From assembly GCA_030018135.1 (NCBI GenBank), contig JASEGJ010000003.1, positions 1 to 64,000 on the forward strand: a stretch of DNA of 64,000 bases, written 5' to 3'. Below are positions 1 to 64,000 of this stretch, in pieces. The notes under the pieces are model-generated. The model saw only the letters and a list, made by a program, of their open reading frames with translations, did not search any database and was not told the origin of the DNA. Both the position numbers and the translations under genes were made by a program. Each line of letters opens with the position of its first letter. Position 1 is the stretch's first letter. This DNA comes from Candidatus Hodarchaeaceae archaeon. GTDB lineage: Archaea > Hadarchaeota > Hadarchaeia > Hadarchaeales > Hadarchaeaceae.

Positions 1-351
1 CCTCGTCGAGGTGTATCCCCCTTTGACCTTCGGCTTTGGCATTCGTTTGCGCTCAAATTTCTCCACCAGATTCGCGTACTTCCTAACCCAATTCAGGATG
101 CTTCCGTCCGAGATCCGGTAGCCGTGGTGCTGGTACATGTACTCCCTTATCTTGCTGAGGGATAGCCCCTCGACAAAGAGGTGCAGCACCGCAACGATGA
201 TTTCCTTTGGGTAGGTCATCCCCTCGAACCCATCGCGCTCAACGAAGTACCGCTTGCAATCCTTGCACCTATGCCCCTGCTTGGTAACGTACTTGTTCCT
301 GAGCTTGCCCGCCCTGATCACGTTTTCCGATCCGCAGTGTGGACATTTCAC
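1..351 (-). CDS. IS transposase, N-terminal part (runs off the left edge)
   Basis: A GTG-started reading frame (start at 351) stays open to the window edge for 117 codons. It opens with a zinc ribbon, two CxxC pairs in CPHCGS and CKDCKRYF, about 18 residues apart. A helix-turn-helix region follows (LSLSKIREYM, then SDGSILNWVRKY). This order is typical of IS1/IS6-like archaeal transposases, where a DDE catalytic domain comes next; that part would lie outside the window. The frame is intact as far as visible, so the element could be active. Exact IS family is not certain. Confidence 0.75.
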   Translation of the reverse strand, partial: MKCPHCGSENVIRAGKLRNKYVTKQGHRCKDCKRYFVERDGFEGMTYPKEIIVAVLHLFVEGLSLSKIREYMYQHHGYRISDGSILNWVRKYANLVEKFERKRMPKPKVKGGYTSTR

Positions 352-453
352 GCTCTATCACTTTCTGTCCCCCACCAGCCTCGGTCAGCCTCCAAAATCC
401 ATGGGACTTGGTTGTTTAAATCAATAATCCTGAGGAAAACCCCTCTTCCGCAA

Positions 454-462
454 GTTTTAAAA
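454..462 (+). promoter_or_regulatory. Putative TATA box for the permease operon
   Basis: An A/T-only stretch, gttttaaaa, sits about 45-50 bases before the permease start. It is well placed for transcription to begin near 483. No other promoter-like sequence is obvious between the transposase start and the permease. Assigned by position and composition only. Confidence 0.35.
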
Positions 463-500
463 GAGTCCTTTTTCAAATTGTTCGATAGTGGGGATGACAT

Positions 501-1853
501 TTGAGAATGGAAAAATACGAATGGAAGGATAAATTCGGCGACAACGCATTGGTTCCAGTTCCTCTGGAGCAAAGAAGATCTGCGATGGCTTCTTTCTTGA
601 TCTTCACGGGAGTTCTCGCCTGCATAGCCGCCATCATGGCTGGGGGAACTTTAGGTTCGATGTTTTCGTTAAAAGACCTGATCATAGTCAGCGTGGTTGG
701 GTGTGCAATACTCGCGATAATAGGTGGGCTCACCGCGGTTATGGGGGTTACATCCGGGTGCTCGACTTACGTTAACATGAGGTGGCCCTATGGGAGAATT
801 GGGTCGTGGATTCTTGGGACGATCGTCGCAGGTCTTGCGTGTGGAATCGGGTGGTTCGCCATTCAAACTTGGTTTTTCGGGATTTTCGCAAATGCTCTAA
901 TCCCCATCGATATATGGATTTTTGCAGCAATCGGTGGTGCGCTTATGATATTGACTGCTGCCTATGGTTTCAGAGGCCTCGGTGTTCTCAGTTACCTCGT
1001 TGTTCCAATGTTCTTGCTACTCGCCGGGGTTGGATTTATGGTTGCCGTTGGAGAGGCTGGAGGTCTATCCGCTCTCCTCGCAGCCCAGCCTGCGACGCCG
1101 GCACCCACGGTGGTTGGGATTACAGCTGTGGTCGGAACATACATAGCCGGATCGATAATCACCCAAGATATAACACGATACTGTACGAGCGCTGCGGGCG
1201 GGGCTACAGCTTGGATCATCCAAGTGTTAATCCTGATGCCTTACATGTTTGTGGGAGCGGGAAGTATGATGCTTGTAACAGGAGAACTTAACATAGCAGC
1301 TGCGATGGCTGCGGCAGGACTAGGAGTCGGGGCCTTTTTGATCGTGTTTTTCGGTCAATGGACCACAAACGATAACAACCTATACAGCGGGGCTTTATCG
1401 GTTAACCTGTGGGCCCCGATTAAGAAGTGGATTTTGGTGGTGATCCTAGGAATGATAGGAACGGTTGTGGCTGTGTATTACTCCGTCACAGCTGGAGCGA
1501 ACGTAGGAGCCGCTTCTCCCTTCATGGATTTCTTAACTTTGCTGGGCAAGGCGTTGCCTGCGATAGGAGGGGGGCTGATAGCCGACTATTACATCTATCA
1601 ATGGTATAAAGGAGTGAAACTCTCGGAGAGATACCGCATCAAGCCCGGCATGGAGATCTCAGAGTTGAATTGGGTTGGATTAGTCGCAGTTGCGGCCGGG
1701 GTGGCTGGTGGCTTTCTCATCCCTTGGGGCATAGCCGCCATAAACTCGATTCTCTTAGCCTTTCTAGTCTACATCATCCTATCAATCCTGTTAGATAAGG
1801 CGGGGATACCTATCACGATAGGGAAACACAAACTTCCGGTGACTGGAACATGA
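501..1853 (+). CDS. NCS1-family cytosine/nucleobase permease
   Basis: A membrane protein of up to 450 residues with about 12 predicted transmembrane segments. It belongs to the nucleobase:cation symporter-1 family (CodB-like). The N-terminus is polar (DKFGDNALVPVPLEQRRS). The first helix carries the Gly-rich stretch IMAGGTLGSMFS, and the C-terminal half has TTNDNNLYSGALS and GGGLIADYY, both typical of cytosine permeases. The listed start is TTG at 501; an ATG at 507 is equally possible. Family members import cytosine, uracil, allantoin or hydantoins with H+ or Na+. The next gene overlaps its stop by 4 bases, and DUF917 and a peptidase-like gene follow, so the substrate may be a hydantoin or pyrimidine derivative. 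Substrate is inference. Confidence 0.85.
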   Translation: MRMEKYEWKDKFGDNALVPVPLEQRRSAMASFLIFTGVLACIAAIMAGGTLGSMFSLKDLIIVSVVGCAILAIIGGLTAVMGVTSGCSTYVNMRWPYGRIGSWILGTIVAGLACGIGWFAIQTWFFGIFANALIPIDIWIFAAIGGALMILTAAYGFRGLGVLSYLVVPMFLLLAGVGFMVAVGEAGGLSALLAAQPATPAPTVVGITAVVGTYIAGSIITQDITRYCTSAAGGATAWIIQVLILMPYMFVGAGSMMLVTGELNIAAAMAAAGLGVGAFLIVFFGQWTTNDNNLYSGALSVNLWAPIKKWILVVILGMIGTVVAVYYSVTAGANVGAASPFMDFLTLLGKALPAIGGGLIADYYIYQWYKGVKLSERYRIKPGMEISELNWVGLVAVAAGVAGGFLIPWGIAAINSILLAFLVYIILSILLDKAGIPITIGKHKLPVTGT

Positions 1854-2242
1854 AGCCCGAACGTATAAGCTTAATGAGTGTTATTTTTTTCGCTTTATTA
1901 GGAATTGTACTCGTAGTTGTTGGAGCCTCGGCACTTGATGAAAGCATCTACGCAGGAACTATTTATGCTGTGATAGGGGCGGCTCAAGTCTTAATTTCTG
2001 TATTAACGTTTGCCTTCACCCGCGGTAAAATCAAGCGGGAATTTGGAAACACCATGGTCCTCGGTTGCTGGTGGATTCTGTCGGTTGGGATCGCGGGACT
2101 TGCTCTCTTCACATCCCCGCTATTCGCGATCTCGCCAGTATATAGCGTGGTATCGAGTCTCTTTGCAGTTATCTGGGTAGTTTTGGGTGCGTTCAACATG
2201 TGGTTAATGGTATCAAAAGTGGGGGCAGAAATAGTCGTTTGA
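1850..2242 (+). CDS. Small four-helix membrane protein, unknown function
   Basis: A 130-residue protein with four hydrophobic segments and a short basic loop (FTRGKIKREFG) in the middle. The ATG overlaps the stop of the permease gene (ATGA), so the two are translationally coupled. No family is recognised. Its position suggests an accessory role for the permease, but nothing in the sequence shows this directly. Confidence 0.65.
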   Translation: MKPERISLMSVIFFALLGIVLVVVGASALDESIYAGTIYAVIGAAQVLISVLTFAFTRGKIKREFGNTMVLGCWWILSVGIAGLALFTSPLFAISPVYSVVSSLFAVIWVVLGAFNMWLMVSKVGAEIVV

Positions 2243-2253
2243 GCTGACAATAA

Positions 2254-2272
2254 GCTTTTATTTTTCTATATC
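2254..2272 (+). promoter_or_regulatory. Putative TATA box upstream of DUF917
   Basis: The A/T-rich run cttttatttttctatatc lies 37-55 bases before the DUF917 start, in a 66-base gap. DUF917 also has a strong ribosome-binding site (gaggtga) just before its ATG. DUF917 and the peptidase gene could therefore be transcribed separately from the permease pair. Confidence 0.4.
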
Positions 2273-2308
2273 GAACTAATTACAATCTAAAAAATTTGAG
2301 GTGACAGA

Positions 2309-3415
2309 ATGGAAAAACTCACGACAGAAGACCTAAAAGATATAGTGATCGGAGCGACGTTTTTAGGCTCTGGTGGGGGAGGTTCACCCGAAAACGGACT
2401 AAAACTTGTCGATGAAATAGGTCGTATAACAAAAGAAGTCACCCTCGTAAATCCCAATGAGGTGCCAGACGGCGAGCATGTGGCGATGATAGCTGGTATG
2501 GGTAGCCCCATGGCCTTGAAAGAAAAGGGCTTTGGACCAGAAGCCATCTTCGCATTTGAGGGATTACAAAAGCTATATGGGTGGCTGGGAATTGACTTTA
2601 AATACATCATGCCTGGCGAGACCGGGGGATTCAATACAATAACGCCAATTTATGTGGCAGCCGCTAAAAAACTCACAATCGTCGATGCTGATGGCACTGG
2701 TGGGAGAGCTGTGCCGGATCTGGAAACCACGCTCTACTATTTGTATGGAATTCCCACTTCTCCATTCGTATTGGCCGATAGAAATGGAAACACGGTGATG
2801 GGGTGGACAAAGGACCCCATGGATGCCCCCTCATGCGAAAATATAGCCAGACATGTCACCACGGCATTCGGAATGCTAGCGGGACTCGGAACGTGGGTTG
2901 TTTCGGGTTACCAAATCAAGAATTGGCTAGAACCAAACGTCATAGCTAAATCACGTTCGATAGGCAAAGCCATTAGGGAAGCAAGGGAAAAGGGTGTGGA
3001 CCCTGTCACCGAAGTCACCAAAGTGGTCAACGGAATTGAGTTGATAAGAGGAGAGATCGAAAAGATAGAAACTAAAACGGTTGCAGGATTTGACTTTGGA
3101 AGGACTACGATAAGAGGAATCGATAAATTCGAAGGCAAGCGGCTTTTCATCGACTTCAAGAACGAAAACATGATATGTTGGAAAGCGTTGGAGGAGCCCG
3201 TTGCTATTGTTCCTGATTTGATGGGGCTGATAACACTCGACGGGAATCCGCTGACAAATGCCGACACAAAAGAGGGGATGAAAATTAGCGTGATCGCAGT
3301 GCCCGCATCCGAAAGATGGAGAAAGCATCCCAAATGTTTCGAACCTTGGAGGCCCATACTGGAAAAGATGGGATACAAGGGAGACTACATACCCGTAGAA
3401 AAGCTTGTAGGGTAA
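2309..3415 (+). CDS. DUF917 family protein (hydantoin-associated)
   Basis: A 368-residue protein matching the DUF917 family. The N-terminal Gly-rich motif GSGGGGSPENG (residues ~20-30) and the central DADGTGGRAVPD stretch are hallmarks. A C-terminal domain begins around residue 240 (FDFGRTTIRGIDKFEGKRLFIDFKNEN). Relatives lie beside hydantoinases and NCS1 permeases, and one branch includes S-methyl-thiohydantoin desulfurases. The exact reaction here is unknown. ATG with the ribosome-binding site GAGGTGA five bases upstream. It follows a nucleobase-type permease and precedes an M29-like enzyme by 6 bases, so it probably acts on an imported cyclic amide or its breakdown product. Confidence 0.85.
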   Translation: MEKLTTEDLKDIVIGATFLGSGGGGSPENGLKLVDEIGRITKEVTLVNPNEVPDGEHVAMIAGMGSPMALKEKGFGPEAIFAFEGLQKLYGWLGIDFKYIMPGETGGFNTITPIYVAAAKKLTIVDADGTGGRAVPDLETTLYYLYGIPTSPFVLADRNGNTVMGWTKDPMDAPSCENIARHVTTAFGMLAGLGTWVVSGYQIKNWLEPNVIAKSRSIGKAIREAREKGVDPVTEVTKVVNGIELIRGEIEKIETKTVAGFDFGRTTIRGIDKFEGKRLFIDFKNENMICWKALEEPVAIVPDLMGLITLDGNPLTNADTKEGMKISVIAVPASERWRKHPKCFEPWRPILEKMGYKGDYIPVEKLVG

Positions 3416-3421
3416 ATTACC

Positions 3422-4369
3422 ATGGGCATGAAAGAAGCAGCCGATGCAGCAGTTAAAACCTGCCTCAACGTTAAACAGGGAGAAACTTTCTTGGTGATAA
3501 CAGATACGGAGAAAGAAAATATTGGTAAGGCTTTATTTGAAGCAGGCTTGGACGTTGGTGCAGAAGCTTTACTTGCACTAATGAAACCAAGAACTAGACA
3601 CGGAGAGGAACCGCCGAGAGCCATAGCCGAGCTATGGAAAAGCGTCGATGTTTTTTTGGTACCGACGAGATTCAGCTTGACCCACACGCAAGCCAGGAAA
3701 AACGCCACAGATGCTGGTGCCCGGGGAGCCACGATGCCGGGGATAACTGAGGAAATGTTTCTCGAAACGATGGGTATAGATTACGTGAAAGTGCAAGAAA
3801 ACTGCGAAAAAATGAAAAGAGTTCTTGAAGGAGCAAAAGAAATCAGGGTGAAATCTCGCTTGGGTACTGATGTGGTGTTTTCCGTTGAAGGGAGAAGCCC
3901 AGTGATGGACACAGGGATGCTACATAGGAGTAGCGATTTCGGTAATTTGCCTGCGGGGGAAGTATTTATAGCACCCGTCGAGGGAACTGCCAACGGCGTG
4001 ATTTTTTTCGACGGCTCTGTGGCTGAGGTTGGAGTCCTGACCGAACCCATGAAAGTTGAAGTTAAAGACGGTAACGCTGTCAGAGTGAGCGGAGGGGGAG
4101 CCGAGCAGTTCAAAAAAATTCTCGAACGAGCTGGGAAGGAAGCGTATAACATTGCTGAAATAGGGGTCGGGTGCAATTTCGGAGCGAGAATCGTTGGCAA
4201 TATACTAGAGGATGAAAAAGTTTACGAAACCATCCATATAGCTTTCGGAGACAACAGCACCATTGGAGGGAAAGTAAAAGCTGGCATTCACCTAGATGGG
4301 CTGATCAAGAAGGCTACCCTCATCGTGGATGGAAGGGAAGCGATAAAGGATGGGAAATGGCTAGTCTAA
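3422..4369 (+). CDS. M29-like (aminopeptidase T-related) metallo-hydrolase
   Basis: A 315-residue protein related to leucyl aminopeptidase/aminopeptidase T. The N-terminal domain handles substrate binding (MGMKEAADAAVKTCLNVKQGE). The C-terminal half carries family landmarks: PAGEVFIAPVEGTANG (~180-195), GVGCNFGA (~250), EDEKVYETIHIAFGDN (~265-280) and a late His-Leu-Asp. In M29 enzymes the Glu/His/Asp residues bind two metal ions. It starts 6 bases after DUF917. In this context it may open an amide or N-carbamoyl bond instead of acting on peptides; this is inference. A second in-frame ATG two codons later is possible. Confidence 0.75.
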   Translation: MGMKEAADAAVKTCLNVKQGETFLVITDTEKENIGKALFEAGLDVGAEALLALMKPRTRHGEEPPRAIAELWKSVDVFLVPTRFSLTHTQARKNATDAGARGATMPGITEEMFLETMGIDYVKVQENCEKMKRVLEGAKEIRVKSRLGTDVVFSVEGRSPVMDTGMLHRSSDFGNLPAGEVFIAPVEGTANGVIFFDGSVAEVGVLTEPMKVEVKDGNAVRVSGGGAEQFKKILERAGKEAYNIAEIGVGCNFGARIVGNILEDEKVYETIHIAFGDNSTIGGKVKAGIHLDGLIKKATLIVDGREAIKDGKWLV

Positions 4370-4589
4370 GATCGAATCGAAACTTTTTTCAAGTGTGGAT
4401 TTATGAAATTATTTTTGTCAAATGCTCGCTCATTAGCCGCAAACCACCTCAGCCTTTGGCATGACCCTTAGGACCTTCCTCACGGGTCTGAGCCCGATTA
4501 ACGATGGTGTGTTTAATCGAACCATCGACGAATATGAAGGGCGGATGAGGACAGGACATTCGAGTTAGGTCTAGACTACGAGGTGAAAT

Positions 4590-4877
4590 ATGAGCAAGGG
4601 CGGGGTTATAAAAGACGTCCTCAAAGCAACGCTTCTGGTCGTTTTCGGCACCGGCTTCCTCATCATCTTCGCGAAAATCGCCCTCCACGGCCACCACGTC
4701 GCCCTCGAACCAAATCCCGCGATCCTGTGCGTGGAGATGCTGGCGGCGGGGTTCGCGATAATTTTGGGCCTCGAGGCGCTGTGGAAAACGGGGGGGTCGT
4801 TGAGCGAATCCCTAAAAAAGTGGATGATATCGCGCTCCTCAATCGCGGGGAGAGAAGGAAAAGGAAAAAGGAGGTGA
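4590..4877 (+). CDS. Small two-helix membrane protein next to an integrase
   Basis: A 95-residue protein with two predicted membrane helices (residues ~10-32 and ~44-62) and a strongly basic C-terminus (GREGKGKRR). A GAGGTGA-like site precedes the ATG. It ends 6 bases before the first codons of the broken integrase, so it is probably cargo or an accessory of the same integrated element. No family recognised. Confidence 0.55.
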   Translation: MSKGGVIKDVLKATLLVVFGTGFLIIFAKIALHGHHVALEPNPAILCVEMLAAGFAIILGLEALWKTGGSLSESLKKWMISRSSIAGREGKGKRR

Positions 4878-4883
4878 GAAGGC

Positions 4884-6079
4884 TTGAAAGCGAACCCAAC
4901 CGTTTCAGAGTTTCCAGAGTTTCAGCGCGACAAGCTCAAGCTTTCCGATGCAAGGCGCGAGACATAAACACGCTTTTTCAGAGAAATGGAACTCAAAGGG
5001 GCAAGCTTCGAGACCATCAAGGGATACATAAAAGCCATCCGGACCTTGGGCTACGACGGCAAGCCGTACGAGGAGTTGACGAGCGAGGACCTAATGTCAT
5101 GGATGGAGCGGATAGGCTCAAACGGGTGGAGCGTACACACGATAAATTTGTACAGGCGAAAGATCAAGCACTTCCTCCGCTGGGTCCACGGGTGCAGGTC
5201 GACGAAGGATCCAACTCCCGAAGCTCTCAGGTGCATCCAGCAGCAGCACATGAGGCGAGAGCTTCCGAAGTCCATCCTATCGAGGGGGAGATAAAGCAGC
5301 TAATCGATGCATGCGACAATCAGCGAAACCATGCGTTAGTGTTTGTTTGCTACGAGTCGGGAGCGAGAGCCAGCGAGATCCTAGGGATAAAGATCAAGGA
5401 TGCCGAATTTGACCAATTCGGAGCCGTGCTTCACATTCGAGGAAAAACAGGTAAGCGCATGATAAGACTTGTTGAGAGTGTGTCGGACCTGAGGCTCTGG
5501 CTCTCGATGCACCCCGACGGCAAAAACCCAGATGCATGGTTATGGCCGGGGCGAAAGCAGAGTGGTGGACCGCTTTCAAGGGTCACTTTTGAATGGCTAC
5601 TCGCAAAACTCGGAGAAAGGGCGGGCCTGAGCAAACACATACATCCCCACCTGTTAAGGCACTCGAGGGCCACGCACCTAGCAAATGTGCTAACCGAGCC
5701 CCAGATGCGGGAGTTCTTCGGCTGGACAAAGGCAAGCTACATGCCCGAGATATACGTGCACCTCAGCGGGCGGGACGTGGACGCGACTTTGCTCAAACAC
5801 TACGGGATAAAGATTGAGACACCGGCGGAAGATCCGCTGGAACTCAAGACGTGCCCGTGGTGTCAGGCCGTAAACTCGCCGAGCGCACGTTTCTGCCAGC
5901 GGTGCAACGCCCCGTTGGACCCGGCGAGCGCGGAGAAGGCCGCGGAGAAACAGAGAAGGCGAATGGAGTTCACCGAGTGGTTCATCGAGCGGATGCTCCA
6001 AGAGGCTCCAAGTGCCGCCGAAAACGCCCTCAGAGAGAAGCGGGAGGAGCTCGCAGAGCTGGCCAGTGGTGATGCATGA
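4884..6079 (+). pseudogene. Tyrosine recombinase/integrase with C-terminal zinc ribbon, frame disrupted
   Basis: The coding signal runs through two frames. Frame A (from TTG 4884, or ATG 4986, to 5294) encodes the SAM-like core-binding domain (ETIKGYIKAIRTLGYDGKPY). The catalytic domain continues in another frame from about 5285 to 6079. Catalytic residues are all present: Arg in SGARASEIL, Lys in GKTGKRM, HxxR in HPHLLRHSRATHL, and Tyr in PEIYVHLSGRD. A C-terminal zinc ribbon follows (CPWC, 15 residues, CQRC), as in many archaeal XerA-like integrases. An in-frame TAA also falls near 4968, between two conserved stretches. The main shift lies at a run of five G near 5284, so a -1 slip or a sequencing error could restore the protein. 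As read, it is broken. Confidence 0.75.
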
Positions 6080-6146
6080 AAAGTAATTTACGGTTGGGAA
6101 AGCAAAGTAACCCTAAAGTGACGGCACGATAACCCTTTGTTGTCCT

Positions 6147-6434
6147 CTACTTAACCATCCAAAGGGAAAGAATCGTGGAGAGAGCGGCAAAAACGCAAAT
6201 GGTTAAGATGAACAAAAGAAATGGTTTTTGCATCTTTAATAACTCAATGGCTGGCTTAGAAATCGCATAGATAGATGCCGCACATGCCAAATAGAACCAG
6301 AGCACCACGGTCGAGACCGCTAGTATGGAAAAATTTAGCAAAAGCATCAAAAATGCGACAAAACCGGCCACGCAAGTCGCAATCGTAAACGGATAGAAGA
6401 GGGCCAAGATAAGGACTTTTTTACGGGACTCCAA
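6147..6434 (-). CDS. Small three-helix membrane protein at the end of the ATP synthase operon
   Basis: A 95-residue, very hydrophobic protein with three predicted membrane helices and a short basic N-terminus (MESRKK). It is the last leftward gene, 6 bases after UPF0216, so probably co-transcribed with the ATP synthase genes. No family is recognised. It could be an assembly factor, but the sequence alone does not show that. Confidence 0.6.
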   Translation of the reverse strand: MESRKKVLILALFYPFTIATCVAGFVAFLMLLLNFSILAVSTVVLWFYLACAASIYAISKPAIELLKMQKPFLLFILTICVFAALSTILSLWMVK

Positions 6435-6440
6435 TTTTTT

Positions 6441-6839
6441 TCACCCCGTCATGAAAAAATACTGCGTGGTCGTTGGAAGATTTTTCCGCAAGATAGCCAC
6501 TTCCGGGCGATAAATAAGGAGTTCATCGTCAGTACCTTCTTTTCTAAGGATTTGGCCGACCACCTTCACCTCGATGTTGCCAATTATCTTGGCGGCTCCT
6601 TTACCCAGCTTCAGGTCAAATGAAATGAATATTGGCAGCCGCAATTTTTCCCAGTCTGTTTCTGGTAACATCTTGGCCAAAAGTTCGAGCTCTTCGCGTT
6701 TAAAGACATGAACACTGCCATCCCCCGCGACGACATGTGGTTCGGCAGATCGCAGGGCATCCTTAAGCGAAAGGCGTTGTTTTGGGATGCGAACGTTTAG
6801 CTTGCTTAACTCAAACTTTATCAAACGGTCGACGCTCAT
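6441..6839 (-). CDS. UPF0216 (DUF61) family protein
   Basis: A 132-residue protein matching the archaeal DUF61 family: an N-terminal RLIKFELSKLNVRIPKQRLSL, a central GSVHVFKREELELLAKMLPE, and LPIFISFD. Family function is unknown. Its ATG overlaps the stop of atpD by 4 bases, so it is in the ATP synthase operon, although family members are not known ATPase subunits. Confidence 0.8.
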   Translation of the reverse strand: MSVDRLIKFELSKLNVRIPKQRLSLKDALRSAEPHVVAGDGSVHVFKREELELLAKMLPETDWEKLRLPIFISFDLKLGKGAAKIIGNIEVKVVGQILRKEGTDDELLIYRPEVAILRKNLPTTTQYFFMTG

Positions 6840-7477
6840 GCCCTTGCCTCAAACATGGCTTTGATTCGCTTTAGGCGAGAAAAATTCTCCCTTTCCATCT
6901 CGTCGAGCCTCATTGCTATGAATTTCACCGTAGCCTTCAGGCGTGGAATTATAATGTAATCGAGCGCGTTCACCCTCCGCTTCGTCTTCTCGAGTTCTTT
7001 CGCGATGGCGCGAGCCGATTCCTCGAGCTCCGCTAACTCGATCAAGAGCTTGAGGGCTTTTTCAAATTCCCTTGATGCATCATCCAGAACGGAAGATGTG
7101 GCATGAATGCTGTAACCCCTAGTCAAAGCGGTGCGCTCAACCTTCTCAACTCTTAGAGTCGGAACGATGATTCCCATGATGTGGCGCGTTGATGTATCCA
7201 CTTGTAGCTCGCGCTTCGCCTCCTTGGAAGCCTGCCTAGTTTCAATGGTGCCCATAACGGCAAAACAAATTGATAGTGCTCGATACGAGGTTGACAACTG
7301 CTCAAATGCTCCCACCCTTGCTTCCTTAATCCTCCTCAATATTTCAAAAAACTCGATGACGAGGGCATCCTTTTTTTCCGTGAGCAGATCATACCCCCGC
7401 TGGGCCAAACTAACCCTTTGCTTCAGCTTTAGGAGCTCCATTCTAGTGGGGGTTATCATTTCTATCGCTGCTGCCAT
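6836..7477 (-). CDS. atpD: A-type ATP synthase subunit D (central stalk)
   Basis: 213 residues, normal for the family. It forms the rotating central shaft through the A3B3 head. The N-terminus has the expected TRMELLKLKQRVSLAQRGYDLL and a long coiled coil; the C-terminal helix contains KTKRRVNALDYIIIPRL, the family signature. It starts 1 base after atpF. In most archaea atpD follows atpB; here it follows atpF directly because A and B are placed elsewhere. Confidence 0.95.
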   Translation of the reverse strand: MAAAIEMITPTRMELLKLKQRVSLAQRGYDLLTEKKDALVIEFFEILRRIKEARVGAFEQLSTSYRALSICFAVMGTIETRQASKEAKRELQVDTSTRHIMGIIVPTLRVEKVERTALTRGYSIHATSSVLDDASREFEKALKLLIELAELEESARAIAKELEKTKRRVNALDYIIIPRLKATVKFIAMRLDEMERENFSRLKRIKAMFEARA

Positions 7478-7478
7478 A

Positions 7479-7817
7479 TTAGCTACCCCTTATTTTTTCA
7501 ACGACTTTTGTTCCGACGGTACGCCTAATCAGCTCGCGCAGCTCGTCGATTTCTGGCGTAAACCCGGTCTTATCCGGGATCCTTAATACGACCGGGAGCA
7601 ATTTCTTCGCTCTCATTATCCATCTGAATTCCTCCCCGAGTTCCTCGACCACACGATGGGTTATCAATACAAGCCCGATATCCCCGCGCGCGAAGAGTTC
7701 CCTAAGTTTGGCGAGCGTTTCTCCCTTTTCAACGTGGACGTGAGTGTAGGGCACGCTAGCTAGGGCAAAGCCAGTTACGGTATCCACATCGCCGACTGCA
7801 GCTATATTATAGCTCAA
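7479..7817 (-). CDS. atpF: A-type ATP synthase subunit F
   Basis: 112 residues with the Rossmann-like fold of subunit F: IAAVGDVDTVTGFALASV near the start and GLVLITHRVVEEL in the middle. It binds the central stalk with subunit D and regulates ATP hydrolysis. It overlaps the end of atpC by 11 bases and is nearly contiguous with atpD. Confidence 0.93.
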   Translation of the reverse strand: MSYNIAAVGDVDTVTGFALASVPYTHVHVEKGETLAKLRELFARGDIGLVLITHRVVEELGEEFRWIMRAKKLLPVVLRIPDKTGFTPEIDELRELIRRTVGTKVVEKIRGS

Positions 7818-8946
7818 TTTTAGGTACCCTCACTAACATCTCTTTGATTTTTTCTGGCTCGACCTTATCGACCTTAAGCCTCATAATCGTGCGCAAGTTC
7901 CTGATCTCCGCTTCCTTCGCGTAAACGTGGGCGAGTACTGGGGCCAGGCTGAGCAATTTTACAATCGACATCCATTTACAGATTTTGAGTTGTCCCTCGT
8001 CGAGCGCCTTTTCCATCGCCAATAGCGAACCCGTGGCCTCAAATTGGGGCAGGGCCCCCGACAGGATCGGCCCATATGAAGTGTGGGATATCACATCGAT
8101 GGAGGAAGGGACATCGTCGGCAAGGATCATGGACCTCAACATCTCGTCCGATAGCTCACAGGATGGCCTAATTACATACTTATCGATTTCATCGGGCGGT
8201 ATTCCTTCTTTTTTGAGTCGCAGGATCAACTTTATGTTTACTGCATCTATCTCGTAACCGACCACCGCCCTCAAGACCGAGCGCTGGGCCTTCTTCCTCA
8301 ATACCTCAGTCCATAGGCTCGAGTAATAATGCTTGTCCAAAGCCGAGGTCAGAGCAATTAATCCCCTCTTTTTATAGTCTTCAAGGGCCGCGGAAATGAC
8401 ATCGAAGTATTCCGTCCCCTCTATGTACTTGAGGAGTTCCTCGAAGCTTTCCGCCGCCGCCAATAGCTCAAGCCTGCTAGGGGGGGAGGTCGGGGAGGGG
8501 ATCATCTCCCTCATCCTTTCTTCCTTGGGGACCTTGTTATGGATCGCGGCAAGCAACGTTTTAAGGTTCCAGAGGTCTATTCTTTGAATCAATCTCGCGA
8601 TGGCCCCCCTTCCTTCCTTGGGTACCATTTGAAGGAGCTCTTGGTAGCGCACGCTGAGGCTTGCCTTTAGGGCCCGCTCGACTGCGACCACATCCACTTC
8701 TTCAACCCTTGGGACATCCACAAGGTGGGGGCCGTAATCTGTGTCGTCCAAGCCAGATAGGATGTTCACGACCCTTGCGGCATCCGCGAACTCGAGCAGG
8801 CGAGCCTCCGGGATGGACCTCGCCTCCCAAGCGCTGATCTTCGCGCTACAATAGACATAGGGTATCGTGCGCCTGGCGTGCGTGATGACAAAAACAAAAA
8901 AAATGGTTATGAGCGCGGACACGATCATTAAAGCTAAGGTGTTCAT
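7807..8946 (-). CDS. atpC: A-type ATP synthase subunit C (V-type d homologue)
   Basis: 379 residues, mostly helical. It caps the membrane rotor and links it to the D/F shaft. One membrane-like N-terminal helix (LMIVSALITIFFVFVI) precedes the conserved body beginning PYVYCSAKISAWEARS. Features typical of the family include the ALDKHYYSSLW segment and the helical tripartite repeat. It overlaps atpE by 4 bases. The N-terminal hydrophobic segment is unusual, since many relatives start near the YxxxRxR stretch. Confidence 0.92.
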   Translation of the reverse strand: MNTLALMIVSALITIFFVFVITHARRTIPYVYCSAKISAWEARSIPEARLLEFADAARVVNILSGLDDTDYGPHLVDVPRVEEVDVVAVERALKASLSVRYQELLQMVPKEGRGAIARLIQRIDLWNLKTLLAAIHNKVPKEERMREMIPSPTSPPSRLELLAAAESFEELLKYIEGTEYFDVISAALEDYKKRGLIALTSALDKHYYSSLWTEVLRKKAQRSVLRAVVGYEIDAVNIKLILRLKKEGIPPDEIDKYVIRPSCELSDEMLRSMILADDVPSSIDVISHTSYGPILSGALPQFEATGSLLAMEKALDEGQLKICKWMSIVKLLSLAPVLAHVYAKEAEIRNLRTIMRLKVDKVEPEKIKEMLVRVPKIEL

Positions 8947-9569
8947 GTAGACCCTTCGAAGAGAATCTTTGCTACCCTCACCCGCAGAGCCTCGAATTCC
9001 CTTTCCATTCTAGCCTCCAAAGTGTCGTCGACCTCCATCTTCCGATCAGGCGTTCCAACCCTGACCCCACCGATGGTTTGAATTGGTTCACCGAAAGAGA
9101 TACTTACTGGCCTATCTGCCGCCACCACGCGAGCGAGCTCGCCCTCATTTTTTTTGAGGAGCTTTAAGTCCCGTTTGTTGGCGTATATAACCGAGTTGTC
9201 CGAACCGAGTTTTTTGCACGCGCCTATGGCGATGCGAATGAGGTCCCTCTCGTATTTTTCGGATGATGTATATTCCACAAGCCTCCCCTTCGCGCCTCTG
9301 AATACCTCATTTACGAGTTCTTCCCTCCTCCGGAGCACCTCCTTTTTTGCCCTCATCCGGCCCTCCGCGAGCATTGCCTCATATGTTTGCTTGCCCACCG
9401 CCTTCGCCTCCTCTACCTCACGCTCTCCTTCCTCCCTCGCGGTGAAGCGGGCGGCATCCAAGATGGTCTTTGCTTCCCTTCTTGCGGCTTCGATTATCCT
9501 AGCCGATTTTTCGCCCGCCTCTTTGAGTATCTCATCTACTATCAATTGTGCACCTTTGTCGGCCGGCAA
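8943..9569 (-). CDS. atpE: A-type ATP synthase subunit E (peripheral stalk)
   Basis: A 208-residue stalk protein with a charged N-terminal coiled coil (residues ~5-90) and a globular C-terminal part that binds the head (VGTPDRKMEVDDTLEARME). The frame is open up to 9593 with a GTG there. TTG at 9569 is preferred because a GGGGGT ribosome-binding site lies just before it and the product then starts MPADKGAQLIVDEI, as relatives do. It pairs with subunit H. Confidence 0.92.
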   Translation of the reverse strand: MPADKGAQLIVDEILKEAGEKSARIIEAARREAKTILDAARFTAREEGEREVEEAKAVGKQTYEAMLAEGRMRAKKEVLRRREELVNEVFRGAKGRLVEYTSSEKYERDLIRIAIGACKKLGSDNSVIYANKRDLKLLKKNEGELARVVAADRPVSISFGEPIQTIGGVRVGTPDRKMEVDDTLEARMEREFEALRVRVAKILFEGST

Positions 9570-9582
9570 GGTACAACCCCCT

Positions 9583-10050
9583 TTACCACACACCGAGGCT
9601 GACCAGCAACAGGAACGTCGCTAGAAAGCCCAAAATGGCGTAGGTTTCGACCATCACCGTGTACATGATGCACTTGCCGAATACCTCCGGCTTCTTAGCG
9701 ATTGCAGATACCCCTGCCGTGGCCGTCAATCCCTGCGCATAAGCCGTGAATCCCTGGAAGATCGCTGGGATGGCTGCAGCAAGCACCGCCAAACCAGCTA
9801 TGCCCGCCTTCAGTTCCCCTCCAAGCAAGCCGGTTCCGATGATTATTAACATGCCCGCGATGAAGCCATAGAACCCCTGTGTGCCGGGGAGTATCTCCAG
9901 CACGAACGCCTTTGAGAACTTCGTCGGATCCTCGCTCGTCACCCCTGCCGCCGCGACGCCCGTCATCCCGACGCCTATCGCCGAAAGGACCCCCGGAATT
10001 CCGACGGCTAGCCCTGCCGCCAACGCCACCCAAGTGATGTCGGTTACCAC
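9583..10050 (-). CDS. atpK: A-type ATP synthase rotor subunit K (duplicated, four helices)
   Basis: 155 residues, two fused hairpins giving four membrane helices, like the 16-kDa NtpK of Enterococcus hirae. Only the second hairpin keeps the ion-binding carboxylate (VETYAILGF, E135). The five residues that bind Na+ in NtpK have counterparts here: L54, T57 and Q58 in LPGTQG, Q106 in YAQGL, and E135. That pattern predicts a Na+-coupled ring with one site per four helices. The first hairpin has Gly where simple 8-kDa subunits have Glu. It overlaps atpI by 7 bases. Confidence 0.95.
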   Translation of the reverse strand: MVTDITWVALAAGLAVGIPGVLSAIGVGMTGVAAAGVTSEDPTKFSKAFVLEILPGTQGFYGFIAGMLIIIGTGLLGGELKAGIAGLAVLAAAIPAIFQGFTAYAQGLTATAGVSAIAKKPEVFGKCIMYTVMVETYAILGFLATFLLLVSLGVW

Positions 10051-12110
10051 CTACTCACCCCCTTTAATTTGGTGAACGTCCTTTTAGCTTTAAAGGGAGT
10101 GAACCCCAAGCCGCCAGCCTCATAGAACTTGCCGAAAAACTCCGCGAAATGAAGCCTCATCGTATGGATGAAGCCCCCCAAGCTGCTGATGAAGATGTTG
10201 AAGCCATGCCCGGCAACGAACAAAAGCCCAAGGACGATTAACAATGGGACAGCCAAAATCGCGGAGAGTACGGAAAGCTCGGATGGGAACATGCTACCGT
10301 ACGCAAATTTGACGACATAATTTACCAAAAATGCTATGACGCCCGTCGCGAGCCCTAGCGCCATGAGCCTTGCGTAGGAAACCACATCGGCCACCATACC
10401 CACTATGCCGTAAACGACGTTGACCGAGCCGCCGATTCTCTCCAAGCCGCCCTTTCTGGTCAACATAGCTCCAATCACCCCAATCACCAATCCAAGGTAG
10501 AGGAAAATTCGAAATGTTGAGACGATGGGCGCGGCTGGCGAGAACGGATTGAACGCATCGAATAAATCCATCTTCGGAAATGTGAAATCTATGCCGAACG
10601 AGGCCATGCTCATGCCAAGCACGCAAAAGCTCAGACCGAAGAACCCTATTATGATCAGCCCGCGCGAAACGCGGACGAACATCAAGCTCCTCCAGTCCCT
10701 CCTAAATACGTCCTTAAGGGCGCCTGCCACGCCGAATGCCAATAAGAGGTGGAGGATTCCTATGAATAACGCTAGCTTTAGCAGCGGTATCGGGTTCTCG
10801 ATCGGGTTTGCCCAGCGGGCCTCGAAAAATGGATGGATGCCTGCCAGGGCATCGCCAAACCATCCGCCCATCATAAGGCCAGCAAAAATGGTGAATATAG
10901 CGCATAGTACCATCATCCGCTTAAGTTCCCGTGGAAACACCTTGGCGAACCAAAAGTTTGATGCCATAAATAACCCTAAAATGATGCCGTAGCCAGCGTC
11001 AGACAAACAGATGGCGAAAAACATCGCAAAGGTGATCGTGAGTAGCGGTGTTGGATCAACCTCATCATATTTTGGCAGGCCATACATTTTAGTGACGTAC
11101 TCAAAGTCTTTAATGCCCTGCGGGTTCTCGAGCTGGGTCGGGACTATTTCGACCTCCGCGGGTCGAGGTTCATAAGTCCTGACGACGTATTGTCCGTGCG
11201 TGGTCGCACCAAGTACCGTTTCAAGCTCTTTCATCTTTTTTGCCGGAATCCATCCCTCAAGAACTATGGTGGCATCAGTATAACCAAAAATCCTGCCGCA
11301 CTCGAGCCTCTCCTTTTGGATTTCAAGAAGTTCCACCAAACAGTTGATATCCGAAGCCTTGGCTCCCGCTAATTTCCTTATACTTTTTTTGAGTCCTGCC
11401 TCCCTTTTCTGTAGTTCAACCAATCGCTTTTCCAGCGACTTCAGCGCTTTTCGCGGAACCCCTACTACCGGCGGAAGCTCGATAAGTTCAACTTCATATT
11501 TATACAAAATCGGCAAAATTTTGGGTTGATCCCGTGCTCTACAAATTAGAACAACTATTCGCACTTTGCCCTTCCCGAACACTGCTACAAGAACCCTGCG
11601 CGATAAAGCATCCCTCGCCGACTTGCAAAGTTCCAATGCCTTTTCCTCCGCGGTGCGCCCAACTGCAACATAAAATTCCTCGGTTGAGCGAAGGTACTGC
11701 AGGAGGAGTTTTATCTCGCGGAGATCCTTGAGCGCGTCTATTTGGGCAAACAGCTTCTGTCTTTCGTCCTCTATATACTTGCTTTTCGCCTTTAGCGCGT
11801 TTAGCTTTGGCTCCAGTTTGCCGAGAGTTTTCCTCGCCAGTTCTAGGGTCTGCCCGTAGGTTAGCTCCTTGAGCTCGACGGGCCGGCCGTATTGGGGGGT
11901 CATTAAAAATTCTTGAATCTCTCTAGCCTTCGCAAGTAACGATGAAACTCCATAAAATTCATCACCCAATGCTCTACGCGAGAGCTCGATTTCTGAGATC
12001 TCTTTAAGCTGAACAACGCCCTCCTCATGCAATCCCGACACGACATTATCGCGTGCGCGTTGTAGGACTATTGCACGGAATTTTTGCATTCGAGCCGTTC
12101 TAAACATCAT
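10044..12110 (-). CDS. atpI: A-type ATP synthase subunit I (stator, ion half-channels)
   Basis: 688 residues. The N-terminal half (to ~345) is soluble with coiled coils; the C-terminal half has seven to eight membrane helices starting near LLTITFAMFFAICLSDAGYG. The segment SYARLMALGLA contains the essential Arg (about R581) that faces the rotor glutamate. It follows atpH by a single base and begins with two adjacent ATG codons. It forms the ion pathway with the K ring. Confidence 0.95.
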   Translation of the reverse strand: MMFRTARMQKFRAIVLQRARDNVVSGLHEEGVVQLKEISEIELSRRALGDEFYGVSSLLAKAREIQEFLMTPQYGRPVELKELTYGQTLELARKTLGKLEPKLNALKAKSKYIEDERQKLFAQIDALKDLREIKLLLQYLRSTEEFYVAVGRTAEEKALELCKSARDALSRRVLVAVFGKGKVRIVVLICRARDQPKILPILYKYEVELIELPPVVGVPRKALKSLEKRLVELQKREAGLKKSIRKLAGAKASDINCLVELLEIQKERLECGRIFGYTDATIVLEGWIPAKKMKELETVLGATTHGQYVVRTYEPRPAEVEIVPTQLENPQGIKDFEYVTKMYGLPKYDEVDPTPLLTITFAMFFAICLSDAGYGIILGLFMASNFWFAKVFPRELKRMMVLCAIFTIFAGLMMGGWFGDALAGIHPFFEARWANPIENPIPLLKLALFIGILHLLLAFGVAGALKDVFRRDWRSLMFVRVSRGLIIIGFFGLSFCVLGMSMASFGIDFTFPKMDLFDAFNPFSPAAPIVSTFRIFLYLGLVIGVIGAMLTRKGGLERIGGSVNVVYGIVGMVADVVSYARLMALGLATGVIAFLVNYVVKFAYGSMFPSELSVLSAILAVPLLIVLGLLFVAGHGFNIFISSLGGFIHTMRLHFAEFFGKFYEAGGLGFTPFKAKRTFTKLKGVSRW

Positions 12111-12111
12111 T

Positions 12112-12423
12112 TCACCGCATGATGGATTCCAAAATCAGTTTGACGGCGTTCTCATACCTAGCTCTGGCCTTCTTCTCTAGGGCTTGAAGTTGCGTTTGAG
12201 TCTTTTTAAGAAGTTCTTGAATGTCCGTCTCAGCCCTCGACTTAGAGCGCTTGATTACTTCCTCGGCCCTTGCCCTTGCTTCTCCCATGGCCTGTTCTTT
12301 TATTCGCTCTGCCTCCGCGCGGGCAGATTCAACGATTTTCTTGGCTTCTCTTTGCGCGTCTTCGATTTTTTCCTTTGCTCTCTTCTCGGCCTCGAAAATC
12401 GCCTTGATGCTTTCTTCAACCAC
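12112..12423 (-). CDS. atpH: A-type ATP synthase subunit H (peripheral stalk)
   Basis: A short, almost entirely coiled-coil protein rich in Ala, Glu, Lys and Arg (EAEKRAKEKIEDAQREAKK). It pairs with subunit E in the peripheral stalks. The frame opens at 12447, but GTG 12423 is preferred: a GAGGGTGA site lies just upstream and the product then begins MVEESIKAIFEAEK, as in AhaH proteins (103 residues). It is the first gene of the leftward ATPase operon. Confidence 0.88.
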   Translation of the reverse strand: MVEESIKAIFEAEKRAKEKIEDAQREAKKIVESARAEAERIKEQAMGEARARAEEVIKRSKSRAETDIQELLKKTQTQLQALEKKARARYENAVKLILESIMR

Positions 12424-12573
12424 TGTATCACCCTCAAGCACGACCAAATCATTTAGGGTTTTTTACTATGGCGCTCATAAACATTCTGATTTAGACTGCT
12501 AGCGTTTTTATTCGAGGGCATATTCATAAAAGCTGGGTCACTAATCATAGCTAGATAAGCCCGGGGTGTAAAA
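12424..12573. promoter_or_regulatory. Divergent promoter region between atpH and atpA
   Basis: A 150-base region separates the leftward H-I-K-E-C-F-D operon from rightward A-B. On the plus strand, gtttttatt near 12503 could be the atpA TATA box, and ggggtg (~12563) is its ribosome-binding site before the TTG start. On the minus strand, A/T-rich stretches around 12460-12480 could serve atpH. Matched output from both sides would be needed for correct subunit ratios. Confidence 0.5.
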
Positions 12574-14361
12574 TTGGGCAAAATCGTTAGGATTACAGGT
12601 CCTGTGGTTATCGCAGACGACATGAAGGGCTCAGAGATGTATGAGCTCGTAAAGGTGGGCGAGGAGGGACTCATCGGCGAAATAATTGGATTAACTGGCG
12701 ACAGAGCTACTATTCAGGTATATGAAGAAACATCTGGCATAAAACCCGGCGAAAAAGTGGAGGGCACGGGGAAGCCATTATCAGTTGAACTCGGTCCTGG
12801 CTTGATCGGAGCCATTTACGATGGTACGCAGAGACCGCTCACAGTTATTCGAGCGAAGACCGGCGATTTGATAACGCGCGGTATTTCCGCATACGCCTTG
12901 CCCCGGGATAAAAAGTGGGGATTTGTGCCAAAAGTTAAAAAGGGCTCGAATGTCGTCGAGGGCGATGTGCTTGGCACCGTCAAGGAGGGTAAATTGGTCG
13001 AACACCGCATCTTGGTGCCTCCCGGGATAAGCGGCAAGGTGGCCGACATCTCGGAGGGAGCACACAAGGTCGAGGATGTTATAGCAGTGGTTGAGACGGC
13101 GAGTGGCGAAAAAAAGATAGCAATGATGCAAACGTGGCCCGTGAGGAGGGCTAGGCCGTATAAGGAGAAGCTGGATCCGGTTGAGCCGCTTATATCTGGG
13201 CAGCGCGTCATCGATGCTTTTTTCCCGATCGCAAAAGGGGGAACGGCAGCTATACCCGGTGGATTTGGCACTGGCAAGACGGTCATGCTACATCAGTTCG
13301 CAAAGTGGGCCGACGCCGATATCATCGTCTACGTCGGCTGTGGCGAGCGTGGTAACGAGATGTGCGATGTCCTCACGCATTTTCCTGAGCTTAAAGATCC
13401 CCGAACAGGCGAGTCGTTGATGGAGCGGGTAGTGCTTATTGCGAATACTTCAAACATGCCAGTCGCTGCAAGGGAGGCAAGCGTCTATACTGGTATCACG
13501 ATCGCCGAGTACTTCAGGGATATGGGCTACGATGTTGCCCTCATGGCCGACTCGACTTCGCGCTGGGCTGAGGCGATGCGTGAGATTTCAGGCAGGCTTG
13601 AGGAGATGCCCGGCGAGGAGGGCTTCCCCGCATACTTGGCGTCTAGGCTTGCGGAGTTCTACGAGCGCGCCGGTCGCGTGCGGACCATCTGCAGCGGCGA
13701 TAGAATTGGATCGATCACCGTTGTGGGGGCTGTTTCACCGCCCGGTGGCGATTTATCTGAACCAGTTTCCCAAAACACCTTGCGCATAGTTAAGGTCTTT
13801 TGGGCGCTCGACACCGCTCTAGCCGACCGCCGTCACTTCCCGGCGATTCATTGGCTGACGAGCTACTCGCTCTACGTTGACGCCATAAAGAATTGGTGGA
13901 AGCAAAAGTTTAGTAAGGACTGGAAATCTATGCGTGACGAGGCCATTGCGATGCTACAAGAGGAGGCCGAACTCGAGGAAATAGTTAAACTAGTCGGACC
14001 GGATGCGTTACCCGAGCGGGAGCGAGCGGTATTGGAAGCAGCTCGAATAATGCGCGAGGATTTTCTCCAGCAATTTGCATTTCAAGAGGTCGATACTTAT
14101 TGCCCCGTGGAAAAACAGCTCGGCATGCTCGAAGGAGTGCTTGAATTTTACCGCAATTGTGTCGAAGCGGCCAAACGCGGCGTCAGCGTAGATGAGATCA
14201 GGAAATTACCCATAAAGGATGCCATAGCTGGCATGAAAAGGCTTCCGCCGGATAAATTCGAGAGGGAATTCAAATTGCTGAAAAAACAGCTCAAGGAGCA
14301 GTTCGCGGTGCTCATGCAAACTAAGAGGGCACCCACCGGGGGTAGCGGGCATGACGAATGA
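12574..14361 (+). CDS. atpA: A-type ATP synthase catalytic subunit A
   Basis: 595 residues, standard for the family. The P-loop GGFGTGKT (~residues 229-236) binds nucleotide. The archaeal non-homologous insert (~residues 115-185) and [29 protein letters not shown] are present. It starts with TTG preceded by a GGGGTG ribosome-binding site. Its 3' end overlaps atpB by 11 bases. It is divergent from the rest of the operon instead of lying between atpF and atpD. Confidence 0.97.
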
Positions 14362-15745
14362 GGCGATAAAGGGTCGGGAATATCGGACCGTCGCGAAGGT
14401 TTCTGGTCCGCTGATGGTGGTCGAAGGCGTAAGCGGCGTCGCGTACGGCGAAGTTGTCGAAATTGTGACACCAACGGGTGAAACCAAAAGAGGACAGGTG
14501 CTCGACGCATATGAGGACCGTGCTGTGGTGCAGGTCTACGAGGGCACCGCGGGAATTGATACCCTCCAAACCCGGGTTAGGTTTACTGGGGGGACCGTTA
14601 AATTTGGTATTGGACTTGAGTTGCTTGGTAGGATATTCAATGGCAGGGGCATGCCCATAGACGGCGGACCAAATCCCATATTCGAGGACAGGTGGGACGT
14701 GCATGGATCACCGATAAATCCGTCGGCGCGCGAGTATCCAAGCGAGTTTATCCAAACCGGCATTTCTGCCATCGACGGCATGAACACTTTAGTAAGGGGT
14801 CAGAAATTGCCGATATTCTCGGGCTCCGGTCTTCCTCACAATGAATTGGCCGCCCAAATAGCTAGACAATCCAAAGTTCTGGGTGAAGAGGAGCGGTTTG
14901 CGGTAGTATTTTGTGGTATGGGCATCACCCACGAGGAGGCCGCTTTCTTCATGAAGGACTTCGAACGAACTGGGGCGCTCGAGCGCGCGACCTTATTTCT
15001 AAACTTGGCAAACGACCCCGCGATAGAGCGAATATTGACGCCCCGGCTGGCGTTAACGACCGCTGAGTACCTCGCGTTCGTCCAAGGCATGCATGTTTTA
15101 GTCATCCTAACGGATATCACCAACTACGCGGAGGCCCTGCGCGAGGTTTCGGCGGCGAGGGGCGAGGTGCCAAGCAGGCGCGGCTATCCGGGCTACCTGT
15201 ACACGGATTTTGCCACCATCTACGAGCGGGCGGGGAGGATCAGGGGAAAGAAGGGCTCGATCACGCAGATGCCGATCCTTACTATGCCGGGCGACGACAT
15301 CACCCACCCAATACCAGACCTAACTGGCTACATAACCGAGGGGCAGCTTGTTATGAATCGTGAGCTTCATCACAAGGGCATATACCCACCGATCGATGTT
15401 TTACCATCGTTATCCAGGCTCATGAAGGACGGCATAGGCACCGGTCACACGCGCGAGGACCATAGCGATGTCTCCAACCAACTTTACGCTGCATATGCAG
15501 AGGGCAAGGATCTGAGGGCGCTTGTTACGGTCGTGGGCGAAGAAGCTTTGATCGAACGCGATCGACGTTATTTGGATTTCGCCGAGAGATTTGAGCGAGA
15601 GTTCATCAATCAAGGCAGGGATGAGGATCGCCCAATTGAGGTCACGCTTGAGTTAGGCTGGGAGCTGTTGCGCACGCTGCCCGAAGCTGAACTTAAGCGT
15701 ATCGATCCTAAATTCATAACTAAGTACTTGCATCAGCGGGGTTAG
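14351..15745 (+). CDS. atpB: A-type ATP synthase subunit B
   Basis: 464 residues; the regulatory, non-catalytic head subunit. The P-loop region is replaced by [18 protein letters not shown], as expected for subunit B. The signature [32 protein letters not shown] is complete. It ends with TAG one base before a GNAT acetyltransferase gene. It is translationally coupled to atpA. Confidence 0.97.
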
Positions 15746-15746
15746 C

Positions 15747-16163
15747 TTGATAGAAATTCGCAACTTTGAGAGCGACGATATCAATGACTTATTATCGCTT
15801 TTGCACACCTGCTTTGATCCGCGCGAGCTTGAGGGCATAACTTCATTTGACATGCTCGACTGGTACCGCCAGTTCCCGGGCGGTATGAAGGTGGCGGTTT
15901 CCGATGGGAATATCGCTGGTTTTGTGTTTGCGTTCACCTCACGTGGCATCGGCTGGATAACGTTGTTGTGTGTTAAGCCAGAGTTTCGCAGGCGGGAAAT
16001 TGGCACCCGCTTACTTCAGGCCGCTCTTGCGTACCTTTCCACACAGGGCGTTCGTGTGGTCAAGCTGGATGTTGAGCCCGAGAGCCCAGCGGCTGGGCTT
16101 TATAAAAAATTTGGCTTCGATGTCGAGCGGACCCTGTTGCGCATGCGGAAAAAATTGCGGTGA
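15747..16163 (+). CDS. GNAT-family N-acetyltransferase (RimI-like)
   Basis: 138 residues with a GNAT fold. Motif A, LLCVKPEFRRREIGTRLLQAA, contains the acetyl-CoA pyrophosphate-binding segment, and the late LYKKFGFDVERTL is the usual closing motif. TTG start one base after the atpB stop, so it is co-transcribed with A-B. Substrate is unknown; ribosomal protein or general N-terminal acetylation are options for this branch. Confidence 0.82.
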   Translation: MIEIRNFESDDINDLLSLLHTCFDPRELEGITSFDMLDWYRQFPGGMKVAVSDGNIAGFVFAFTSRGIGWITLLCVKPEFRRREIGTRLLQAALAYLSTQGVRVVKLDVEPESPAAGLYKKFGFDVERTLLRMRKKLR

Positions 16164-16312
16164 ATTTTACAAATTTTGAGGGAATCTAAATCGACTCAGC
16201 GCGCTCGGGGACTCAAAATCTTCATCACTTGAATCAGCTTAGCCAGGCTCGTCATCGCGCGTATCAAAATCTCGCCATAATGATTAAAGCCTTTCGCACA
16301 GTGGGCTGGCGC

Positions 16313-17428
16313 TCAGTAAACCTTTTCCACAAGTTTCTTTGCCTTAGCTTCGGTGCTCTTCCGCTTGGCCTGATGCGCCTTTAAGAACTTCGTCATAAGT
16401 TCGATCGCCCGCAACTTGCAATCGCCGCAAATTATCGCCCCAGATTTGCATGCCTCCCGCAAATCCAAGAGTTTTTCGTCATTTGGCATGAGGTGATAAA
16501 CGTAAAGTTTGTATACCGTGCATTTATCGGGGTCCCCTCCAAGGTTGCGTTGTTCATCGGCCGTCGGCTGTCCGCCCGTAAATGCATCCCTAATTTTTCT
16601 TTCCACTTGCTCGGGGCTATCAGTCAGAAATATTGCCGTCTCCGGCTTGCTGCTCGACATTTTCTCGCCAGTCAGACCGGGCATGAGGCGGTGATAAGTT
16701 GAGGACGGCAGGATAAATCCGAATTCACGTTGGAACCTTGCTGCGACATCGCGAGCAAGCCTTATGTGTGGGTCTTGGTCGACCCCAACTGGCACAACGG
16801 TCGGACAAGGGCCCTCAAATTCGCGTAATTGTGGATGCAAGATATCTGCTACATCCACCATTGGATAAAATATGTGCGCAATGTTCGAGTTCCCGGCGAA
16901 GCCATAAATTGCGCGCGTTTCGCTGAAGTTCACCTTTTTCGCCAGCATATACGCCAAGTGGCGCACGGCGTCGCTACGCGACTGAAAGTATACGTTGCAC
17001 TTGTCGAGGTTTAGGCCAAGCGCCAGATAATTCGTGAGGTACTCATCAACAGCAAGCCGGCGGGCTTCTTCAAACGGCACATCGCGTGCAGAATATGCCT
17101 CGAGATCGGCGACACAAAGGTAAATATTTGCGCCCCGTTCCTGATACCAGATCAGCTGATCGATGACTAATTTGTGGCCGATATGCATTCGACCGCTGGG
17201 CATGAGGCCCGTCATCACGACGAACTTCTTGTGGGCAAACATCGCATCCAGTACGCGGCCAAAGTCGCGGTGACCAAAGATCACGCGGCGGCGCATAAGA
17301 TGGTGTGGTTTGGGCATGCGATCGAGCAAACTCTCAAATGGCTCTATCCCGAACTCCTCCATCAATTTGGCGTAGTCCTTAGGTATGGCTGCACTCCAGG
17401 GGTCGATTCTGATTGGCATGCATTTCAC
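16313..17428 (-). CDS. trpS: Tryptophanyl-tRNA synthetase
   Basis: 371 residues, archaeal/eukaryotic-type class I synthetase. The HIGH-type motif is SGRMHIGHK (~residues 80-88) and the KMSKS-type motif is GEKMSSSKP (~255-263). Trp-binding elements such as VDVADILHPQ and VGVDQDPHIRLARDVA are present. It begins with a GTG that overlaps the stop of endA, or with ATG three codons later. It charges tRNA-Trp. Confidence 0.95.
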   Translation of the reverse strand: MKCMPIRIDPWSAAIPKDYAKLMEEFGIEPFESLLDRMPKPHHLMRRRVIFGHRDFGRVLDAMFAHKKFVVMTGLMPSGRMHIGHKLVIDQLIWYQERGANIYLCVADLEAYSARDVPFEEARRLAVDEYLTNYLALGLNLDKCNVYFQSRSDAVRHLAYMLAKKVNFSETRAIYGFAGNSNIAHIFYPMVDVADILHPQLREFEGPCPTVVPVGVDQDPHIRLARDVAARFQREFGFILPSSTYHRLMPGLTGEKMSSSKPETAIFLTDSPEQVERKIRDAFTGGQPTADEQRNLGGDPDKCTVYKLYVYHLMPNDEKLLDLREACKSGAIICGDCKLRAIELMTKFLKAHQAKRKSTEAKAKKLVEKVY

Positions 17429-17964
17429 GGCCTTTCGCGTTTTAGCGAATAGTAGGTAATATCTCCCTCGTCATCCACTATCGCAAATAACATGTCCTTG
17501 CGAACGCTGTGCGCCAATCGCACCGCGCGCGCGAGTTCGGTCGGCGTCAGTTTGGTGCCCTCCGGTACCGCATGGACTATATACTTTGAGTGCGTTTCGC
17601 CCGGCTTCTCACCGCGTTCGTAGACGCGAAAGTGTGCCCCAAACTTTAGCCCGGTCTTAACCACATAGCCGCGCGAGCGCATGTCCGCGTACACCAAGTA
17701 CTTAAGCATCAAATCCGGATCGCGCTTTGTCAACCTCGCTAGGAGCTCATCAAACCTGATTTGCTCGCCCATATCGTGGTCGATCACGTGGATTTTGCCA
17801 CCCTCGAGGAGGTAGAGCGCCTCCAATGGTGCCAGCTGGAGCTTGCCGCCCGAAAGCGGCTTGCCAAAAGACCCCCGCTGGTAAAGTTGGTTTGCCTGAG
17901 CCTCGTCCCAAACCATTACCTTGTCCTTGTACAGGTAAGCCTCGACAGGGATTTCGGCTTCCAT
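17425..17964 (-). CDS. endA: tRNA-splicing endonuclease
   Basis: 179 residues, the homotetrameric archaeal form with an N-terminal and a catalytic domain. The catalytic triad is visible: Tyr in FRVYERG, His in THSKYIVHAV, Lys in VRLAHSVRKDM. It removes introns from pre-tRNA and pre-rRNA at bulge-helix-bulge sites. It overlaps trpS by 4 bases; archaeal pre-tRNA-Trp commonly contains an intron, so the pairing makes sense. Confidence 0.94.
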   Translation of the reverse strand: MEAEIPVEAYLYKDKVMVWDEAQANQLYQRGSFGKPLSGGKLQLAPLEALYLLEGGKIHVIDHDMGEQIRFDELLARLTKRDPDLMLKYLVYADMRSRGYVVKTGLKFGAHFRVYERGEKPGETHSKYIVHAVPEGTKLTPTELARAVRLAHSVRKDMLFAIVDDEGDITYYSLKRERP

Positions 17965-18045
17965 ACCGTCCCCTCTTACACTATCTAATGCATGTTAAGA
18001 AGTTTTTGATGCGAGACGCGGGTCAAGATTGGCCCCACTGTGCCC

Positions 18046-19503
18046 TCACTTGCTAGAGACCTGAGTTGGCGTCTCATTTTTTGTAGTTTTCTTCAACTCA
18101 AGCCAATACTTGAGATTGTGGATGCAGCCGGGGTCCGGAGCCTGTACATCGTCATAATACCCATATGCCCTCGCCCTGCAACCGCCGCAGGTGTAGCGAT
18201 ACTTGCATTCCCCGCAGCCCTTCAAAGCCTCCCTATCCCTAAGCTTCCATAGGAGCTCGGAGGAGTGCCAAACGTCCCGCAGGCGCACATCCCTTATGTT
18301 ACCGAGCTTAATCGGCATGAACACGCAGGGGGTTATGTCTCCATTGGGCTCAAGTCCGCAGTAGAGCCTCCCGGCCCCACACCCGCCGAGGAAATCCGCG
18401 AGGCTCTTCGTTCGGCCCCGTAACGCCCTCATCGCCCCCTCGCTCGTGAAATGAGTTGGAACTATGCTGCTCGCACCGTGTGCACCGTACGCGAACTCCA
18501 AGGAGATCATCGAATATTGCGGCGCAGTTGAATAACAAATCATTTTGCAGTCACTGTCCACCATCTTGGTGTACAGGTAATTGAGCAGCTTGTGGCGCTC
18601 CTGCGGGCTTAGGTCTTGGTCGACGATGTCCTTGCCCCGCCCGACTGGCACGTAGTTGAACATGATAACGCGCTTCGCCCCAAGCTCTTGCTCGATGAAG
18701 TCGACAAGTTTTGGGATCTCTTGAAGGTTGGAGCGGGTTGCGGTCAGGGCGACACACGTGTCGATTCCCTCGCCGACGCTATTTTTGATCCCCTCGCACG
18801 TGAGCCTCCATGCCCCCGGGACCCCCCTGAATCTATCGTGCACCTTCTCGAACCCGTCGAGGGATATCTCCACGTAATCGAAAACATTTTTCATCTTTTT
18901 TGCGACCTCCCTTGTGATCACCGTGCCGTTCGTAGCGACGGAGATGAAAAATCCCTTACTTTTAGCGTAACTCGCGATCTCGAAAATGTCATTCCTCAGC
19001 AACGGTTCGCCGCCGGAAAATGCTATCGCCACAACGCCAGCGTCCTCGAACTCATCTATGACCCGCTTCGCCTCCTCGGTCGTGAGCTCATCCTTCATCG
19101 CCCCGGGTCCCGCGTTCTCATAGCAGTGCTCGCACCGCAGGTTGCAGTGCTTGGTGTAGTTCCAAACAACCAAGAAGGGGGCAATCGAGGTGAAAGGCCT
19201 GCGGGCGCCGTAATGGGCGACGCCTTCCAGCACGTTTACCATGCCGCGCCGGATCACGGGGTCCTTCAAATTTTTCTTCAAGCTCTCGCCGGAGTAGCCG
19301 AGGGCGTTTGTTCCGCGATCGGCTATAAGCTTGACCACCAAAGCGGCGATTCTGTCCCGGAAGTCGCAGGGGATGTCCTCGCCCGCGTACCTTCTCAGGG
19401 CAACATCCAACCTGTTGCCGCCGTACTTGCTCCTCCCGCAGACAAACCTGAGCAGAGCCTTGGAGAAGGGGTTCCCCAGCCACCTCTGCACCGCCCCTGT
19501 CAC
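18046..19503 (-). CDS. Radical SAM / SPASM-domain protein
   Basis: 485 residues. An N-terminal extension of ~120 residues precedes the radical-SAM core with CNLRCEHC (CxxxCxxC, about residues 136-143). The C-terminal SPASM region (residues ~370-470) has the cysteine spacing of auxiliary 4Fe-4S clusters, including CGECKYRYTCGGCRARAYG. Relatives act in peptide maturation, heme d1/AhbC-AhbD-type heme synthesis or tungsten-enzyme maturation; the specific role is not evident. GTG start with a GGGAGG ribosome-binding site six bases upstream. It is monocistronic. Confidence 0.85.
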   Translation of the reverse strand: MTGAVQRWLGNPFSKALLRFVCGRSKYGGNRLDVALRRYAGEDIPCDFRDRIAALVVKLIADRGTNALGYSGESLKKNLKDPVIRRGMVNVLEGVAHYGARRPFTSIAPFLVVWNYTKHCNLRCEHCYENAGPGAMKDELTTEEAKRVIDEFEDAGVVAIAFSGGEPLLRNDIFEIASYAKSKGFFISVATNGTVITREVAKKMKNVFDYVEISLDGFEKVHDRFRGVPGAWRLTCEGIKNSVGEGIDTCVALTATRSNLQEIPKLVDFIEQELGAKRVIMFNYVPVGRGKDIVDQDLSPQERHKLLNYLYTKMVDSDCKMICYSTAPQYSMISLEFAYGAHGASSIVPTHFTSEGAMRALRGRTKSLADFLGGCGAGRLYCGLEPNGDITPCVFMPIKLGNIRDVRLRDVWHSSELLWKLRDREALKGCGECKYRYTCGGCRARAYGYYDDVQAPDPGCIHNLKYWLELKKTTKNETPTQVSSK

Positions 19504-19690
19504 CGCTTCCTCCCTTCTAACCGTGATCCCACCCCTTTCGCTCAGACGTTGGGGGCACCTCCGCTACCTGCGAAAATCCCCTTTTCAACCCCTTAATTGT
19601 AACGTTTAAATAATCGTCCAAATAATATATTAACTCGAGGATAGCGTCGATAATCGCACTAATACCGGGCGGTCGGCCGAGACGATGACG

Positions 19691-19718
19691 AGAGCTTAAA
19701 GCTGAGGCAATAAGCTCT
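19691..19718. repeat. 8-bp inverted repeat in an intergenic region
   Basis: agagctta and taagctct form perfect 8-bp arms separated by 12 bases, with a short T run following on the plus strand. It lies downstream of the leftward amrS gene. The T run is on the wrong strand for an amrS terminator, so its role is unclear. Confidence 0.3.
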
Positions 19719-19745
19719 TTTTAGCCAATGAAGTGTCACCTCCAG

Positions 19746-20816
19746 CTAAGTCAGTGTGGCTGCCCGCCTGGGTATTATGACATCTCCGACTATTGGTATT
19801 CTATTCCCGCAGCTCGGGCATCTACAGTCATCTAGCCGGACCTCGACTAGTTTCAGTCCGTAGCGTTTGAGGAGCAACCTACCGCAACTCGGGCAATATG
19901 TGTTCTCGTAGCGATGTCCCGGCACATTACCTACGTATACGTACACCAAGCCTTCTGACATGGCTATGTCATGGGCCAGCTCGAGGGTCGCGATCGGTGT
20001 AGGCGGGGCATTGAACTTGTAGGCGGGGGAATAGGCGGTGAAGTGCAAGGGCGTCTCGCTGCCCGCCTCGCGCAGGTGGCGCCTCGCGAGCTCCCGCAAC
20101 TGGTCCTCGCGGTCGTTGACGCCGGGGATGACGAGGTTCACGACCTCGACGTGTAGCCCCAGCCACTTGGCCTCGCGCACGTTTCGCCAAACTAGCTCGA
20201 CATCGGTGCCGCAGTACTTGCGCACGGCCTCCGCATTCCCCTTGACATCGATATTTATCGCATCTAAGCCAGCGTCGCGAAGCATCCGAAGCGCCTCGAG
20301 GGTCATAAAGCCATTTGTGACGAATGTATTGCGGTAGCCCGCTTTTTTAGCCAGCTTGAACATATCCAACGACCATTCGAATAGAAGAGTCGGCTCGTTA
20401 AACGAAACGCTCGTGGACTGACACCCGTACCCCTTAACCAGTTCCACGAATCTTTCTGGAGTAACGTATTCGCTTCTCGTGGGGTCGGGTGGAAATTTGC
20501 TGATGTGCCAATTTTGGCACCATTTGCATTCGAAATTGCAACTCCAGCTCCCAATCGTCAGTGAATCGCTTCCCGGCCAGAAGTGGTAAAATGGCTTCTT
20601 CTCGATGGGGTTTGCCGAAATCCCACTCGAGAGCCCATACTGCAGGGTGTAAAGTTCCCCTTCCTGATTCTGCCTTGTTTTACAAAAGCCTGATTTGCCC
20701 GGCGGGATAACGCAACGCCTTTCGCAGGTATTGCACTCCACCACATTTCCGCCCACCTTGTCGTAAAGCAAAGCTTTTCTGACCCACGGCTGCTTTAGAT
20801 TCAAAGTTGCACCCAT
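19746..20816 (-). CDS. amrS: AmrS-type radical SAM protein (AmmeMemoRadiSam)
   Basis: 356 residues, the radical-SAM member of the AmmeMemoRadiSam set, formerly called PFL-activating-enzyme-like. The N-terminus has CNTCERRCVIPPGKSGFC, then the radical-SAM motif CNFECKWCQNW (CxxxCxxC). The C-terminus holds two CxxC pairs for a zinc or iron site (CPSCGR and CRCPSCG). Partners AMMECR1 and MEMO1 are not in this window. Its substrate is unknown. Confidence 0.9.
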   Translation of the reverse strand: MGATLNLKQPWVRKALLYDKVGGNVVECNTCERRCVIPPGKSGFCKTRQNQEGELYTLQYGLSSGISANPIEKKPFYHFWPGSDSLTIGSWSCNFECKWCQNWHISKFPPDPTRSEYVTPERFVELVKGYGCQSTSVSFNEPTLLFEWSLDMFKLAKKAGYRNTFVTNGFMTLEALRMLRDAGLDAINIDVKGNAEAVRKYCGTDVELVWRNVREAKWLGLHVEVVNLVIPGVNDREDQLRELARRHLREAGSETPLHFTAYSPAYKFNAPPTPIATLELAHDIAMSEGLVYVYVGNVPGHRYENTYCPSCGRLLLKRYGLKLVEVRLDDCRCPSCGNRIPIVGDVIIPRRAATLT

Positions 20817-20890
20817 CGTTATACATTAACGTTTTCGCACTTTTAGATGTGGGTTCCGAACTCGTGCAGTAAAGTGCTTCAAGTTTTGGG

Positions 20891-21847
20891 CTATCTAACT
20901 ATTTCGGCGCCGGCCCTTCCTTCAATGGCATCCGTGGCGTGGTCCAGCGAGGCAATTATCGCCCGCTTGCCCCCCCACTCCATGAACCTGACTGCGGCCC
21001 TGACCTTGGGCTCCATGCTACCCACCGCGAACTGGCCCTCCTGCAGGTAGCGCTTCGCATCCTCCACGGTAACCCTCCTGAGCCATCGCTCGCCGGGCTT
21101 CCCGTAATTTATCGCCACCCCGTCGACATCTGTTAGCATCATCAACACATCGGCGTCCACTGCCTCCGCCAGCTTCTCACCGGCCAGGTCCTTGTCTATG
21201 ACGGCTTCCACGCCGACCAACTTTCCATCTTTCTCTATCACAGGTATTCCTCCCCCGCCGGAAGCTATGGGGACGACATGTGCCTCGAGGAGCTGCCTTA
21301 TCGCCTCCTTCTCCGCTATGTCCTTGGGGTCGGGCGATGGGACGACACGCCTCCAGCCCCGCCCGGCGTCGTCGATCACGATCCACCCCCTCTCCTTCGC
21401 GAGCTTTTTTGCCTCCTCCTCGCTGTAGAAGGGTCCAACCGGCTTGGTAGGATTTTTAAATGCCGGGTCGTCCTTGCTCACGATGACCTGAGTAACGACC
21501 GTGGCTATGGGGATGTCTGGCCTTCCGCCTTCGACGAGGACCTCCCGCAGGCATTGCTGGATCATGTAGCCTATCAACCCTTGGCTCTCGGCGCCGCATA
21601 CGTCCATGGGCATCGCCGGTATGCCGTACCTCTGCCCGGCGTCGTTCTGCAGGAGGATCGCTCCCACTTGGGGGCCGTTGCCGTGGGTTATTACCACCTG
21701 ATATTTGCCGCTCAAGATCATCTTGCCCATGTGCTCCGCCGTCCTCCTGACGTTTGCCAGCTGCTCCTCGTACGTCCCCTTCTGCCCCTTCTGGAGGATG
21801 GCGTTCCCGCCCAAGGCCACGACGACCCTTGTCTTGGTTTTCGGCAA
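20891..21847 (-). CDS. arcC: Carbamate kinase
   Basis: 318 residues with amino-acid-kinase motifs: [10 protein letters not shown] at the N-terminus, [10 protein letters not shown] (~residues 54-63), [10 protein letters not shown] and the C-terminal [12 protein letters not shown]. It interconverts ATP, carbamate and carbamoyl phosphate. It starts with TTG and stands alone, flanked by a short gap and a transposase remnant. In this window it could generate ATP from carbamoyl phosphate made by purine, pyrimidine or arginine breakdown, or supply carbamoyl phosphate to ArgF. Confidence 0.93.
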
Positions 21848-21899
21848 GGATATCCCTGCTGAACGCTATTATCAATAGCCACATGTTTTAAGTTTTTTC

Positions 21900-22335
21900 A
21901 AGCTACGCGGGTTGTCGAATAAATCCACACAATAATTAAAATTTCCTTGTCTTTTTGCGCGCGGACTCGCGCCGAGGTTCGCAGGTTGTGGGCCACAGCC
22001 ATGAGCATGATGTTAAAAATCTGTACATGGAGCAACTTGCACCTGATTCCACCGTCGTATCGGGTCTCGATGCCACCGAAAAATCCCTCGGCCACCTTGC
22101 GCAAGCGGTAGAGCTCTCGGTTTTCTTCGAACTCTTTGAAAACTTCCCTCCGCACGAAAGCGTGGGGTCCCTCCATCCTTTTCTGCTGGCTTGATGATGG
22201 GGTTTGAATCCGTGTTGCCCCGCGAATTCTCTAACGAACTCGGCATCGTAAGCGGGATCCCCCAGCAAGGGCTCGCCTCTAACCCTATTGTCAAATGGTT
22301 CGCTGGGAAATCTTGATGCACGTGTATCAAAAAAT
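21900..22335 (-). pseudogene. IS5-like DDE transposase remnant
   Basis: Only the C-terminal part survives, in two frames. One reads LLGDPAYDAEFVREFAGQHGFKPHHQ (containing the second catalytic Asp region). After a frameshift near 22190 the other reads FVRREVFKEFEENRELYRLRK then VAEGFFGGIETRYD, which carries the Glu of the DDE triad. The N-terminal part is missing: the remnant begins directly at the end of the antiporter gene. It is a decayed insertion. Confidence 0.75.
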
Positions 22336-23277
22336 TCAGCTTAAGAGTATGAGCCCAGCGAGATAAAATGCGTAGAGCGTGAGCAGTGCCCAGCTCTCGC
22401 CCCGTGTCAGCCTTTGTCCGGTCCGCATGAAAACCAGCAGTGACGCCATGATCAAAAACATCATCAAATTGCTGAACCATATCTTTTGAAGGCCGACGGA
22501 CAGCGGCCTTATCACCGCGGAGAGTCCGAGAACCCAAGTAAGGTCGAGGATGTTGGCGCCGACGATGTTCCCCAGCGAAAGTTCGGGCACCCCCTTGAAG
22601 GCGGACATGACGGCCGTGACCAACTCGGGAAGCGACGTACCGATGGCGACCATTGTAGAGCCTATTACGGCTTCCGATACCCCCAGGGATTCAACGATGC
22701 CCATTCCGGAATAGATGAGGAGCCTGCTGCCCACCAGTATGCCTAGGGCCCCGAACGAAAACAGGAGAATGGGGCGCCCCAGTCTGAATGGGTACCCTGG
22801 CATCCGCGCTCGAGCTATCCGCGCGTTCCTCCGCTCCCTTCGCACGATAAATCTGAGGAACAGCACCAAGAGCAGCAGGAGCCCCACGCCCTCATAGCGG
22901 CTAAGCGTGCCGTCCCACGCGATAATTGTCACGAGTGCCCCAAGCCCGACCATTACCGCCCCCTCGTTCAGCCTATCCCTCTCTACGTGGATTGCCACGG
23001 TTGCCGCCACTATCGCAAGGATCAAGGCGATGTTCGCGATGCACGTCCCCACGGCATTTCCGTACGCCAATCCGACATTTCCTATGCCAGCCGCCATGGT
23101 CGAAGCGACGAGTTCCGGGGCGACGGTGGCAAAGCTCACGAGCGTTAGGCCTATAACTGCCCGCGATAGGCCCAGCCTGCGGGCTATCGCACACGCCGAG
23201 TCGACGAATACATTGCCACCTATGGCGATCGATGCAAGACCGGCCAAGAGGGCGAGGGTGTACAAGATCGCGGACAT
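22336..23277 (-). CDS. Calcium/sodium antiporter (CaCA family)
   Basis: 313 residues with about ten membrane helices in two homologous halves. Each half carries the alpha-repeat: LTLVSFATVAPELVAS in the first and STMVAIGTSLPELVTAVMSA in the second, both with the cation-binding Pro-Glu pair. It resembles YrbG-type Na+/Ca2+ exchangers. It lies 13 bases downstream of a second antiporter. The gene end abuts a transposase remnant but the protein appears complete. Confidence 0.9.
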   Translation of the reverse strand: MSAILYTLALLAGLASIAIGGNVFVDSACAIARRLGLSRAVIGLTLVSFATVAPELVASTMAAGIGNVGLAYGNAVGTCIANIALILAIVAATVAIHVERDRLNEGAVMVGLGALVTIIAWDGTLSRYEGVGLLLLLVLFLRFIVRRERRNARIARARMPGYPFRLGRPILLFSFGALGILVGSRLLIYSGMGIVESLGVSEAVIGSTMVAIGTSLPELVTAVMSAFKGVPELSLGNIVGANILDLTWVLGLSAVIRPLSVGLQKIWFSNLMMFLIMASLLVFMRTGQRLTRGESWALLTLYAFYLAGLILLS

Positions 23278-23290
23278 GGGCGCAGCTCCA

Positions 23291-24457
23291 CTACCTCGTG
23301 ATTTGCCTGAACAGCACCGGAGCCAGAAGCGTGGTCGTCAACGTGGTCGCTATCATCACGGCAAATAGATCCGGCGGTACCACCCTGGCTTCAAGCCCAA
23401 AGAGCAGTACCGCAACCTCAAGCGACCCACGCGGGCACATGGCTGTGCCGATTGTCAGGCGGTCCCTCCCCCTATATCCAACTGCCGCGGCCCCGGCGCC
23501 GCCCCCTATGATCTTACCCGCAAATGCGGCAGCGATCAGCAATAAGAGCATCGCGACCTTGATTTGCCCCCAATCCGGCGCGAAGGTGAGCCCAACGTAT
23601 ACGAAAAACATGGGGGTGAGTATGGATTGAAATGAGGTCGTGATGTCGTCCAAAATAGCATTCAACCTGATCCTGCTGAGCAGGAGGGCGTCGGGCCTCT
23701 CGCGTAGCCTGCTGATGAACAGGCCAGCCATATATGCGCCGATTATCTCGTGGAGCCCGATTTTGCGGGCGATTACCGCGAGGACGAGCGCGAGGGATAG
23801 GGCAAAGGTAAGCGGAGCGCCCCCCCTCTCGAACCTCCAAATCCTCCGCATGGTGTCCTTCTCTATTATGAGCTTGCGCGATAGGTAGACGACGACCAAG
23901 AAAAACACAACTATCAATATGGTCGCCCAAGCCAGCGCGTTTGGGTCCAGCCTCTTTTCCGGGCTCAGGGCTACCATGGAAAGGATGCCGATGATGTAAA
24001 CGGCGAGAATATCGTCGATGAGTGCCACACCAACCACTAGCTGACCAAGCGGGCGAGTTCCGACCATGCGAACGACGATCTCCGTGGCGGTGTTGCTCAG
24101 GGCCGCCCCGACGAAGAGGCAGGCGACCGTTGGGTAGTTCCATGCGTACGCGACGCCAAACCCGAGCGCAAAGGAAGCTGCCATGCCGCAAAGCGCGATG
24201 ATCAACGCCTTAAATTTCACCCTCAGGAACAGGTCGAAGCGCGAGTTCATGCCGGCGACGAGCATGAGCACAACCAGCCCGAGCATGGCAATCGCCTTGA
24301 TGAAGTCGGTCGGGTCCATCCACCCGAGCAGGGCCGGGCCGAGCACCACTCCGGTCGCGACCTCGCCGATTAGCGGCGAAAAGCCGTATTTGTGCAGCAA
24401 CTCGCCGAACACCTTCGCGCAGAGCAACAGCACTAGCAGCTCGAGCAGAAACTCCAT
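23291..24457 (-). CDS. CPA2-family Na+/H+ antiporter
   Basis: 388 residues, twelve to thirteen membrane helices, lacking a C-terminal TrkA domain. It has the family LIGEVATGVVLGPALLG near the start, the conserved DD-like ALIDDILAVYIIG (~residues 152-164) and IIGAYMAGLFISR. It probably exchanges Na+ (or K+) for H+. It lies between UPF0248 and the CaCA antiporter, all leftward, likely one operon. Confidence 0.88.
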   Translation of the reverse strand: MEFLLELLVLLLCAKVFGELLHKYGFSPLIGEVATGVVLGPALLGWMDPTDFIKAIAMLGLVVLMLVAGMNSRFDLFLRVKFKALIIALCGMAASFALGFGVAYAWNYPTVACLFVGAALSNTATEIVVRMVGTRPLGQLVVGVALIDDILAVYIIGILSMVALSPEKRLDPNALAWATILIVVFFLVVVYLSRKLIIEKDTMRRIWRFERGGAPLTFALSLALVLAVIARKIGLHEIIGAYMAGLFISRLRERPDALLLSRIRLNAILDDITTSFQSILTPMFFVYVGLTFAPDWGQIKVAMLLLLIAAAFAGKIIGGGAGAAAVGYRGRDRLTIGTAMCPRGSLEVAVLLFGLEARVVPPDLFAVMIATTLTTTLLAPVLFRQITR

Positions 24458-24460
24458 GTT

Positions 24461-24760
24461 TTAGAACCCCCGCTTCCGCCAGAGCGTTCGTCCCCGCGCC
24501 TCGATTCGAAGGATTCGGTGGTAGGGGATATCAACCTCCCCCTCCTGCGAAGCTACCCTCATGAAGGCCCGCCCGAGTTCCTTTATGTCGCTGCCCTCGA
24601 CGACGCGAATGTTCCCCGGAGCGCCTCTGTGCACTATCGCCACCCTAACGTCGAGTAGGCTGAGCCTCGGGTGCCACTTGAGCCTGTTTAATTCGTCGCG
24701 CGCCCCCATGTAAACCAAGAGCCCTATTTTTGATTGTACATTTACCGTTATCGCCCCCAT
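24461..24760 (-). CDS. UPF0248 (DUF504) family protein
   Basis: 99 residues matching the archaeal DUF504 family: DELNRLKWHPR, VAIVHRGAPGNIRVVEGSDI, IPYHRILRIEARGRTLWRKR. Similar domains occur in RNA-end or nucleotide-processing proteins, but no function is established for the stand-alone form. It starts the leftward antiporter operon, 3 bases before the CPA2 gene. Confidence 0.8.
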   Translation of the reverse strand: MGAITVNVQSKIGLLVYMGARDELNRLKWHPRLSLLDVRVAIVHRGAPGNIRVVEGSDIKELGRAFMRVASQEGEVDIPYHRILRIEARGRTLWRKRGF

Positions 24761-24925
24761 GCGAATTCTCCGCCATGCTACTTATGAATCAACCTAGCTG
24801 GTAGCGGGAGGAGTCCACGCTCGTGCAAGCAATTCGGCAAATTTTTACATTTTAAGATGCGAGAGCCCGCCAGCTTGAGCTATTTATCCTCGCACACAAA
24901 CCGAGGGCTTGAAGGCGGGATTGAA

Positions 24926-25552
24926 ATGTTTTCCTACGTATTCTTGCTCGGGCGCCCCGGCTCAGGCAAGTCGGCCGTCTATAAGATGTTTGTCGAGCGC
25001 ATGCTTCGAGAGGGGCTGGCAAGCGAGGTGATGCGCATCGACGACTTCCCGATCCTGAAGCAGATCCTCGACGAGGACGTTGAGTTCAAGCGCCACGTTA
25101 GGAAGGAGGGCGGGTTCGAGGTCACGGATTTCTCCATACTCGACGATGTGCTTAAGCGCATCAACGGCCAGCTCAAGGAATTGCAAAAGCCCGGCAGGGT
25201 GATATTTGTCGAGTTCTCGCGCGATAGCTACGCCAATGCGCTAGGAAATTTTGACGATGGGGTGCTTAGTCGCTCGCTCTTGGTTTACATCTACTGCCCA
25301 TTCGAGGTCTGCTTGGAGAGGAACGCGAGAAGGTTCAAAGAAGGGCTCAAGGATGTTGATGATCACATCGTACCCCGCGACCTCATGGAAAAGTACTACC
25401 GCTATGACGACTACGAGGAGCTTTTTTTGAAATCGGAGAATGAACTGAAAGCACGAGCCCCCGCCCCGATCGTGGTAGTCAAGAACAACGTTGAGGGGTT
25501 AGATCATCTCAAATTGGAAATCGAGAAGGTAGTAACTGCTTTGAAAATTTAG
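24926..25552 (+). CDS. P-loop nucleotide kinase-like protein, unknown substrate
   Basis: About 208 residues with a Walker A motif near the start (LLGRPGSGKSAVYKMF) and a Walker B-like RVIFVEFSRDSY (~residues 90-100). The C-terminal YIYCPFEVCLERNARR is typical of kinase lid regions. ATG 24926 is chosen because the protein then begins directly with the first beta strand; an in-frame ATG at 24857 would add 23 residues unlike any domain. The fold resembles adenylate kinase/shikimate kinase-like P-loop proteins, substrate unknown. It is monocistronic. Confidence 0.65.
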   Translation: MFSYVFLLGRPGSGKSAVYKMFVERMLREGLASEVMRIDDFPILKQILDEDVEFKRHVRKEGGFEVTDFSILDDVLKRINGQLKELQKPGRVIFVEFSRDSYANALGNFDDGVLSRSLLVYIYCPFEVCLERNARRFKEGLKDVDDHIVPRDLMEKYYRYDDYEELFLKSENELKARAPAPIVVVKNNVEGLDHLKLEIEKVVTALKI

Positions 25553-25558
25553 CTCCCG

Positions 25559-26341
25559 TCAAGGATGGTCGTGCCCGTATGGACAGAAGTGCCTTAGATT
25601 CAGAATTTTTGCAGCCCCCTTGCTGGTGACTCCGTAAATCACAGGTTTAACCCCGTAAGTTTCGCACCATCCGATTAACTCGGGCAACGTCCCACTAGCT
25701 AAAGTACTGCCGGTTATACAGGCAACGTCGACCTTTCTTATCACTTCTTCATTTGCTGATCCATCCAAAATCTTTCTCCCGAACTTCACTTCCCCAACGT
25801 TTTCAGAATCTAGGTCAGTAACATAACTCTCGAAATGTTTTGAACACGCCTCCACGTGGCTAGGCTGATAGCCGATGTGCGCAACCCGGACCTTACCGAA
25901 GTTCTCCAAGATATACGCGGCCAATCGCTCGCCGCACTTCCTCGGCTCATCACCCTTACAGTGAACCGTTCCCCGGATTAACCCAACGTAGCTGAGCGTC
26001 GCGTTTAACGTGGCAAAGAAAACGGCTTTGTCTCCCTTATCGCCAAATAATAGTTCACACACGTCCTCGATCCCCCCCCTGAAAGTTTTTGGTTCGTCGG
26101 TGAAGGCGTCCCCGTAGTGATCCTCAAGCTTGCATCGGACGAGAACTTCCTTTCCTTTTGCCAGCGCATACTCCCTTGAGGGTAACTTGAAATGTTGTTC
26201 GATGAAATTTTTGGGCGTAGAGGATAACCGTGGCCGACGATCACTGAATCCCTTTGCTATTATCCCACAGCTGACCTCCTTCTCCTGAAGCTTATGCTTT
26301 TCAACTATTTTTTTGAACTCCCCGTTTATCTTTTCATACAT
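25559..26341 (-). CDS. DUF364 putative heavy-metal-chelation protein
   Basis: 260 residues. The C-terminal Rossmann-like DUF364 domain (residues ~145-255) shows VRVAHIGYQPSHVEACSKHFE, VDVACITGSTLASGTLPELI and a closing CPYGHDHP rich in Cys and His. Relatives often neighbour molybdate, tungstate or iron genes, but no enzyme activity is established. The gene follows tfx by 32 bases in the same direction, suggesting control by Tfx. Confidence 0.78.
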   Translation of the reverse strand: MYEKINGEFKKIVEKHKLQEKEVSCGIIAKGFSDRRPRLSSTPKNFIEQHFKLPSREYALAKGKEVLVRCKLEDHYGDAFTDEPKTFRGGIEDVCELLFGDKGDKAVFFATLNATLSYVGLIRGTVHCKGDEPRKCGERLAAYILENFGKVRVAHIGYQPSHVEACSKHFESYVTDLDSENVGEVKFGRKILDGSANEEVIRKVDVACITGSTLASGTLPELIGWCETYGVKPVIYGVTSKGAAKILNLRHFCPYGHDHP

Positions 26342-26373
26342 GTGGTGTCTCCCTGCTCACGCTTGGTGATCGG

Positions 26374-26796
26374 TCACAGAATCTCAACTTTCCCTTCTTT
26401 GCTAACCATAATGCCGAAGTCTGTGAGGGCCTTTCTACGTTTGAGATTCTTCCTTCCAAGCGTTTCCGTTATCAGCCTCGTAAGCTCTGAATAATTACGA
26501 GTTATTTTGATCCCCCTCTCATCGGCTTTCCTGAACACCTGTTCTGAGACGCTGTAAACGTTGGATCCCGCCCTCACATCTATTTTGATCGGCCACTCGA
26601 TGGTCCCGATTAGCTTTAGAGTATTCCTAGCTCGTTCCACATTGCGTTCAGCGATTTTTATGATGCGGCTGACATTTGACCTGCTTGTTCCCAGCTCTTC
26701 CGCTATCTGCGTCAGACTCTTCCCTTCCCTCCTCCTTTTGAGCACCTCGAACTGCCTTCTTGTAAGATGGGTTTCCTTTATGTTAACCATTTTCAT
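26374..26796 (-). CDS. tfx: Tfx-family transcriptional regulator
   Basis: 140 residues. An N-terminal helix-turn-helix (LTRRQFEVLKRRREGKSLTQ, then IAEELGTSRSNVSRIIK) is followed by the Tfx C-terminal domain (IEWPIKIDVRAGSNVYSV). In methanogens Tfx binds the promoter of the molybdenum formylmethanofuran dehydrogenase operon. Here it leads an operon with DUF364 and diverges from a split permease, so both may respond to a metal or oxyanion. A second ATG two codons in is possible. Confidence 0.9.
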   Translation of the reverse strand: MKMVNIKETHLTRRQFEVLKRRREGKSLTQIAEELGTSRSNVSRIIKIAERNVERARNTLKLIGTIEWPIKIDVRAGSNVYSVSEQVFRKADERGIKITRNYSELTRLITETLGRKNLKRRKALTDFGIMVSKEGKVEIL

Positions 26797-26807
26797 TGCT
26801 CATTAGA

Positions 26808-26815
26808 CTTATATT
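26808..26815 (+). promoter_or_regulatory. TATA box for the split permease (leaderless transcript likely)
   Basis: cttatatt is centred about 25 bases before the ATG at 26836, the distance expected between TATA box and transcription start. The mRNA probably begins at or next to the start codon. There is no Shine-Dalgarno site before it, which agrees. The 39-base gap also must hold the tfx promoter. Confidence 0.5.
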
Positions 26816-26835
26816 GACTGGTTTGGGTATAAAAA

Positions 26836-27360
26836 ATGGTGCCTATGAAGCTTGAAACAGCACTCGAGCTGTTCGGGAAAAATCCTTTCGTCCACGCTCT
26901 GATAATCGCGACCGTATTTGTCTATCTTATTTTGTTGATCGCCAAACCCACGGTCGCGAAAAAATCTGCAAAAGATTCGATCAGAACTTTGAAAAGTTTG
27001 ATGATTCCAATAATTGCCGCCTTATTCATAGCTGGCGCAATCAAATTCCTCGTTCCCTCCAAAATGCTCGCTGGATTTCTTGGGGAACAGGCGGGGATTG
27101 CCGCCGTCTTCATCGGGGTCGCGATCGGAAGTTTGCTACCAGCTTGCCCTTTCATCTCCTTCCCGATAATCGCGGGTGTTTATGCTGCTGGTGCGAGTCT
27201 TGTCGGAGTGATGGCTATGCTTTTCGGGTCTGGGCTCGCCTTCGCGTGTCGGGTCACTTGCGATCTCATGTTTTTTAACCCAAAGGTTGCCGGAGCCCGG
27301 ATGACGCTGTCGTTCTTCGTGGCCGTCGTTGCAGGGCTTCTGGTTTACTTCATCATCTGA
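26836..27360 (+). CDS. DUF318-like permease, half-size protein A
   Basis: 174 residues, five or so membrane helices, matching one half of the DUF318/ArsP predicted permease family. The signature GSLLPACPFISFPIIAGVY holds a conserved Cys-Pro in the membrane. A full-length family member has two such halves; here the second half is a separate gene ten bases downstream. They may form a heterodimer exporting a metal, metalloid or thiol compound. Beside Tfx and DUF364, a metal or oxyanion is the best guess. Confidence 0.75.
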   Translation: MVPMKLETALELFGKNPFVHALIIATVFVYLILLIAKPTVAKKSAKDSIRTLKSLMIPIIAALFIAGAIKFLVPSKMLAGFLGEQAGIAAVFIGVAIGSLLPACPFISFPIIAGVYAAGASLVGVMAMLFGSGLAFACRVTCDLMFFNPKVAGARMTLSFFVAVVAGLLVYFII

Positions 27361-27369
27361 GGTGAAGCA

Positions 27370-27921
27370 ATGGAGACGAAGGAAAAGATCTACTTGAGCA
27401 TAGTAATCGCGGCGGTTCTTCTCTACTTGGTGACTTGGCTTTTGGACCCCACGCGAGTCAAAAAATGCGTTGCCGCGAGTTTTTCTGAAGTGAAGAAACT
27501 GTTCATCCCTATCTTGGCAGCGATCTTCGCCGGAAGTGTCGCAAAGAACCTTCTGCTGGGAAGCCGTTTCATGAAGATCTTGGGTGGTAAATCCAAGCTG
27601 AGGGGGGTAGTTGCGGGGGGGACGCTCGGCAGTCTGTTGCCGCCATGTCCTTACGCCTCCTATCCGTTGATAAAAGGCGTAAGCGACGGAGGAGCCAACT
27701 CCCTGAGCACGATGGCGATGCTCCTCGGCCTCACGTCGGTGGCGGTGGGGCGAGTTTTCGCCGGGATCGCGATCTTGGGCCCGGAGATCGAAGGACTCAG
27801 AATACTTTTTTCATTTTTGGCAGTGATGCTCGTCGGCACCCTTTGCTTCTACTTTGACCGCGCCTTGGAGGTTAAGAGAAGGTTGCCGCGTGTTCTGAGC
27901 CGCGCGAGCGAACCCAAGTGA
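27370..27921 (+). CDS. DUF318-like permease, half-size protein B
   Basis: 183 residues with a matching core, GSLLPPCPYASYPLIKGVSDGG, again with Cys-Pro. A helix-rich start and a charged C-terminal tail (EVKRRLPRVLSRASEPK) are visible. Ribosome-binding site GAGGTGA overlaps the end of half A, so the two are translated together. The tail is absent from half A, so the halves are not interchangeable copies. Confidence 0.75.
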   Translation: METKEKIYLSIVIAAVLLYLVTWLLDPTRVKKCVAASFSEVKKLFIPILAAIFAGSVAKNLLLGSRFMKILGGKSKLRGVVAGGTLGSLLPPCPYASYPLIKGVSDGGANSLSTMAMLLGLTSVAVGRVFAGIAILGPEIEGLRILFSFLAVMLVGTLCFYFDRALEVKRRLPRVLSRASEPK

Positions 27922-28071
27922 TCAAATTCGCTGCCTTAGCTCTACTGCGTGGGGACACTCGCGGTTTTGTTTTCTGGGAGCTAGCATAGTGGCCATCGCA
28001 TCGGGACCTTAGAGTACTGACAAATTTCCCCCAACGCCGCTGCTATCCGAACCAACGAGAGATGAAGGTAA

Positions 28072-28081
28072 TACTTTTATT
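28072..28081 (+). promoter_or_regulatory. Putative TATA box for the HemN-like radical SAM gene
   Basis: tacttttatt lies 31-40 bases before the ATG. It sits in a 190-base gap after the permease pair, in which no gene or RNA structure was recognised. Confidence 0.4.
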
Positions 28082-28111
28082 CAAATAGGTAATATCAATT
28101 GAGGCGATGCG

Positions 28112-29386
28112 ATGCTCAATTATATGATCGAGAGAATGACTAGGAAAAAAATTGGAAATGTCAAATTTTCCAGAACCAAACCAGAAATCCCAAATGATAA
28201 GGATGAAATCGGTCTATACATCCACATACCATTTTGTAAGGTCCCATGTCCGTTCTGCGCTTACATCCGCTATCCTTGGAACCCAAAGCTCGAGCGACCT
28301 TACGTGGAGGCCGTGAAGGAGGAGATAAACCTCTACCGGGAGAGGCTAAGCGACGTGAAAATAAACTCTATATACGTCGGCGGGGGCACCCCAACCATCA
28401 TGCCTGAGGGCATTGCCGATATCCTCAGACATGCCGAGGACACTTTCGACGTGAGCAGCGACATAGGAGTCGAATCAAACCCCGATGATTTGAATGAAAA
28501 AACCCTTGAGCTTCTGCTTGACGCCGGCGTGAGCAAGCTCAGCATGGGGGTACAGTCCTTCAACGACGAGATCTTAAAAGCGATAGGGAGACGAAGCCAC
28601 GACGCAAAACAGGCGCTTGACGCAATAGAACTCGTCATGGACAACGGTGGATTTGACACTTTCAGCATCGATTTGATGTTTTCCCTGCCGACCCAGTCCC
28701 TCTCCAGTTTGAAGAGAGATCTCGAGATAGCCATCGAAAAGGGCGTGCCGCAGGTCGCAACTTATCCCCTCCTCTTGTTCCCCTACTGCAAGATGTACCG
28801 CGATGAGAAAGAGGGAAAGGTGAAGCTGCAGAACAAAAAAATCGAAAAGTGCATGTACGACACCATCGTGGATTCCTTCACGGATGCGGGCTATGAACCA
28901 TGTTCGGTCTGGAGCTTCGTAAAGCAAGGGATAGACAAGTACGGATCGGTCGAACGCGATGAGTACGTTGGGATAGGCGCGGGGGCGATGAGTTCTGTGA
29001 ACCAATACTTTTACGCCAACACCGCTTCGATCGAGGAATACACCCGGACGGTAGGGGAGGGAGCTCTACCAATAACGATCGGGGCAGAGTTCCAGCCGGA
29101 GGGCGTCGCGGCGAGATGGCTGTCTATGTCACTTTACGAAACGGGGTTCGACAAGCGCGAGTTCAAAAATCGCTTCAGCATGGGTGTCGACGAGAAATTT
29201 AAATCATTCCTGCGCTGGCTCAAACTCTTTGGGATCATAAAACTCGAAGGAGATCACGTCCAAGTTACAAGGAAAGGTATGTGCCCCATCCATCTGATGA
29301 CAAAAACATTCTTGCTCACGTTCATAGCCAAAGCGTGCGTCGCGTGCATGGAAAACCCAAAGCCCCTAAACTTGCAGGTAGGCTAA
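28112..29386 (+). CDS. HemN/HemW-like radical SAM protein
   Basis: 424 residues. The HemN-type motif GLYIHIPFCKVPCPFCAY gives CxxxCxxC (residues ~36-43), followed by YVGGGTPTIMP and the SMGVQSFNDEILKAIGR segment. The C-terminal domain ends with a Cys pair in IAKACVACMENP. Family members include coproporphyrinogen dehydrogenase, the heme chaperone HemW, and ChuW/HutW heme-opening enzymes. The Phe-Cys after the CxxxC is typical of this set. Substrate is not determined. Its neighbour is the feo iron operon, consistent with heme or iron metabolism. Confidence 0.85.
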   Translation: MLNYMIERMTRKKIGNVKFSRTKPEIPNDKDEIGLYIHIPFCKVPCPFCAYIRYPWNPKLERPYVEAVKEEINLYRERLSDVKINSIYVGGGTPTIMPEGIADILRHAEDTFDVSSDIGVESNPDDLNEKTLELLLDAGVSKLSMGVQSFNDEILKAIGRRSHDAKQALDAIELVMDNGGFDTFSIDLMFSLPTQSLSSLKRDLEIAIEKGVPQVATYPLLLFPYCKMYRDEKEGKVKLQNKKIEKCMYDTIVDSFTDAGYEPCSVWSFVKQGIDKYGSVERDEYVGIGAGAMSSVNQYFYANTASIEEYTRTVGEGALPITIGAEFQPEGVAARWLSMSLYETGFDKREFKNRFSMGVDEKFKSFLRWLKLFGIIKLEGDHVQVTRKGMCPIHLMTKTFLLTFIAKACVACMENPKPLNLQVG

Positions 29387-29466
29387 GCGTTGCTTCTCTT
29401 CAGTCTTCGGATGGATTTTATTGCAATTGCATATAACAACAACAGTTAAAAACACTTTCACGCTAA

Positions 29467-29486
29467 AAATTAGGCATGCCTAATTT
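29467..29486. promoter_or_regulatory. Perfect 20-bp palindrome, probable DtxR-type operator of the feo operon
   Basis: The core ttaggcatgcctaa is its own reverse complement and the symmetry extends three bases further on each side (aaa...ttt). TTAGG-centre-CCTAA resembles known iron/manganese (DtxR/MntR/SirR) boxes. It lies 16 bases before feoA and just after a TATA-like gcatataac (~29427-29436), so binding would block transcription initiation. A DtxR-family gene is third in this operon, giving simple feedback control by iron. Confidence 0.75.
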
Positions 29487-29501
29487 CAAGGAGAGCCGTA
29501 T

Positions 29502-29735
29502 TTGAGAAAATTACTCGTTGAGCTAAGAGCGGGCGAGAGTGGCATCATTGCGGGCGTCACAGGCGGGTTTGGGTTGCAACGGCGTTTGGCAACTTTAGGG
29601 ATAAAAATCAACAAAAAAGTCCGAATGATCACTGCTCAACCGTTCAGGGGCCCTGTTGTCGTGGAAGTCGATGGGGCCCGTGTAGCAATCGGCATGGGAA
29701 TAGCTTGGAAGGTCCTTGTGGAGGTAACAAAGTGA
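29502..29735 (+). CDS. feoA: Ferrous iron transport protein A
   Basis: 77 residues, an SH3-like small cytoplasmic protein. It contains the usual LRAGESGIIAGVTGGFGLQRRLATLGI and ends with a basic patch. It helps FeoB function. TTG start with an AAGGAG ribosome-binding site 8 bases upstream. Its stop overlaps the feoB start by 4 bases. Confidence 0.93.
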   Translation: MRKLLVELRAGESGIIAGVTGGFGLQRRLATLGIKINKKVRMITAQPFRGPVVVEVDGARVAIGMGIAWKVLVEVTK

Positions 29736-31438
29736 GAATACTCCTCATGGGAAATCCAAACGTCGGTAAAAGTGTCGTTTTTTCAAGGCTGACAGGTACC
29801 AGCGTGGTCGTGTCCAATTACCCCGGTACCACAGTTGAGTTCACGAAAGGCACGATGAAGATTGGGGAAAAGAAAGCAGACGTAATCGACGTTCCGGGGA
29901 CCTATACCTTGGAGCCAACCACAAGGGCAGAAGAAGTCGCAGTTGAGATGCTTAAAGAAGGCGATGTGGTCATCGATATCGTCGACGCCACAAACTTGGA
30001 GAGAAACCTTTACTTAACGCTTCAGCTATTGGAAAAGAAAGTGCCTGTGATCGTGGCCCTCAACTTGTCGGACGAGGCCAAGCACAAAGGTATAACTATC
30101 GATGTCAAGAAACTCGAGAAATTATTAGACGTCCCAGTCGTTCCCACCGTTGCCATCACTGGAGAGGGGCTCAAAAAACTCGTTTCTCGCCTGCCTGAAG
30201 CCAAAGCACATGCTTACAGACACACCGACGAACAAAGATGGGAAAAAGTGGGCAAGATCGTTGAAGATGTCCAATCAGTAGCGCATCGACATCATACTTT
30301 GGCAGAAAGGCTAGGGGATGCAACCGTTAGGCCCTTAACTGGGATCCCAATTGCCATTGGAATAGTTACACTAATGTTCCTTGTGATACGATTCATCGGC
30401 GAGGGATTGATTGCCAATGTGTTTGATCCAGCGTTTGGGGCCTATGAACCCGTAGCGATGAGGATGAGCGAAGCATTAGGTTCTGGCGGCCTCCTCCATA
30501 ATATCGTAATCGGAAACCTGATCGATGGCGGGATAGACTTTACGCAGTCCATGGGCCTATTGACTACCGGGATTTTTGTCCCGTTCGCAATGGTTCTACC
30601 TTACGTGTTTGCGTTTTACTTGGTGCTGGGATTTCTCGAGGATAGCGGCTACTTACCAAGGCTAGGTGTACTTGTCGATAGTGGAATGCACAGGGTAGGG
30701 ATGCACGGCCTTGCGGTAGTGCCGATGTTGCTTGGCTTAGGGTGCAATGTCCCGGGAGCTCTTTCTTCCAGAATTCTCGAAACTCAAAGGCAAAGGTTCA
30801 TTGCCCTCACGCTCATGGGGATAGCAGTCCCATGCATGGCCCAGCTCGCCATAATCTTCGGGTTGGTAGGTCCCTATGGCATCGGAGCTCTGGCGATGGT
30901 CTTTGCAACACTTTTTGTGGTATGGGTGGTGATTGGGCTCTTGCTCAACAAGGTTTTGGCGGGCGAAAGTCCGGAGATGTTCACAGAAATTCCGCCTTAC
31001 CGCATGCCGTATTGGGGGGCAACATTGAAAAAGCTGTGGATGAGGATAAGGCACTTTTTGACCACGGCGATCCCCTTCGTGCTGCTGGGCGTACTTCTTG
31101 TGAATGTATTGTATACTTTGGGGATAATCGACTTCATGGGTGATATCGCATCCCCAGTTGTTGTTGGGTTGCTTGGGTTACCGCCGGCTGCGGCCGGAGC
31201 ATTGATAATAGGATTTCTGCGCAAAGATGTGGCTGTAGGGATGTTGCTGCCCCTCGGCCTGAGCATGCAACAGCTGGTAGTGGCCAGCGTGGTACTGGCG
31301 ATGTACTTCCCCTGTGTCGCAACCTTCGCCATCCTCTTCAAAGAGTTCGGGATAAAAGGCACGATAAAATCTACTTCAATTATGATCGGAATGGCGTTGC
31401 TAGTGGGGACTTTACTTAGACTTGTACTCGGTGTGTGA
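29732..31438 (+). CDS. feoB: Ferrous iron transporter B (GTPase-permease)
   Basis: 568 residues. G-protein motifs: G1 [15 protein letters not shown]2 [11 protein letters not shown]3 DVPGT, G4 NLSD. The membrane part has two gate repeats (around [16 protein letters not shown] and [13 protein letters not shown]; then [17 protein letters not shown]). GTG 29732 is preferred over an upstream TTG because GGAGGT lies seven bases before it. Family proteins are usually somewhat longer, but all landmark motifs are present. It imports Fe2+. Confidence 0.95.
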
Positions 31439-31439
31439 G

Positions 31440-31868
31440 ATGCCATCGGTAAGTATCGACGAATATCTGGAAGTCCTGTGGACTCTACGGGTCGATAGAA
31501 ATCAGCCCGGAAAGATAAGGGATGTCGCAAAGTTATTAAAAATCGCGCCGCCAAGTGTGTTCCAAATGTTCGAAAAAATGAGAATGCAGGGGCTGATTAA
31601 ATATGACAAGCGCTCTGGGGCAGATTTCACACGAAAGGGAAAGAGGAGGGCCAGACATATTGTGAGAAGTCACAAGCTTGTGGAAAAACTCCTCGTTGAC
31701 ATCGTGGGCGTTAAACTCGGTGAGGTGGAACGTCCCGCTTGCGGCGCCGAGCATTATCTGCCAGAAGAAGTGGCTGATGCGATATGTATTTATTTGAAAC
31801 ATCCGCGCGAGTGTCCACACGGAGATCCGATTCCGAAGGGAAAATGTTGTCCTCAGAGGAAAGTTTGA
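31440..31868 (+). CDS. DtxR-family metal-dependent repressor
   Basis: 142 residues. A winged helix (SIDEYLEVLWTL, KIAPPSVFQMFEKMRMQG) is followed by the metal-binding dimerisation region with CGAEHYLPEEVADAI and HPRECPHGDPIP, which hold the usual Cys, Glu and His ligands. There is no SH3 domain. The ATG lies just after feoB's stop. It is expected to bind Fe2+ or Mn2+ and to repress feo from the palindrome upstream of feoA. Confidence 0.92.
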   Translation: MPSVSIDEYLEVLWTLRVDRNQPGKIRDVAKLLKIAPPSVFQMFEKMRMQGLIKYDKRSGADFTRKGKRRARHIVRSHKLVEKLLVDIVGVKLGEVERPACGAEHYLPEEVADAICIYLKHPRECPHGDPIPKGKCCPQRKV

Positions 31869-31904
31869 GGGCGCCGATATAGGACCATTGCACAAAAACC
31901 TATA

Positions 31905-32285
31905 TTGGCACGAGTAATTCTCTTCTATGGGGTTAGCTTGTACCAATGGCGTCGCGGTCGGCGAGGGGGACCTGGAAGGCCGATGAAACCCAGGTTCTTG
32001 AGCTTCAGGCCCGAAGCGATAACGTTTATGCCATCCGCTCCAATAGGGCCACCAATCGCGGGCGAGCCGATCTACATGACTTATGACGAGTACGAGGCCT
32101 TTCGCCTGATTTATCACGAAGGGCTGAACCAGGAGGAGGCCGCCAAGCGGATGAAAATTTCGCGTGGGACGGTGTGGCGCTGCTTAGAGAGCGCGAGGAA
32201 TAAGGTTGCCTGCATGCTCGTCGAACGCCGCCCGCTCGTGGTCACGTCTGCACCTCCTCGACCTCCAGAGGAGACAGGCACTTGA
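31905..32285 (+). CDS. DUF134 (UPF0251) helix-turn-helix protein
   Basis: About 126 residues with the DUF134 signature: GRPMKPRFLSFRPEAITFMP, then TYDEYEAFRLIYHEGLNQ, EEAAKRMKISRGTVWRCLESARNKVA. This is a sigma-70 region 4-like HTH. The start is uncertain: no ATG precedes the domain except an internal one, and the N-terminus as listed begins with non-ATG codons; a TTG near 31938 is an alternative. Such genes commonly stand next to NifX/MinD clusters, as here. Its stop overlaps the next start. Confidence 0.75.
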   Translation: MARVILFYGVSLYQWRRGRRGGPGRPMKPRFLSFRPEAITFMPSAPIGPPIAGEPIYMTYDEYEAFRLIYHEGLNQEEAAKRMKISRGTVWRCLESARNKVACMLVERRPLVVTSAPPRPPEETGT

Positions 32286-33121
32286 GCCAAGTCGATAGAA
32301 TACGGCTCACGGTTTTGGTTGACGATTCCAAGAACCCGATCAGACCCGAACTCACAGCCAAGCACGGGTTGTCCTTCTTCATCGAATTGAAAGCTGGCAG
32401 ACACACAACTAGTCTGTTGCTGGATACCGGGCCGTCCGCCGATGTTGTCCTACAAAACGCTCGGAAGCTCGACATCGATTTGAGGAAGGTGGATTCTATT
32501 TTCCTGAGCCACGGACATTACGACCATACCGGTGGGCTCTTGGGCGTCCTAAAACACATCGGCAAAAAGGTACCTGTGATAGCCCACCCAGAGGCGCTTG
32601 AGCCAAAATTTGCGAGGAGGAAGAAGCGTCTCAAAAAGGCCGGCATCCCTTTTCAAGTTTCAGAGTTGCAGAGATCGAGCGGCATCTTAACTCTAAAACG
32701 GGGGTCGACTTCCGTAGCGCCCGGAGTTTGGGTGAGCGGGGAAATCAAAAGAGTCAGCCCATTTGAAGAGGTAAAGGGGTTCAAGGTTATGAGGCGGGGC
32801 AAACTCGTAGAGGATTACATGCCGGATGATCAGGCTCTTTTCGTGAGGGTCAAGGGCAGGGGGCTGGTGGTCATCACGGGTTGCGCTCACGCGGGGTTGA
32901 TAAACACGATCAAGCAGGCGCAAAAGGTAACGGGTTCGAGCGGCGTGTATGCGGTCGTTGGTGGGTTTCACCTAGCTGGAGCAAGTGCGGGAAGGATAAA
33001 TGCAACCATTGAGGAGCTCCAGAAAGCTGGCGTGAAAGCTGTCATGCCATGTCACTGCACGGGAAAGAAGGCAATCACAAAGTTCTCGAAGGTCTTTGGA
33101 AAAAAAGTGCAACCAGCTTAG
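32282..33121 (+). CDS. Metallo-beta-lactamase-fold hydrolase
   Basis: 279 residues. The metal site HGHYDHTGG (~residues 75-83) is complete, with a second His in GCAHAGL and the late VGGFHLAGAS. The overall pattern matches the subgroup annotated as 7,8-dihydropterin-6-methyl-4-(beta-D-ribofuranosyl)-aminobenzene-5'-phosphate synthase-like. That name implies methanopterin synthesis, but the subgroup's true substrates are often unknown. The TTG start overlaps the DUF134 stop (TTGA). Confidence 0.8.
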   Translation: MSQVDRIRLTVLVDDSKNPIRPELTAKHGLSFFIELKAGRHTTSLLLDTGPSADVVLQNARKLDIDLRKVDSIFLSHGHYDHTGGLLGVLKHIGKKVPVIAHPEALEPKFARRKKRLKKAGIPFQVSELQRSSGILTLKRGSTSVAPGVWVSGEIKRVSPFEEVKGFKVMRRGKLVEDYMPDDQALFVRVKGRGLVVITGCAHAGLINTIKQAQKVTGSSGVYAVVGGFHLAGASAGRINATIEELQKAGVKAVMPCHCTGKKAITKFSKVFGKKVQPA

Positions 33122-33152
33122 AACAGGTAATGTAATCATTCTAAGCACCAAA

Positions 33153-33197
33153 AAGCTTTTATAGAATTATGTGCAATAGCACAAATAGTACAAATAG
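33153..33197. promoter_or_regulatory. Promoter with inverted and direct repeats before the Trp-rich gene
   Basis: The A/T-rich cttttataga (~33156-33165) is a good TATA box. Just downstream, TGTGC-aata-GCACA (33170-33183) is an inverted repeat, and acaaatag occurs twice with one base between (33181-33197). These repeats cover the expected start of transcription, so a regulator could bind here. The DUF134 HTH protein encoded just upstream is a candidate. Confidence 0.45.
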
Positions 33198-33209
33198 AGG
33201 TGGTAACGA

Positions 33210-33473
33210 ATGTGGTGGCCGGGTTTCGGCTGGGGTCGAGGCTGGTTTGGACCTTGGCCAGGCAGAGGGCCTTTTAGCTATCTGCCCCCATGGCAGAGAC
33301 CCGGGTGGTGGTTTGGTCGAGGAGCGTGCTGGTGGCTCTTCGGACCTTGGGCGTGGTCGATGTTCGGATACCCATGGAGTGGATACCTAGGAACCTACGG
33401 GTTTGCTCCGTACGCGATGCCACAGTACCCCTACCAAAGATACGTACCATACCCTTATCCGGGATACTGGTAA
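33210..33473 (+). CDS. Extremely Trp/Tyr/Gly/Pro-rich small protein
   Basis: 87 residues, 14 Trp and 11 Tyr. It starts MWWPGFGWGRGWFGPWPGRG and ends with a PYPYPGYW tail. There is one Cys (GACWW) and almost no charge except a few Arg. No hydrophobic span of normal transmembrane type or signal peptide is clear. GAGGTGG ribosome-binding site before the ATG. The downstream neighbour also starts MWWP. Both lie directly before NifX/MinD genes, where DUF5320-type Gly/Arg/Met-rich proteins are usual. This looks like a highly diverged aromatic version of that partner. Function unknown. Confidence 0.75.
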   Translation: MWWPGFGWGRGWFGPWPGRGPFSYLPPWQRPGWWFGRGACWWLFGPWAWSMFGYPWSGYLGTYGFAPYAMPQYPYQRYVPYPYPGYW

Positions 33474-33496
33474 ACAAACAAAAGGAGGTCAAAAGT

Positions 33497-33814
33497 ATGT
33501 GGTGGCCTAGAGGTTGGAGATGTTGGTGGTGGTATATGAATCCATACATGTACCCACCCTACCTACCATACGTGCAAGCGCCGCAGCAACCCTCGCAACC
33601 TGCGCCGCAACCCACGCAGCCCGCAACAGTACCTTACTACCCGCTCCCACCGTTCATGCCTCCTCCACCGACGCCCGAGCAAGAGATCGAAGCGCTGGAG
33701 GCATACAAAAGCGAGCTCGAAGAGGAACTCAAGGGCATCGAGGCGAGGATAAAAGAGTTGAGGGAGTCCCTAGGCAAAGGATCCAGCGGTCAACCATCTG
33801 AAACCGGAAAGTGA
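33497..33814 (+). CDS. DUF5320-like protein: aromatic/proline-rich head, coiled-coil tail
   Basis: 105 residues. The N-terminus is aromatic (MWWPRGWRCWWWYMNPYMYP), the centre is Pro/Gln-rich (QPAPQPTQPATVP), and the tail (residues ~58-95) is a charged coiled coil, EALEAYKSELEEELKGIEAR. The tail matches the end of DUF5320 proteins found in NifX/MinD clusters. GGAGGT ribosome-binding site seven bases before ATG. The coiled coil suggests oligomerisation. Confidence 0.7.
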   Translation: MWWPRGWRCWWWYMNPYMYPPYLPYVQAPQQPSQPAPQPTQPATVPYYPLPPFMPPPPTPEQEIEALEAYKSELEEELKGIEARIKELRESLGKGSSGQPSETGK

Positions 33815-33818
33815 TAAA

Positions 33819-34184
33819 TTGGGGCTTAAAGTGGCAGTTGCCACGAAGGGGCTCAAAAGCCTAGAGGATGAAGTATCAGATGTCTTCGGCAGAGCTCGAG
33901 CCTTTGCAATAGTCGAGACCGAGGGAGGTCAGATCAAGAACGCAAAAGCTGTGGAGAATCCCGCAGCTTCATACGAGTACGGAGCTGGACCGATAGTCAC
34001 AAAAATGCTCGCCGACATGGGAGTCGAGGTCGTGATCGCTGGCGAGTTCGGTATGGGGGTGTCAGTTCTCCTCAAGGATAAGAATATCCGTGCAGTCAAA
34101 GTTAGAGCTGGAACAAATGTCTGCCGGGCCGTGGATAGTGAATTAAGTGAGAAACAAACTTCGGAGCGATTGTCATGCGGGTAG
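33819..34184 (+). CDS. NifX/NifB-type cofactor-binding protein (single domain)
   Basis: 121 residues of the dinitrogenase iron-molybdenum cofactor family: LKVAVATKGLKSLEDEVSDVFGRARAFAIVE, AGPIVTKMLADMGVEVVIAGEFG. Such stand-alone proteins, including the orange protein of sulfate reducers, bind Mo-Cu-S or Fe-Mo-S clusters; they are not evidence of nitrogen fixation. TTG start 4 bases after the previous gene. One Cys (NVCRAV) and a second near the C-terminus. Confidence 0.85.
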   Translation: MGLKVAVATKGLKSLEDEVSDVFGRARAFAIVETEGGQIKNAKAVENPAASYEYGAGPIVTKMLADMGVEVVIAGEFGMGVSVLLKDKNIRAVKVRAGTNVCRAVDSELSEKQTSERLSCG

Positions 34185-35053
34185 CCATCCCATCAAATAA
34201 GCCTGGCGGACTGGATGCTGCGGTCTCCCCCCATTTTGGTCGTTGTGATGTATTCACGATAGTTAAAATTGAAAATGGCAAGGTAGTGGATGTAAGCGTT
34301 GTTGAAAATCGAGGGACACATTTCGGCTTTGGAGCAACACCTGCGGAAATCTTGGTTTCGAACGGCGTAGATGCGGTATTAGCTCAGGGTATGGGACCTA
34401 AGGCCCTGCAGCTCTTGGCACAAAGCGGTATCACAACGTACATGGCCTCGGCTCAAACGGTTGGAGAGGCTGTGCGCGAGCTGGTCGAGGATAAGGTCAG
34501 GCTGGCTACAATCGAGGAAGCGTGCAAAGAAGCAAGAGAACCTTGGTTGCCTCCGGCCCCTATCATGCCCGGTGTGGGGATGGGGATGGGCCGTGGAATG
34601 GGAAGGGGGGGGAGAATGATGGGTCCCTCTCCTTATGGTCCCGCTTACCCACCGATGATCCCCCCAACGCCGTATCCTCCACAAATGCCGAAACCTTCTC
34701 CCCCACCAACAGGCCGCTTTAAAGTGGGCGTCGCAAGCCAGGGGCCAGGGGGACTCGACGACATGGTATCGCCGATCTTTGGCAGGTGCCCGAGCTTTAC
34801 CATCGTCGAGATCGAAGGGAGAGAAATTAAAAATGTAAAGGTGATACCGAATCAATTCGTTTCTACGCCTCGCGGTGTGGGAATCGCTGTGGTCCAGATG
34901 CTAGCAAGCGAAGGGGTGAAATTTATTTTGGCCGGACGATTTGGCCCTTGGGCATCCTCAACTTCTAGTCAATTCGATATCCAAATGGTCATGGTCCCGC
35001 CCGGCGTGAGGATTAGGGACGCTATCAACCAATACATCATCGGCTCACGCTAG
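34175..35053 (+). CDS. Two NifX-type domains fused by a Gly/Met/Pro linker
   Basis: 292 residues. Domain 1 (~1-110) begins MRVAIPSNKPGGLDAAVSPHF and continues GRCDVFTIVK. The linker (~125-180) is low-complexity, GVGMGMGRGMGRGGRMMG followed by Pro-rich sequence. Domain 2 (~183-290) begins FKVGVASQGPGGLDDMVSPI, then FGRCPSFTIVE. Both domains keep the FGRC Cys. A tandem double-NifX with such a linker is uncommon. It overlaps the preceding gene by 10 bases. Confidence 0.83.
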   Translation: MRVAIPSNKPGGLDAAVSPHFGRCDVFTIVKIENGKVVDVSVVENRGTHFGFGATPAEILVSNGVDAVLAQGMGPKALQLLAQSGITTYMASAQTVGEAVRELVEDKVRLATIEEACKEAREPWLPPAPIMPGVGMGMGRGMGRGGRMMGPSPYGPAYPPMIPPTPYPPQMPKPSPPPTGRFKVGVASQGPGGLDDMVSPIFGRCPSFTIVEIEGREIKNVKVIPNQFVSTPRGVGIAVVQMLASEGVKFILAGRFGPWASSTSSQFDIQMVMVPPGVRIRDAINQYIIGSR

Positions 35054-35054
35054 G

Positions 35055-35960
35055 GTGCAGCGATTGAAGGAAATTGTGATCGCTAGTGGAAAGGGTGGAG
35101 TCGGTAAGACTACGGTCGCTGCATCGCTTGCAGTTTTTTTGGCCAAAGCCGGGACGAAAATCGTTGCAGCTGATGCAGATGTTGATGCACCGGATCTCTT
35201 GTTGGCGCTGGGTGGCGGAAAGACAATTTCCTCAACCGAGATCGAAGCTTCAGAAAAAGCGGTGGTCGACGGGTCGAAATGCACTGGATGTGGTAATTGC
35301 GTCAGCGCTTGCCCGTTCGGCGCGATTGTGGTGCAGAATCGTCGACCAACCGTTGTGCGGCTCATGTGTGAGGGTTGCGGCGTGTGCGAGGTTGTCTGCC
35401 CCGTCAACGCAGTTGAGGTGAAAAAGGCGGTGACGGGCACCCTGAAAATCGAGGATACTAAGTACGGATTCCCGTTGGTGACTGGGTACCTGAGGCTGGG
35501 CGAACACAATTCGGGGCACCTCGTAGCGAGCGTAAAAAAATCCGGGCGGAAGACGGCTGAGGATTTGGGGGCAAGGGCGCTCGTGGTCGACGCAGCGCCG
35601 GGTATAGGTTGCCCAGTGATCGCTTCGATCTCGGGAGCCAGCTATGTTATTGCTGTTACCGAGCCGACGCCTGCCGCCAAGCGGGACCTAGAACGCTTGG
35701 TCAAAATCATAAAACACTTCGGGGTCTCGGCGGGAGTGGTGATAAACAAGGCGAACCTCTCGGACGACTTCAGGGATGCGCTTGAGGACTGGGTAAAGCA
35801 TGTGCTAGGTTATCAAATTTTAGGCGAGATCCCCATCGACTACGAAGTTGTTAAAGCTCTGGTGAACATGGTGCCGGTCACTGAGTTTAATCCAAACGCT
35901 GAAGCATCGAAGATCTTGACTGCGATAGCCAAACGCGTGCGAGATGAGGTTTTACTATGA
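35055..35960 (+). CDS. MinD/ParA-type ATPase with inserted ferredoxin domain (1)
   Basis: 301 residues. A deviant Walker A motif, SGKGGVGKTTVAASLA, starts the protein. Two 4Fe-4S binding motifs are inserted around residues 75-125: CTGCGNCVSACPFGA and CEGCGVCEVVCPVNA. Switch region DAAPGIGCPV follows. The architecture matches the MinD-like partners of the orange protein complex in Desulfovibrio. Two of these occur in tandem. GTG start. Confidence 0.9.
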   Translation: MQRLKEIVIASGKGGVGKTTVAASLAVFLAKAGTKIVAADADVDAPDLLLALGGGKTISSTEIEASEKAVVDGSKCTGCGNCVSACPFGAIVVQNRRPTVVRLMCEGCGVCEVVCPVNAVEVKKAVTGTLKIEDTKYGFPLVTGYLRLGEHNSGHLVASVKKSGRKTAEDLGARALVVDAAPGIGCPVIASISGASYVIAVTEPTPAAKRDLERLVKIIKHFGVSAGVVINKANLSDDFRDALEDWVKHVLGYQILGEIPIDYEVVKALVNMVPVTEFNPNAEASKILTAIAKRVRDEVLL

Positions 35961-36910
35961 AACCCGGCGGGGAGGTGTCAGCGAAAGTGCTCAGGAAAAA
36001 GAGCGTGAGCGTGCCCATGATAGCAGTCACCGGCGGAAAGGGCGGCACGGGCAAAACCACGGTTGCGGTGAATTTGGCCGTGGGGTTGAGTTTGAAAGGC
36101 TCTAAGGTCATGCTGGTCGATGCCGACGTTGACTGCCCCTGTTGCGCGATGTTGCTCGGAACCGAACTGAATGCTAGCGAGGAAGTCAGAGTATTTAAGC
36201 CAGTGATCGATGCGGCGAAGTGCACTGGATGTGGAAGGTGTGTGGAAGTCTGTCGGGAACATGCATTGGTAGGGCTTGAGGGGCAAGTCCCATCACTTTT
36301 CGAAGAACTTTGCTCCGGGTGTAAAGCGTGTCAGCTCGTTTGCGAAGCCGGCGCCATGAAGAGCGGTCAGAAAGTTCTCGGTACCATCTACGTCGCAGAT
36401 TCAAATGGGATTAAACTGGTGGTGGGCGAACTCAAACCGACCGAGCCGAGGTCGCCGATCGTGGCGCGCGCGACCATGCTCAAAGCCGCTGAGGAGCTTA
36501 AGCTTGACAAACACGATATCGTAATCGTGGACACCGCTCCGGGGATTCATAACGTGGTGGCTCAAGCCCTTTGGGAAGCCGACCTAGCGCTGGCTGTGAC
36601 TGAGCCGACCCCACTCGGAGCTCACGATCTGGGATTCATGTTAGACCTCACCGAGGAACTGGGGTTGCCGACCGAGGTCATCCTGAACAAGGCCGACATC
36701 CCAAGCGGTTTGAAGGATAAGGTGGTGAAGACGAGCCGTGATCGGGGAGTTAAAATCGTTGCGGAGATACCGATGGACGAAGAGCTGTTGCGCTCCTACG
36801 TTTCGGGTGAGCCGCTCGTGAGAAAATCACCCAAGAGCCCAGCTGCAGCTGCAATGTTAACTCTGGTTCCGCACATTCGTGAAATGTTTGTAAAGGGAGG
36901 TGAAACCTGA
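35957..36910 (+). CDS. MinD/ParA-type ATPase with inserted ferredoxin domain (2)
   Basis: 317 residues, a paralogue of the preceding gene and overlapping it by 4 bases. Walker A is GGKGGTGKTTVAVNLA. The ferredoxin insert has CTGCGRCVEVCREHAL and CSGCKACQLVCEAGA. DTAPGIHNVV is the switch. The two ATPases probably form a heterodimer, as in known ORP loci. Slightly longer N-terminus (~20 residues) than paralogue 1. Confidence 0.9.
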   Translation: MKPGGEVSAKVLRKKSVSVPMIAVTGGKGGTGKTTVAVNLAVGLSLKGSKVMLVDADVDCPCCAMLLGTELNASEEVRVFKPVIDAAKCTGCGRCVEVCREHALVGLEGQVPSLFEELCSGCKACQLVCEAGAMKSGQKVLGTIYVADSNGIKLVVGELKPTEPRSPIVARATMLKAAEELKLDKHDIVIVDTAPGIHNVVAQALWEADLALAVTEPTPLGAHDLGFMLDLTEELGLPTEVILNKADIPSGLKDKVVKTSRDRGVKIVAEIPMDEELLRSYVSGEPLVRKSPKSPAAAAMLTLVPHIREMFVKGGET

Positions 36911-37119
36911 TGGCGCAACCACCCACCCCACCACCGCTGCCAACTAAAAAGTTTCAATGTTTTGCCTGCGGGAACATCATAGAGGTGCCTCAGGGGATAC
37001 CCAAGCCACCAGCGTGCTCTAGGTGCGGCGCTCCGGCGGTAATGATTCATCGTGTTGACAAGGGGCCGCCGGGTGGAAGACGCGGCGCTGCGGGCCCACC
37101 TTGGGCTCAGCAAGGCTGA
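36910..37119 (+). CDS. Small zinc-ribbon protein in the NifX/MinD operon
   Basis: 69 residues with two metal-binding pairs, CFACG (~residues 17-21) and CSRCG (~37-41), and Pro/Gly-rich ends (PPTPPPLPTKK; GGRRGAAGPP). Its ATG overlaps the stop of MinD paralogue 2. It may be a rubredoxin-like or zinc-binding accessory protein. Confidence 0.7.
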   Translation: MAQPPTPPPLPTKKFQCFACGNIIEVPQGIPKPPACSRCGAPAVMIHRVDKGPPGGRRGAAGPPWAQQG

Positions 37120-37204
37120 TTTAGTTGGGCCGTGGAACCAAAATCACTGAAAGAAGGGATAGATGTTTACGGCAAGGAGAAACTACAAAAATTGGTGAAT
37201 AAGA

Positions 37205-38053
37205 GTGAGGATCTATTTAGATTGCATCCCGTGCTTCGTGAGGCAGGCTTTGGAAGCGAGCAAGATGGCTACGAGGAACAAAAACAAACAAGAAAAAGTC
37301 TTGAAGAAAGTTTTATCTGAGATTGGGAAAACTTCGTTAAAAAACAAGATACCATCTGATATTGCTCATAAAGTTCACCGCATAATCAGAAAAATGACAG
37401 GGAATAACGATCCTTACAAGAAATTGAAAGACCAGTGCAACAGAAAAGCGCTGAGGATGTACCCGGACCTTAAACAAAAGGTCGCTGGGTCTAAAGATAG
37501 ATTGCTGACGGCGACAAAACTCGCCATAGCTGGAAACATTATCGATTTTGGGCCCGGTTCTGAGTTCAATCTGGAGAAAACAATAGAGGAAGTTCTAGTT
37601 CAGGATTTCGCTATAAATCATTTTAATCGGCTTAGGGAAGCGTTGCAAAAATCTGAAAAGATTGTATATTTAGGAGACAATGCAGGTGAGATAGTTTTCG
37701 ATCGGATTCTCTTGGAAGAATTGAAGGATAAAGAGATCACATTTGTGGTCAAAGGAGGGCCCATCATAAATGATGCAACGGTCGAAGATGCAAAATTCGC
37801 TGGCATAGACAAAATTGCTGAGATTAAAACAATAAGCAATGGGGAGCCTGGCACGGGGCCGAAGAGAAATTCAAAGGAATTTACAAATTTCTTAAAAAGC
37901 GCCGATGTCGTGATTAGCAAAGGGCAGGGAAACTATGAAGCCTTAAGCGAAGTGAACGCGAACATATTCTTCTTGCTCAAGGTGAAGTGCCCAACGATTG
38001 CTGGGGATATCGGAGTTAAAATTGGTGGTATCGTCGTAAAACAATCGTGTTAG
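37205..38053 (+). CDS. DUF89 family metal-dependent phosphatase-like protein
   Basis: 282 residues. MRIYLDCIPCFVRQALEAS at the N-terminus holds the CxxC that starts many archaeal family members. The metal-binding core is YLGDNAGEIVFDRILLEEL (~residues 155-170), followed by VVKGGPIINDAT and SKGQGNYEALSE. DUF89 proteins are metal-dependent phosphatases thought to remove damaged or excess sugar phosphates. GTG start, 85 bases after the zinc-ribbon gene. Base composition is more A/T-rich than its neighbours. Confidence 0.85.
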   Translation: MRIYLDCIPCFVRQALEASKMATRNKNKQEKVLKKVLSEIGKTSLKNKIPSDIAHKVHRIIRKMTGNNDPYKKLKDQCNRKALRMYPDLKQKVAGSKDRLLTATKLAIAGNIIDFGPGSEFNLEKTIEEVLVQDFAINHFNRLREALQKSEKIVYLGDNAGEIVFDRILLEELKDKEITFVVKGGPIINDATVEDAKFAGIDKIAEIKTISNGEPGTGPKRNSKEFTNFLKSADVVISKGQGNYEALSEVNANIFFLLKVKCPTIAGDIGVKIGGIVVKQSC

Positions 38054-38073
38054 TTGGTTGAGGCGATCCCAAG

Positions 38074-38166
38074 ATGTCGGAGACCAAGCTCGTGAGCGCC
38101 TGCCTTTTTGGGGTCAACTGTAGTACGACGGTCAAAACAACTTTAACGAGAAAGACAAATGCTTGA
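38074..38166 (+). pseudogene. Possible DUF523 N-terminal fragment
   Basis: A 30-codon frame starts MSETKLVSACLFGVNCSTTV, close to the opening of DUF523 proteins (VSACLLGVNCRYDG). The family's next conserved parts are missing. The surrounding 300-base gap (38054-38360) contains no intact gene; a second possible scrap is not recognised. It looks like a gene lost by deletion. Confidence 0.4.
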
Positions 38167-38360
38167 AGGTCAGGCGGCAGCGCTCCGGCAGCAATTGGAT
38201 CAATCAAGAAGAGGCTTGAAGAGCTCAGCAAAATGTAGGGCCCAATCGTCTTATCAATGAGTCCGACAACAGGGGTGAAAAAGTGCTACGATAAGTGTGT
38301 AGCCTCATCTTGAATCAGCTGGATACACATTTATTTTGTGCAATCGCCAGAAAAAAATGA

Positions 38361-39218
38361 ATGGTGGGGCAAGTAGAAGAAAGGATGAAAGAAATACAGG
38401 AACAGGAAAGGCGCCTCAAAATACGGATGGCCAAAATCAAGTATAAACTGGCGATACTGAGTGGAAAGGGCGGGGTCGGCAAGAGTACCATCACCGCTAA
38501 TTTAGCCATTGCTTTTGCACGCAAGGGTCACAAGGTGGGTGTTTTGGATGTTGATATTCACGGCCCGAGTATTCCCAAAATACTCGGCATGAGGGGGCAG
38601 GAGTTGACTGCAGGGCGGCTTGAAGGTGTGGGCATCTTTCCGGCCAAAGGTCCGCTCGACATCAAAGTCATCTCCATGGATTTCCTCCTCCCAGATGACG
38701 AAACCCCGGTTATTTGGCGCGGTCCGATGAAGATGGGTGCGATCAGGCAATTTTTGGCGGATGTGGCGTGGGGTGACTTGGATTTTCTGTTTATTGATGT
38801 CCCGCCAGGAACTGGGGACGAGCCGCTCAGCTTGATGCAATTGTTGCCAGACATCACGGGTGTCATCGTAGTAACTGCACCATCCGAGGTTTCTCAGATC
38901 GTCGTCAAGAGAGCAGTAGGATTTACAAGGGAGCTGCACGTGCCGGTGGTTGGCATCGTAGAGAACATGAGTGGGTTCGTTTGTCCAAAATGTGGTGCAG
39001 AATTCGACATTTTAGGAACTAGTGGTGGGCAAAAAATATCAGAGCAACTTGGCATCCCATTTTTGGGCAAGATTCCAATCGATCAAAAGATATGTGAGGA
39101 TTCAGACAGGGGAACGCCTTTCGTCATCGAGCGTGCTGAAACTCCGGCGGCTAAGGCCTTCATGCGAGTGGTTGATAAAGTGGAGGGGTATTTAAAACAA
39201 CTGGGAGTGCGGGCTTGA
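38361..39218 (+). CDS. Mrp/NBP35-type iron-sulfur carrier ATPase
   Basis: 285 residues. Walker A SGKGGVGKSTITANLA (~residues 35-50), then VDIHGPSIPKILG, IDVPPGTGDEPLS, and the C-terminal VENMSGFVCPKCGAEFDI with the CxxC that binds a bridging 4Fe-4S cluster. The N-terminus is a short charged helix with no ferredoxin motif. It delivers Fe-S clusters. Mrp homologues often sit near ORP loci. Its stop overlaps the next gene by 4 bases. Confidence 0.93.
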   Translation: MVGQVEERMKEIQEQERRLKIRMAKIKYKLAILSGKGGVGKSTITANLAIAFARKGHKVGVLDVDIHGPSIPKILGMRGQELTAGRLEGVGIFPAKGPLDIKVISMDFLLPDDETPVIWRGPMKMGAIRQFLADVAWGDLDFLFIDVPPGTGDEPLSLMQLLPDITGVIVVTAPSEVSQIVVKRAVGFTRELHVPVVGIVENMSGFVCPKCGAEFDILGTSGGQKISEQLGIPFLGKIPIDQKICEDSDRGTPFVIERAETPAAKAFMRVVDKVEGYLKQLGVRA

Positions 39219-39973
39219 TCGTCGACGAGTTATTGGGTCTGGTCGGGGAGCGGAGAAGCCAGCTAGAAGACCTGACGCTCTCGAGGGTATGCGTGAGCCT
39301 CTGCTATACCGCGGTGATGCTCGATAACGGCTACGTTGGGCTCTGCCACACGCCTACCGAGGACATTGCACACACTCATTGGGGCCGCAGGCGGGACTTC
39401 CACGGCTTCAAGGCCTTGGAAATCACGCGCCTGGCGAATTCGCTTGACATGATTGAGAGGACCGTTGGCATAGCGGCATTGAACGCCCTCTCACAGTACC
39501 TGATGGACTCTGAAGGTTATGAGCGGCAGTTTGGAATGGACGCCTTTAATGCGATAGATGTAAAGGAGGAAGACAGCGCCGCGGTGGTTGGGTACATGAG
39601 GCCCCTAGTCGGGAAGCTGAGGGCAAAGGCCCGCGAAGTCCACGTTTTCGAACGCAACCCCCAATTGAGGGGGGATGCCCTGCCTGATACTTTTGTCGAC
39701 TCGATATTGCCGAAAGCGGATATCGTGGTTATAAGCGGGTCGAGTTTAGTCAATGGAACCCTTGATAGGTTGCTGGAGCTATCCAAAAGAACTAGATTCG
39801 TGATTTTTGCAGGGCCAACGGCCAGCACTTTACCAGAGCCTCTTTTCAAGCGGGGTGTAAGCGTCGTGGCGGGCGTTCGCGCGAAAGGTCCTAAGGTGAT
39901 GGGTGCAGTAGCCGAGGCCAAACCATTCGTGGCATTCAAACAGCTTGTGGAGAAGTATATTTTAAGGAGATGA
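39215..39973 (+). CDS. DUF4213/DUF364 putative metal-chelation protein
   Basis: 252 residues. The N-terminal DUF4213 domain has VCVSLCYTAVMLDNGYVGLC, and the C-terminal DUF364 domain has KADIVVISGSSLVNGTLDRLLEL and FAGPTASTLPEPLFKRG. A second DUF364 protein lies at 25.6 kb. It is coupled to Mrp, so it may handle a metal or cluster that Mrp carries. Function unproven. Confidence 0.8.
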   Translation: MIVDELLGLVGERRSQLEDLTLSRVCVSLCYTAVMLDNGYVGLCHTPTEDIAHTHWGRRRDFHGFKALEITRLANSLDMIERTVGIAALNALSQYLMDSEGYERQFGMDAFNAIDVKEEDSAAVVGYMRPLVGKLRAKAREVHVFERNPQLRGDALPDTFVDSILPKADIVVISGSSLVNGTLDRLLELSKRTRFVIFAGPTASTLPEPLFKRGVSVVAGVRAKGPKVMGAVAEAKPFVAFKQLVEKYILRR

Positions 39974-39993
39974 AAACAGCCTAAGGGGTAAGA

Positions 39994-40602
39994 GTGAATC
40001 GGCTTAAGCACATCGCTGCAGAGCTCAAAGAGCATGCACCTTTCACCGCTTTTGGAGCGGGCGTAGGGATGGTTGTAATGGCTGTTGTGTGTCTAACCAA
40101 ACCCGACCCAGAGGTCTCTCACCACACCTTCCACGTCCTGCATCCCGCCCACATGCTACTGAGCTCGATCGTGACCGCCGCGATGTTCAGGCTGCATAGG
40201 AGGGGTGTCAGATCCTCGATAGTCGTCGGACTCGTGGGAGCAGCGGGAATATGCGCGATAAGTGACATATTGTTCCCCTACGTGGGAGGTACTTTGCTCG
40301 GGGCTAGGATGACTTTGCACGTGTGCCTCTTAAAGCACCCGTGGCTCGTGCTTATACCAGGAGTCGTTGGCGCGACAATTGGTGCCCTTACACGCCGCCC
40401 TACCAAGTGCCCGCACGCGGCGCACGTGCTAATAAGCACCCTCGCATCGCTCTTCTACCTCATGGCGTTTGGGGTGGTGGATTGGCTCCCGGTGTTTCCG
40501 CTCGTATTCGTGGTACTGTTCATAGCGGTATGGATCCCATGTTGCACCAGTGATATCGTGTTTCCCCTCTTGTTCGTGAGGGAAGGGAGGCATCGGAGGT
40601 GA
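39994..40602 (+). CDS. Integral membrane protein with clustered His/Cys, possible metal transporter
   Basis: 202 residues, six or so membrane helices. A His cluster, SHHTFHVLHPAHMLLSS, lies at the first loop-helix junction, and Cys residues occur at KCPHAAHVL and IPCCTSDIVFPLL. No known family is recognised. It lies between DUF364 and thioredoxin, all co-directional; metal transport or redox relay is a reasonable guess but not shown. GTG start. Confidence 0.65.
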   Translation: MNRLKHIAAELKEHAPFTAFGAGVGMVVMAVVCLTKPDPEVSHHTFHVLHPAHMLLSSIVTAAMFRLHRRGVRSSIVVGLVGAAGICAISDILFPYVGGTLLGARMTLHVCLLKHPWLVLIPGVVGATIGALTRRPTKCPHAAHVLISTLASLFYLMAFGVVDWLPVFPLVFVVLFIAVWIPCCTSDIVFPLLFVREGRHRR

Positions 40603-40606
40603 CCTC

Positions 40607-41002
40607 GTGGACGAATTGGATGAAATACGCAAGAGGGGGATGAAAGAGCTGATGCGGAAATATTTGGGGAAAAAGGAAGCGTTTGGCAAACCCATTCAGG
40701 TCACGGACGAAACATTCGACCGAGTCATCAAGGCCCATCCCGTAGTCGTGGTGGACTTCTGGGGTGAGTGGTGCCCGCCATGTCGCTTAATCGCGCCAAT
40801 CATCGAGGAGCTCGCAAGGGATTACGCAGGAAAGGTGATATTCGGGAAGCTGAACGTCGATGAGAACAAAGCTACCGCGGTGAGGTATGGTATAACGGCG
40901 ATCCCGACCTTACTGATTTTTAAGAACGGTAAGCTGGTCGACCAAGTGCTCGGCGCTGTGTCGAAGCGGCACTTGGAGGAAAAAATTAGAAAAACGATTT
41001 AA
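40607..41002 (+). CDS. Thioredoxin
   Basis: 131 residues with an N-terminal charged helical extension (~25 residues) before the thioredoxin fold. Active site FWGEWCPPCRLIAP (WCxxC with PP), then KLNVDENKATAVRYGITAIPT and a GxVSK-like end. A strong ribosome-binding site (GGAGGTGA) precedes the GTG start. It may reduce Cys of the adjacent membrane protein or cluster-handling proteins. Confidence 0.9.
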   Translation: MDELDEIRKRGMKELMRKYLGKKEAFGKPIQVTDETFDRVIKAHPVVVVDFWGEWCPPCRLIAPIIEELARDYAGKVIFGKLNVDENKATAVRYGITAIPTLLIFKNGKLVDQVLGAVSKRHLEEKIRKTI

Positions 41003-41006
41003 AGCT

Positions 41007-41369
41007 CTAACTGAGTCCCTTCATCGCATCCATCGCCACCTTCGTGTAGGCCAGCGCAGGACCACCGCCCATCACTATCGCCATGAAGCAAGCCTCGATT
41101 ATTTCGTCCTTCGTCGCCCCCGCCTCTATCGCCTTCTTCACGTGGGTCGCTATGCACCAGTCGCATCCCCTGACGATCCCCGCGGCCAGCGCTATCAGCC
41201 GCTTCACCTTGGCGGAAAGGGCTCCCTCTTCAAAGGCGTGCCTCAGGAACACGTTGAACTGTCCTCCGACTTTCGGGGATATCCTCCCTAGCTCTTCGGC
41301 TGTTTCCGCCAGTTCCTTTACCAGCCTAACGGCTTCTCCTCCTTCCATCTCGATCACCCCCTTTAACAC
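41007..41369 (-). CDS. Carboxymuconolactone decarboxylase/AhpD-family protein
   Basis: 120 residues, all-helical. The active motif GCDWCIATHVKKAIEAGATK has CxxC and a nearby His, as in AhpD-type peroxidase reductases. The C-terminal PALAYTKVAMDA is typical. Convergent with thioredoxin, with 4 bases between the two stops. Likely a disulfide reductase in oxidative defence. Confidence 0.88.
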   Translation of the reverse strand: MLKGVIEMEGGEAVRLVKELAETAEELGRISPKVGGQFNVFLRHAFEEGALSAKVKRLIALAAGIVRGCDWCIATHVKKAIEAGATKDEIIEACFMAIVMGGGPALAYTKVAMDAMKGLS

Positions 41370-41440
41370 CTATAGGCTACTGTTAAATCGTCAAATGAGT
41401 TCTTATTAACCTTTGAGAACGTCGGCGAAAAGGGGAAAAC

Positions 41441-42019
41441 ATGGTAAATTGTGTATCTTGCGTGGAAAAAGCGTGTTCAAGAGGGAACCCATGCCCAGTC
41501 GGCGAACCTTTGAAAAAATTTGCATTCAAATTCAAGGAATACCGCAAAGCGGGCAACTTGAAGCTCTATCAAAAATCCAGCTCGCTAGAAGTCGAAGGGT
41601 ACATGAGATACCCCCGGGTGAAAGAACCCATCCGGCTGGCAGAGGGGATGGGCTGGAATAAACTGGGGATGGCCTTTTGCATAGGTCTTTCGGAGGAGGC
41701 GAAGAAGCTGCAGGAGGTACTGAAGTGCACGGTTTTGAAGTTCATTCGGTTGTGTGTAAAGTTGGTGGCGTTGAGAAGGAAAAATTCTCTTCCCGAAAGG
41801 AAAAGATCACGCATGCAATCCAATTCTCCAAGCGATGGTCCTCAACGAGGTTGGAACGGATTTGAACGTCATCGTGGGTCTTTGCATCGGCCACGACACC
41901 TGTTCCAGCGGTATTCGAAGGCTCCGACGACGACGCTCATAGTCAAGGATCGAGTACTGGCTCACAATCCGGTCGGGGCCCTCTACTCGAGATACCACTT
42001 CAAAAAGTTGTTGCGGTAG
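41441..42019 (+). pseudogene. DUF1847 gene with several frameshifts
   Basis: The protein is recoverable across three frames. It starts MVNCVSCVEKACSRGNPCPVG, then EGYMRYPRVKEPIRLAEGMG and KLGMAFCIGLSEEAKKL. The next piece, [21 protein letters not shown], is in a second frame from about 41730. [20 protein letters not shown] is in a third frame from about 41825. [20 protein letters not shown] returns to the first frame at about 41912. At least three shifts, so it is not a single sequencing slip. The family binds metal through multiple Cys and has no known role. Confidence 0.8.
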
Positions 42020-42025
42020 GAGAGG

Positions 42026-42814
42026 TTGAGCGATAATTTCAGAGAGGTAATCTACGGCCCGGTTTTCTCTTGGCGGCTTGGCAGATCTCTGGGAGTAGAC
42101 CCGATTTGCGCCGAGGGGAAAATCTGTTCATTCGATTGTGTGTATTGCTCTCTCGGTCGGACCGCGATGAAAACCGTCGACCGCAGAACCTTTGTCCCGG
42201 CGAAAACTGTGGAGCGAGCCCTTGGAGAAGCGCTGAAAAGTGTCAAGGCGGATGTCATAACTTTTTCTGGAACGGGTGAGCCGACACTCGCCAAAAACTT
42301 GGGTGAACTCATAGAGGTCGCTAAAGAATCCTCCGATCTCCCGGTCGCGGTTTTAACGAATTCCTCCCTCCAATTCAGGAAGGATGCGAGAAAAGAACTC
42401 GCAAAGGCGGACATCGTGAAAGGCAAACTGGATGCTCAAAACGATGAACTTCTCAAACGGATAAATCGTCCGCACGAGAAAATTTCGTTCTCTGAAATCA
42501 TAGCGGGTTTGAAAAAATTCCGAAAGGAGTTCACCGGAAGGTTCGCGATAGAGGTGATGTTCGTCCCGGAAAACAAGGATTTTTCGGGCGAGATCGCGGA
42601 AATTGTGGAAACAATAGAGCCGGATGAGGTCCAGATTAACACCCCTCTCAGACCGAGTCCCGCAACACCGCTTACCCGAGAGGAGTTGGAGAAAGTCGAG
42701 AAAAGCTTTCGGGGTTTGAATTGCAGGTCCGTTTACAAAGCTAGAATCCCGGCAAGACGCTACCTAAAAGTCTTGGGAGCGGAAAAAATAAGACGGCTCA
42801 AACGAGTCGATTGA
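42026..42814 (+). CDS. Radical SAM protein (COG0731-like)
   Basis: 262 residues. The motif ICSFDCVYCSLGRT (CxxxCxxC) lies at residues ~33-40, then TFSGTGEPTLAKNLGELIEVA, DIVKGKLDAQNDELLKRINRP and INTPLRPSPATPL. It resembles the Fe-S oxidoreductase family that includes wyosine-synthesis relatives but lacks clear markers of that enzyme. TTG start six bases after the DUF1847 pseudogene. Confidence 0.8.
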   Translation: MSDNFREVIYGPVFSWRLGRSLGVDPICAEGKICSFDCVYCSLGRTAMKTVDRRTFVPAKTVERALGEALKSVKADVITFSGTGEPTLAKNLGELIEVAKESSDLPVAVLTNSSLQFRKDARKELAKADIVKGKLDAQNDELLKRINRPHEKISFSEIIAGLKKFRKEFTGRFAIEVMFVPENKDFSGEIAEIVETIEPDEVQINTPLRPSPATPLTREELEKVEKSFRGLNCRSVYKARIPARRYLKVLGAEKIRRLKRVD

Positions 42815-42829
42815 TTACTTGGGTTCGTT

Positions 42830-43147
42830 GGTGCCAAGAATAAAATCCGAGCCCCGCCTTTCTCTCCTCTTCCCGTCTCCCACTAGCAAAGAGTCGAACA
42901 CCACTGATCGACAATTTTCTCCAAGCCTTCCCTTTCGTCGATATCAATGCCGCCACACGAGCCGCCTGGGCTTTACTCTGCACGAGGATCACGCCTGCCC
43001 TTTCGAGTTTTCTTCGTTGCACCGATAGGTTTTGCGGATCGCGGGGTGTGTCAAATCGAGGCGACAATGCTCAAGTGCCCCTTCTCTGCCCCCACGGCAT
43101 GCTTTGCTTCACCGATCGCTTTTGCGAGTTCATCCGCTGGGTTTTAA
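42830..43147 (-). pseudogene. FdrA-like C-terminal remnant
   Basis: On the minus strand two frames give NPADELAKAIGEAKHAVGAE, then (after a stop/shift) DTPRDPQNLSVQRRKLERAG and VILVQSKAQAARVAALIST. The pattern, a DPQ motif, then LE-AGV, then S-A-AARLAALI, matches the end of FdrA (acyl-CoA ligase-like, linked with carbamate kinase in allantoin/oxamate catabolism). The rest is absent: the sequence changes abruptly to a NifX remnant on the other strand at about 43147. Confidence 0.5.
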
Positions 43148-43433
43148 AGGCCTCTCGGATGGAGTGGCATGTGCTTTTGCTCGGGCCAAAACCTTCACGA
43201 TCCTCGATGTAGGGGGCAGAAAGGTTCAGGTGAAAGTCATCGCCAACCGGCAATTTCTGCGAGCGCGGCCGCGGACGGGCGGTAGTTCAAATGCTTTCGG
43301 AGGAGGGCGTGGATGTTGCGATCGCGGGCGAGTTCGGCCCGGGGGCGGCGGCATTTCTCCAAAAGAATAGAATCGACACGGTCGTGGAAAAAGCCGGCAC
43401 TAAGGTTGTCGACTTGCTGAGGGGCAAATATTG
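43148..43433 (+). pseudogene. NifX-type gene remnant, frameshifted
   Basis: Frame 1 reads KGLSDGVACAFARAKTFTIL then DVGGRKVQVKVIAN, equivalent to the opening third of a NifX domain but lacking the first strand. After a shift near 43275, frame 2 reads VVQMLSEEGVDVAIAGEFGP then FLQKNRIDTVVEKAGTKVVD, ending in a normal stop. It is a dead fourth copy of the NifX-type domains found at 33.8-35 kb. Confidence 0.7.
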
Positions 43434-43518
43434 AAATACGATATCGCATAGTGCATTCCTCACGAGTTGGCTCTGAGGAGCTGGGCCTTCCATCAAACCT
43501 AGGTCTTAGGAGCACGGC

Positions 43519-44184
43519 CTACCATCGACTTTCTTTAACGAGTCGGTGGGCCATCCTCACGTGCATGTCCGCAGACTCCTCGACGACCGGCCCGTGGCCG
43601 GGAAGCAGCTTCTGCACCTCCAGTCTAGCCAACCTCCGCAGCGATTTCAGCATTGCCGCCGCGTCGCCCGTCGGCAAATCAACGCGCCCGATGCCTTCAC
43701 AGAAAACAGTGTCCCCCGAGAAGAGGAGCCGCTGCTTTGGCTCGTACAGGCATATGCTACCCAGCGTGTGGCCAGGAGTATGCAACACCTCGAGCTTGAG
43801 TTTACCGAGCTTAATGCGGTCGCCCTCGCGTAACTCCCGCGCAACCTCCATTGGCCCCAACCTTCCACCGAAGCCTCCTGCTAGCGTGATAGTTTGATCC
43901 CCCTTCCGAAGCAGCTCCGCCTCGAGCTCATGGATCGACACCTCGCAGCCCGCAGCGACGAAATCCCGGTCGCCGCCAGCGTGATCGAAGTGGCAGTGGG
44001 TGTTGATGATGAGTTCGATGTCGCCCGGCTTCAGGTTAAAATCGGCCAGATTTCGTTTGACCGACTCGAAGTTCATGCCCGTGCCCGCGTCGATGAGCGC
44101 TACGGTCTCGTCGATGATCAAGTAGATATTCGAGTCGAATCCAAAACCACCTATACTGTGCACCTCTGCCAATTTCACCGCCAA
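43519..44184 (-). CDS. Metallo-beta-lactamase-fold hydrolase (glyoxalase II-like)
   Basis: 221 residues. Metal-binding NTHCHFDHAGGDRDF (~residues 60-75), HTPGHTLGSICLYEP (~135-148), FSGDTVFCEG and GHGPVVEES. It starts 15 bases after a radical-SAM gene, forming a two-gene unit. Exact substrate unknown; hydroxyacylglutathione hydrolase-like enzymes often act on thioesters or sulfur compounds. Confidence 0.85.
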   Translation of the reverse strand: MAVKLAEVHSIGGFGFDSNIYLIIDETVALIDAGTGMNFESVKRNLADFNLKPGDIELIINTHCHFDHAGGDRDFVAAGCEVSIHELEAELLRKGDQTITLAGGFGGRLGPMEVARELREGDRIKLGKLKLEVLHTPGHTLGSICLYEPKQRLLFSGDTVFCEGIGRVDLPTGDAAAMLKSLRRLARLEVQKLLPGHGPVVEESADMHVRMAHRLVKESRW

Positions 44185-44199
44185 AATACGGATGGTGGG

Positions 44200-45291
44200 C
44201 TAAGTTATGACATTTTCTAGTCCAACCTCGCGAGCTATTTCGAGCGCCCTACCAAATTCATCGCTCGTCAGTCGCCTGTTCAGTTCCTCGAACTCATGGG
44301 CCCGATATTCTGGCCTGTACTGGTCCATCAAATTCACACGAACCATTGAGCCCAAGTTCTCGGCTATCCATTCGAGCACCGGGCGGGTGCAGCATTCGAT
44401 GTGGTTGGGAAGGACTAGATGGCGGACGATGAGCTCTGAGTCAGCAAAAGCGAGCCTATGATTGCGTGCAACGATTTTGAAAAAATTTGGCACCTTTGAA
44501 TACTTGAGTGCACACTTATCGTCTGCATACTTAAAATCGGTTAAATAGACATCCTGCGTCCCGAAAAGCAGTTTCATTGCCTCGAGCGACATGTAGAAGT
44601 TAGAGTTCCAAACACTCGGTACGCTTACTTCACACAGGTTAAGCGTCTCCAGGATCGTATGAAGGTGAGGAGTAGGGGAACCACCGACCCAGTTGACGTT
44701 TCTAGCCCCATCATGACGTTGGGCTTCGACGAGTCTGGCAAGCGTCCGAGGCGAGACTTCGACTCCCCCTCTTGGATCTTGGGAGATGTCATAGTTCTGG
44801 CAGAAGCAGCACTTGAAGGTGCAGCCGTTAAAAAAGATCGTGTAACTCGGCACAAGCTCCGGCTCTTCGCCCATGTGGATGAACTCCGATGCTATTCGCG
44901 ACCGTTCACTCACCCCACAGACCCCAACTTTCCCCGCAGTTCGGTCGACCACACACCTGCGCTCGCAGAAGTGGCAAGATTTCAGGATTCGCCGGGCGAG
45001 TTCCACCTTTAAGTCGAGCAGCGAGGGCTCTGGTCGCTCGAGGTCCTCAAGCCTCGCCTTGCCCCCGTCGATGTGCGCGAGCAGCTTGCGGAACTCCCTC
45101 AGGCCGCGATCGTGCGCGCGCCACAGCTCCTCATCGCCCGCCGAAAGGTCGACCTTGACCTCCGCACGCTTGCACACCAAGAAGCGCGCCGGGAGCTCGC
45201 CCCCCATGACCGCGAAGTAGCGGCCGAGCGATTTCCGCGCCCGCTCGTCCTTGAGCACCGCCACCGCGTCCGGCCTCAAAACCCGCCACAT
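44200..45291 (-). CDS. Radical SAM protein related to PFL-activating/AmrS enzymes
   Basis: 363 residues. A ~90-residue N-terminal region precedes CHFCERRCVVDRTAGKVGVC, then the radical-SAM motif CTFKCCFCQNYDIS. WVGGSPTPHLHTIL and LTDFKYADDKCALKYSKVPN follow. The layout is like AmrS at 19.7 kb but with a longer N-terminus and no C-terminal CxxC pairs. It begins close to the divergent PRPP synthetase promoter. Substrate unknown. Confidence 0.83.
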   Translation of the reverse strand: MWRVLRPDAVAVLKDERARKSLGRYFAVMGGELPARFLVCKRAEVKVDLSAGDEELWRAHDRGLREFRKLLAHIDGGKARLEDLERPEPSLLDLKVELARRILKSCHFCERRCVVDRTAGKVGVCGVSERSRIASEFIHMGEEPELVPSYTIFFNGCTFKCCFCQNYDISQDPRGGVEVSPRTLARLVEAQRHDGARNVNWVGGSPTPHLHTILETLNLCEVSVPSVWNSNFYMSLEAMKLLFGTQDVYLTDFKYADDKCALKYSKVPNFFKIVARNHRLAFADSELIVRHLVLPNHIECCTRPVLEWIAENLGSMVRVNLMDQYRPEYRAHEFEELNRRLTSDEFGRALEIAREVGLENVIT

Positions 45292-45302
45292 TTGCCAGCC
45301 CC

Positions 45303-45316
45303 ATATATGTTTTTAA
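45303..45316. promoter_or_regulatory. Divergent TATA region between radical SAM gene and prs
   Basis: atatatgtttttaa includes TATA-like sequence usable on both strands. For prs it is ~40-50 bases before the ATG, which has AGGTG just upstream. For the leftward radical-SAM gene the distance to ATG is short, suggesting a leaderless message. Confidence 0.4.
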
Positions 45317-45354
45317 ATCAGCCCCACAAAAGGGTTGTCGCATCAGGTGTCATC

Positions 45355-46221
45355 ATGATAGTGGTTGCTGGCCCAGCTTCAGGTGAATTAGCCGCGCGGG
45401 TCGCCAAGGCCTTGAAGTGTTCGCTCATCGAGCCAGAACTCAAACGCTTCCCGGATGGCGAGAGCTACGTGCGCATCGACCACAAGTTCGAGGGCGAACA
45501 CGCCGTGGTCGTGCAATCCACCTGCCATCCGGTGAACGACAATTTCATGGAGCTATTTCTGCTCTTGGATACCACCAAGGACTTGGGCGCCAAGCGCGTG
45601 ACGGCGGCAGTGCCCTATTTTGGCTACGCCCGGCAGGATAAGCGCTTCAAGCCCGGCGAGGCCATCAGCGTTCGGACCATGTGCAAGCTGATCGAGCGCG
45701 CTGGCGCGGATGATCTGCTGACGATCGATATCCATGAGGATGAAATAATGGCGAACTTCGCGATCCCCGCATACAACCTCACCGCAATGCCGCTGATCGG
45801 CCGCTACCTCGCAAACCTCGACCTTCGAGATCCGGTCGTTCTGGCGCCGGACCCCGGGGCGTTGCGCCACGCCCGTCGCGCCGCGGCCGAGTTCATGGCG
45901 GACTACGATTACCTCGAAAAGACCAGGCTGACCTCAACCAAGGTCGCGATGCGCCCCAAGCGACTCAGCGTGTCCGGGAGGGACGTCGCGATAGTCGACG
46001 ACATAATCAGCACGGGCGGCACGGTAATCGAGGCCACCAAGGTACTCAAAAAGCAGGGAGCCCGCAAGATCTACGCAGCTTGCACTCATCCGGTGCTCGT
46101 GGGCAAGGCCGCGCAAAAGATCCTGGCAGCCGGCGTGCGAGAAATCATCTCGACCGATACCATCAAGCATAAGACAAATATGATATCCGTAGCGCCAGTC
46201 ATAGCAGAATCGATCCATTAG
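45355..46221 (+). CDS. prs: Ribose-phosphate pyrophosphokinase (PRPP synthetase)
   Basis: 288 residues, the archaeal class. MIVVAGPASGELAARVAKAL begins it; KRFPDGESYVRI, PYFGYARQDKRFKPGEAIS and the PRPP loop VDDIISTGGT are present. The open frame extends to 45073, but ATG 45355 is the right start because upstream codons match nothing and lie across the divergent gene. It makes PRPP for nucleotides, His and Trp. Confidence 0.95.
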   Translation: MIVVAGPASGELAARVAKALKCSLIEPELKRFPDGESYVRIDHKFEGEHAVVVQSTCHPVNDNFMELFLLLDTTKDLGAKRVTAAVPYFGYARQDKRFKPGEAISVRTMCKLIERAGADDLLTIDIHEDEIMANFAIPAYNLTAMPLIGRYLANLDLRDPVVLAPDPGALRHARRAAAEFMADYDYLEKTRLTSTKVAMRPKRLSVSGRDVAIVDDIISTGGTVIEATKVLKKQGARKIYAACTHPVLVGKAAQKILAAGVREIISTDTIKHKTNMISVAPVIAESIH

Positions 46222-46229
46222 GGTTTCCC

Positions 46230-47255
46230 ATGAGGCAACTCATGTTCCTGCTCTCAGGCGAGCACCCAACTCTGCCGGTGGCGGAGGCAGCGGCTGCCAT
46301 CAAGGCGGAACACCGCGCCTACAAGGTGATCGAACAGTTCGACCAAGTTTTGGTGGTGGAAACCAAGGCCAAGCCGGAAGTCCTCGCCTCGAGGCTCGCC
46401 ATGTGTCGTGAGATATGTTGGCACCTCTGTACCTCCGGCGTTGACGAGGTCTTGGAAGCGGTGGGCAGCTCCGACATCGTCGACCTCATCCCCCACGGCC
46501 GGACCTTCGCGGTGCACATAAAACGCGTGAAGCGCCACTCCTCTGAAGTCGATGTGCCCAAGCTGACCAGAGATATTGCGGAGTTGATAGCCAGCGAGGT
46601 GGAGTTCAAGGTCGACCTTGTGCAACCCGAAGTTGAGGTGTTGGGTGTACTCACGGATGGCAAGTGCATAATCGGTCTAAAGGCCACGCACGTCGACCGC
46701 ACCCAGTTTACAAAGCGCCGGCCGACGATGAGGCCAGCGTTTCACCCCGGCACGCTTACGCCCCTTTTGGCGCGCTGCATGGTGAACTTGGCGCGGACCC
46801 CCAGGGGCGGTACCATGCTCGATCCGTTTTGCGGTGTCGGGGGTATCCTGATCGAAGCGGGCCTGATGGGCGCGAAGCCAATCGGCATGGATATCGACGC
46901 GGAGATGATAGAGGGCGCTCGGCGCAACCTCGAAGCCGCTGGTATAAAAGATTACCAGTTGCTCGTTGGAGATGCGCGGCATCTCCCAGTGGCGGAGGTC
47001 GACGCAGTTGCCACTGACCCGCCGTACGGACGACAGGCCACCACCGCAGGCCTGCGGCTCGAGGAGCTTTATGGGCAGGCGTTACCTTCGATCGCAGGCG
47101 TGCTCAAACGCAGGGGGTACGTGTGCATCACCTCGCCGGCGGATCTTGAGCTCAAGGAGCTAGCCAAGGGAGCGGGCCTGAGGCTCATCGAAAGGCATGA
47201 GCAACGCGTGCATAAGAGCTTGACCCGCCGCATCTATGTATTCAGGGGAAAGTAG
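46230..47255 (+). CDS. tRNA (guanine-N2) methyltransferase, TrmG10 type
   Basis: 341 residues. An N-terminal THUMP domain (residues ~60-155) binds tRNA; the Rossmann methylase follows with MLDPFCGVGGILIEAGLMG (motif I) and the catalytic ATDPPYGRQ (motif IV). It dimethylates G10 in archaeal tRNA. It is 8 bases after prs. Confidence 0.92.
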   Translation: MRQLMFLLSGEHPTLPVAEAAAAIKAEHRAYKVIEQFDQVLVVETKAKPEVLASRLAMCREICWHLCTSGVDEVLEAVGSSDIVDLIPHGRTFAVHIKRVKRHSSEVDVPKLTRDIAELIASEVEFKVDLVQPEVEVLGVLTDGKCIIGLKATHVDRTQFTKRRPTMRPAFHPGTLTPLLARCMVNLARTPRGGTMLDPFCGVGGILIEAGLMGAKPIGMDIDAEMIEGARRNLEAAGIKDYQLLVGDARHLPVAEVDAVATDPPYGRQATTAGLRLEELYGQALPSIAGVLKRRGYVCITSPADLELKELAKGAGLRLIERHEQRVHKSLTRRIYVFRGK

Positions 47256-47256
47256 G

Positions 47257-48168
47257 ATGAGGCTAATATTTTTGGGCACCGGTGGGAGCATCCCGACGCC
47301 ATCACGCAGCCTGCCTGCGATCGCAGTCAAGAGAGCGAGGGAACTTTTACTTTTCGATTGTGGGGAGGGCACGCAATCTCAAATGGCCCGCGCTGGAGTG
47401 AGCCCGATGAAGGTGAAGGCCGTTTTCCTGACCCATTTCCACGGCGACCATTTTCTCGGCTTGCCCGGCCTGGTGCAGACGATGGCATTGATGAACCGCG
47501 ACGAGGAACTCGAGATTTATGGTCCGCGAGGCGCCGCCGGGCTCGTCGAGAAGTTGCTCGATCTGGGCTACTACACCCTAACGTTTCAAGTGCGGGCGCG
47601 GGATGTCAAACCGGGCGAGGAGCTGCGGCGTCAGGGCTACCGCGTTCAAACATGCGAGGTTGAGCACACGGTCGAGAGCTTGGCATACGCGATTGTCGAG
47701 GACCTCCGCCCGGGCAAATTTTACCTCGAGAAGGCCCTCGAGTTCGGAGTCAAGCCTGGGCCGGACTTCTCGCGCCTGCAAGCTGGGCAAACCGTTGAGC
47801 TGCCTGGCGGGCGAGTGATAAAACCGGAGCAGGTGATGGGACCGGCTAGGCCTGGGCGAAAGGTGGTTTACGCCGGAGATACGAGGCCCTGCGAGCGCCT
47901 AATAGAGCTTGCTCGCGACGCCGATGTGTTGATTCACGATTGCACGCTGGCTAACGAACTCGCCGACAAGGCGGCGGAGAGCGGCCACTCGACGCCCGCC
48001 GAAGCCGCGGAGGTCGCAAGGAGGGCAGGCGTCAAGCAACTGGTGCTCGTCCACATAAGCCCGCGCTACACCGACGATGCGGAGTTGCTCAGGGAGGCGC
48101 AGCAAATATTTCCAAACGTCATCGTCGCCCGCGATCTGATGGAGTTGAATGTACAGCTGAGAGAATGA
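47257..48168 (+). CDS. rnz: Ribonuclease Z
   Basis: 303 residues. MRLIFLGTGGSIPTPSRSLP starts the protein and the zinc site FLTHFHGDHFLGLPGL is complete, with VYAGDTRPCERL, LIHDCTLANEL and the late HISPRYTDD. It matures tRNA 3' ends. ATG 47257 follows the previous stop by one base and removes seven unlikely codons from the open frame. Confidence 0.95.
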   Translation: MRLIFLGTGGSIPTPSRSLPAIAVKRARELLLFDCGEGTQSQMARAGVSPMKVKAVFLTHFHGDHFLGLPGLVQTMALMNRDEELEIYGPRGAAGLVEKLLDLGYYTLTFQVRARDVKPGEELRRQGYRVQTCEVEHTVESLAYAIVEDLRPGKFYLEKALEFGVKPGPDFSRLQAGQTVELPGGRVIKPEQVMGPARPGRKVVYAGDTRPCERLIELARDADVLIHDCTLANELADKAAESGHSTPAEAAEVARRAGVKQLVLVHISPRYTDDAELLREAQQIFPNVIVARDLMELNVQLRE

Positions 48169-48184
48169 GGGGTTAAAAAGTTTG

Positions 48185-48835
48185 TTACAGCCCCTCAAAG
48201 CGGATGCCGACGCCAGCTGTCTTGTAGCGTCGGGTGAGTTCGACGAGCAGCGCCACCATTGGTTCAACAAATCTGCTGTTGCACAGGGGCCCGCCGTCTA
48301 TCGCCCGCACGCTTGGCATTTTTTCCGCCAGCTTCATGACTACCTGTTTGGCCTCTAGGTCGTCGCCGCACACGACGACATCGCAGTCGAGCGGCGTCGA
48401 GATATCCTGTATTCTTTTTGCACCTATGGTCTGAAATCCCGACACCACCCTCACACCCTTCGGTACCAGCCTCGCCAGCTCCTCGGTGGCGGAACCCGCC
48501 CTTGGCTGCTCAACCACGATCACGCCCCGCCGAAGCTCGATGGGGACGACGACGTTGACGAGGATCTTGCCCGGGCTCAAAGCCGGCTTTATATCCTCGA
48601 TGATCCTCTTCATTGCTTTAAACGGCACGCTTAAAACCACGATGTCAGCAGCGCGCGCGGCCTCGAGATTTGTCGCCCCGCGTACCGATTTGCCGGTACG
48701 CTCGCTCACTTGGCTTGCTACGAGTTCGGCCTTCTCACGCTGGCGGGAGCCTATGATAACGTTCTCGCCGGCCAACGCCAGACGCGCCACCAATCCGCGG
48801 CCTTGTGCGCCAGTTCCACCTATGACCGCTATCAC
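48185..48835 (-). CDS. npdG: F420-dependent NADP reductase
   Basis: 216 residues. NADP-binding MIAVIGGTGAQGRGLVARLA and the SRQREKAELVASQ segment; VVPIELRRGVIVVEQPRAGS and the F420-site VSGFQTIGAKRIQD. It exchanges hydride between F420H2 and NADP+. Its presence means the organism makes or uses coenzyme F420. GTG start. Confidence 0.93.
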   Translation of the reverse strand: MIAVIGGTGAQGRGLVARLALAGENVIIGSRQREKAELVASQVSERTGKSVRGATNLEAARAADIVVLSVPFKAMKRIIEDIKPALSPGKILVNVVVPIELRRGVIVVEQPRAGSATEELARLVPKGVRVVSGFQTIGAKRIQDISTPLDCDVVVCGDDLEAKQVVMKLAEKMPSVRAIDGGPLCNSRFVEPMVALLVELTRRYKTAGVGIRFEGL

Positions 48836-48844
48836 GCCATCGCC

Positions 48845-49252
48845 TCAGTATTTGATCTCCTCGATCGGCTTACCGTTTACGGTGCGTGGGGCGAGGTAGT
48901 CTATCAGATGCTCCGCATCGGGAGCTTCGAGCGTAACCATGATAGGGCCGAGCGGCGACTCCCCGTTTGTGAAGCTTACCCTCCCAACCGCGGCAACTTG
49001 TTTATTCAGCATGAATCGCACGATGTTTTCCCGCATGCCGCCGCGCATGACCCTTCGCGCGGAGTCGAGGATGGCCTGCAACCTCAACAGCTGATGCAGC
49101 CTATCCAGGGCTTCTACCTGCGTTGACTCGCCCATGAGCAGGTTTCCCGCGAGGTTCAGCCGGAGCGTTGGGAAGATGTTTTTTACGGCCGCCTCCACCT
49201 TTTTAGGATCCTCGGTCGGTTTAACTTCGGCCTCGACGCGCAGCCTTAACAA
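48845..49252 (-). CDS. UPF0201 family RNA-binding-like protein
   Basis: About 135 residues. LRLRVEAEVKPTEDPKKVEA then AVKNIFP, and later LGPIMVTLEAPDAEHLIDYL, match the archaeal UPF0201 family (related to ribosomal L5-like/RNA-binding folds). The open frame continues to 49357, but the family begins near LRLRVEA. TTG 49252 has a GGTG site just before it; GTG 49261 is the alternative. It overlaps the UPF0200 gene end. Confidence 0.82.
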   Translation of the reverse strand: MLRLRVEAEVKPTEDPKKVEAAVKNIFPTLRLNLAGNLLMGESTQVEALDRLHQLLRLQAILDSARRVMRGGMRENIVRFMLNKQVAAVGRVSFTNGESPLGPIMVTLEAPDAEHLIDYLAPRTVNGKPIEEIKY

Positions 49253-49820
49253 GCTTTTCACCAGCCACGATCTTTTTAAGGATTTTATCCGCCTTTTCGT
49301 GGAGTTCGGCAAGCGTGCCCTCGTTGACGATGATTGAATCGGCCAGCGCGAACGCATCGCCCAGCCCCCAGCTGAGTTCGCGCGCGTCCTTTTGGCGAAA
49401 AGTTTTCATGCCGGCGATGTCATCCGCCCTACCTCGGGCCACGACCCTCGAGTAGCGCGTGGGCTCGCTCGCCCAAATCGCTAGGAGATGAAAACGGTCG
49501 CCGAAGGCGCGGCGGAACTCCTCGACCTCGGCAATGCCCCTGATGCCATCGACTATTACGGCCTGCTTGCCCCTGCCCCTCCGCTCGATCAGTGGCACGC
49601 AGCGATTGGCGATCGTCCCGAGCCCCTCCCGCTGCCTGAGCTCGTTCGCCACAGCTCCGACGTTCGCCTCGTTCAGCTCCAGCCCGCGGCGCTTGACCTC
49701 CGCCCAAACGACATCGCCCATCCGTACGTAGGGCATATCCAGCTTCATGGCCACCCCAGCGACCTCGGTCTTGCCGGATCCCTGCAGGCCGACGATGCCT
49801 ATGACCTTAAAATCGCTCAT
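49221..49820 (-). CDS. UPF0200 family P-loop kinase (dephospho-CoA kinase-like)
   Basis: 199 residues. Walker A GIVGLQGSGKTEVAGVA at the start; VVARGRADDIAGMKTFRQKD and ADSIIVNEGTLAELHEKADK later. UPF0200 proteins resemble dephospho-CoA kinases and are candidates for the missing archaeal enzyme, but some archaea have a different one. Overlaps the Lrp/RAM gene by 4 bases. Confidence 0.85.
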   Translation of the reverse strand: MSDFKVIGIVGLQGSGKTEVAGVAMKLDMPYVRMGDVVWAEVKRRGLELNEANVGAVANELRQREGLGTIANRCVPLIERRGRGKQAVIVDGIRGIAEVEEFRRAFGDRFHLLAIWASEPTRYSRVVARGRADDIAGMKTFRQKDARELSWGLGDAFALADSIIVNEGTLAELHEKADKILKKIVAGEKLVKAARRGRS

Positions 49821-50050
49821 AACTCGACCACGATCAGCGTCGTGGTGTTCGTGACGCCGGGTATGCCTCGGATATCACCAAAAACAGCTTTCGTCAACTT
49901 CTCAAGGGAGTCCACTTCTATGCGGGCGACGATCTCATACGGACCAGCGACGCATTCAGCCTTCTTGACGCCTTCGATGGTTTTCACCTTGCGAAAAACA
50001 TCTGCGGTTTTACCCGACTCCGCGGAAATTAGGCTATAGGCATTTACCAT
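49817..50050 (-). CDS. Stand-alone Lrp/AsnC ligand-binding (RAM) domain protein
   Basis: 77 residues, no DNA-binding helix. VNAYSLISAESGKTADVFRK, GPYEIVARIEVDSLEKL and GVTNTTTLIVVEL form the RAM fold. The open frame adds seven codons upstream, but ATG 50050 has GAGGTGG before it. Such small proteins bind amino acids and may regulate by partner exchange with full-length Lrp proteins. First gene of a leftward operon with UPF0200, UPF0201 and npdG. Confidence 0.88.
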   Translation of the reverse strand: MVNAYSLISAESGKTADVFRKVKTIEGVKKAECVAGPYEIVARIEVDSLEKLTKAVFGDIRGIPGVTNTTTLIVVEL

Positions 50051-50115
50051 ATACCCACCTCTTTTTACCACTATGTTGAACTGCTTTAAAACTTCAGCGT
50101 CAAGGATATCGATGG

Positions 50116-50538
50116 GTGCGCTGGGTGAAGCTCAGGACATCGCGCGAGCACCTCAGGCAAATCGGGGCGGATGCTAAGGCTAGAGCGCCGATCGAGGCAT
50201 GTGGCGTTTTGGTGGGCGTCCGCAGAAAGGGGGGATTCGAGGTTTTGGAAGTCCTTCCCGCCCCCAACGAGTTGAGTTCGCCGACCCGCTTCGAGATAAA
50301 TCCCGAGCGCCTCTACGAGTTCATCAAGGGCGCTGAGGGCAAAGGCTTGGAGGTCATAGGGTTTTATCATTCCCACCTAGGTTATGGCGCAGGGCCGTCA
50401 GCAACAGATCTTGAGCACTTGAAATTTCTTCCGAACTTGGTGTGGTTGATATGTGATGTTTCCACAGCTGGCGCTGAGTTCAGAGCTTTTGTCATGCGAT
50501 CAGGTGCGTTGGTGGAGCTTGAGGTCGTGGTGGCTTGA
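50116..50538 (+). CDS. JAMM/MPN-domain metalloprotease-like protein
   Basis: 140 residues. The JAB1/MPN+ zinc motif is visible: the Glu in VIGFYHSHLGYGAGPSATD context, the HxH pair and the S-x-x-D; the upstream Glu lies in CGVLVGVRRKGGFEVLEV. Archaeal members remove SAMP (ubiquitin-like) modifiers or act in Cys biosynthesis. GTG start; ends in a 4-base overlap with the methyltransferase gene. A MoaD-like small protein is encoded at the right edge. Confidence 0.85.
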   Translation: MRWVKLRTSREHLRQIGADAKARAPIEACGVLVGVRRKGGFEVLEVLPAPNELSSPTRFEINPERLYEFIKGAEGKGLEVIGFYHSHLGYGAGPSATDLEHLKFLPNLVWLICDVSTAGAEFRAFVMRSGALVELEVVVA

Positions 50539-51137
50539 CTCTAGTTTATTACAGGGGAAAAGGCTTCGAGGTCAGGCCAAGCGTTTACGAGCCCGCCGAG
50601 GACACATTTCTCCTCGCGGATAACCTCGATGTGTATCCGGGTGAAAAAGTTTTAGAGCTCGGGACTGGTTGTGGCTTGTTGGCAATTCTAGCGGCGGAAG
50701 CCGGGGGCCGCGTGGTTGCGACAGATATAAACCCAATCGCGCTTGAGTGCGCCCGCACAAACGCGGTAGCGCACGAGGTCCTCGACCTCGTAGATTTTCG
50801 ATTTGGCGACCTCTTCGAGCCGGTCGTCGATGAACGCTTTGATTTAGTGATCTTTAATCCGCCATATTTACCCGTTCAGCCTGAGGAAGTGCTTGGTACC
50901 ATGCTCGATCGCGCGTGGGGGGCGGGACCAGAAGGTAGAGAGGTTATCGATCGGTTTTTGAGCAGGTTGCCAAACCATTTGGTAAGCAAAGGCCGGGCGT
51001 TATTTGTGCAGTCGTCTTTGTCAAATGCTGCCAAAACGCTCCGCGCCCTCCAAGCTCGCGGTTTTCAGGTCGATGTCATTGGCAAGAAGTTGCCATTTGA
51101 GGAGCTGTTCTTGTTTAAGGCAAAGCTCATGTTTTAG
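50535..51137 (+). CDS. Release-factor-type (HemK/Mtq2) methyltransferase
   Basis: 200 residues, SAM-dependent. Motif I VLELGTGCGLLAILAAEAGG, motif II VVATDINPIALEC, and the catalytic NPPY in LVIFNPPYLPVQP. The family methylates Gln in the GGQ motif of the archaeal/eukaryotic release factor. TTG start coupled to the JAMM gene. Confidence 0.9.
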   Translation: MTLVYYRGKGFEVRPSVYEPAEDTFLLADNLDVYPGEKVLELGTGCGLLAILAAEAGGRVVATDINPIALECARTNAVAHEVLDLVDFRFGDLFEPVVDERFDLVIFNPPYLPVQPEEVLGTMLDRAWGAGPEGREVIDRFLSRLPNHLVSKGRALFVQSSLSNAAKTLRALQARGFQVDVIGKKLPFEELFLFKAKLMF

Positions 51138-51228
51138 GCTGGGGACAAACAAGCAAAATATCATGCGAAACTTGGATTAGGTAAGATTTTTAGCCTCGCA
51201 GTAGCAAGTCGAGCAAGCTGGTGCTAAC

Positions 51229-51336
51229 ATGGGGAAAAGGCCTCGCAAGTGGAAGAAGAAGGGAAGGATGCGTTGGAAGTGGGTCAAGAAGCGCATGCGC
51301 AGGAAAAAGCGCAGACTGAAGCAGAGAAAGGCTTAG
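51229..51336 (+). CDS. rpl41e: Ribosomal protein eL41
   Basis: A 35-residue, almost wholly basic protein: [20 protein letters not shown] then [15 protein letters not shown]. It matches archaeal and eukaryotic eL41, which is only 25-37 residues and binds at the subunit interface. Easily missed because it is so short and because a long open frame overlaps it. It lies 91 bases after the Mtq2 gene, with no clear operon partner. Confidence 0.85.
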
Positions 51337-51387
51337 TTTCTTTAGATTTAAAAGGTCAAAATCGAGCGGTGCCCATTCAAGGCAAAG

Positions 51388-51417
51388 ATTTTTATATTGG
51401 ATGGATAATCCATCCAA
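51388..51417 (+). promoter_or_regulatory. TATA box with adjoining 8-bp inverted repeat (likely operator)
   Basis: tttttatatt (~51389-51398) is an archaeal TATA box. TTGGATGG-ataat-CCATCCAA (51397-51417) is a perfect inverted repeat with 8-base arms and a 5-base spacer. It sits between the TATA box and the expected start, the classic place for a repressor in archaea. The following pair is probably a vitamin/cofactor uptake system. Confidence 0.6.
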
Positions 51418-51470
51418 GAGGAGGTTATAGCATATTCGCAAAGTTATTCCGCGGCGGTGTCCCAGAAGAG

Positions 51471-52082
51471 GTGCTATCCAAAAGGATCAAGATATTCGTC
51501 CTTCTTGGGTTCACATTTATAGCGATAAACAAATTCACGTTAAGCCGATTTAGCCCCCTCCCAAATCTTGAGATGATAATTCCGACCATCTGCGTCATGG
51601 GCTGCTTTCCGCTCTATTGCGGCGGGGGCAAGTTCTGGGGTCTTTTGATGAGATATTTTGGGGTAGTGGCATTGGTCAGCGTGTTCTTGGCGGATTTGTG
51701 GGTCTGGGGTTTCCGCTCGATATATGCCTTTACCTGGTCGGGGTTCGTAATTTGCTGGTTTTTCGCCGCGCGCAGGAAGCTCTTCATGTTCGGTAGATTC
51801 AAACACCTGCTCTGGCACTCGATGCTGACAACCGCGGTCGCCATCATAATGTTTGATATCTACACCTGTTTTGGTTGGGCATTTCTGACGGGGGCTAGGA
51901 CCCTTGCAGGGCTAACGGCAGTTTTCCTCGCCCAAATACCCTTCACTCTGTACCATCTCTCCTCCCTGACGTTCGTTCCGCCTTTAGTCGGGTTGGCTAA
52001 GTTGTTGATCAGGGTTAGAGTTCCAGTTCCAGCGGCAGTTCCCATGGCGATGAAAATTCGGACCGCTCAGGGAAGGGGGTGA
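51471..52082 (+). CDS. Probable ECF-type transporter S component
   Basis: About 203 residues, six predicted membrane helices. The segment MFDIYTCFGWAF and the C-terminal FLAQIPFTLYHLSSLTFVPP resemble ECF S components, where a similar Pro-Phe/His stretch precedes the last helix. The open frame extends back to 51249 but that part overlaps eL41 and the promoter. GTG 51471 is the first standard start after the predicted transcription start; a GAGGAGG site lies earlier (51418-51424), seven bases before an ATA codon, so the start is uncertain. It precedes a DUF4430 protein. Confidence 0.5.
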   Translation: MLSKRIKIFVLLGFTFIAINKFTLSRFSPLPNLEMIIPTICVMGCFPLYCGGGKFWGLLMRYFGVVALVSVFLADLWVWGFRSIYAFTWSGFVICWFFAARRKLFMFGRFKHLLWHSMLTTAVAIIMFDIYTCFGWAFLTGARTLAGLTAVFLAQIPFTLYHLSSLTFVPPLVGLAKLLIRVRVPVPAAVPMAMKIRTAQGRG

Positions 52083-52088
52083 ATTGAA

Positions 52089-52502
52089 TTGGGCATCAAA
52101 GTCTTAGCCTTTGGCATCCTATCGGCGGCGATATTGGCAGGGGCGATGTTCCAAATTGGCAGCATGTATGGCTCTAAGGGAACGGAAACGGTTGGCAGCG
52201 TGTCCATCCGCGTCATCGTGGTGCAACCAGGAGAGAACCAATTGTTAAAAAATGAAAACGTGAGGATCTCGACAGGAACCACGGTTTTCGAGGTGCTGGA
52301 CCGAGTTGCGGATGTGGGTTATAAAAAATACCCAGGGGTGGGCAAATTTGTGATCTCCATCGACAACGTGGAGCAAACCCCCGACAAATGGTGGCTCTAC
52401 CAGGTGAACGGGGTCTACCCAAATATCGCGTCGGATAGGTATGCCGTGATGGACGGGGACAACATCCTCTGGGAGTTCACCTCGGAATGGCCCACCTTCT
52501 GA
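52089..52502 (+). CDS. Membrane-anchored DUF4430 protein (transcobalamin-like fold)
   Basis: 137 residues. One N-terminal membrane helix (LAFGILSAAILAGAMFQIGS) anchors an external DUF4430 domain: SIRVIVVQPGENQLLKNENV, TTVFEVLDRVADVGY, KWWLYQVNGVYPNIASD. Related domains bind cobalamin. It follows the S-like gene by 6 bases, so the two may form a cofactor uptake pair; ECF A/T ATPases are not in the window. TTG start. Confidence 0.8.
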   Translation: MGIKVLAFGILSAAILAGAMFQIGSMYGSKGTETVGSVSIRVIVVQPGENQLLKNENVRISTGTTVFEVLDRVADVGYKKYPGVGKFVISIDNVEQTPDKWWLYQVNGVYPNIASDRYAVMDGDNILWEFTSEWPTF

Positions 52503-52522
52503 CGATTTTCAGACGGGCCCCG

Positions 52523-53083
52523 TTACGAAAGCCTTCTTGCCGCGGCCCTCGCCCCAGCCTCGGCTTTTGCTACATCTCCCCCTGTCCCGATTATGATGAC
52601 GTCTCCTTCGCGAGGCTTAAAAATCTTCTTCAACTCGGAGCTGATTTCCTTGTTGACTTCTAGAAAGCCGTCCGGGAACTGAAGTTTGCCCGCCCTGAAG
52701 ACGAGCACGGTAGCTCCATCGGCACCAGCTTTAATCGCCTCATCGCGTTGCTCCACGCCCCGCCTAACCTTTGCTGCAGCATTTCTGACGATTATCGCGA
52801 CATCGACCTCGCCGACCGTTAAATCTCCAGCATCGATTTGCGCGCATTTGAACGCCTTTCCGAGTTCGCGCCTGCCCTTCTCAGTTATCGAGTGACCGCC
52901 CCTGCCCGAAGTTATTAGCCCACGTTTTTTCAGGCGGTTTAGGATCGTGCGCATACTGCCCTCGCCTATGCCAAGTTTCCCCGCCAATCTCTTGCGCCCC
53001 AGCGCCTTTTGCTCGGCGATGAGTTCTAGCGCCATGCGAACTTGGACCTCGGCGAAGTGCGGCATTGGCCCTGTGGCGGGCAA
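52523..53083 (-). CDS. DUF4443 winged-helix protein at the end of the arginine operon
   Basis: 186 residues. A winged helix (AEVQVRMALELIAEQKALGR, IGEGSMRTILNRLKKRGLITS) is followed by a DUF4443 domain of Asp/Val-rich strands (VGEVDVAIIVRNAAAKVRRG, GADGATVLVFRAG). It starts 1 base after the argF stop. It may be the operon's own regulator. Confidence 0.8.
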   Translation of the reverse strand: MPATGPMPHFAEVQVRMALELIAEQKALGRKRLAGKLGIGEGSMRTILNRLKKRGLITSGRGGHSITEKGRRELGKAFKCAQIDAGDLTVGEVDVAIIVRNAAAKVRRGVEQRDEAIKAGADGATVLVFRAGKLQFPDGFLEVNKEISSELKKIFKPREGDVIIIGTGGDVAKAEAGARAAARRLS

Positions 53084-53084
53084 G

Positions 53085-54008
53085 CTACATCACCACGCAG
53101 AGGATTGCTTTCTGGGAATGCAGCCTGTTCTCAGCTTGGTCGAAGACGACCGAGTGAGGCCCGTCTATTACCTCAGCGGTAACCTCTTCTCCGCGATGGG
53201 CGGGTAGGCAATGCATGAAGATTACGTCCTCCTTCGCATGTTTCAGAAGGCCGGCGTTAACTTGGTAGCCCTTGAAGTCCTTCATCCTCCTCTCTCGCTC
53301 CGCCTCGTGGCCCATCGAGACGAACACATCGGTGTAAATTACATCCGCCCCCTTGACCGCTTTTTTTGGGTCGTTGAGGATTTCGAGCTTAACCCCGCTG
53401 CGCTTGGCATTCTTCTGCGCCTGTTCCACTATTTCGGCGTTCGGTTCATATCCCTTCGGGCACGCGACTGAAATGTTCATGCCGACGAGCGTACACGCGA
53501 GCAGCAGCGAGTTGCACACGTTGTTGCCGTCTCCGACCCAAGCTAGCTTCAGGCCCTCCAGCCCGCCCTTCTTTTCCCTGATCGTCTGGAGGTCCGCGAG
53601 CGTCTGGCAGGGGTGGAGCAGCTCGGTGAGGCCATTTATCACCGGCACGCTCGAATTTCGCGCCAGCTCGACAACATCCTCATGCTTGAATAACCTAGCC
53701 ATCACCGCATCGACGTAGCGTGAAAGCGTTCTGGCCGTGTCGGCGATGGTTTCTCCTCGCCCAAGTTGAAGGTCGCCGGTGCCCAAGTAAATCGCGTGCC
53801 CACCCAGCTGGGTCATCGCGGCCTCGAAGCTGACACGTGTCCTCGTTGATGGCTTGGCGAATATCATACCAAGCGTCTTGCCGTGGAGCACCTCATGGGG
53901 TTCGCCCCTGCGCAGCTTCTGCTTGAGTTCGTCCGCCTTGTCGAGCAGAGCAATGATCTCCTCAGGGCTTAAATCCTGAGGCGACAGGAGATGTCTTCCC
54001 TTCAGCAT
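53085..54008 (-). CDS. argF: Ornithine carbamoyltransferase
   Basis: 307 residues. Carbamoyl-phosphate site [13 protein letters not shown], the [11 protein letters not shown] signature and [11 protein letters not shown] with the active Cys are all present. It makes citrulline. Overlaps argD by 7 bases. Confidence 0.97.
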
Positions 54009-55192
54009 TTCCCCACCTCCGTCAGGATTTGGTCGAGCTCCTTAATTAGGCGATCTACGTGTTTGCGTTCGACTATGAGGGGCGGCACGAACCTTAGAAC
54101 TTTGTCAGCCGTGCAGTTTATCAATAAACCCCTCTCCCTTGCCTTTGCCACCGCCGCATCTGCGATCTGCTTACTTGAAAGTTCCATCCCGAGCATGAGC
54201 CCAAGCCCTCGAACGTCGAGCACGCAGTCATGTTTGTCCTTTAACTCGAGCAAGCGCTTCTTGAAATATTTGCCGATCCTCGCGACGCGCTTGGGGAGCT
54301 TCAGCCGCAGCATGGTCTTGATCACCGCCTTCGAAGCCTCGCATGCGAGGGGGTTGCCGCCAAAGGTTGAGGCGTGATCGCCCGGGGAGAATGAAGCCAT
54401 AACGTCGCCCTTGGCGCCGAAGCAACCTATCGGGAAGCCCCCTCCGAGAGCCTTTGCCATCGTTACAATATCGGGAGTTACCCCCCAATTCTGGCAGGCG
54501 AACCATCGCCCTGTTCGTCCCATGCCCGTCTGGATCTCGTCGCAGATCAGGAGGATGCCCCGCTCATCACAGAGCTTTCTGAGCCCGGGCAGGAAATCGT
54601 CGGAGGCAACGTTTATCCCCCCTTCCCCTTGGACGGGCTCGACGATCACCGCGGCGGTTTGATCGGTCGTCGCCTTCTCCACGGCCGCAAGGTCGTTGAA
54701 CGGCACGAAATCGAAGACCTTGGGGATCAGCGCCGCATAGGGCTCACGATAGGAGGCGTGCCAAGTTGCCCCTACTGTAGATGCCGTCCTGCCGTGGAAC
54801 GAGCCTTCCATGGCTATGATGCGTTGGCGCTTCGTGTGTTTGACCGCGAGCTTGAAGGAGCCCTCGACGGCCTCAGCGCCGGAATTGCAGAAGAAGAACT
54901 TGTCTATACCCTGAGGAGCGACTTGAGCGAGCAGTCCAGCTAGTTCAGCCTGCGGTTGGATGTAGTAGAGGTTTGAAACGTGCATCAGTTTCTTAGCCTG
55001 CGTAGAAATCGCTTTTATGATTGCCGGATGGCAATGACCCAGAGCACAAACCGCTATTCCACCGACGAAGTCGAGGTATTTCTTTCCCTCGATGTCGCGG
55101 ACGAACATTCCCTTGCCTTCGACGAGGCAAAGGGGCTGGCGTCTGTAGGTCTGGGCGACGTAGCGCCCGTCTAACTCTTGAATGCGATGCAT
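54002..55192 (-). CDS. argD: Acetylornithine aminotransferase
   Basis: 396 residues, class-III PLP aminotransferase. [31 protein letters not shown] (cofactor Asp) and [12 protein letters not shown] (PLP Lys) are present. It converts N-acetylglutamate semialdehyde to N-acetylornithine. Contiguous with argB (no gap) and argF. Confidence 0.95.
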
Positions 55193-56077
55193 TCATTGCC
55201 CTCGTTCGATCATCGTACCTATACCGCTCTCAGTCAAGATCTCGAGCAAGAGGACATGAGGCATGGTGCCTTTGAGAATGTGGCACCGCTCGACGCCGCT
55301 CTGTATGGCCTTCAGACAAGCATCGACCTTGGGTATCATACCCTTCTTGATCACCCCATCCTGTATGAGCTTCCGCGCCTCGTCAACTGTCAACACCGAA
55401 ATTAAGGTTTTTTCATCGTTTGGGTCTCGCATAACCCCAACGACATCCGTGAGCAGGATGAGCTTTTTTGCATGCATGGCCCCGGCGAGTTCGGCGGCGG
55501 TGATGTCGGCGTTTATGTTTAAACTGTGACCTTCGGCATCCACACCGATTGGCGTGATCACCGGGATGCAGCCCCCTTTGATCAAGTTATGGATGATGGT
55601 CGGGTCGATCTTTTCCACCTCTCCGACGAGCCCGAGGTCGACTTCAACTTCCTTTCCCTTGCTTGTGGTCATCTTGTGGATGAGCTTGCGCGCGCGGATG
55701 AGGTTCCCATCCATCCCGGAGATCCCGAAGGCTTTTCCCCCGTGGTGGTTGATCCCGAGGACTATCTGCTTGTTGATCTTCCCGGCGAGCTGTTCGTGCA
55801 GGATCTCCATCGTCCTCTCATCGGTGACGCGAAGCCCCTCGATGAACTTAGGCTTGATCCCCAGCTTGCGCATTTCCTCGCTTATCTCCGGGCCGCCTCC
55901 GTGGACCACCACTATCTTCATCCCAAAGAGGTTGAGGAGGACTACATCTTGGAGGAGGGTATCGAGCATCTTTTCGCCCCCTAGCACGCTGCCGCCGATT
56001 TTGATGACGATGATTTTGCCGTGAAAGCGCTGAATGTAGGGTAGTGCCTCGAGCAATACCGACGCGCGATCTTGCAT
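55193..56077 (-). CDS. argB: Acetylglutamate kinase
   Basis: 294 residues. IIVIKIGGSVLGG, VVVHGGGPEISEEMRKLGI and the central SGMDGNLIRA motifs match amino-acid kinases of this pathway. ATG 56077 has a GGAG site six to seven bases before it; a GTG at 56089 is the other option. It is the start of a second arg transcript (argB-argD-argF-DUF4443). Confidence 0.94.
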   Translation of the reverse strand: MQDRASVLLEALPYIQRFHGKIIVIKIGGSVLGGEKMLDTLLQDVVLLNLFGMKIVVVHGGGPEISEEMRKLGIKPKFIEGLRVTDERTMEILHEQLAGKINKQIVLGINHHGGKAFGISGMDGNLIRARKLIHKMTTSKGKEVEVDLGLVGEVEKIDPTIIHNLIKGGCIPVITPIGVDAEGHSLNINADITAAELAGAMHAKKLILLTDVVGVMRDPNDEKTLISVLTVDEARKLIQDGVIKKGMIPKVDACLKAIQSGVERCHILKGTMPHVLLLEILTESGIGTMIERGQ

Positions 56078-56113
56078 CTTTATCTCCACAATTTCACTTC
56101 ATTGTTATGTATC

Positions 56114-56123
56114 TTCTTAAAAA
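56114..56123 (-). promoter_or_regulatory. Putative TATA box for argB-argD-argF
   Basis: On the minus strand the sequence reads tttttaagaa, centred about 30 bases before the GTG/42 before the ATG of argB. It lies in the only large gap (178 bases before the ATG) of the arginine cluster. No other element was seen there. Confidence 0.45.
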
Positions 56124-56255
56124 CATTTGTAAACGACGTAAGCGTCAAAGTAAAAATCTTGATCGCTGGATCGATGTTTTTCTAGGCACGCACAGCTGTG
56201 AAGTTAGGGGAAATTGGTTATTTTTTAGATTCTCAAGCAATCTTGGTGAACCTCA

Positions 56256-57488
56256 TCAGGTGGTGTACCTCGAGTTTATCCTCACGTAGTCATAGGTCAG
56301 GTCGCATCCCCACGCGACTGCCTCGGCCTTCCCCGCGGCCAAGTCCACATGGACCTCGATCTCCCGACAGCGCATTATGTCGCGCGCTCGCTCGAGGGCT
56401 CGCCTTGGCTTGGGCTTGCCCCGTTCGACTAGGTTGACCCGCCCACGATCGCTCACAAACTCCAGGCTGATCTTGGACGGATCGAAGGAAGCTCCGGAGT
56501 ACCCGAGCGCGGCGATCACGCGGCCCCAATTTGGATCTCGGCCAAAGACGGCGGCCTTAACGAGGTTCGAGCCAGCCACAGCGAGGGCCGCTCGACGTGC
56601 GTCCCCCTCGTTGCGCGCGTTTTTTACCCGTACCTCGATTAGGTGGGCCGCGCCTTCCCCATCCCTCACGATCATGCGCGCGAGTTCGATGAGCACATAG
56701 TCCAAACCGGATTGGAACATTTTGTCGATGTGTTTGATGGTTATCGGGCGATTTTTCGCGCGCCCATTTGCCATGATCAATACCATATCATTTGTGCTTG
56801 TATCGTCATCGACGGTGATCATGTTAAAGCTCCGCTCAACGGAGTTTTGGAGCGCAGCTCTCAAGGCAGCCGGGGTCACCGTGGCATCGGTCACGATCAA
56901 TGCCAACATGGTTGCAACCCTCATCCGCGGTCGGATCATGCCTGCGCCCTTGGCTACCCCAGCGATGTTGATCGTCGTGCCGTCCTCCAGGTTAACTCTG
57001 ATCGCGATTTCCTTTGGAAATGTATCGGTCGTCATGATGGCCCTTGCGGCGTTCAAGCTCGCCTCGCGTGAGCTGGAGAGCTCCTCGACTGCTGCCCTGA
57101 TACCTGCCTCTATTCGACGCATGGGGAGACGCATTCCTATGAGGCCAGTCGACGCAACGGCGAGGTCATTCGAGCGCAGCTTGAGAAGCTTGGCAGCGAG
57201 CCGTGCCATCTGGCGCGCGTCCCGTATCCCCTGCTTGCCGGTGTATGCATTCGCGTTGCCGCTGTTAGCGACCACCGCCGCGAGCTTGCCGTCCTTGAGG
57301 TGCTCCATTGTAACCAAAAGCGGCGCACCCCTGACTAGGTTGGTTGTAAAGGAGCCAGCAGCCGGCACCGGGCCATCCTCGCTCACCAGCATCATGATGT
57401 CCAAGCCGCGCCGCTTGACGTTTGCCCTAACCCCCGCCGCCAAAAAGCCAGGCACTGCGGTTAAGCCGCCCTCCAGCACGGTGATCAT
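56256..57488 (-). CDS. argJ: Ornithine acetyltransferase/N-acetylglutamate synthase
   Basis: 410 residues. The self-cleavage region GVAKGAGMIRPRMRVATMLAL has the nucleophile Thr in ATML. ANSGNANAYTGKQG and DRGRVNLVERGKPK-like ends match. It recycles the acetyl group from N-acetylornithine, so the pathway runs in the economical cyclic form; no argA or argE is needed. Eight bases after argC. Confidence 0.95.
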   Translation of the reverse strand: MITVLEGGLTAVPGFLAAGVRANVKRRGLDIMMLVSEDGPVPAAGSFTTNLVRGAPLLVTMEHLKDGKLAAVVANSGNANAYTGKQGIRDARQMARLAAKLLKLRSNDLAVASTGLIGMRLPMRRIEAGIRAAVEELSSSREASLNAARAIMTTDTFPKEIAIRVNLEDGTTINIAGVAKGAGMIRPRMRVATMLALIVTDATVTPAALRAALQNSVERSFNMITVDDDTSTNDMVLIMANGRAKNRPITIKHIDKMFQSGLDYVLIELARMIVRDGEGAAHLIEVRVKNARNEGDARRAALAVAGSNLVKAAVFGRDPNWGRVIAALGYSGASFDPSKISLEFVSDRGRVNLVERGKPKPRRALERARDIMRCREIEVHVDLAAGKAEAVAWGCDLTYDYVRINSRYTT

Positions 57489-57496
57489 GGCTTCAC

Positions 57497-58525
57497 CTAT
57501 GGGCGTAGCGGCGGGGTTTCCAAGCCCCTCGCCTCATCGATGCCGAACATCAGATTCATGTTTTGGATCGCCTGACCGGATGCGCCCTTGATGAGGTTAT
57601 CGATCGTAGATACCACCACAAGCCTTTTCCCCTCGGCGTCGCATTCGACCCCGACATCGCAGTAATTCGACCCCGCGACGAAGTTGACCTGCGGCAGATC
57701 TTCCAGCACGCGCACAAAGCGCTCGCCGCGGTAAAACTCTTGATAGAGCTTGAGCACCCTCTCCTTAAACATTGGCTCACGAGCGAACACGTGCATGGTA
57801 GATAGGATGCCTCGCACGATCGGTATGAGGTGCGGGGTGAAGAATGCCTTGATTTCCCGTCCGGCGAGTTTACTCAGCTCCTGATCTATTTCGGGGCCGT
57901 GGCGATGGGTCGTCACTGCATAGGCGCGGACATTTGAGCCGCAGGTGGGGTGATGGGTAATTTCGCCGGGTGCGGCCCCGGCTCCAGAGGTGCCGCTCTT
58001 GGCATCGATCACTATATGTCCAAGATCGACGAGATGTCCCTTGACGAGCGGCGCTAAACCCAGGACGGCGGCAGTTGGATAGCAGCCGGGGTTGGCGACG
58101 AGTTCGGCCCCCTTTATTTCATCGCGGTAGAGCTCCGGCAATCCGTAGACCGCTTTAAGGTGCGGGCTCTCGTGTTTGACGTAGTGCCGTTCAAACACCT
58201 TGGGGTCGTCGAACCTATAGTCGGCACTAAGGTCGACCACTTTCGCACCGCCCTCTAAAAGCTTTGGGACAAACTTCATAGCAATCCCATGTGGCGTGGC
58301 GGTGAACACGACATCAGCTGCTTTACCTATCTTTGCATAGTCTGGCTCAGCTATGGTTAAATCAACCAATCCCCGCAAGTTTGGGTGTACCCTGTGTAAT
58401 GGCTGACCGGCGTTTTTAATGTCATACGCACCGACGAGATTTACATCCGGATGGTTCGCCAGAAGCCTGAACAGCTCGCCCCCAGCATATCCAGATGCCC
58501 CGATGACGGCAGCGGTTATCGTCAA
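57497..58525 (-). CDS. argC: N-acetyl-gamma-glutamyl-phosphate reductase
   Basis: 342 residues. NADP-binding AAVIGASGYAGGELFRLLAN starts it; ANPGCYPTAAVLGLAPLVK includes the active Cys; GVECDAEGKRLVV is typical. It overlaps argH by 4 bases. Confidence 0.96.
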   Translation of the reverse strand: MTITAAVIGASGYAGGELFRLLANHPDVNLVGAYDIKNAGQPLHRVHPNLRGLVDLTIAEPDYAKIGKAADVVFTATPHGIAMKFVPKLLEGGAKVVDLSADYRFDDPKVFERHYVKHESPHLKAVYGLPELYRDEIKGAELVANPGCYPTAAVLGLAPLVKGHLVDLGHIVIDAKSGTSGAGAAPGEITHHPTCGSNVRAYAVTTHRHGPEIDQELSKLAGREIKAFFTPHLIPIVRGILSTMHVFAREPMFKERVLKLYQEFYRGERFVRVLEDLPQVNFVAGSNYCDVGVECDAEGKRLVVVSTIDNLIKGASGQAIQNMNLMFGIDEARGLETPPLRP

Positions 58526-60003
58526 CGCACCCTTCTCCTCACGTCTTTCAACAGTTTTGTCTCCGCCTTTGCAATCGCCCTCGCTCGTGCGCGCACCAGC
58601 TTTTCCCTGTTTTTAACGGCTCTCCTTAGTTGATTTATTTGCCCTTTTATCACCTTCGGCGCAGGTCCACCGAGCGTGCCTCGAGCCTCCACGCATTTTT
58701 CGGCATCCCAAGCTTCTTTAAACTCCTTTTCTGTGAGCGAGATTCCCTTGCCGAGGATCTCGCGGCATGCCGCCTGCAAATCCTCGATGCTTAATGCCCG
58801 CGGGGATTTGTGCTCTTTCACGGCCCGAGCGACCATTCGGCCAACTACCGCGTGCGCGTCCCTGAACGCCAACCCAGCTCTGCGCACGAGCGTGTCGGCG
58901 AGTTCCGTTGCGGTGGCAAAGCTCATCTCTGCGCGCTCGCGCATGACCTCCGGCTTAGGCTCGATTGCACCCATGAGTTTTGACATCGCCTTCAAGCTAT
59001 CCCTTGTCTGGTCGATGGCGTCCCAAAGCAGGGGAGTGAGATCCTGGAGGTCCAAGTTATATGACTGCGGCAGGGCTTTCATTACGGCCAATGCACCGAC
59101 TAGGTTGCCGGTCAAGCGTCCTGCCTTCGCGCGGGCTATTTCTGCAACCACCGGGTTTTTCTTCTGAGGCATTATGCTGCTGGTCGCTGCAAACTCGTCG
59201 GGCATCTCGATCATGTCAAACTCGGCCGAACCCCAAAGCACGAGCTCATCAGCTAACCTGCTCACATTCACCATTGAAATGGCCAGAGCTGATATTGTCT
59301 GAAGGGCAAAGTCCCGACCACCGACGGCGTCGATGGTGTTCTCCAGGATGTGCTTAAAACCGAGCAACCGAGCGACACGCATCCGATCGATGGGAAAGCT
59401 CGTTCCAGCCAAAGCGCAGGCGCCCATTGGACAGGAGCTGGCCTGTTCTAGCGCGTGCGAGAGGCGGTCCGCATCCCGGAGGAAAGCCGATGCATGGGCG
59501 ACAAGGTAGTGGGCGAAGGTTGTTGGCTCCGCAACTTGGAGGTGGGTATAGCCGGGCATTATTGTCCTAGTGTTTTTTTCGGCGAGGGCTATCAAATTGC
59601 CTATCAGCTCGAGGAGCGCGGCCTGAACTTCCAAAAGGTCCTTTCGAAGGGTCATGCGAATGGCGGCGGCGACTTGGTCGTTACGGCTCTTCGCCGTGTG
59701 AAGTTTACCTCCGACCTCCTCGTCGGTGGCCGCAATGACGAACTTCTCAACGGCCATGTGGATGTCCTCGAGCTCCGGCCGTAGCTCGAGGGCTTCCACG
59801 CCCCGCTCATGGAGTTCATGAAGCGCACGAAGTATTGCGGCGGCATCTTCCTCAGGGATTATACGGCGTTCAGCCAGCATGATGATGTGCGCCATGTTGA
59901 TCTGGACAACTGGCTTAAAAATCCGGACATCGGCCCGCATTGAGGAGGTGTACTCGCTGATCATCTCATCCGTCGGCGGCTTGAGGCGTCCTCTGCGCAA
60001 CAT
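58522..60003 (-). CDS. argH: Argininosuccinate lyase
   Basis: 493 residues. TAKSRNDQVAAAIRMTLRKD, TIMPGYTHLQVAEPTTF and the signature SSIMPQKKNPVVAE are all present. It releases arginine and fumarate. Thirty-nine bases after argG. Confidence 0.96.
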   Translation of the reverse strand: MLRRGRLKPPTDEMISEYTSSMRADVRIFKPVVQINMAHIIMLAERRIIPEEDAAAILRALHELHERGVEALELRPELEDIHMAVEKFVIAATDEEVGGKLHTAKSRNDQVAAAIRMTLRKDLLEVQAALLELIGNLIALAEKNTRTIMPGYTHLQVAEPTTFAHYLVAHASAFLRDADRLSHALEQASSCPMGACALAGTSFPIDRMRVARLLGFKHILENTIDAVGGRDFALQTISALAISMVNVSRLADELVLWGSAEFDMIEMPDEFAATSSIMPQKKNPVVAEIARAKAGRLTGNLVGALAVMKALPQSYNLDLQDLTPLLWDAIDQTRDSLKAMSKLMGAIEPKPEVMRERAEMSFATATELADTLVRRAGLAFRDAHAVVGRMVARAVKEHKSPRALSIEDLQAACREILGKGISLTEKEFKEAWDAEKCVEARGTLGGPAPKVIKGQINQLRRAVKNREKLVRARARAIAKAETKLLKDVRRRVR

Positions 60004-60042
60004 CCTATCTCCCTCACTCTACTTTTACCACAACTTGTTTGA

Positions 60043-61224
60043 TCATCTACCCTTCTTTCTGGCACATGCAATTTTTTGTTGCAACCCATACAATTTTATG
60101 AACGCTTCCGCGTCGGCGCCTTTCCAACTTGCCATCTGTGCGTACCGTGCGACATCTTCGCGCACGAGGGAGTATGGGGATGAAACGCTTACCTGAATTG
60201 CACTCATGTGATCCAGTTTCATCACCGTTTCCCCCGTCACAACCTTTTGAGTTGAATCCATGAAGGCTTCTATGTCTCGCACCAGTGGCTCATAAAACAA
60301 ACCACGGTAAGACATGTCCGCATAGGTACTCTCTAGAGGGGTTTTGGTGGCAAGCTGGTGTCGCGTGAGCACAAGCCTTTCAAGCGCCCTGTGCGCCTCG
60401 ATCAGCAGGAGCAAGCCCGGTGCTTCAAATGCCTGAAAACCTTTTATCCCAACCGTTTCGTCCTCCACGTAAAGTCCCCTTCCGTACCCGTGCGCCCCGG
60501 CCACCTCGTTCAACTTCTGGAGGATCTCTATTCCATGCATTTTCTTTCCGTCCAACGCGACGGGAACCCCTTTCTCGAAGGAAATTTTAACATATTCGGG
60601 TTCTCTTTTCCTTACTTTAGTTAACACCCATACTTCCTCACTTGGCTCCTTGTTTTCGTCTATTTCTGAGCCTGAAATAGTTCGCCCGAAAACATTTTCG
60701 TTGATGGTGTATTTTTTCGTCGCATTTTTCACGCTGAATCCTTTTTTCTCCAAATACTCTATTTCCTGCGGCCTTCTTATCCCGAGCTCTCGTATGGGCG
60801 CGATTATTTTAAGATCCGGAGCCAAGCACATCGTAGTTATGTCGATTCGCACTTGGTCATTTCCCGCCCCGGTGCATCCGTGCGCAACCGCGCTAGCTTT
60901 TTCCTCAGCCGCGATCTCGATTAGATGTTTTGCGATGGTATAGCGGTCGGAGCACATGAGGGGGTACACTCCCTCATACAACGCGTTTGCCTTGATGATG
61001 TAAGAGATTATCTCGTCGAAGATTTCTTTTTTCGCATCGACAAAATAATGTTTTATTGCGCCCAACTTCTTTGAACGATTTTCGATGTACTTCAATTCTT
61101 CTTTACTCAGTCCACCAGTATCTACCGTTGCGGTAATCACGTCAAACTTTTTTTCTTTTAAGTAGAGCAAACAAAAACTCGTGTCTAAGCCACCAGAAAA
61201 AGCCAATACAACTTTTTCGGTCAT
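60043..61224 (-). CDS. argG: Argininosuccinate synthase
   Basis: 393 residues. The ATP-PPi motif AFSGGLDTSFCLL, HGCTGAGNDQVRID and the C-terminal region are standard. It joins citrulline and Asp. First gene of the leftward arg operon, divergent from the ferredoxin/AOR genes (137 bases between starts). Base composition is A/T-richer than the rest of the arg genes. Confidence 0.97.
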   Translation of the reverse strand: MTEKVVLAFSGGLDTSFCLLYLKEKKFDVITATVDTGGLSKEELKYIENRSKKLGAIKHYFVDAKKEIFDEIISYIIKANALYEGVYPLMCSDRYTIAKHLIEIAAEEKASAVAHGCTGAGNDQVRIDITTMCLAPDLKIIAPIRELGIRRPQEIEYLEKKGFSVKNATKKYTINENVFGRTISGSEIDENKEPSEEVWVLTKVRKREPEYVKISFEKGVPVALDGKKMHGIEILQKLNEVAGAHGYGRGLYVEDETVGIKGFQAFEAPGLLLLIEAHRALERLVLTRHQLATKTPLESTYADMSYRGLFYEPLVRDIEAFMDSTQKVVTGETVMKLDHMSAIQVSVSSPYSLVREDVARYAQMASWKGADAEAFIKLYGLQQKIACARKKGR

Positions 61225-61361
61225 TTACTCCACCCACCTACAATAGCGTCTCAGTTTTTATCACTATTTAGTTCGGGTATATCAATAAATCTTTAATCAT
61301 CCCGAAAGCTTTTTAGCAGCCGTTCTCCAATCGCTACGGTTGAAGTTCCACGGGTGCCTAG

Positions 61362-61796
61362 ATGGGAAGGATCGCGTACGTGGGTGAAGGCTGTACCGGA
61401 TGCAAAATCTGCTCTGTTGCCTGTGCTTATGCGCACGATCGGACATTTGGCGTCAAGGCGGGCCGCATTTGGGTCGTCAAGGAGGAGCCACTTACAGATT
61501 ATCCCGTTGTTTGCGTCCAGTGCGCTAAGCCCCGGTGCCAAGAAGTTTGTCCGGTGGCGGCCATCAGCCGCGTTAACGATTTGGTGCTTGTCGACGAAAA
61601 TGCTTGCATAGGCTGTGGCGCGTGCGTCGAGGCCTGTCCGTTTGGTGCGATAATTTTGCATCCCGCGAAGCGCATCGCGATTAAATGCGACCTCTGCGGC
61701 GGCAATGAGCCACAATGCGTAAAGTTTTGCCCAGCGGACGTATTGAAACTCAAAGAGCTCGCAGCCGTGGCGCAGGAGAAGCGGACTAAGGGGTGA
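61362..61796 (+). CDS. HycB-like ferredoxin with four [4Fe-4S] clusters
   Basis: 144 residues with 16 Cys in four sets: CTGCKICSVAC (~residues 11-21), CVQCAKPRCQEVC (~51-63), CIGCGACVEAC (~82-92) and CDLCGGNEPQCVKFC (~109-122). It is an electron-transfer subunit partnered with AOR-type enzymes (as in archaeal WOR5/HycB pairs). The AOR gene follows by 4 bases. Confidence 0.93.
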   Translation: MGRIAYVGEGCTGCKICSVACAYAHDRTFGVKAGRIWVVKEEPLTDYPVVCVQCAKPRCQEVCPVAAISRVNDLVLVDENACIGCGACVEACPFGAIILHPAKRIAIKCDLCGGNEPQCVKFCPADVLKLKELAAVAQEKRTKG

Positions 61797-61800
61797 TATC

Positions 61801-63711
61801 TTGCCATATCCGTTCGGCGGCTACATGGGACAAATCCTGCGCGTGGATTTGACGAGACAAAAGTCCGCCGTGGAGCAACTGCCGAGCAGGCTTGTGCGCG
61901 ACTATATCGGCGGCACAGGCTTTGCAGCTCGCATTTTGTTCGATGAGCTCAAGTCCGGGATGGACGCCCTCGATCCGGAAAACAGGCTAATCTTCGCGAC
62001 CGGTCCGCTGGTGGGCACGCTCTGGCCAACGTCTGGCAGGTGGGCGGTTTACGCGAAATCTCCTCTGACAGATATTTGGGGGGAGTCGCACTGCGGAGGG
62101 TTCTTCGGCGCGGAGCTGAAGTTCGCTGGCTACGATATGATCATAGTGAATGGGCGAGCGAACAAACCCGTTTATTTGTGGATCGACGACGGAAGGATCG
62201 AGATCCTGTCCGCCAAAAACCTCTGGAACAGAAACACGGCCGAAACCACGGACGCGATTCGAGAGCAACACGGCGATCGGGAGATCGAGGTGGCTTGCAT
62301 CGGTCCAGCGGGTGAGAACCTCGTGCGCTTCGCTTGCATAATGAACAATTATCAAGACGCGGCTGGCAGGGCAGGCTTGGGGGCGGTGATGGGCTCGAAG
62401 CGCCTAAAGGCGGTTGCCGTGAGGGGTTCGCAAAGCGTCAGGGTGGCGGATGATGATAAGTTTATGGAGCTGGTTGAGGATGCCCACGAGCGCGTGCTCA
62501 AGCAACCTCAAGCTCGGGAGATGACCAAGTATGGCACGCCGTTGCTTGTCGCATACAAATCAGAAATTGGGGAACTCCCCACGCGAAACCATCAAACGGG
62601 CATATTTGCGGGCGCCGGTAAACTTAAGGCAGACACGATCCGCGCGCAGTACTTCGCCAAAACGCGGTCATGCTTTGGCTGCCGCATAATGTGCAAAAAG
62701 GTAAACCGCATCCCCGAGGGCCCGTATAAGGGGACGATATCCGGCGGGCCGGAATATGAGTCAATTTTTTCGCTCGGCACCAATTGCGGCATAGATGATT
62801 TTGGCGCGATACATAAGGCGAACCAGCTTTGCAACCTGTACGGTCTCGACGCCATCTCAGCGGGCTGCGTCGTAGCATGGCTGATGGAGTGCTATGAACG
62901 TGGGCTGATCAACCGTGGGCAGTGCGATGGCCTCGACCCGACGTGGGGCAACCATGGGGCGATGGTGACGCTAATCGAGAAAATTGCAAAACGCGAGGGG
63001 ATCGGCGATACCCTCGCGGAGGGCAGCTATCGCGCGGCGAAGAAGCTGGGCAAGGGCGCCGAATACGTCATGCACGTCAAAAAACTGGAAATATCGGGTC
63101 AGGATGGCCGCACCCATCGAAGCGTCGCGCTTACGCACGCCATATCCGTGCGCGGCGCCGACCATCTGCGCTCGCTCGTCACCGTGGATCAGCTCGGCTA
63201 CGAGGAGACGGCGGCGAAGCGCTACGGCAAGGACAAGTTACCGGAGATATGCGATCCCTACGTGGAGAAATACAAGGCCGCGGCGGTCAAGGACACCGAG
63301 GACGCGTTCGCGATACGCGATAGCTTGATCGTCTGTTGGTACTCCTGCGGTTGGCCGCCCATCTTCTGGATGCCTGACTTTGCGGCGGTTGCGGCGGCGG
63401 CAACTGGCATAAAGGAGTTCGGCAGGCTCGAGGAGCTTTACCGCATAGCGCAGCGCATATGCAATCTGCGGCGGGCCTTCAACGTGCGCGAGGGGCTGGA
63501 TCGAAGGCACGACGCGCTGCCCAAGCGTTTCACCCACGAACCCATGCCCGAAGGGCCTGGCAAGGGGCAGGTGGCGAACCTTGAAATAATGTTGCGCGAA
63601 TATTACAAATTGAGGGGCTGGGGCGAAAATGGCATACCTACGAGGCGGACGTTGGGTGAGCTTGGGTTGAGCGATGTGGCGGCCGAGCTGGAGCGCTTGG
63701 GGAGGTTGTGA
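61801..63711 (+). CDS. aor: Aldehyde:ferredoxin oxidoreductase family (tungsten) enzyme
   Basis: 636 residues. The N-terminal pterin-binding domain has GGYMGQILRVDLTRQKS and CGGFFGAELKFAGYD. The 4Fe-4S ligands are CFGCRIMC (CxxxCxx-type, ~residues 288-295) and Cys in LIVCWYSCGW (~500). The active-site region is MHVKKLEISGQDGRTHRSVALT. It oxidises aldehydes to acids and passes electrons to ferredoxin. TTG start; ends overlapping the MoaD-like gene. Confidence 0.92.
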   Translation: MPYPFGGYMGQILRVDLTRQKSAVEQLPSRLVRDYIGGTGFAARILFDELKSGMDALDPENRLIFATGPLVGTLWPTSGRWAVYAKSPLTDIWGESHCGGFFGAELKFAGYDMIIVNGRANKPVYLWIDDGRIEILSAKNLWNRNTAETTDAIREQHGDREIEVACIGPAGENLVRFACIMNNYQDAAGRAGLGAVMGSKRLKAVAVRGSQSVRVADDDKFMELVEDAHERVLKQPQAREMTKYGTPLLVAYKSEIGELPTRNHQTGIFAGAGKLKADTIRAQYFAKTRSCFGCRIMCKKVNRIPEGPYKGTISGGPEYESIFSLGTNCGIDDFGAIHKANQLCNLYGLDAISAGCVVAWLMECYERGLINRGQCDGLDPTWGNHGAMVTLIEKIAKREGIGDTLAEGSYRAAKKLGKGAEYVMHVKKLEISGQDGRTHRSVALTHAISVRGADHLRSLVTVDQLGYEETAAKRYGKDKLPEICDPYVEKYKAAAVKDTEDAFAIRDSLIVCWYSCGWPPIFWMPDFAAVAAAATGIKEFGRLEELYRIAQRICNLRRAFNVREGLDRRHDALPKRFTHEPMPEGPGKGQVANLEIMLREYYKLRGWGENGIPTRRTLGELGLSDVAAELERLGRL

Positions 63712-64000
63712 CGGCTGTGGAAGTCGTGATCAAACTTCACGGCGATTTATGCGAGAAGGCGGGCACCGACACGATAAAGCTGCCGATCGACGAAGACGAG
63801 ACGATCGACACGCTGCTGATGAAGCTCGGCAGGCGCCACTCGGACCTGCTGGAGGCCATCCTCGATCCGCAGACGGGCGAACTCAAGTCCTACTACAATA
63901 TTTTGCTCAATGGTAGGAGGGTACAGCAGCTTCGCGGCATCCATACCAAGCTGAAGCACAAGGACGAGCTCGCGATCTTTCCGCCCGTGGCGGGGGGTTA
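63708..64000 (+). CDS. MoaD/ThiS-like protein at the window edge (stop cut by one base)
   Basis: 97 residues. A ubiquitin-like fold is visible: KLHGDLCEKAGTDTIKLPID, LLNGRRVQQLRGIHTKLKHK, and DELAIFPPVAGG with the C-terminal Gly-Gly that is activated as a thiocarboxylate. The last bases are TA, the first two of the stop. GTG 63708 or GTG 63717 could start it. It overlaps AOR's stop, so it probably supplies sulfur for this enzyme's pterin cofactor. Confidence 0.88.
   Translation, partial: MTAVEVVIKLHGDLCEKAGTDTIKLPIDEDETIDTLLMKLGRRHSDLLEAILDPQTGELKSYYNILLNGRRVQQLRGIHTKLKHKDELAIFPPVAGG

Follow-up and report, generated by a model that had tools for sequence, protein, structure and literature searches.

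The operon at positions 33210–37119 of the window, a 64,000-nt stretch of DNA from a small, anaerobic Candidatus Hodarchaeaceae archaeon, is related by descent to the orange protein (ORP) cluster and probably encodes a system of the IssA kind, in split form, for storing and delivering iron sulfide. The operon is real and lies where a preliminary description had placed it; all parts named there are present, co-directional and tightly packed (Table 1). The unit is larger than the 33153–37119 segment first outlined: the DUF134 and MBL-fold hydrolase genes directly upstream are members. FeoA-FeoB-DtxR lies just upstream of this DUF134-led unit, and ARMT1 and Mrp lie downstream.

Table 1. Genes and regulatory sites of the operon and its surroundings.
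Feature	Position	Strand	Basis
DtxR-type iron box TTAGGCATGCCTAA	29470..29483	strand-neutral	exact TTAGGN4CCTAA, 18 bp before feoA start
FeoA	29502..29735	+	PF04023 67 bits
FeoB, ferrous iron transporter	29705..31438	+	PF02421 185 bits, PF07664
DtxR-family iron-dependent repressor	31422..31868	+	PF02742 89 bits, PF01325 45 bits
DUF134 (UPF0251) helix-turn-helix protein, one candidate regulator	31905..32285	+	PF02001 65.7 bits
MBL-fold metallo-hydrolase	32282..33121	+	PF00753 51 bits
TATA-like box TTTTATAG	33157..33164	+	sequence
Operator palindrome TGTGCAATAGCACA	33170..33183	strand-neutral	TGTGCN4GCACA
W-rich 87-aa protein	33210..33473	+	homologues and composition
DUF5320-like protein	33497..33814	+	PF17253 24.4 bits (cut-off 27)
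NifX1	33819..34184	+	PF02579 57 bits
NifX2, double NifX	34175..35053	+	PF02579 77 and 59 bits
MinD1 (B type), MinD-ferredoxin ATPase	35055..35960	+	P-loop, inserted 2x[4Fe-4S] ferredoxin
MinD2 (A type), MinD-ferredoxin ATPase	35957..36910	+	P-loop, inserted 2x[4Fe-4S] ferredoxin
Zinc ribbon with G/R/P-rich tail	36910..37119	+	Zn_ribbon_8 22 bits, under cut-off
ARMT1-like (DUF89) phosphatase, conserved follower	37205..38053	+	PF01937 246 bits
Mrp/NBP35 Fe-S carrier ATPase	38361..39218	+	PF10609 322 bits
Degenerate fourth NifX fragment	43255..43419	+	PF02579 positions 36-89, 32.5 bits

Related genomes repeat the operon with DUF134, the metallo-hydrolase and usually FeoB close by. The MBL-fold gene keeps its position in these relatives and occurs in some delta ORP clusters too, and the ARMT1-like gene is found at the same place in five related loci. 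A zinc-ribbon homologue (63%) with a GRG-rich tail adjoins NifX in two further loci. In two genomes that lack the MinD pair, FeoB, DUF134, MBL, W-rich and NifX genes are linked, which speaks for an iron-related role. A search of the window and the 16 kb after it returned neither DUF2250 nor CDF genes. DUF134 and NifX co-occur in 61 archaeal genomes (Fisher p 6e-7), and several delta ORP loci encode DUF134-NifX fusions. Both observations would fit a circuit for sensing metal or sulfide in which NifX reports Fe-S status to DUF134 and the other genes are effectors; however, DUF134 is encoded on its own in the window and such a circuit leaves the tandem ATPases and W-rich proteins unexplained, making it very unlikely. 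The predicted DUF134 structure is good for the HTH part only (pLDDT 75), and a literature search on this family returned no useful paper.

The operator TGTGCAATAGCACA lies just 3' of the TATA box, is kept between genera and precedes 10 W-rich/NifX operons of two families in identical form. An exact TGTGCN4GCACA occurs at a single site in the 1.1-Mb genome, and the BRE/TATA-operator arrangement recurs in relatives and, in one other genome, before issA. The Thermococcales form, TGTGCATATGCACA, is located 55-83 bp before PF02579 (NifX) genes, IssA-like ones included, in 19/19 listed genomes. Among exact sites in the listed Thermococcales genomes, 22/32 precede PF02579 genes; others include those of the MinD pair (two loci), Mrp (one) and CDF exporters (four). 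The window operon and issA have a common operator, TGTGC-AT-rich-GCACA after the TATA box. The second element, the TTAGGN4CCTAA box, also stands 5' of feo/dtxR in three related loci and, in Thermococcales, before issA, issX and the MinD pair. In its neighbors and its DNA switch the operon agrees with archaeal genes for iron-sulfide storage; at the level of sequence, this suggests that iron and sulfide, not a Mo-Cu cluster, are stored and moved. We favor iron and sulfide over Mo, W or Cu because of the FeoAB and DtxR neighbors, the shared operator and the iron boxes. Two observations count against this reading: the iron box of the window precedes feoA and not the operon itself, and CDF exporters may carry Zn, Co, Ni or Mn instead of Fe. 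A literature search on the palindrome found no useful paper.

In NifX2 a GMGMGRGMGRGG/Pro linker connects one NifX domain to the other; this internal linker is short (GMGRGMGRGG). The solved structure nearest to the window NifX domains is MTH1175, a better match than ORP, although for NifX2-C the ORP structure 2wfb ranks second. MTH1175 has been placed in the IssA clade (PMC5524996). In a tree built with 10 delta loci in addition to D. gigas ORP, grouping ORP with the window NifX domains as one clade was rejected (AU p 0.005, 0.0016, 0.005), which rules out ORP orthology of the three domains (p 0.002-0.005). NifX2-N is instead sister to the NifX located behind the MinD pair in ORP clusters (97/95). 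IssA also stands apart from the window NifX domains, and a single clade of issX, C and NifX1 was rejected by the AU test; both results count against the iron-sulfide reading. The NCBIfam nifB and nifX models match NifX1 very weakly, far under cut-off. Nitrogenase cofactor proteins NifB/NifX/NafY share the NifX (IPR003731) domain, but a PF00148 search found no nitrogenase core genes in the genome, which is 93% complete, in agreement with the earlier remark that nifHDK is absent.

ORP is a protein that holds a Mo-Cu sulfide. In 33 sulfate-reducer loci fetched with D. gigas ORP we found MinD-ferredoxin genes paired in tandem, followed by a second NifX, and DUF134; many of these loci also have Mrp, MBL and DUF5320-like genes. 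Judged by sequence, the window operon and the ORP gene cluster are homologous, the former being an archaeal relative of the latter. Specifically, it shares with the ORP complex cluster (Orp3, Orp4, Orp5, Orp8, MrpORP) the tandem A/B MinD-ferredoxin ATPases (Orp3/Orp4), an adjoining NifX in the Orp5 position (NifX2-N), DUF134, Mrp and, in part, MBL and DUF5320-like genes. A P-loop and eight ferredoxin cysteines occur in each window MinD and do not vary over 30 homologues, and the two MinDs are one-to-one counterparts of the A and B paralogues in ORP clusters. In contrast, the MinD order is B-A in the window and A-B in ORP clusters, and the window MinDs branch outside the ORP-type clade (100/99), although a single clade of both was not rejected (p 0.12 and 0.11), so that the two groups may be sisters. 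The window operon also lacks an ORP (Orp8) orthologue. The window Mrp is not fused to a NifX domain as in MrpORP: it scores 349 bits against the NCBIfam MrpORP profile (cut-off 450), and the match covers the ATPase part, positions 1-249 of the 365-position model. Finally, the promoter of the window operon is of the archaeal TATA type and is combined with an operator, whereas the D. vulgaris ORP cluster is sigma-54 controlled (PMC6345978).

Kinship with ORP clusters, which the preliminary description had inferred, is supported for the MinD pair, NifX2-N, DUF134 and Mrp but not for an ORP itself. Its further claim, that NifX proteins and a partner pair of MinD ATPases handle a Mo/W/Cu-sulfide cluster, is unsupported because no NifX domain is ORP; the sister of NifX2-N is the second NifX found in ORP clusters. 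The homologous cluster genes and the 2wfb match would suit that claim, and so would the availability of Mo or W in a genome that makes molybdopterin (PF00994 genes), a capacity that counts against the iron-sulfide reading. Yet the regulatory sites and neighbors are iron-related and the cluster shows no gene for transport of Mo or Cu, leaving a Mo/W/Cu function quite unlikely.

IssA, absent from the preliminary description, is a closer functional model than ORP. It stores iron sulfide, and sulfide induces it only if iron is sufficient (PMC5524996). IssA (SipA) of Pyrococcus furiosus and its inferred Thermococcales regulon have in common with the window a NifX domain, a Gly/Trp/Arg-rich cationic one-Cys tail sequence, the palindrome just after the TATA box in an iron-box context, and MinD pair and Mrp genes that carry the same element. 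They differ in that the tail is the C-terminus of IssA, whereas no cationic Gly/aromatic C-terminal tail was found on the window NifX proteins and its place is taken by separate W-rich and DUF5320-like proteins. In addition, the window has a double NifX protein, its genes and MinD pair are gathered in one operon, and its NifX domains form no single clade with IssA. The W-rich 87-mer is 37% aromatic, 18% Gly and 17% Pro, with 5 Arg, one Cys and zero acidic residues. Relatives in at least nine other loci, and differences from one of them at codon positions 7/1/12 over 87 codons, mark its ORF as a genuine gene. This protein and IssA tails have in common a single Cys, a high content of Gly and aromatic residues and the lack of acidic ones; in composition it is similar to the cationic tail that IssA carries, apparently supplied in trans. 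The DUF5320-like protein, with relatives in nine loci, comprises a W-rich head, a Pro/Gln linker and a coiled coil, and its below-cut-off PF17253 match is confined to the coiled coil.

Our model of iron-sulfide storage starts from what was observed directly, namely which genes are present and conserved, their phylogeny, the operator, the iron boxes and the composition of the tails, and adds a bound metal, a transfer direction, complex formation and a repressor identity that we infer. FeoAB would import Fe(II), and the NifX domains would hold anionic iron sulfide as a thioferrate-like polymer or clusters. The cationic Gly/Trp/Arg-rich one-Cys W-rich and DUF5320-like proteins may wrap this material in trans and keep it soluble, the counterpart of the role proposed in cis for the IssA C-terminal tail. 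The MinD pair could use ATP and its two [4Fe-4S] ferredoxin sites to reduce Fe-S units or move them between the NifX scaffolds and carriers, for instance Mrp, while a repressor at TGTGCN4GCACA would switch the operon with iron/sulfide status.

The MinD fold leaves room for other roles. The AlphaFold model of MinD1 (pLDDT 96) has a MinD/NifH/ApbC fold, and NifB-co is carried by relatives of NifX in nitrogen-fixing organisms (PMC5524996), as might be expected if a NifH/CfbC-like MinD pair loaded a NifX-built cofactor into a single client metalloenzyme. Such a maturase is unlikely: among the loci examined, none of the linked genes is a constant candidate for a client enzyme, and patchy family presence and the MinD-less minimal form suggest an accessory, non-essential role. 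A spatial or cell-division system with MinD-like positioning would recall the proposal that ORP proteins act in cell division and the location of MrpORP at the pole (PMC6345978), but ferredoxin inserts with invariant cysteines and the iron/Mrp/CDF regulon make it extremely improbable.

More tentatively, and with less confidence than for the storage operon itself, IssA and ORP could be two outgrowths of an ancient iron-sulfide storage and trafficking system shared by anaerobes, in which paired ferredoxin-MinD ATPases would load and unload NifX scaffolds, detachable W/G/R-rich tail proteins would package the product and one operator, TGTGCN4GCACA, would exert control in at least two archaeal lineages. 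The locus and operator comparison links the ORP cluster to iron-sulfide handling and yields testable candidates for the partners, energy source and regulator of IssA in anaerobic archaea, the candidate partners being the MinD-ferredoxin pair and Mrp, together with a cation exporter and tail proteins encoded separately. Several of these partners occur in Thermococcales and genetics is feasible in Thermococcus kodakarensis and Pyrococcus furiosus; they are therefore directly testable.

Some candidate features were set aside. Proteins of ~415 aa with NifX in four archaea, considered as NifB-like radical-SAM fusions, are really CDF-NifX fusions; they adjoin the MinD pair, which favors the iron-sulfide model. 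Two palindrome sites were not counted as support: one falls within the reading frame of the gene preceding sufB, and the other forms the center of a perfect palindrome of greater length. Both 1-mismatch sites of the window (25147, 61422) lie within genes.

The window lies on contig C33 of an archaeal genome of 1.11 Mb (93% complete). The co-directional gene cluster named in the preliminary description is indeed present, its seven genes mostly overlapping or separated by a few bases (table). NifX2 comprises two NifX domains with a linker of GMGMGRGMGRGG and a proline-rich stretch. MinD1 and MinD2 each carry an eight-cysteine ferredoxin insert, and the MinD P-loop and ferredoxin cysteines are unchanged across 30 homologues. 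The DUF364/DUF4213 gene stays beside Mrp in several relatives. A partial fourth NifX domain (profile positions 36-89), whose start is not intact, is probably a pseudogene or remnant. The sole SufBD-core gene found in the genome adjoins a SufC-like gene just past the window, ~27 kb 3'.

Features of the window and of comparison loci (L numbers)
Feature	Location	Remark
FeoA, FeoB, DtxR-type iron repressor, DUF134, MBL-fold hydrolase	window	directly 5' of cluster
TATA-like box	window 33157-33164	
Operator palindrome TGTGCAATAGCACA	window 33170-33183	3' of TATA-like box
W-rich 87-mer, DUF5320-like, NifX1, NifX2, MinD1, MinD2, zinc ribbon	window 33210-37119	cluster, in this order
ARMT1, Mrp/NBP35, DUF364	window	3' of cluster
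DUF364/DUF4213	window 39215-39973	directly after Mrp; putative heavy-metal chelation
Partial NifX domain	window 43255-43419	
SufBD-core gene	C33 64606-65298	
CDF-NifX fusions	L044 7156-8409; L047 8089-9390; L048 3128-4375; L051 7897-9099	
W-rich and DUF5320-like genes	L039 6540-7255	
issX/sufC-sufB intergenic region	L122 11475-11650	genome G054
DUF2250 genes	L167 6729-7259; L190 2655-3182; L193 4386-4892	
Other exact Thermococcaceae palindromes	L192, L193; L194; L195-L198; L191	before MinD pair; Mrp; CDF exporters; FmdE

A MinD1 search identified close homologues in eight further genomes of the same order; some members of the family have none. Across the fetched loci, the arrangement DUF134-MBL-(W-rich)-DUF5320-NifX1-NifX2-MinD1-MinD2-zinc ribbon-ARMT1-Mrp recurs with small changes. 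Genomes G002 and G006 contain a reduced form, DtxR-FeoB-DUF134-MBL-W-rich-NifX, that lacks the MinD pair and has W-rich head and coiled coil in one protein; G003 keeps only FeoAB-DtxR-DUF134. Among 61 archaeal genomes surveyed, the NifX-domain profile PF02579 is present in 19/19 with a MinD pair and co-occurs with DUF134 (Fisher p 6e-7). More distant archaea have the MinD pair together with NifX, DUF134, and Mrp, and in four archaea a CDF (cation-efflux) transporter with a fused C-terminal NifX domain is located beside it. One bin, G021, holds two whole-cluster copies (L037 on contig C18, L038 on C4), which may represent two strains; the W-rich gene is absent from one copy.

D. gigas ORP as query retrieved 33 sulfate-reducer loci. 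Complete loci contain ORP, a tandem MinD pair, a further NifX, and DUF134; several loci also carry Mrp, MBL, or DUF5320-like genes. The MinD tree separates A and B types, one of each in every organism; the window's MinD2 is A type and MinD1 B type, an order swapped relative to ORP clusters. The ORP-type MinD clade (support 100/99) unites all sulfate-reducer sequences and two archaeal loci, with the window outside; constraining window and ORP-type MinDs to one clade was not rejected (p 0.12 and 0.11). In the NifX tree, which is based on short domains and partly unresolved, 0/3 window domains group with ORP, and a constraint to group them was rejected (p 0.0016-0.005, for groups picked after the tree was seen). 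NifX2-N is sister (97/95) to the NifX that comes after the MinD genes in ORP clusters, by position inferred to be Orp5 of D. vulgaris. The shared MinD pair, the kinship of NifX2-N, and the lack of any NifX domain grouping with ORP thus make the window cluster, as judged from sequence, a relative of the ORP cluster that lacks ORP itself: the proposed ORP likeness holds for gene-cluster homology and fails for the protein. In many sulfate reducers (L054, L058, L066-L068, L071-L073, L078, and others) ORP has DUF134 fused to its NifX domain, which looks like a DNA-binding domain attached to a metal-sulfide domain.

In P. furiosus IssA, an iron-sulfide storage protein, a NifX domain precedes a proline-rich part and a cationic Gly/aromatic tail with the protein's one Cys, the proposed wrapper of anionic thioferrate (PMC5524996). 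IssA-like proteins of G032 and G054 match this layout, with a tail (WGRGWGRGWGRG...) that has a single Cys and is free of acidic residues. The window W-rich protein (aromatic 37%, Gly 18%, Pro 17%, five Arg, one Cys, no acidic residue), whose composition nearly all homologues share, is like the IssA tail in character but is a free protein, not a NifX C-terminus; from composition, we read it as a tail supplied in trans. A NifX protein fused to a GMGRG stretch and coiled coil (L043) supports NifX, tail, and coiled coil as modules of one machine. In L039, the W-rich and DUF5320-like genes start with a common stretch, RKRWNSMWWWPGFGWGRGRGW, a sign that one was duplicated from the other or that the two recombined.

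The window cluster is probably a variant of the known iron-sulfide/ORP-type systems. As known from these protein families, FeoB is an Fe(II) importer, IssA binds thioferrate and is able to rebuild ferredoxin, and Mrp is an Fe-S carrier. What the sequences show directly is which genes are present, how far they are conserved, the two types of ATPase, the common operator and iron boxes, and composition. Judging from the genes, iron sulfide would sit on the NifX proteins and be packaged by the W-rich and DUF5320-like ones; the MinD pair would use ATP and electrons to drive its loading or release, and Mrp would distribute it. In vitro, Orp3/Orp4 receive clusters from MrpORP (PMC6345978). The MinD1 structure model (pLDDT 96) is MinD-, NifH-, and ApbC-like, which fits, without proving, ATP-gated electron or cluster transfer. 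The earlier inference of a Mo/W/Cu-S cluster is not supported; molybdopterin genes are present in the genome, which makes Mo or W a less likely but conceivable cargo.

The window palindrome is the single exact TGTGCN4GCACA of the whole genome, and the identical 14-mer precedes ten W-rich/NifX operons of two families. Of the 43 exact sites in 61 genomes, 15 have a spacer of A/T only, and 12 of these are close to PF02579 genes; the spacers of the other 28 contain G or C, and none of those sites is close to such a gene (p 3e-8); a thirteenth A/T-spacer site precedes a second W-rich gene. The Thermococcaceae version, TGTGCATATGCACA, is located 55-83 bp before a PF02579 domain in 19/19 genomes listed (22/32 exact sites). 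G032 is placed in this family because its HypD is a full-length close match to the T. kodakarensis protein; placement of the comparison genomes extends to order-level relations and to Thermococcales. In the window, feoA is preceded by a DtxR-type iron box, TTAGGN4CCTAA; in Thermococcales such a box lies before issA, issX, and the MinD pair. In G054, a one-mismatch palindrome and an iron box lie between issX and divergent sufC-sufB. This regulatory link between iron-sulfide and ORP-type systems was not found in the literature searched. Candidate regulators of the palindrome are DUF134 and DtxR in the window and DUF2250 in Thermococcales. CDF genes carrying the palindrome in Thermococcales stand alone, in contrast to the NifX-fused CDF genes. 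DUF2250, with a conserved His-rich KKAFEVHKHHTYYRLS motif, adjoins NifX/MinD genes in Thermococcales.
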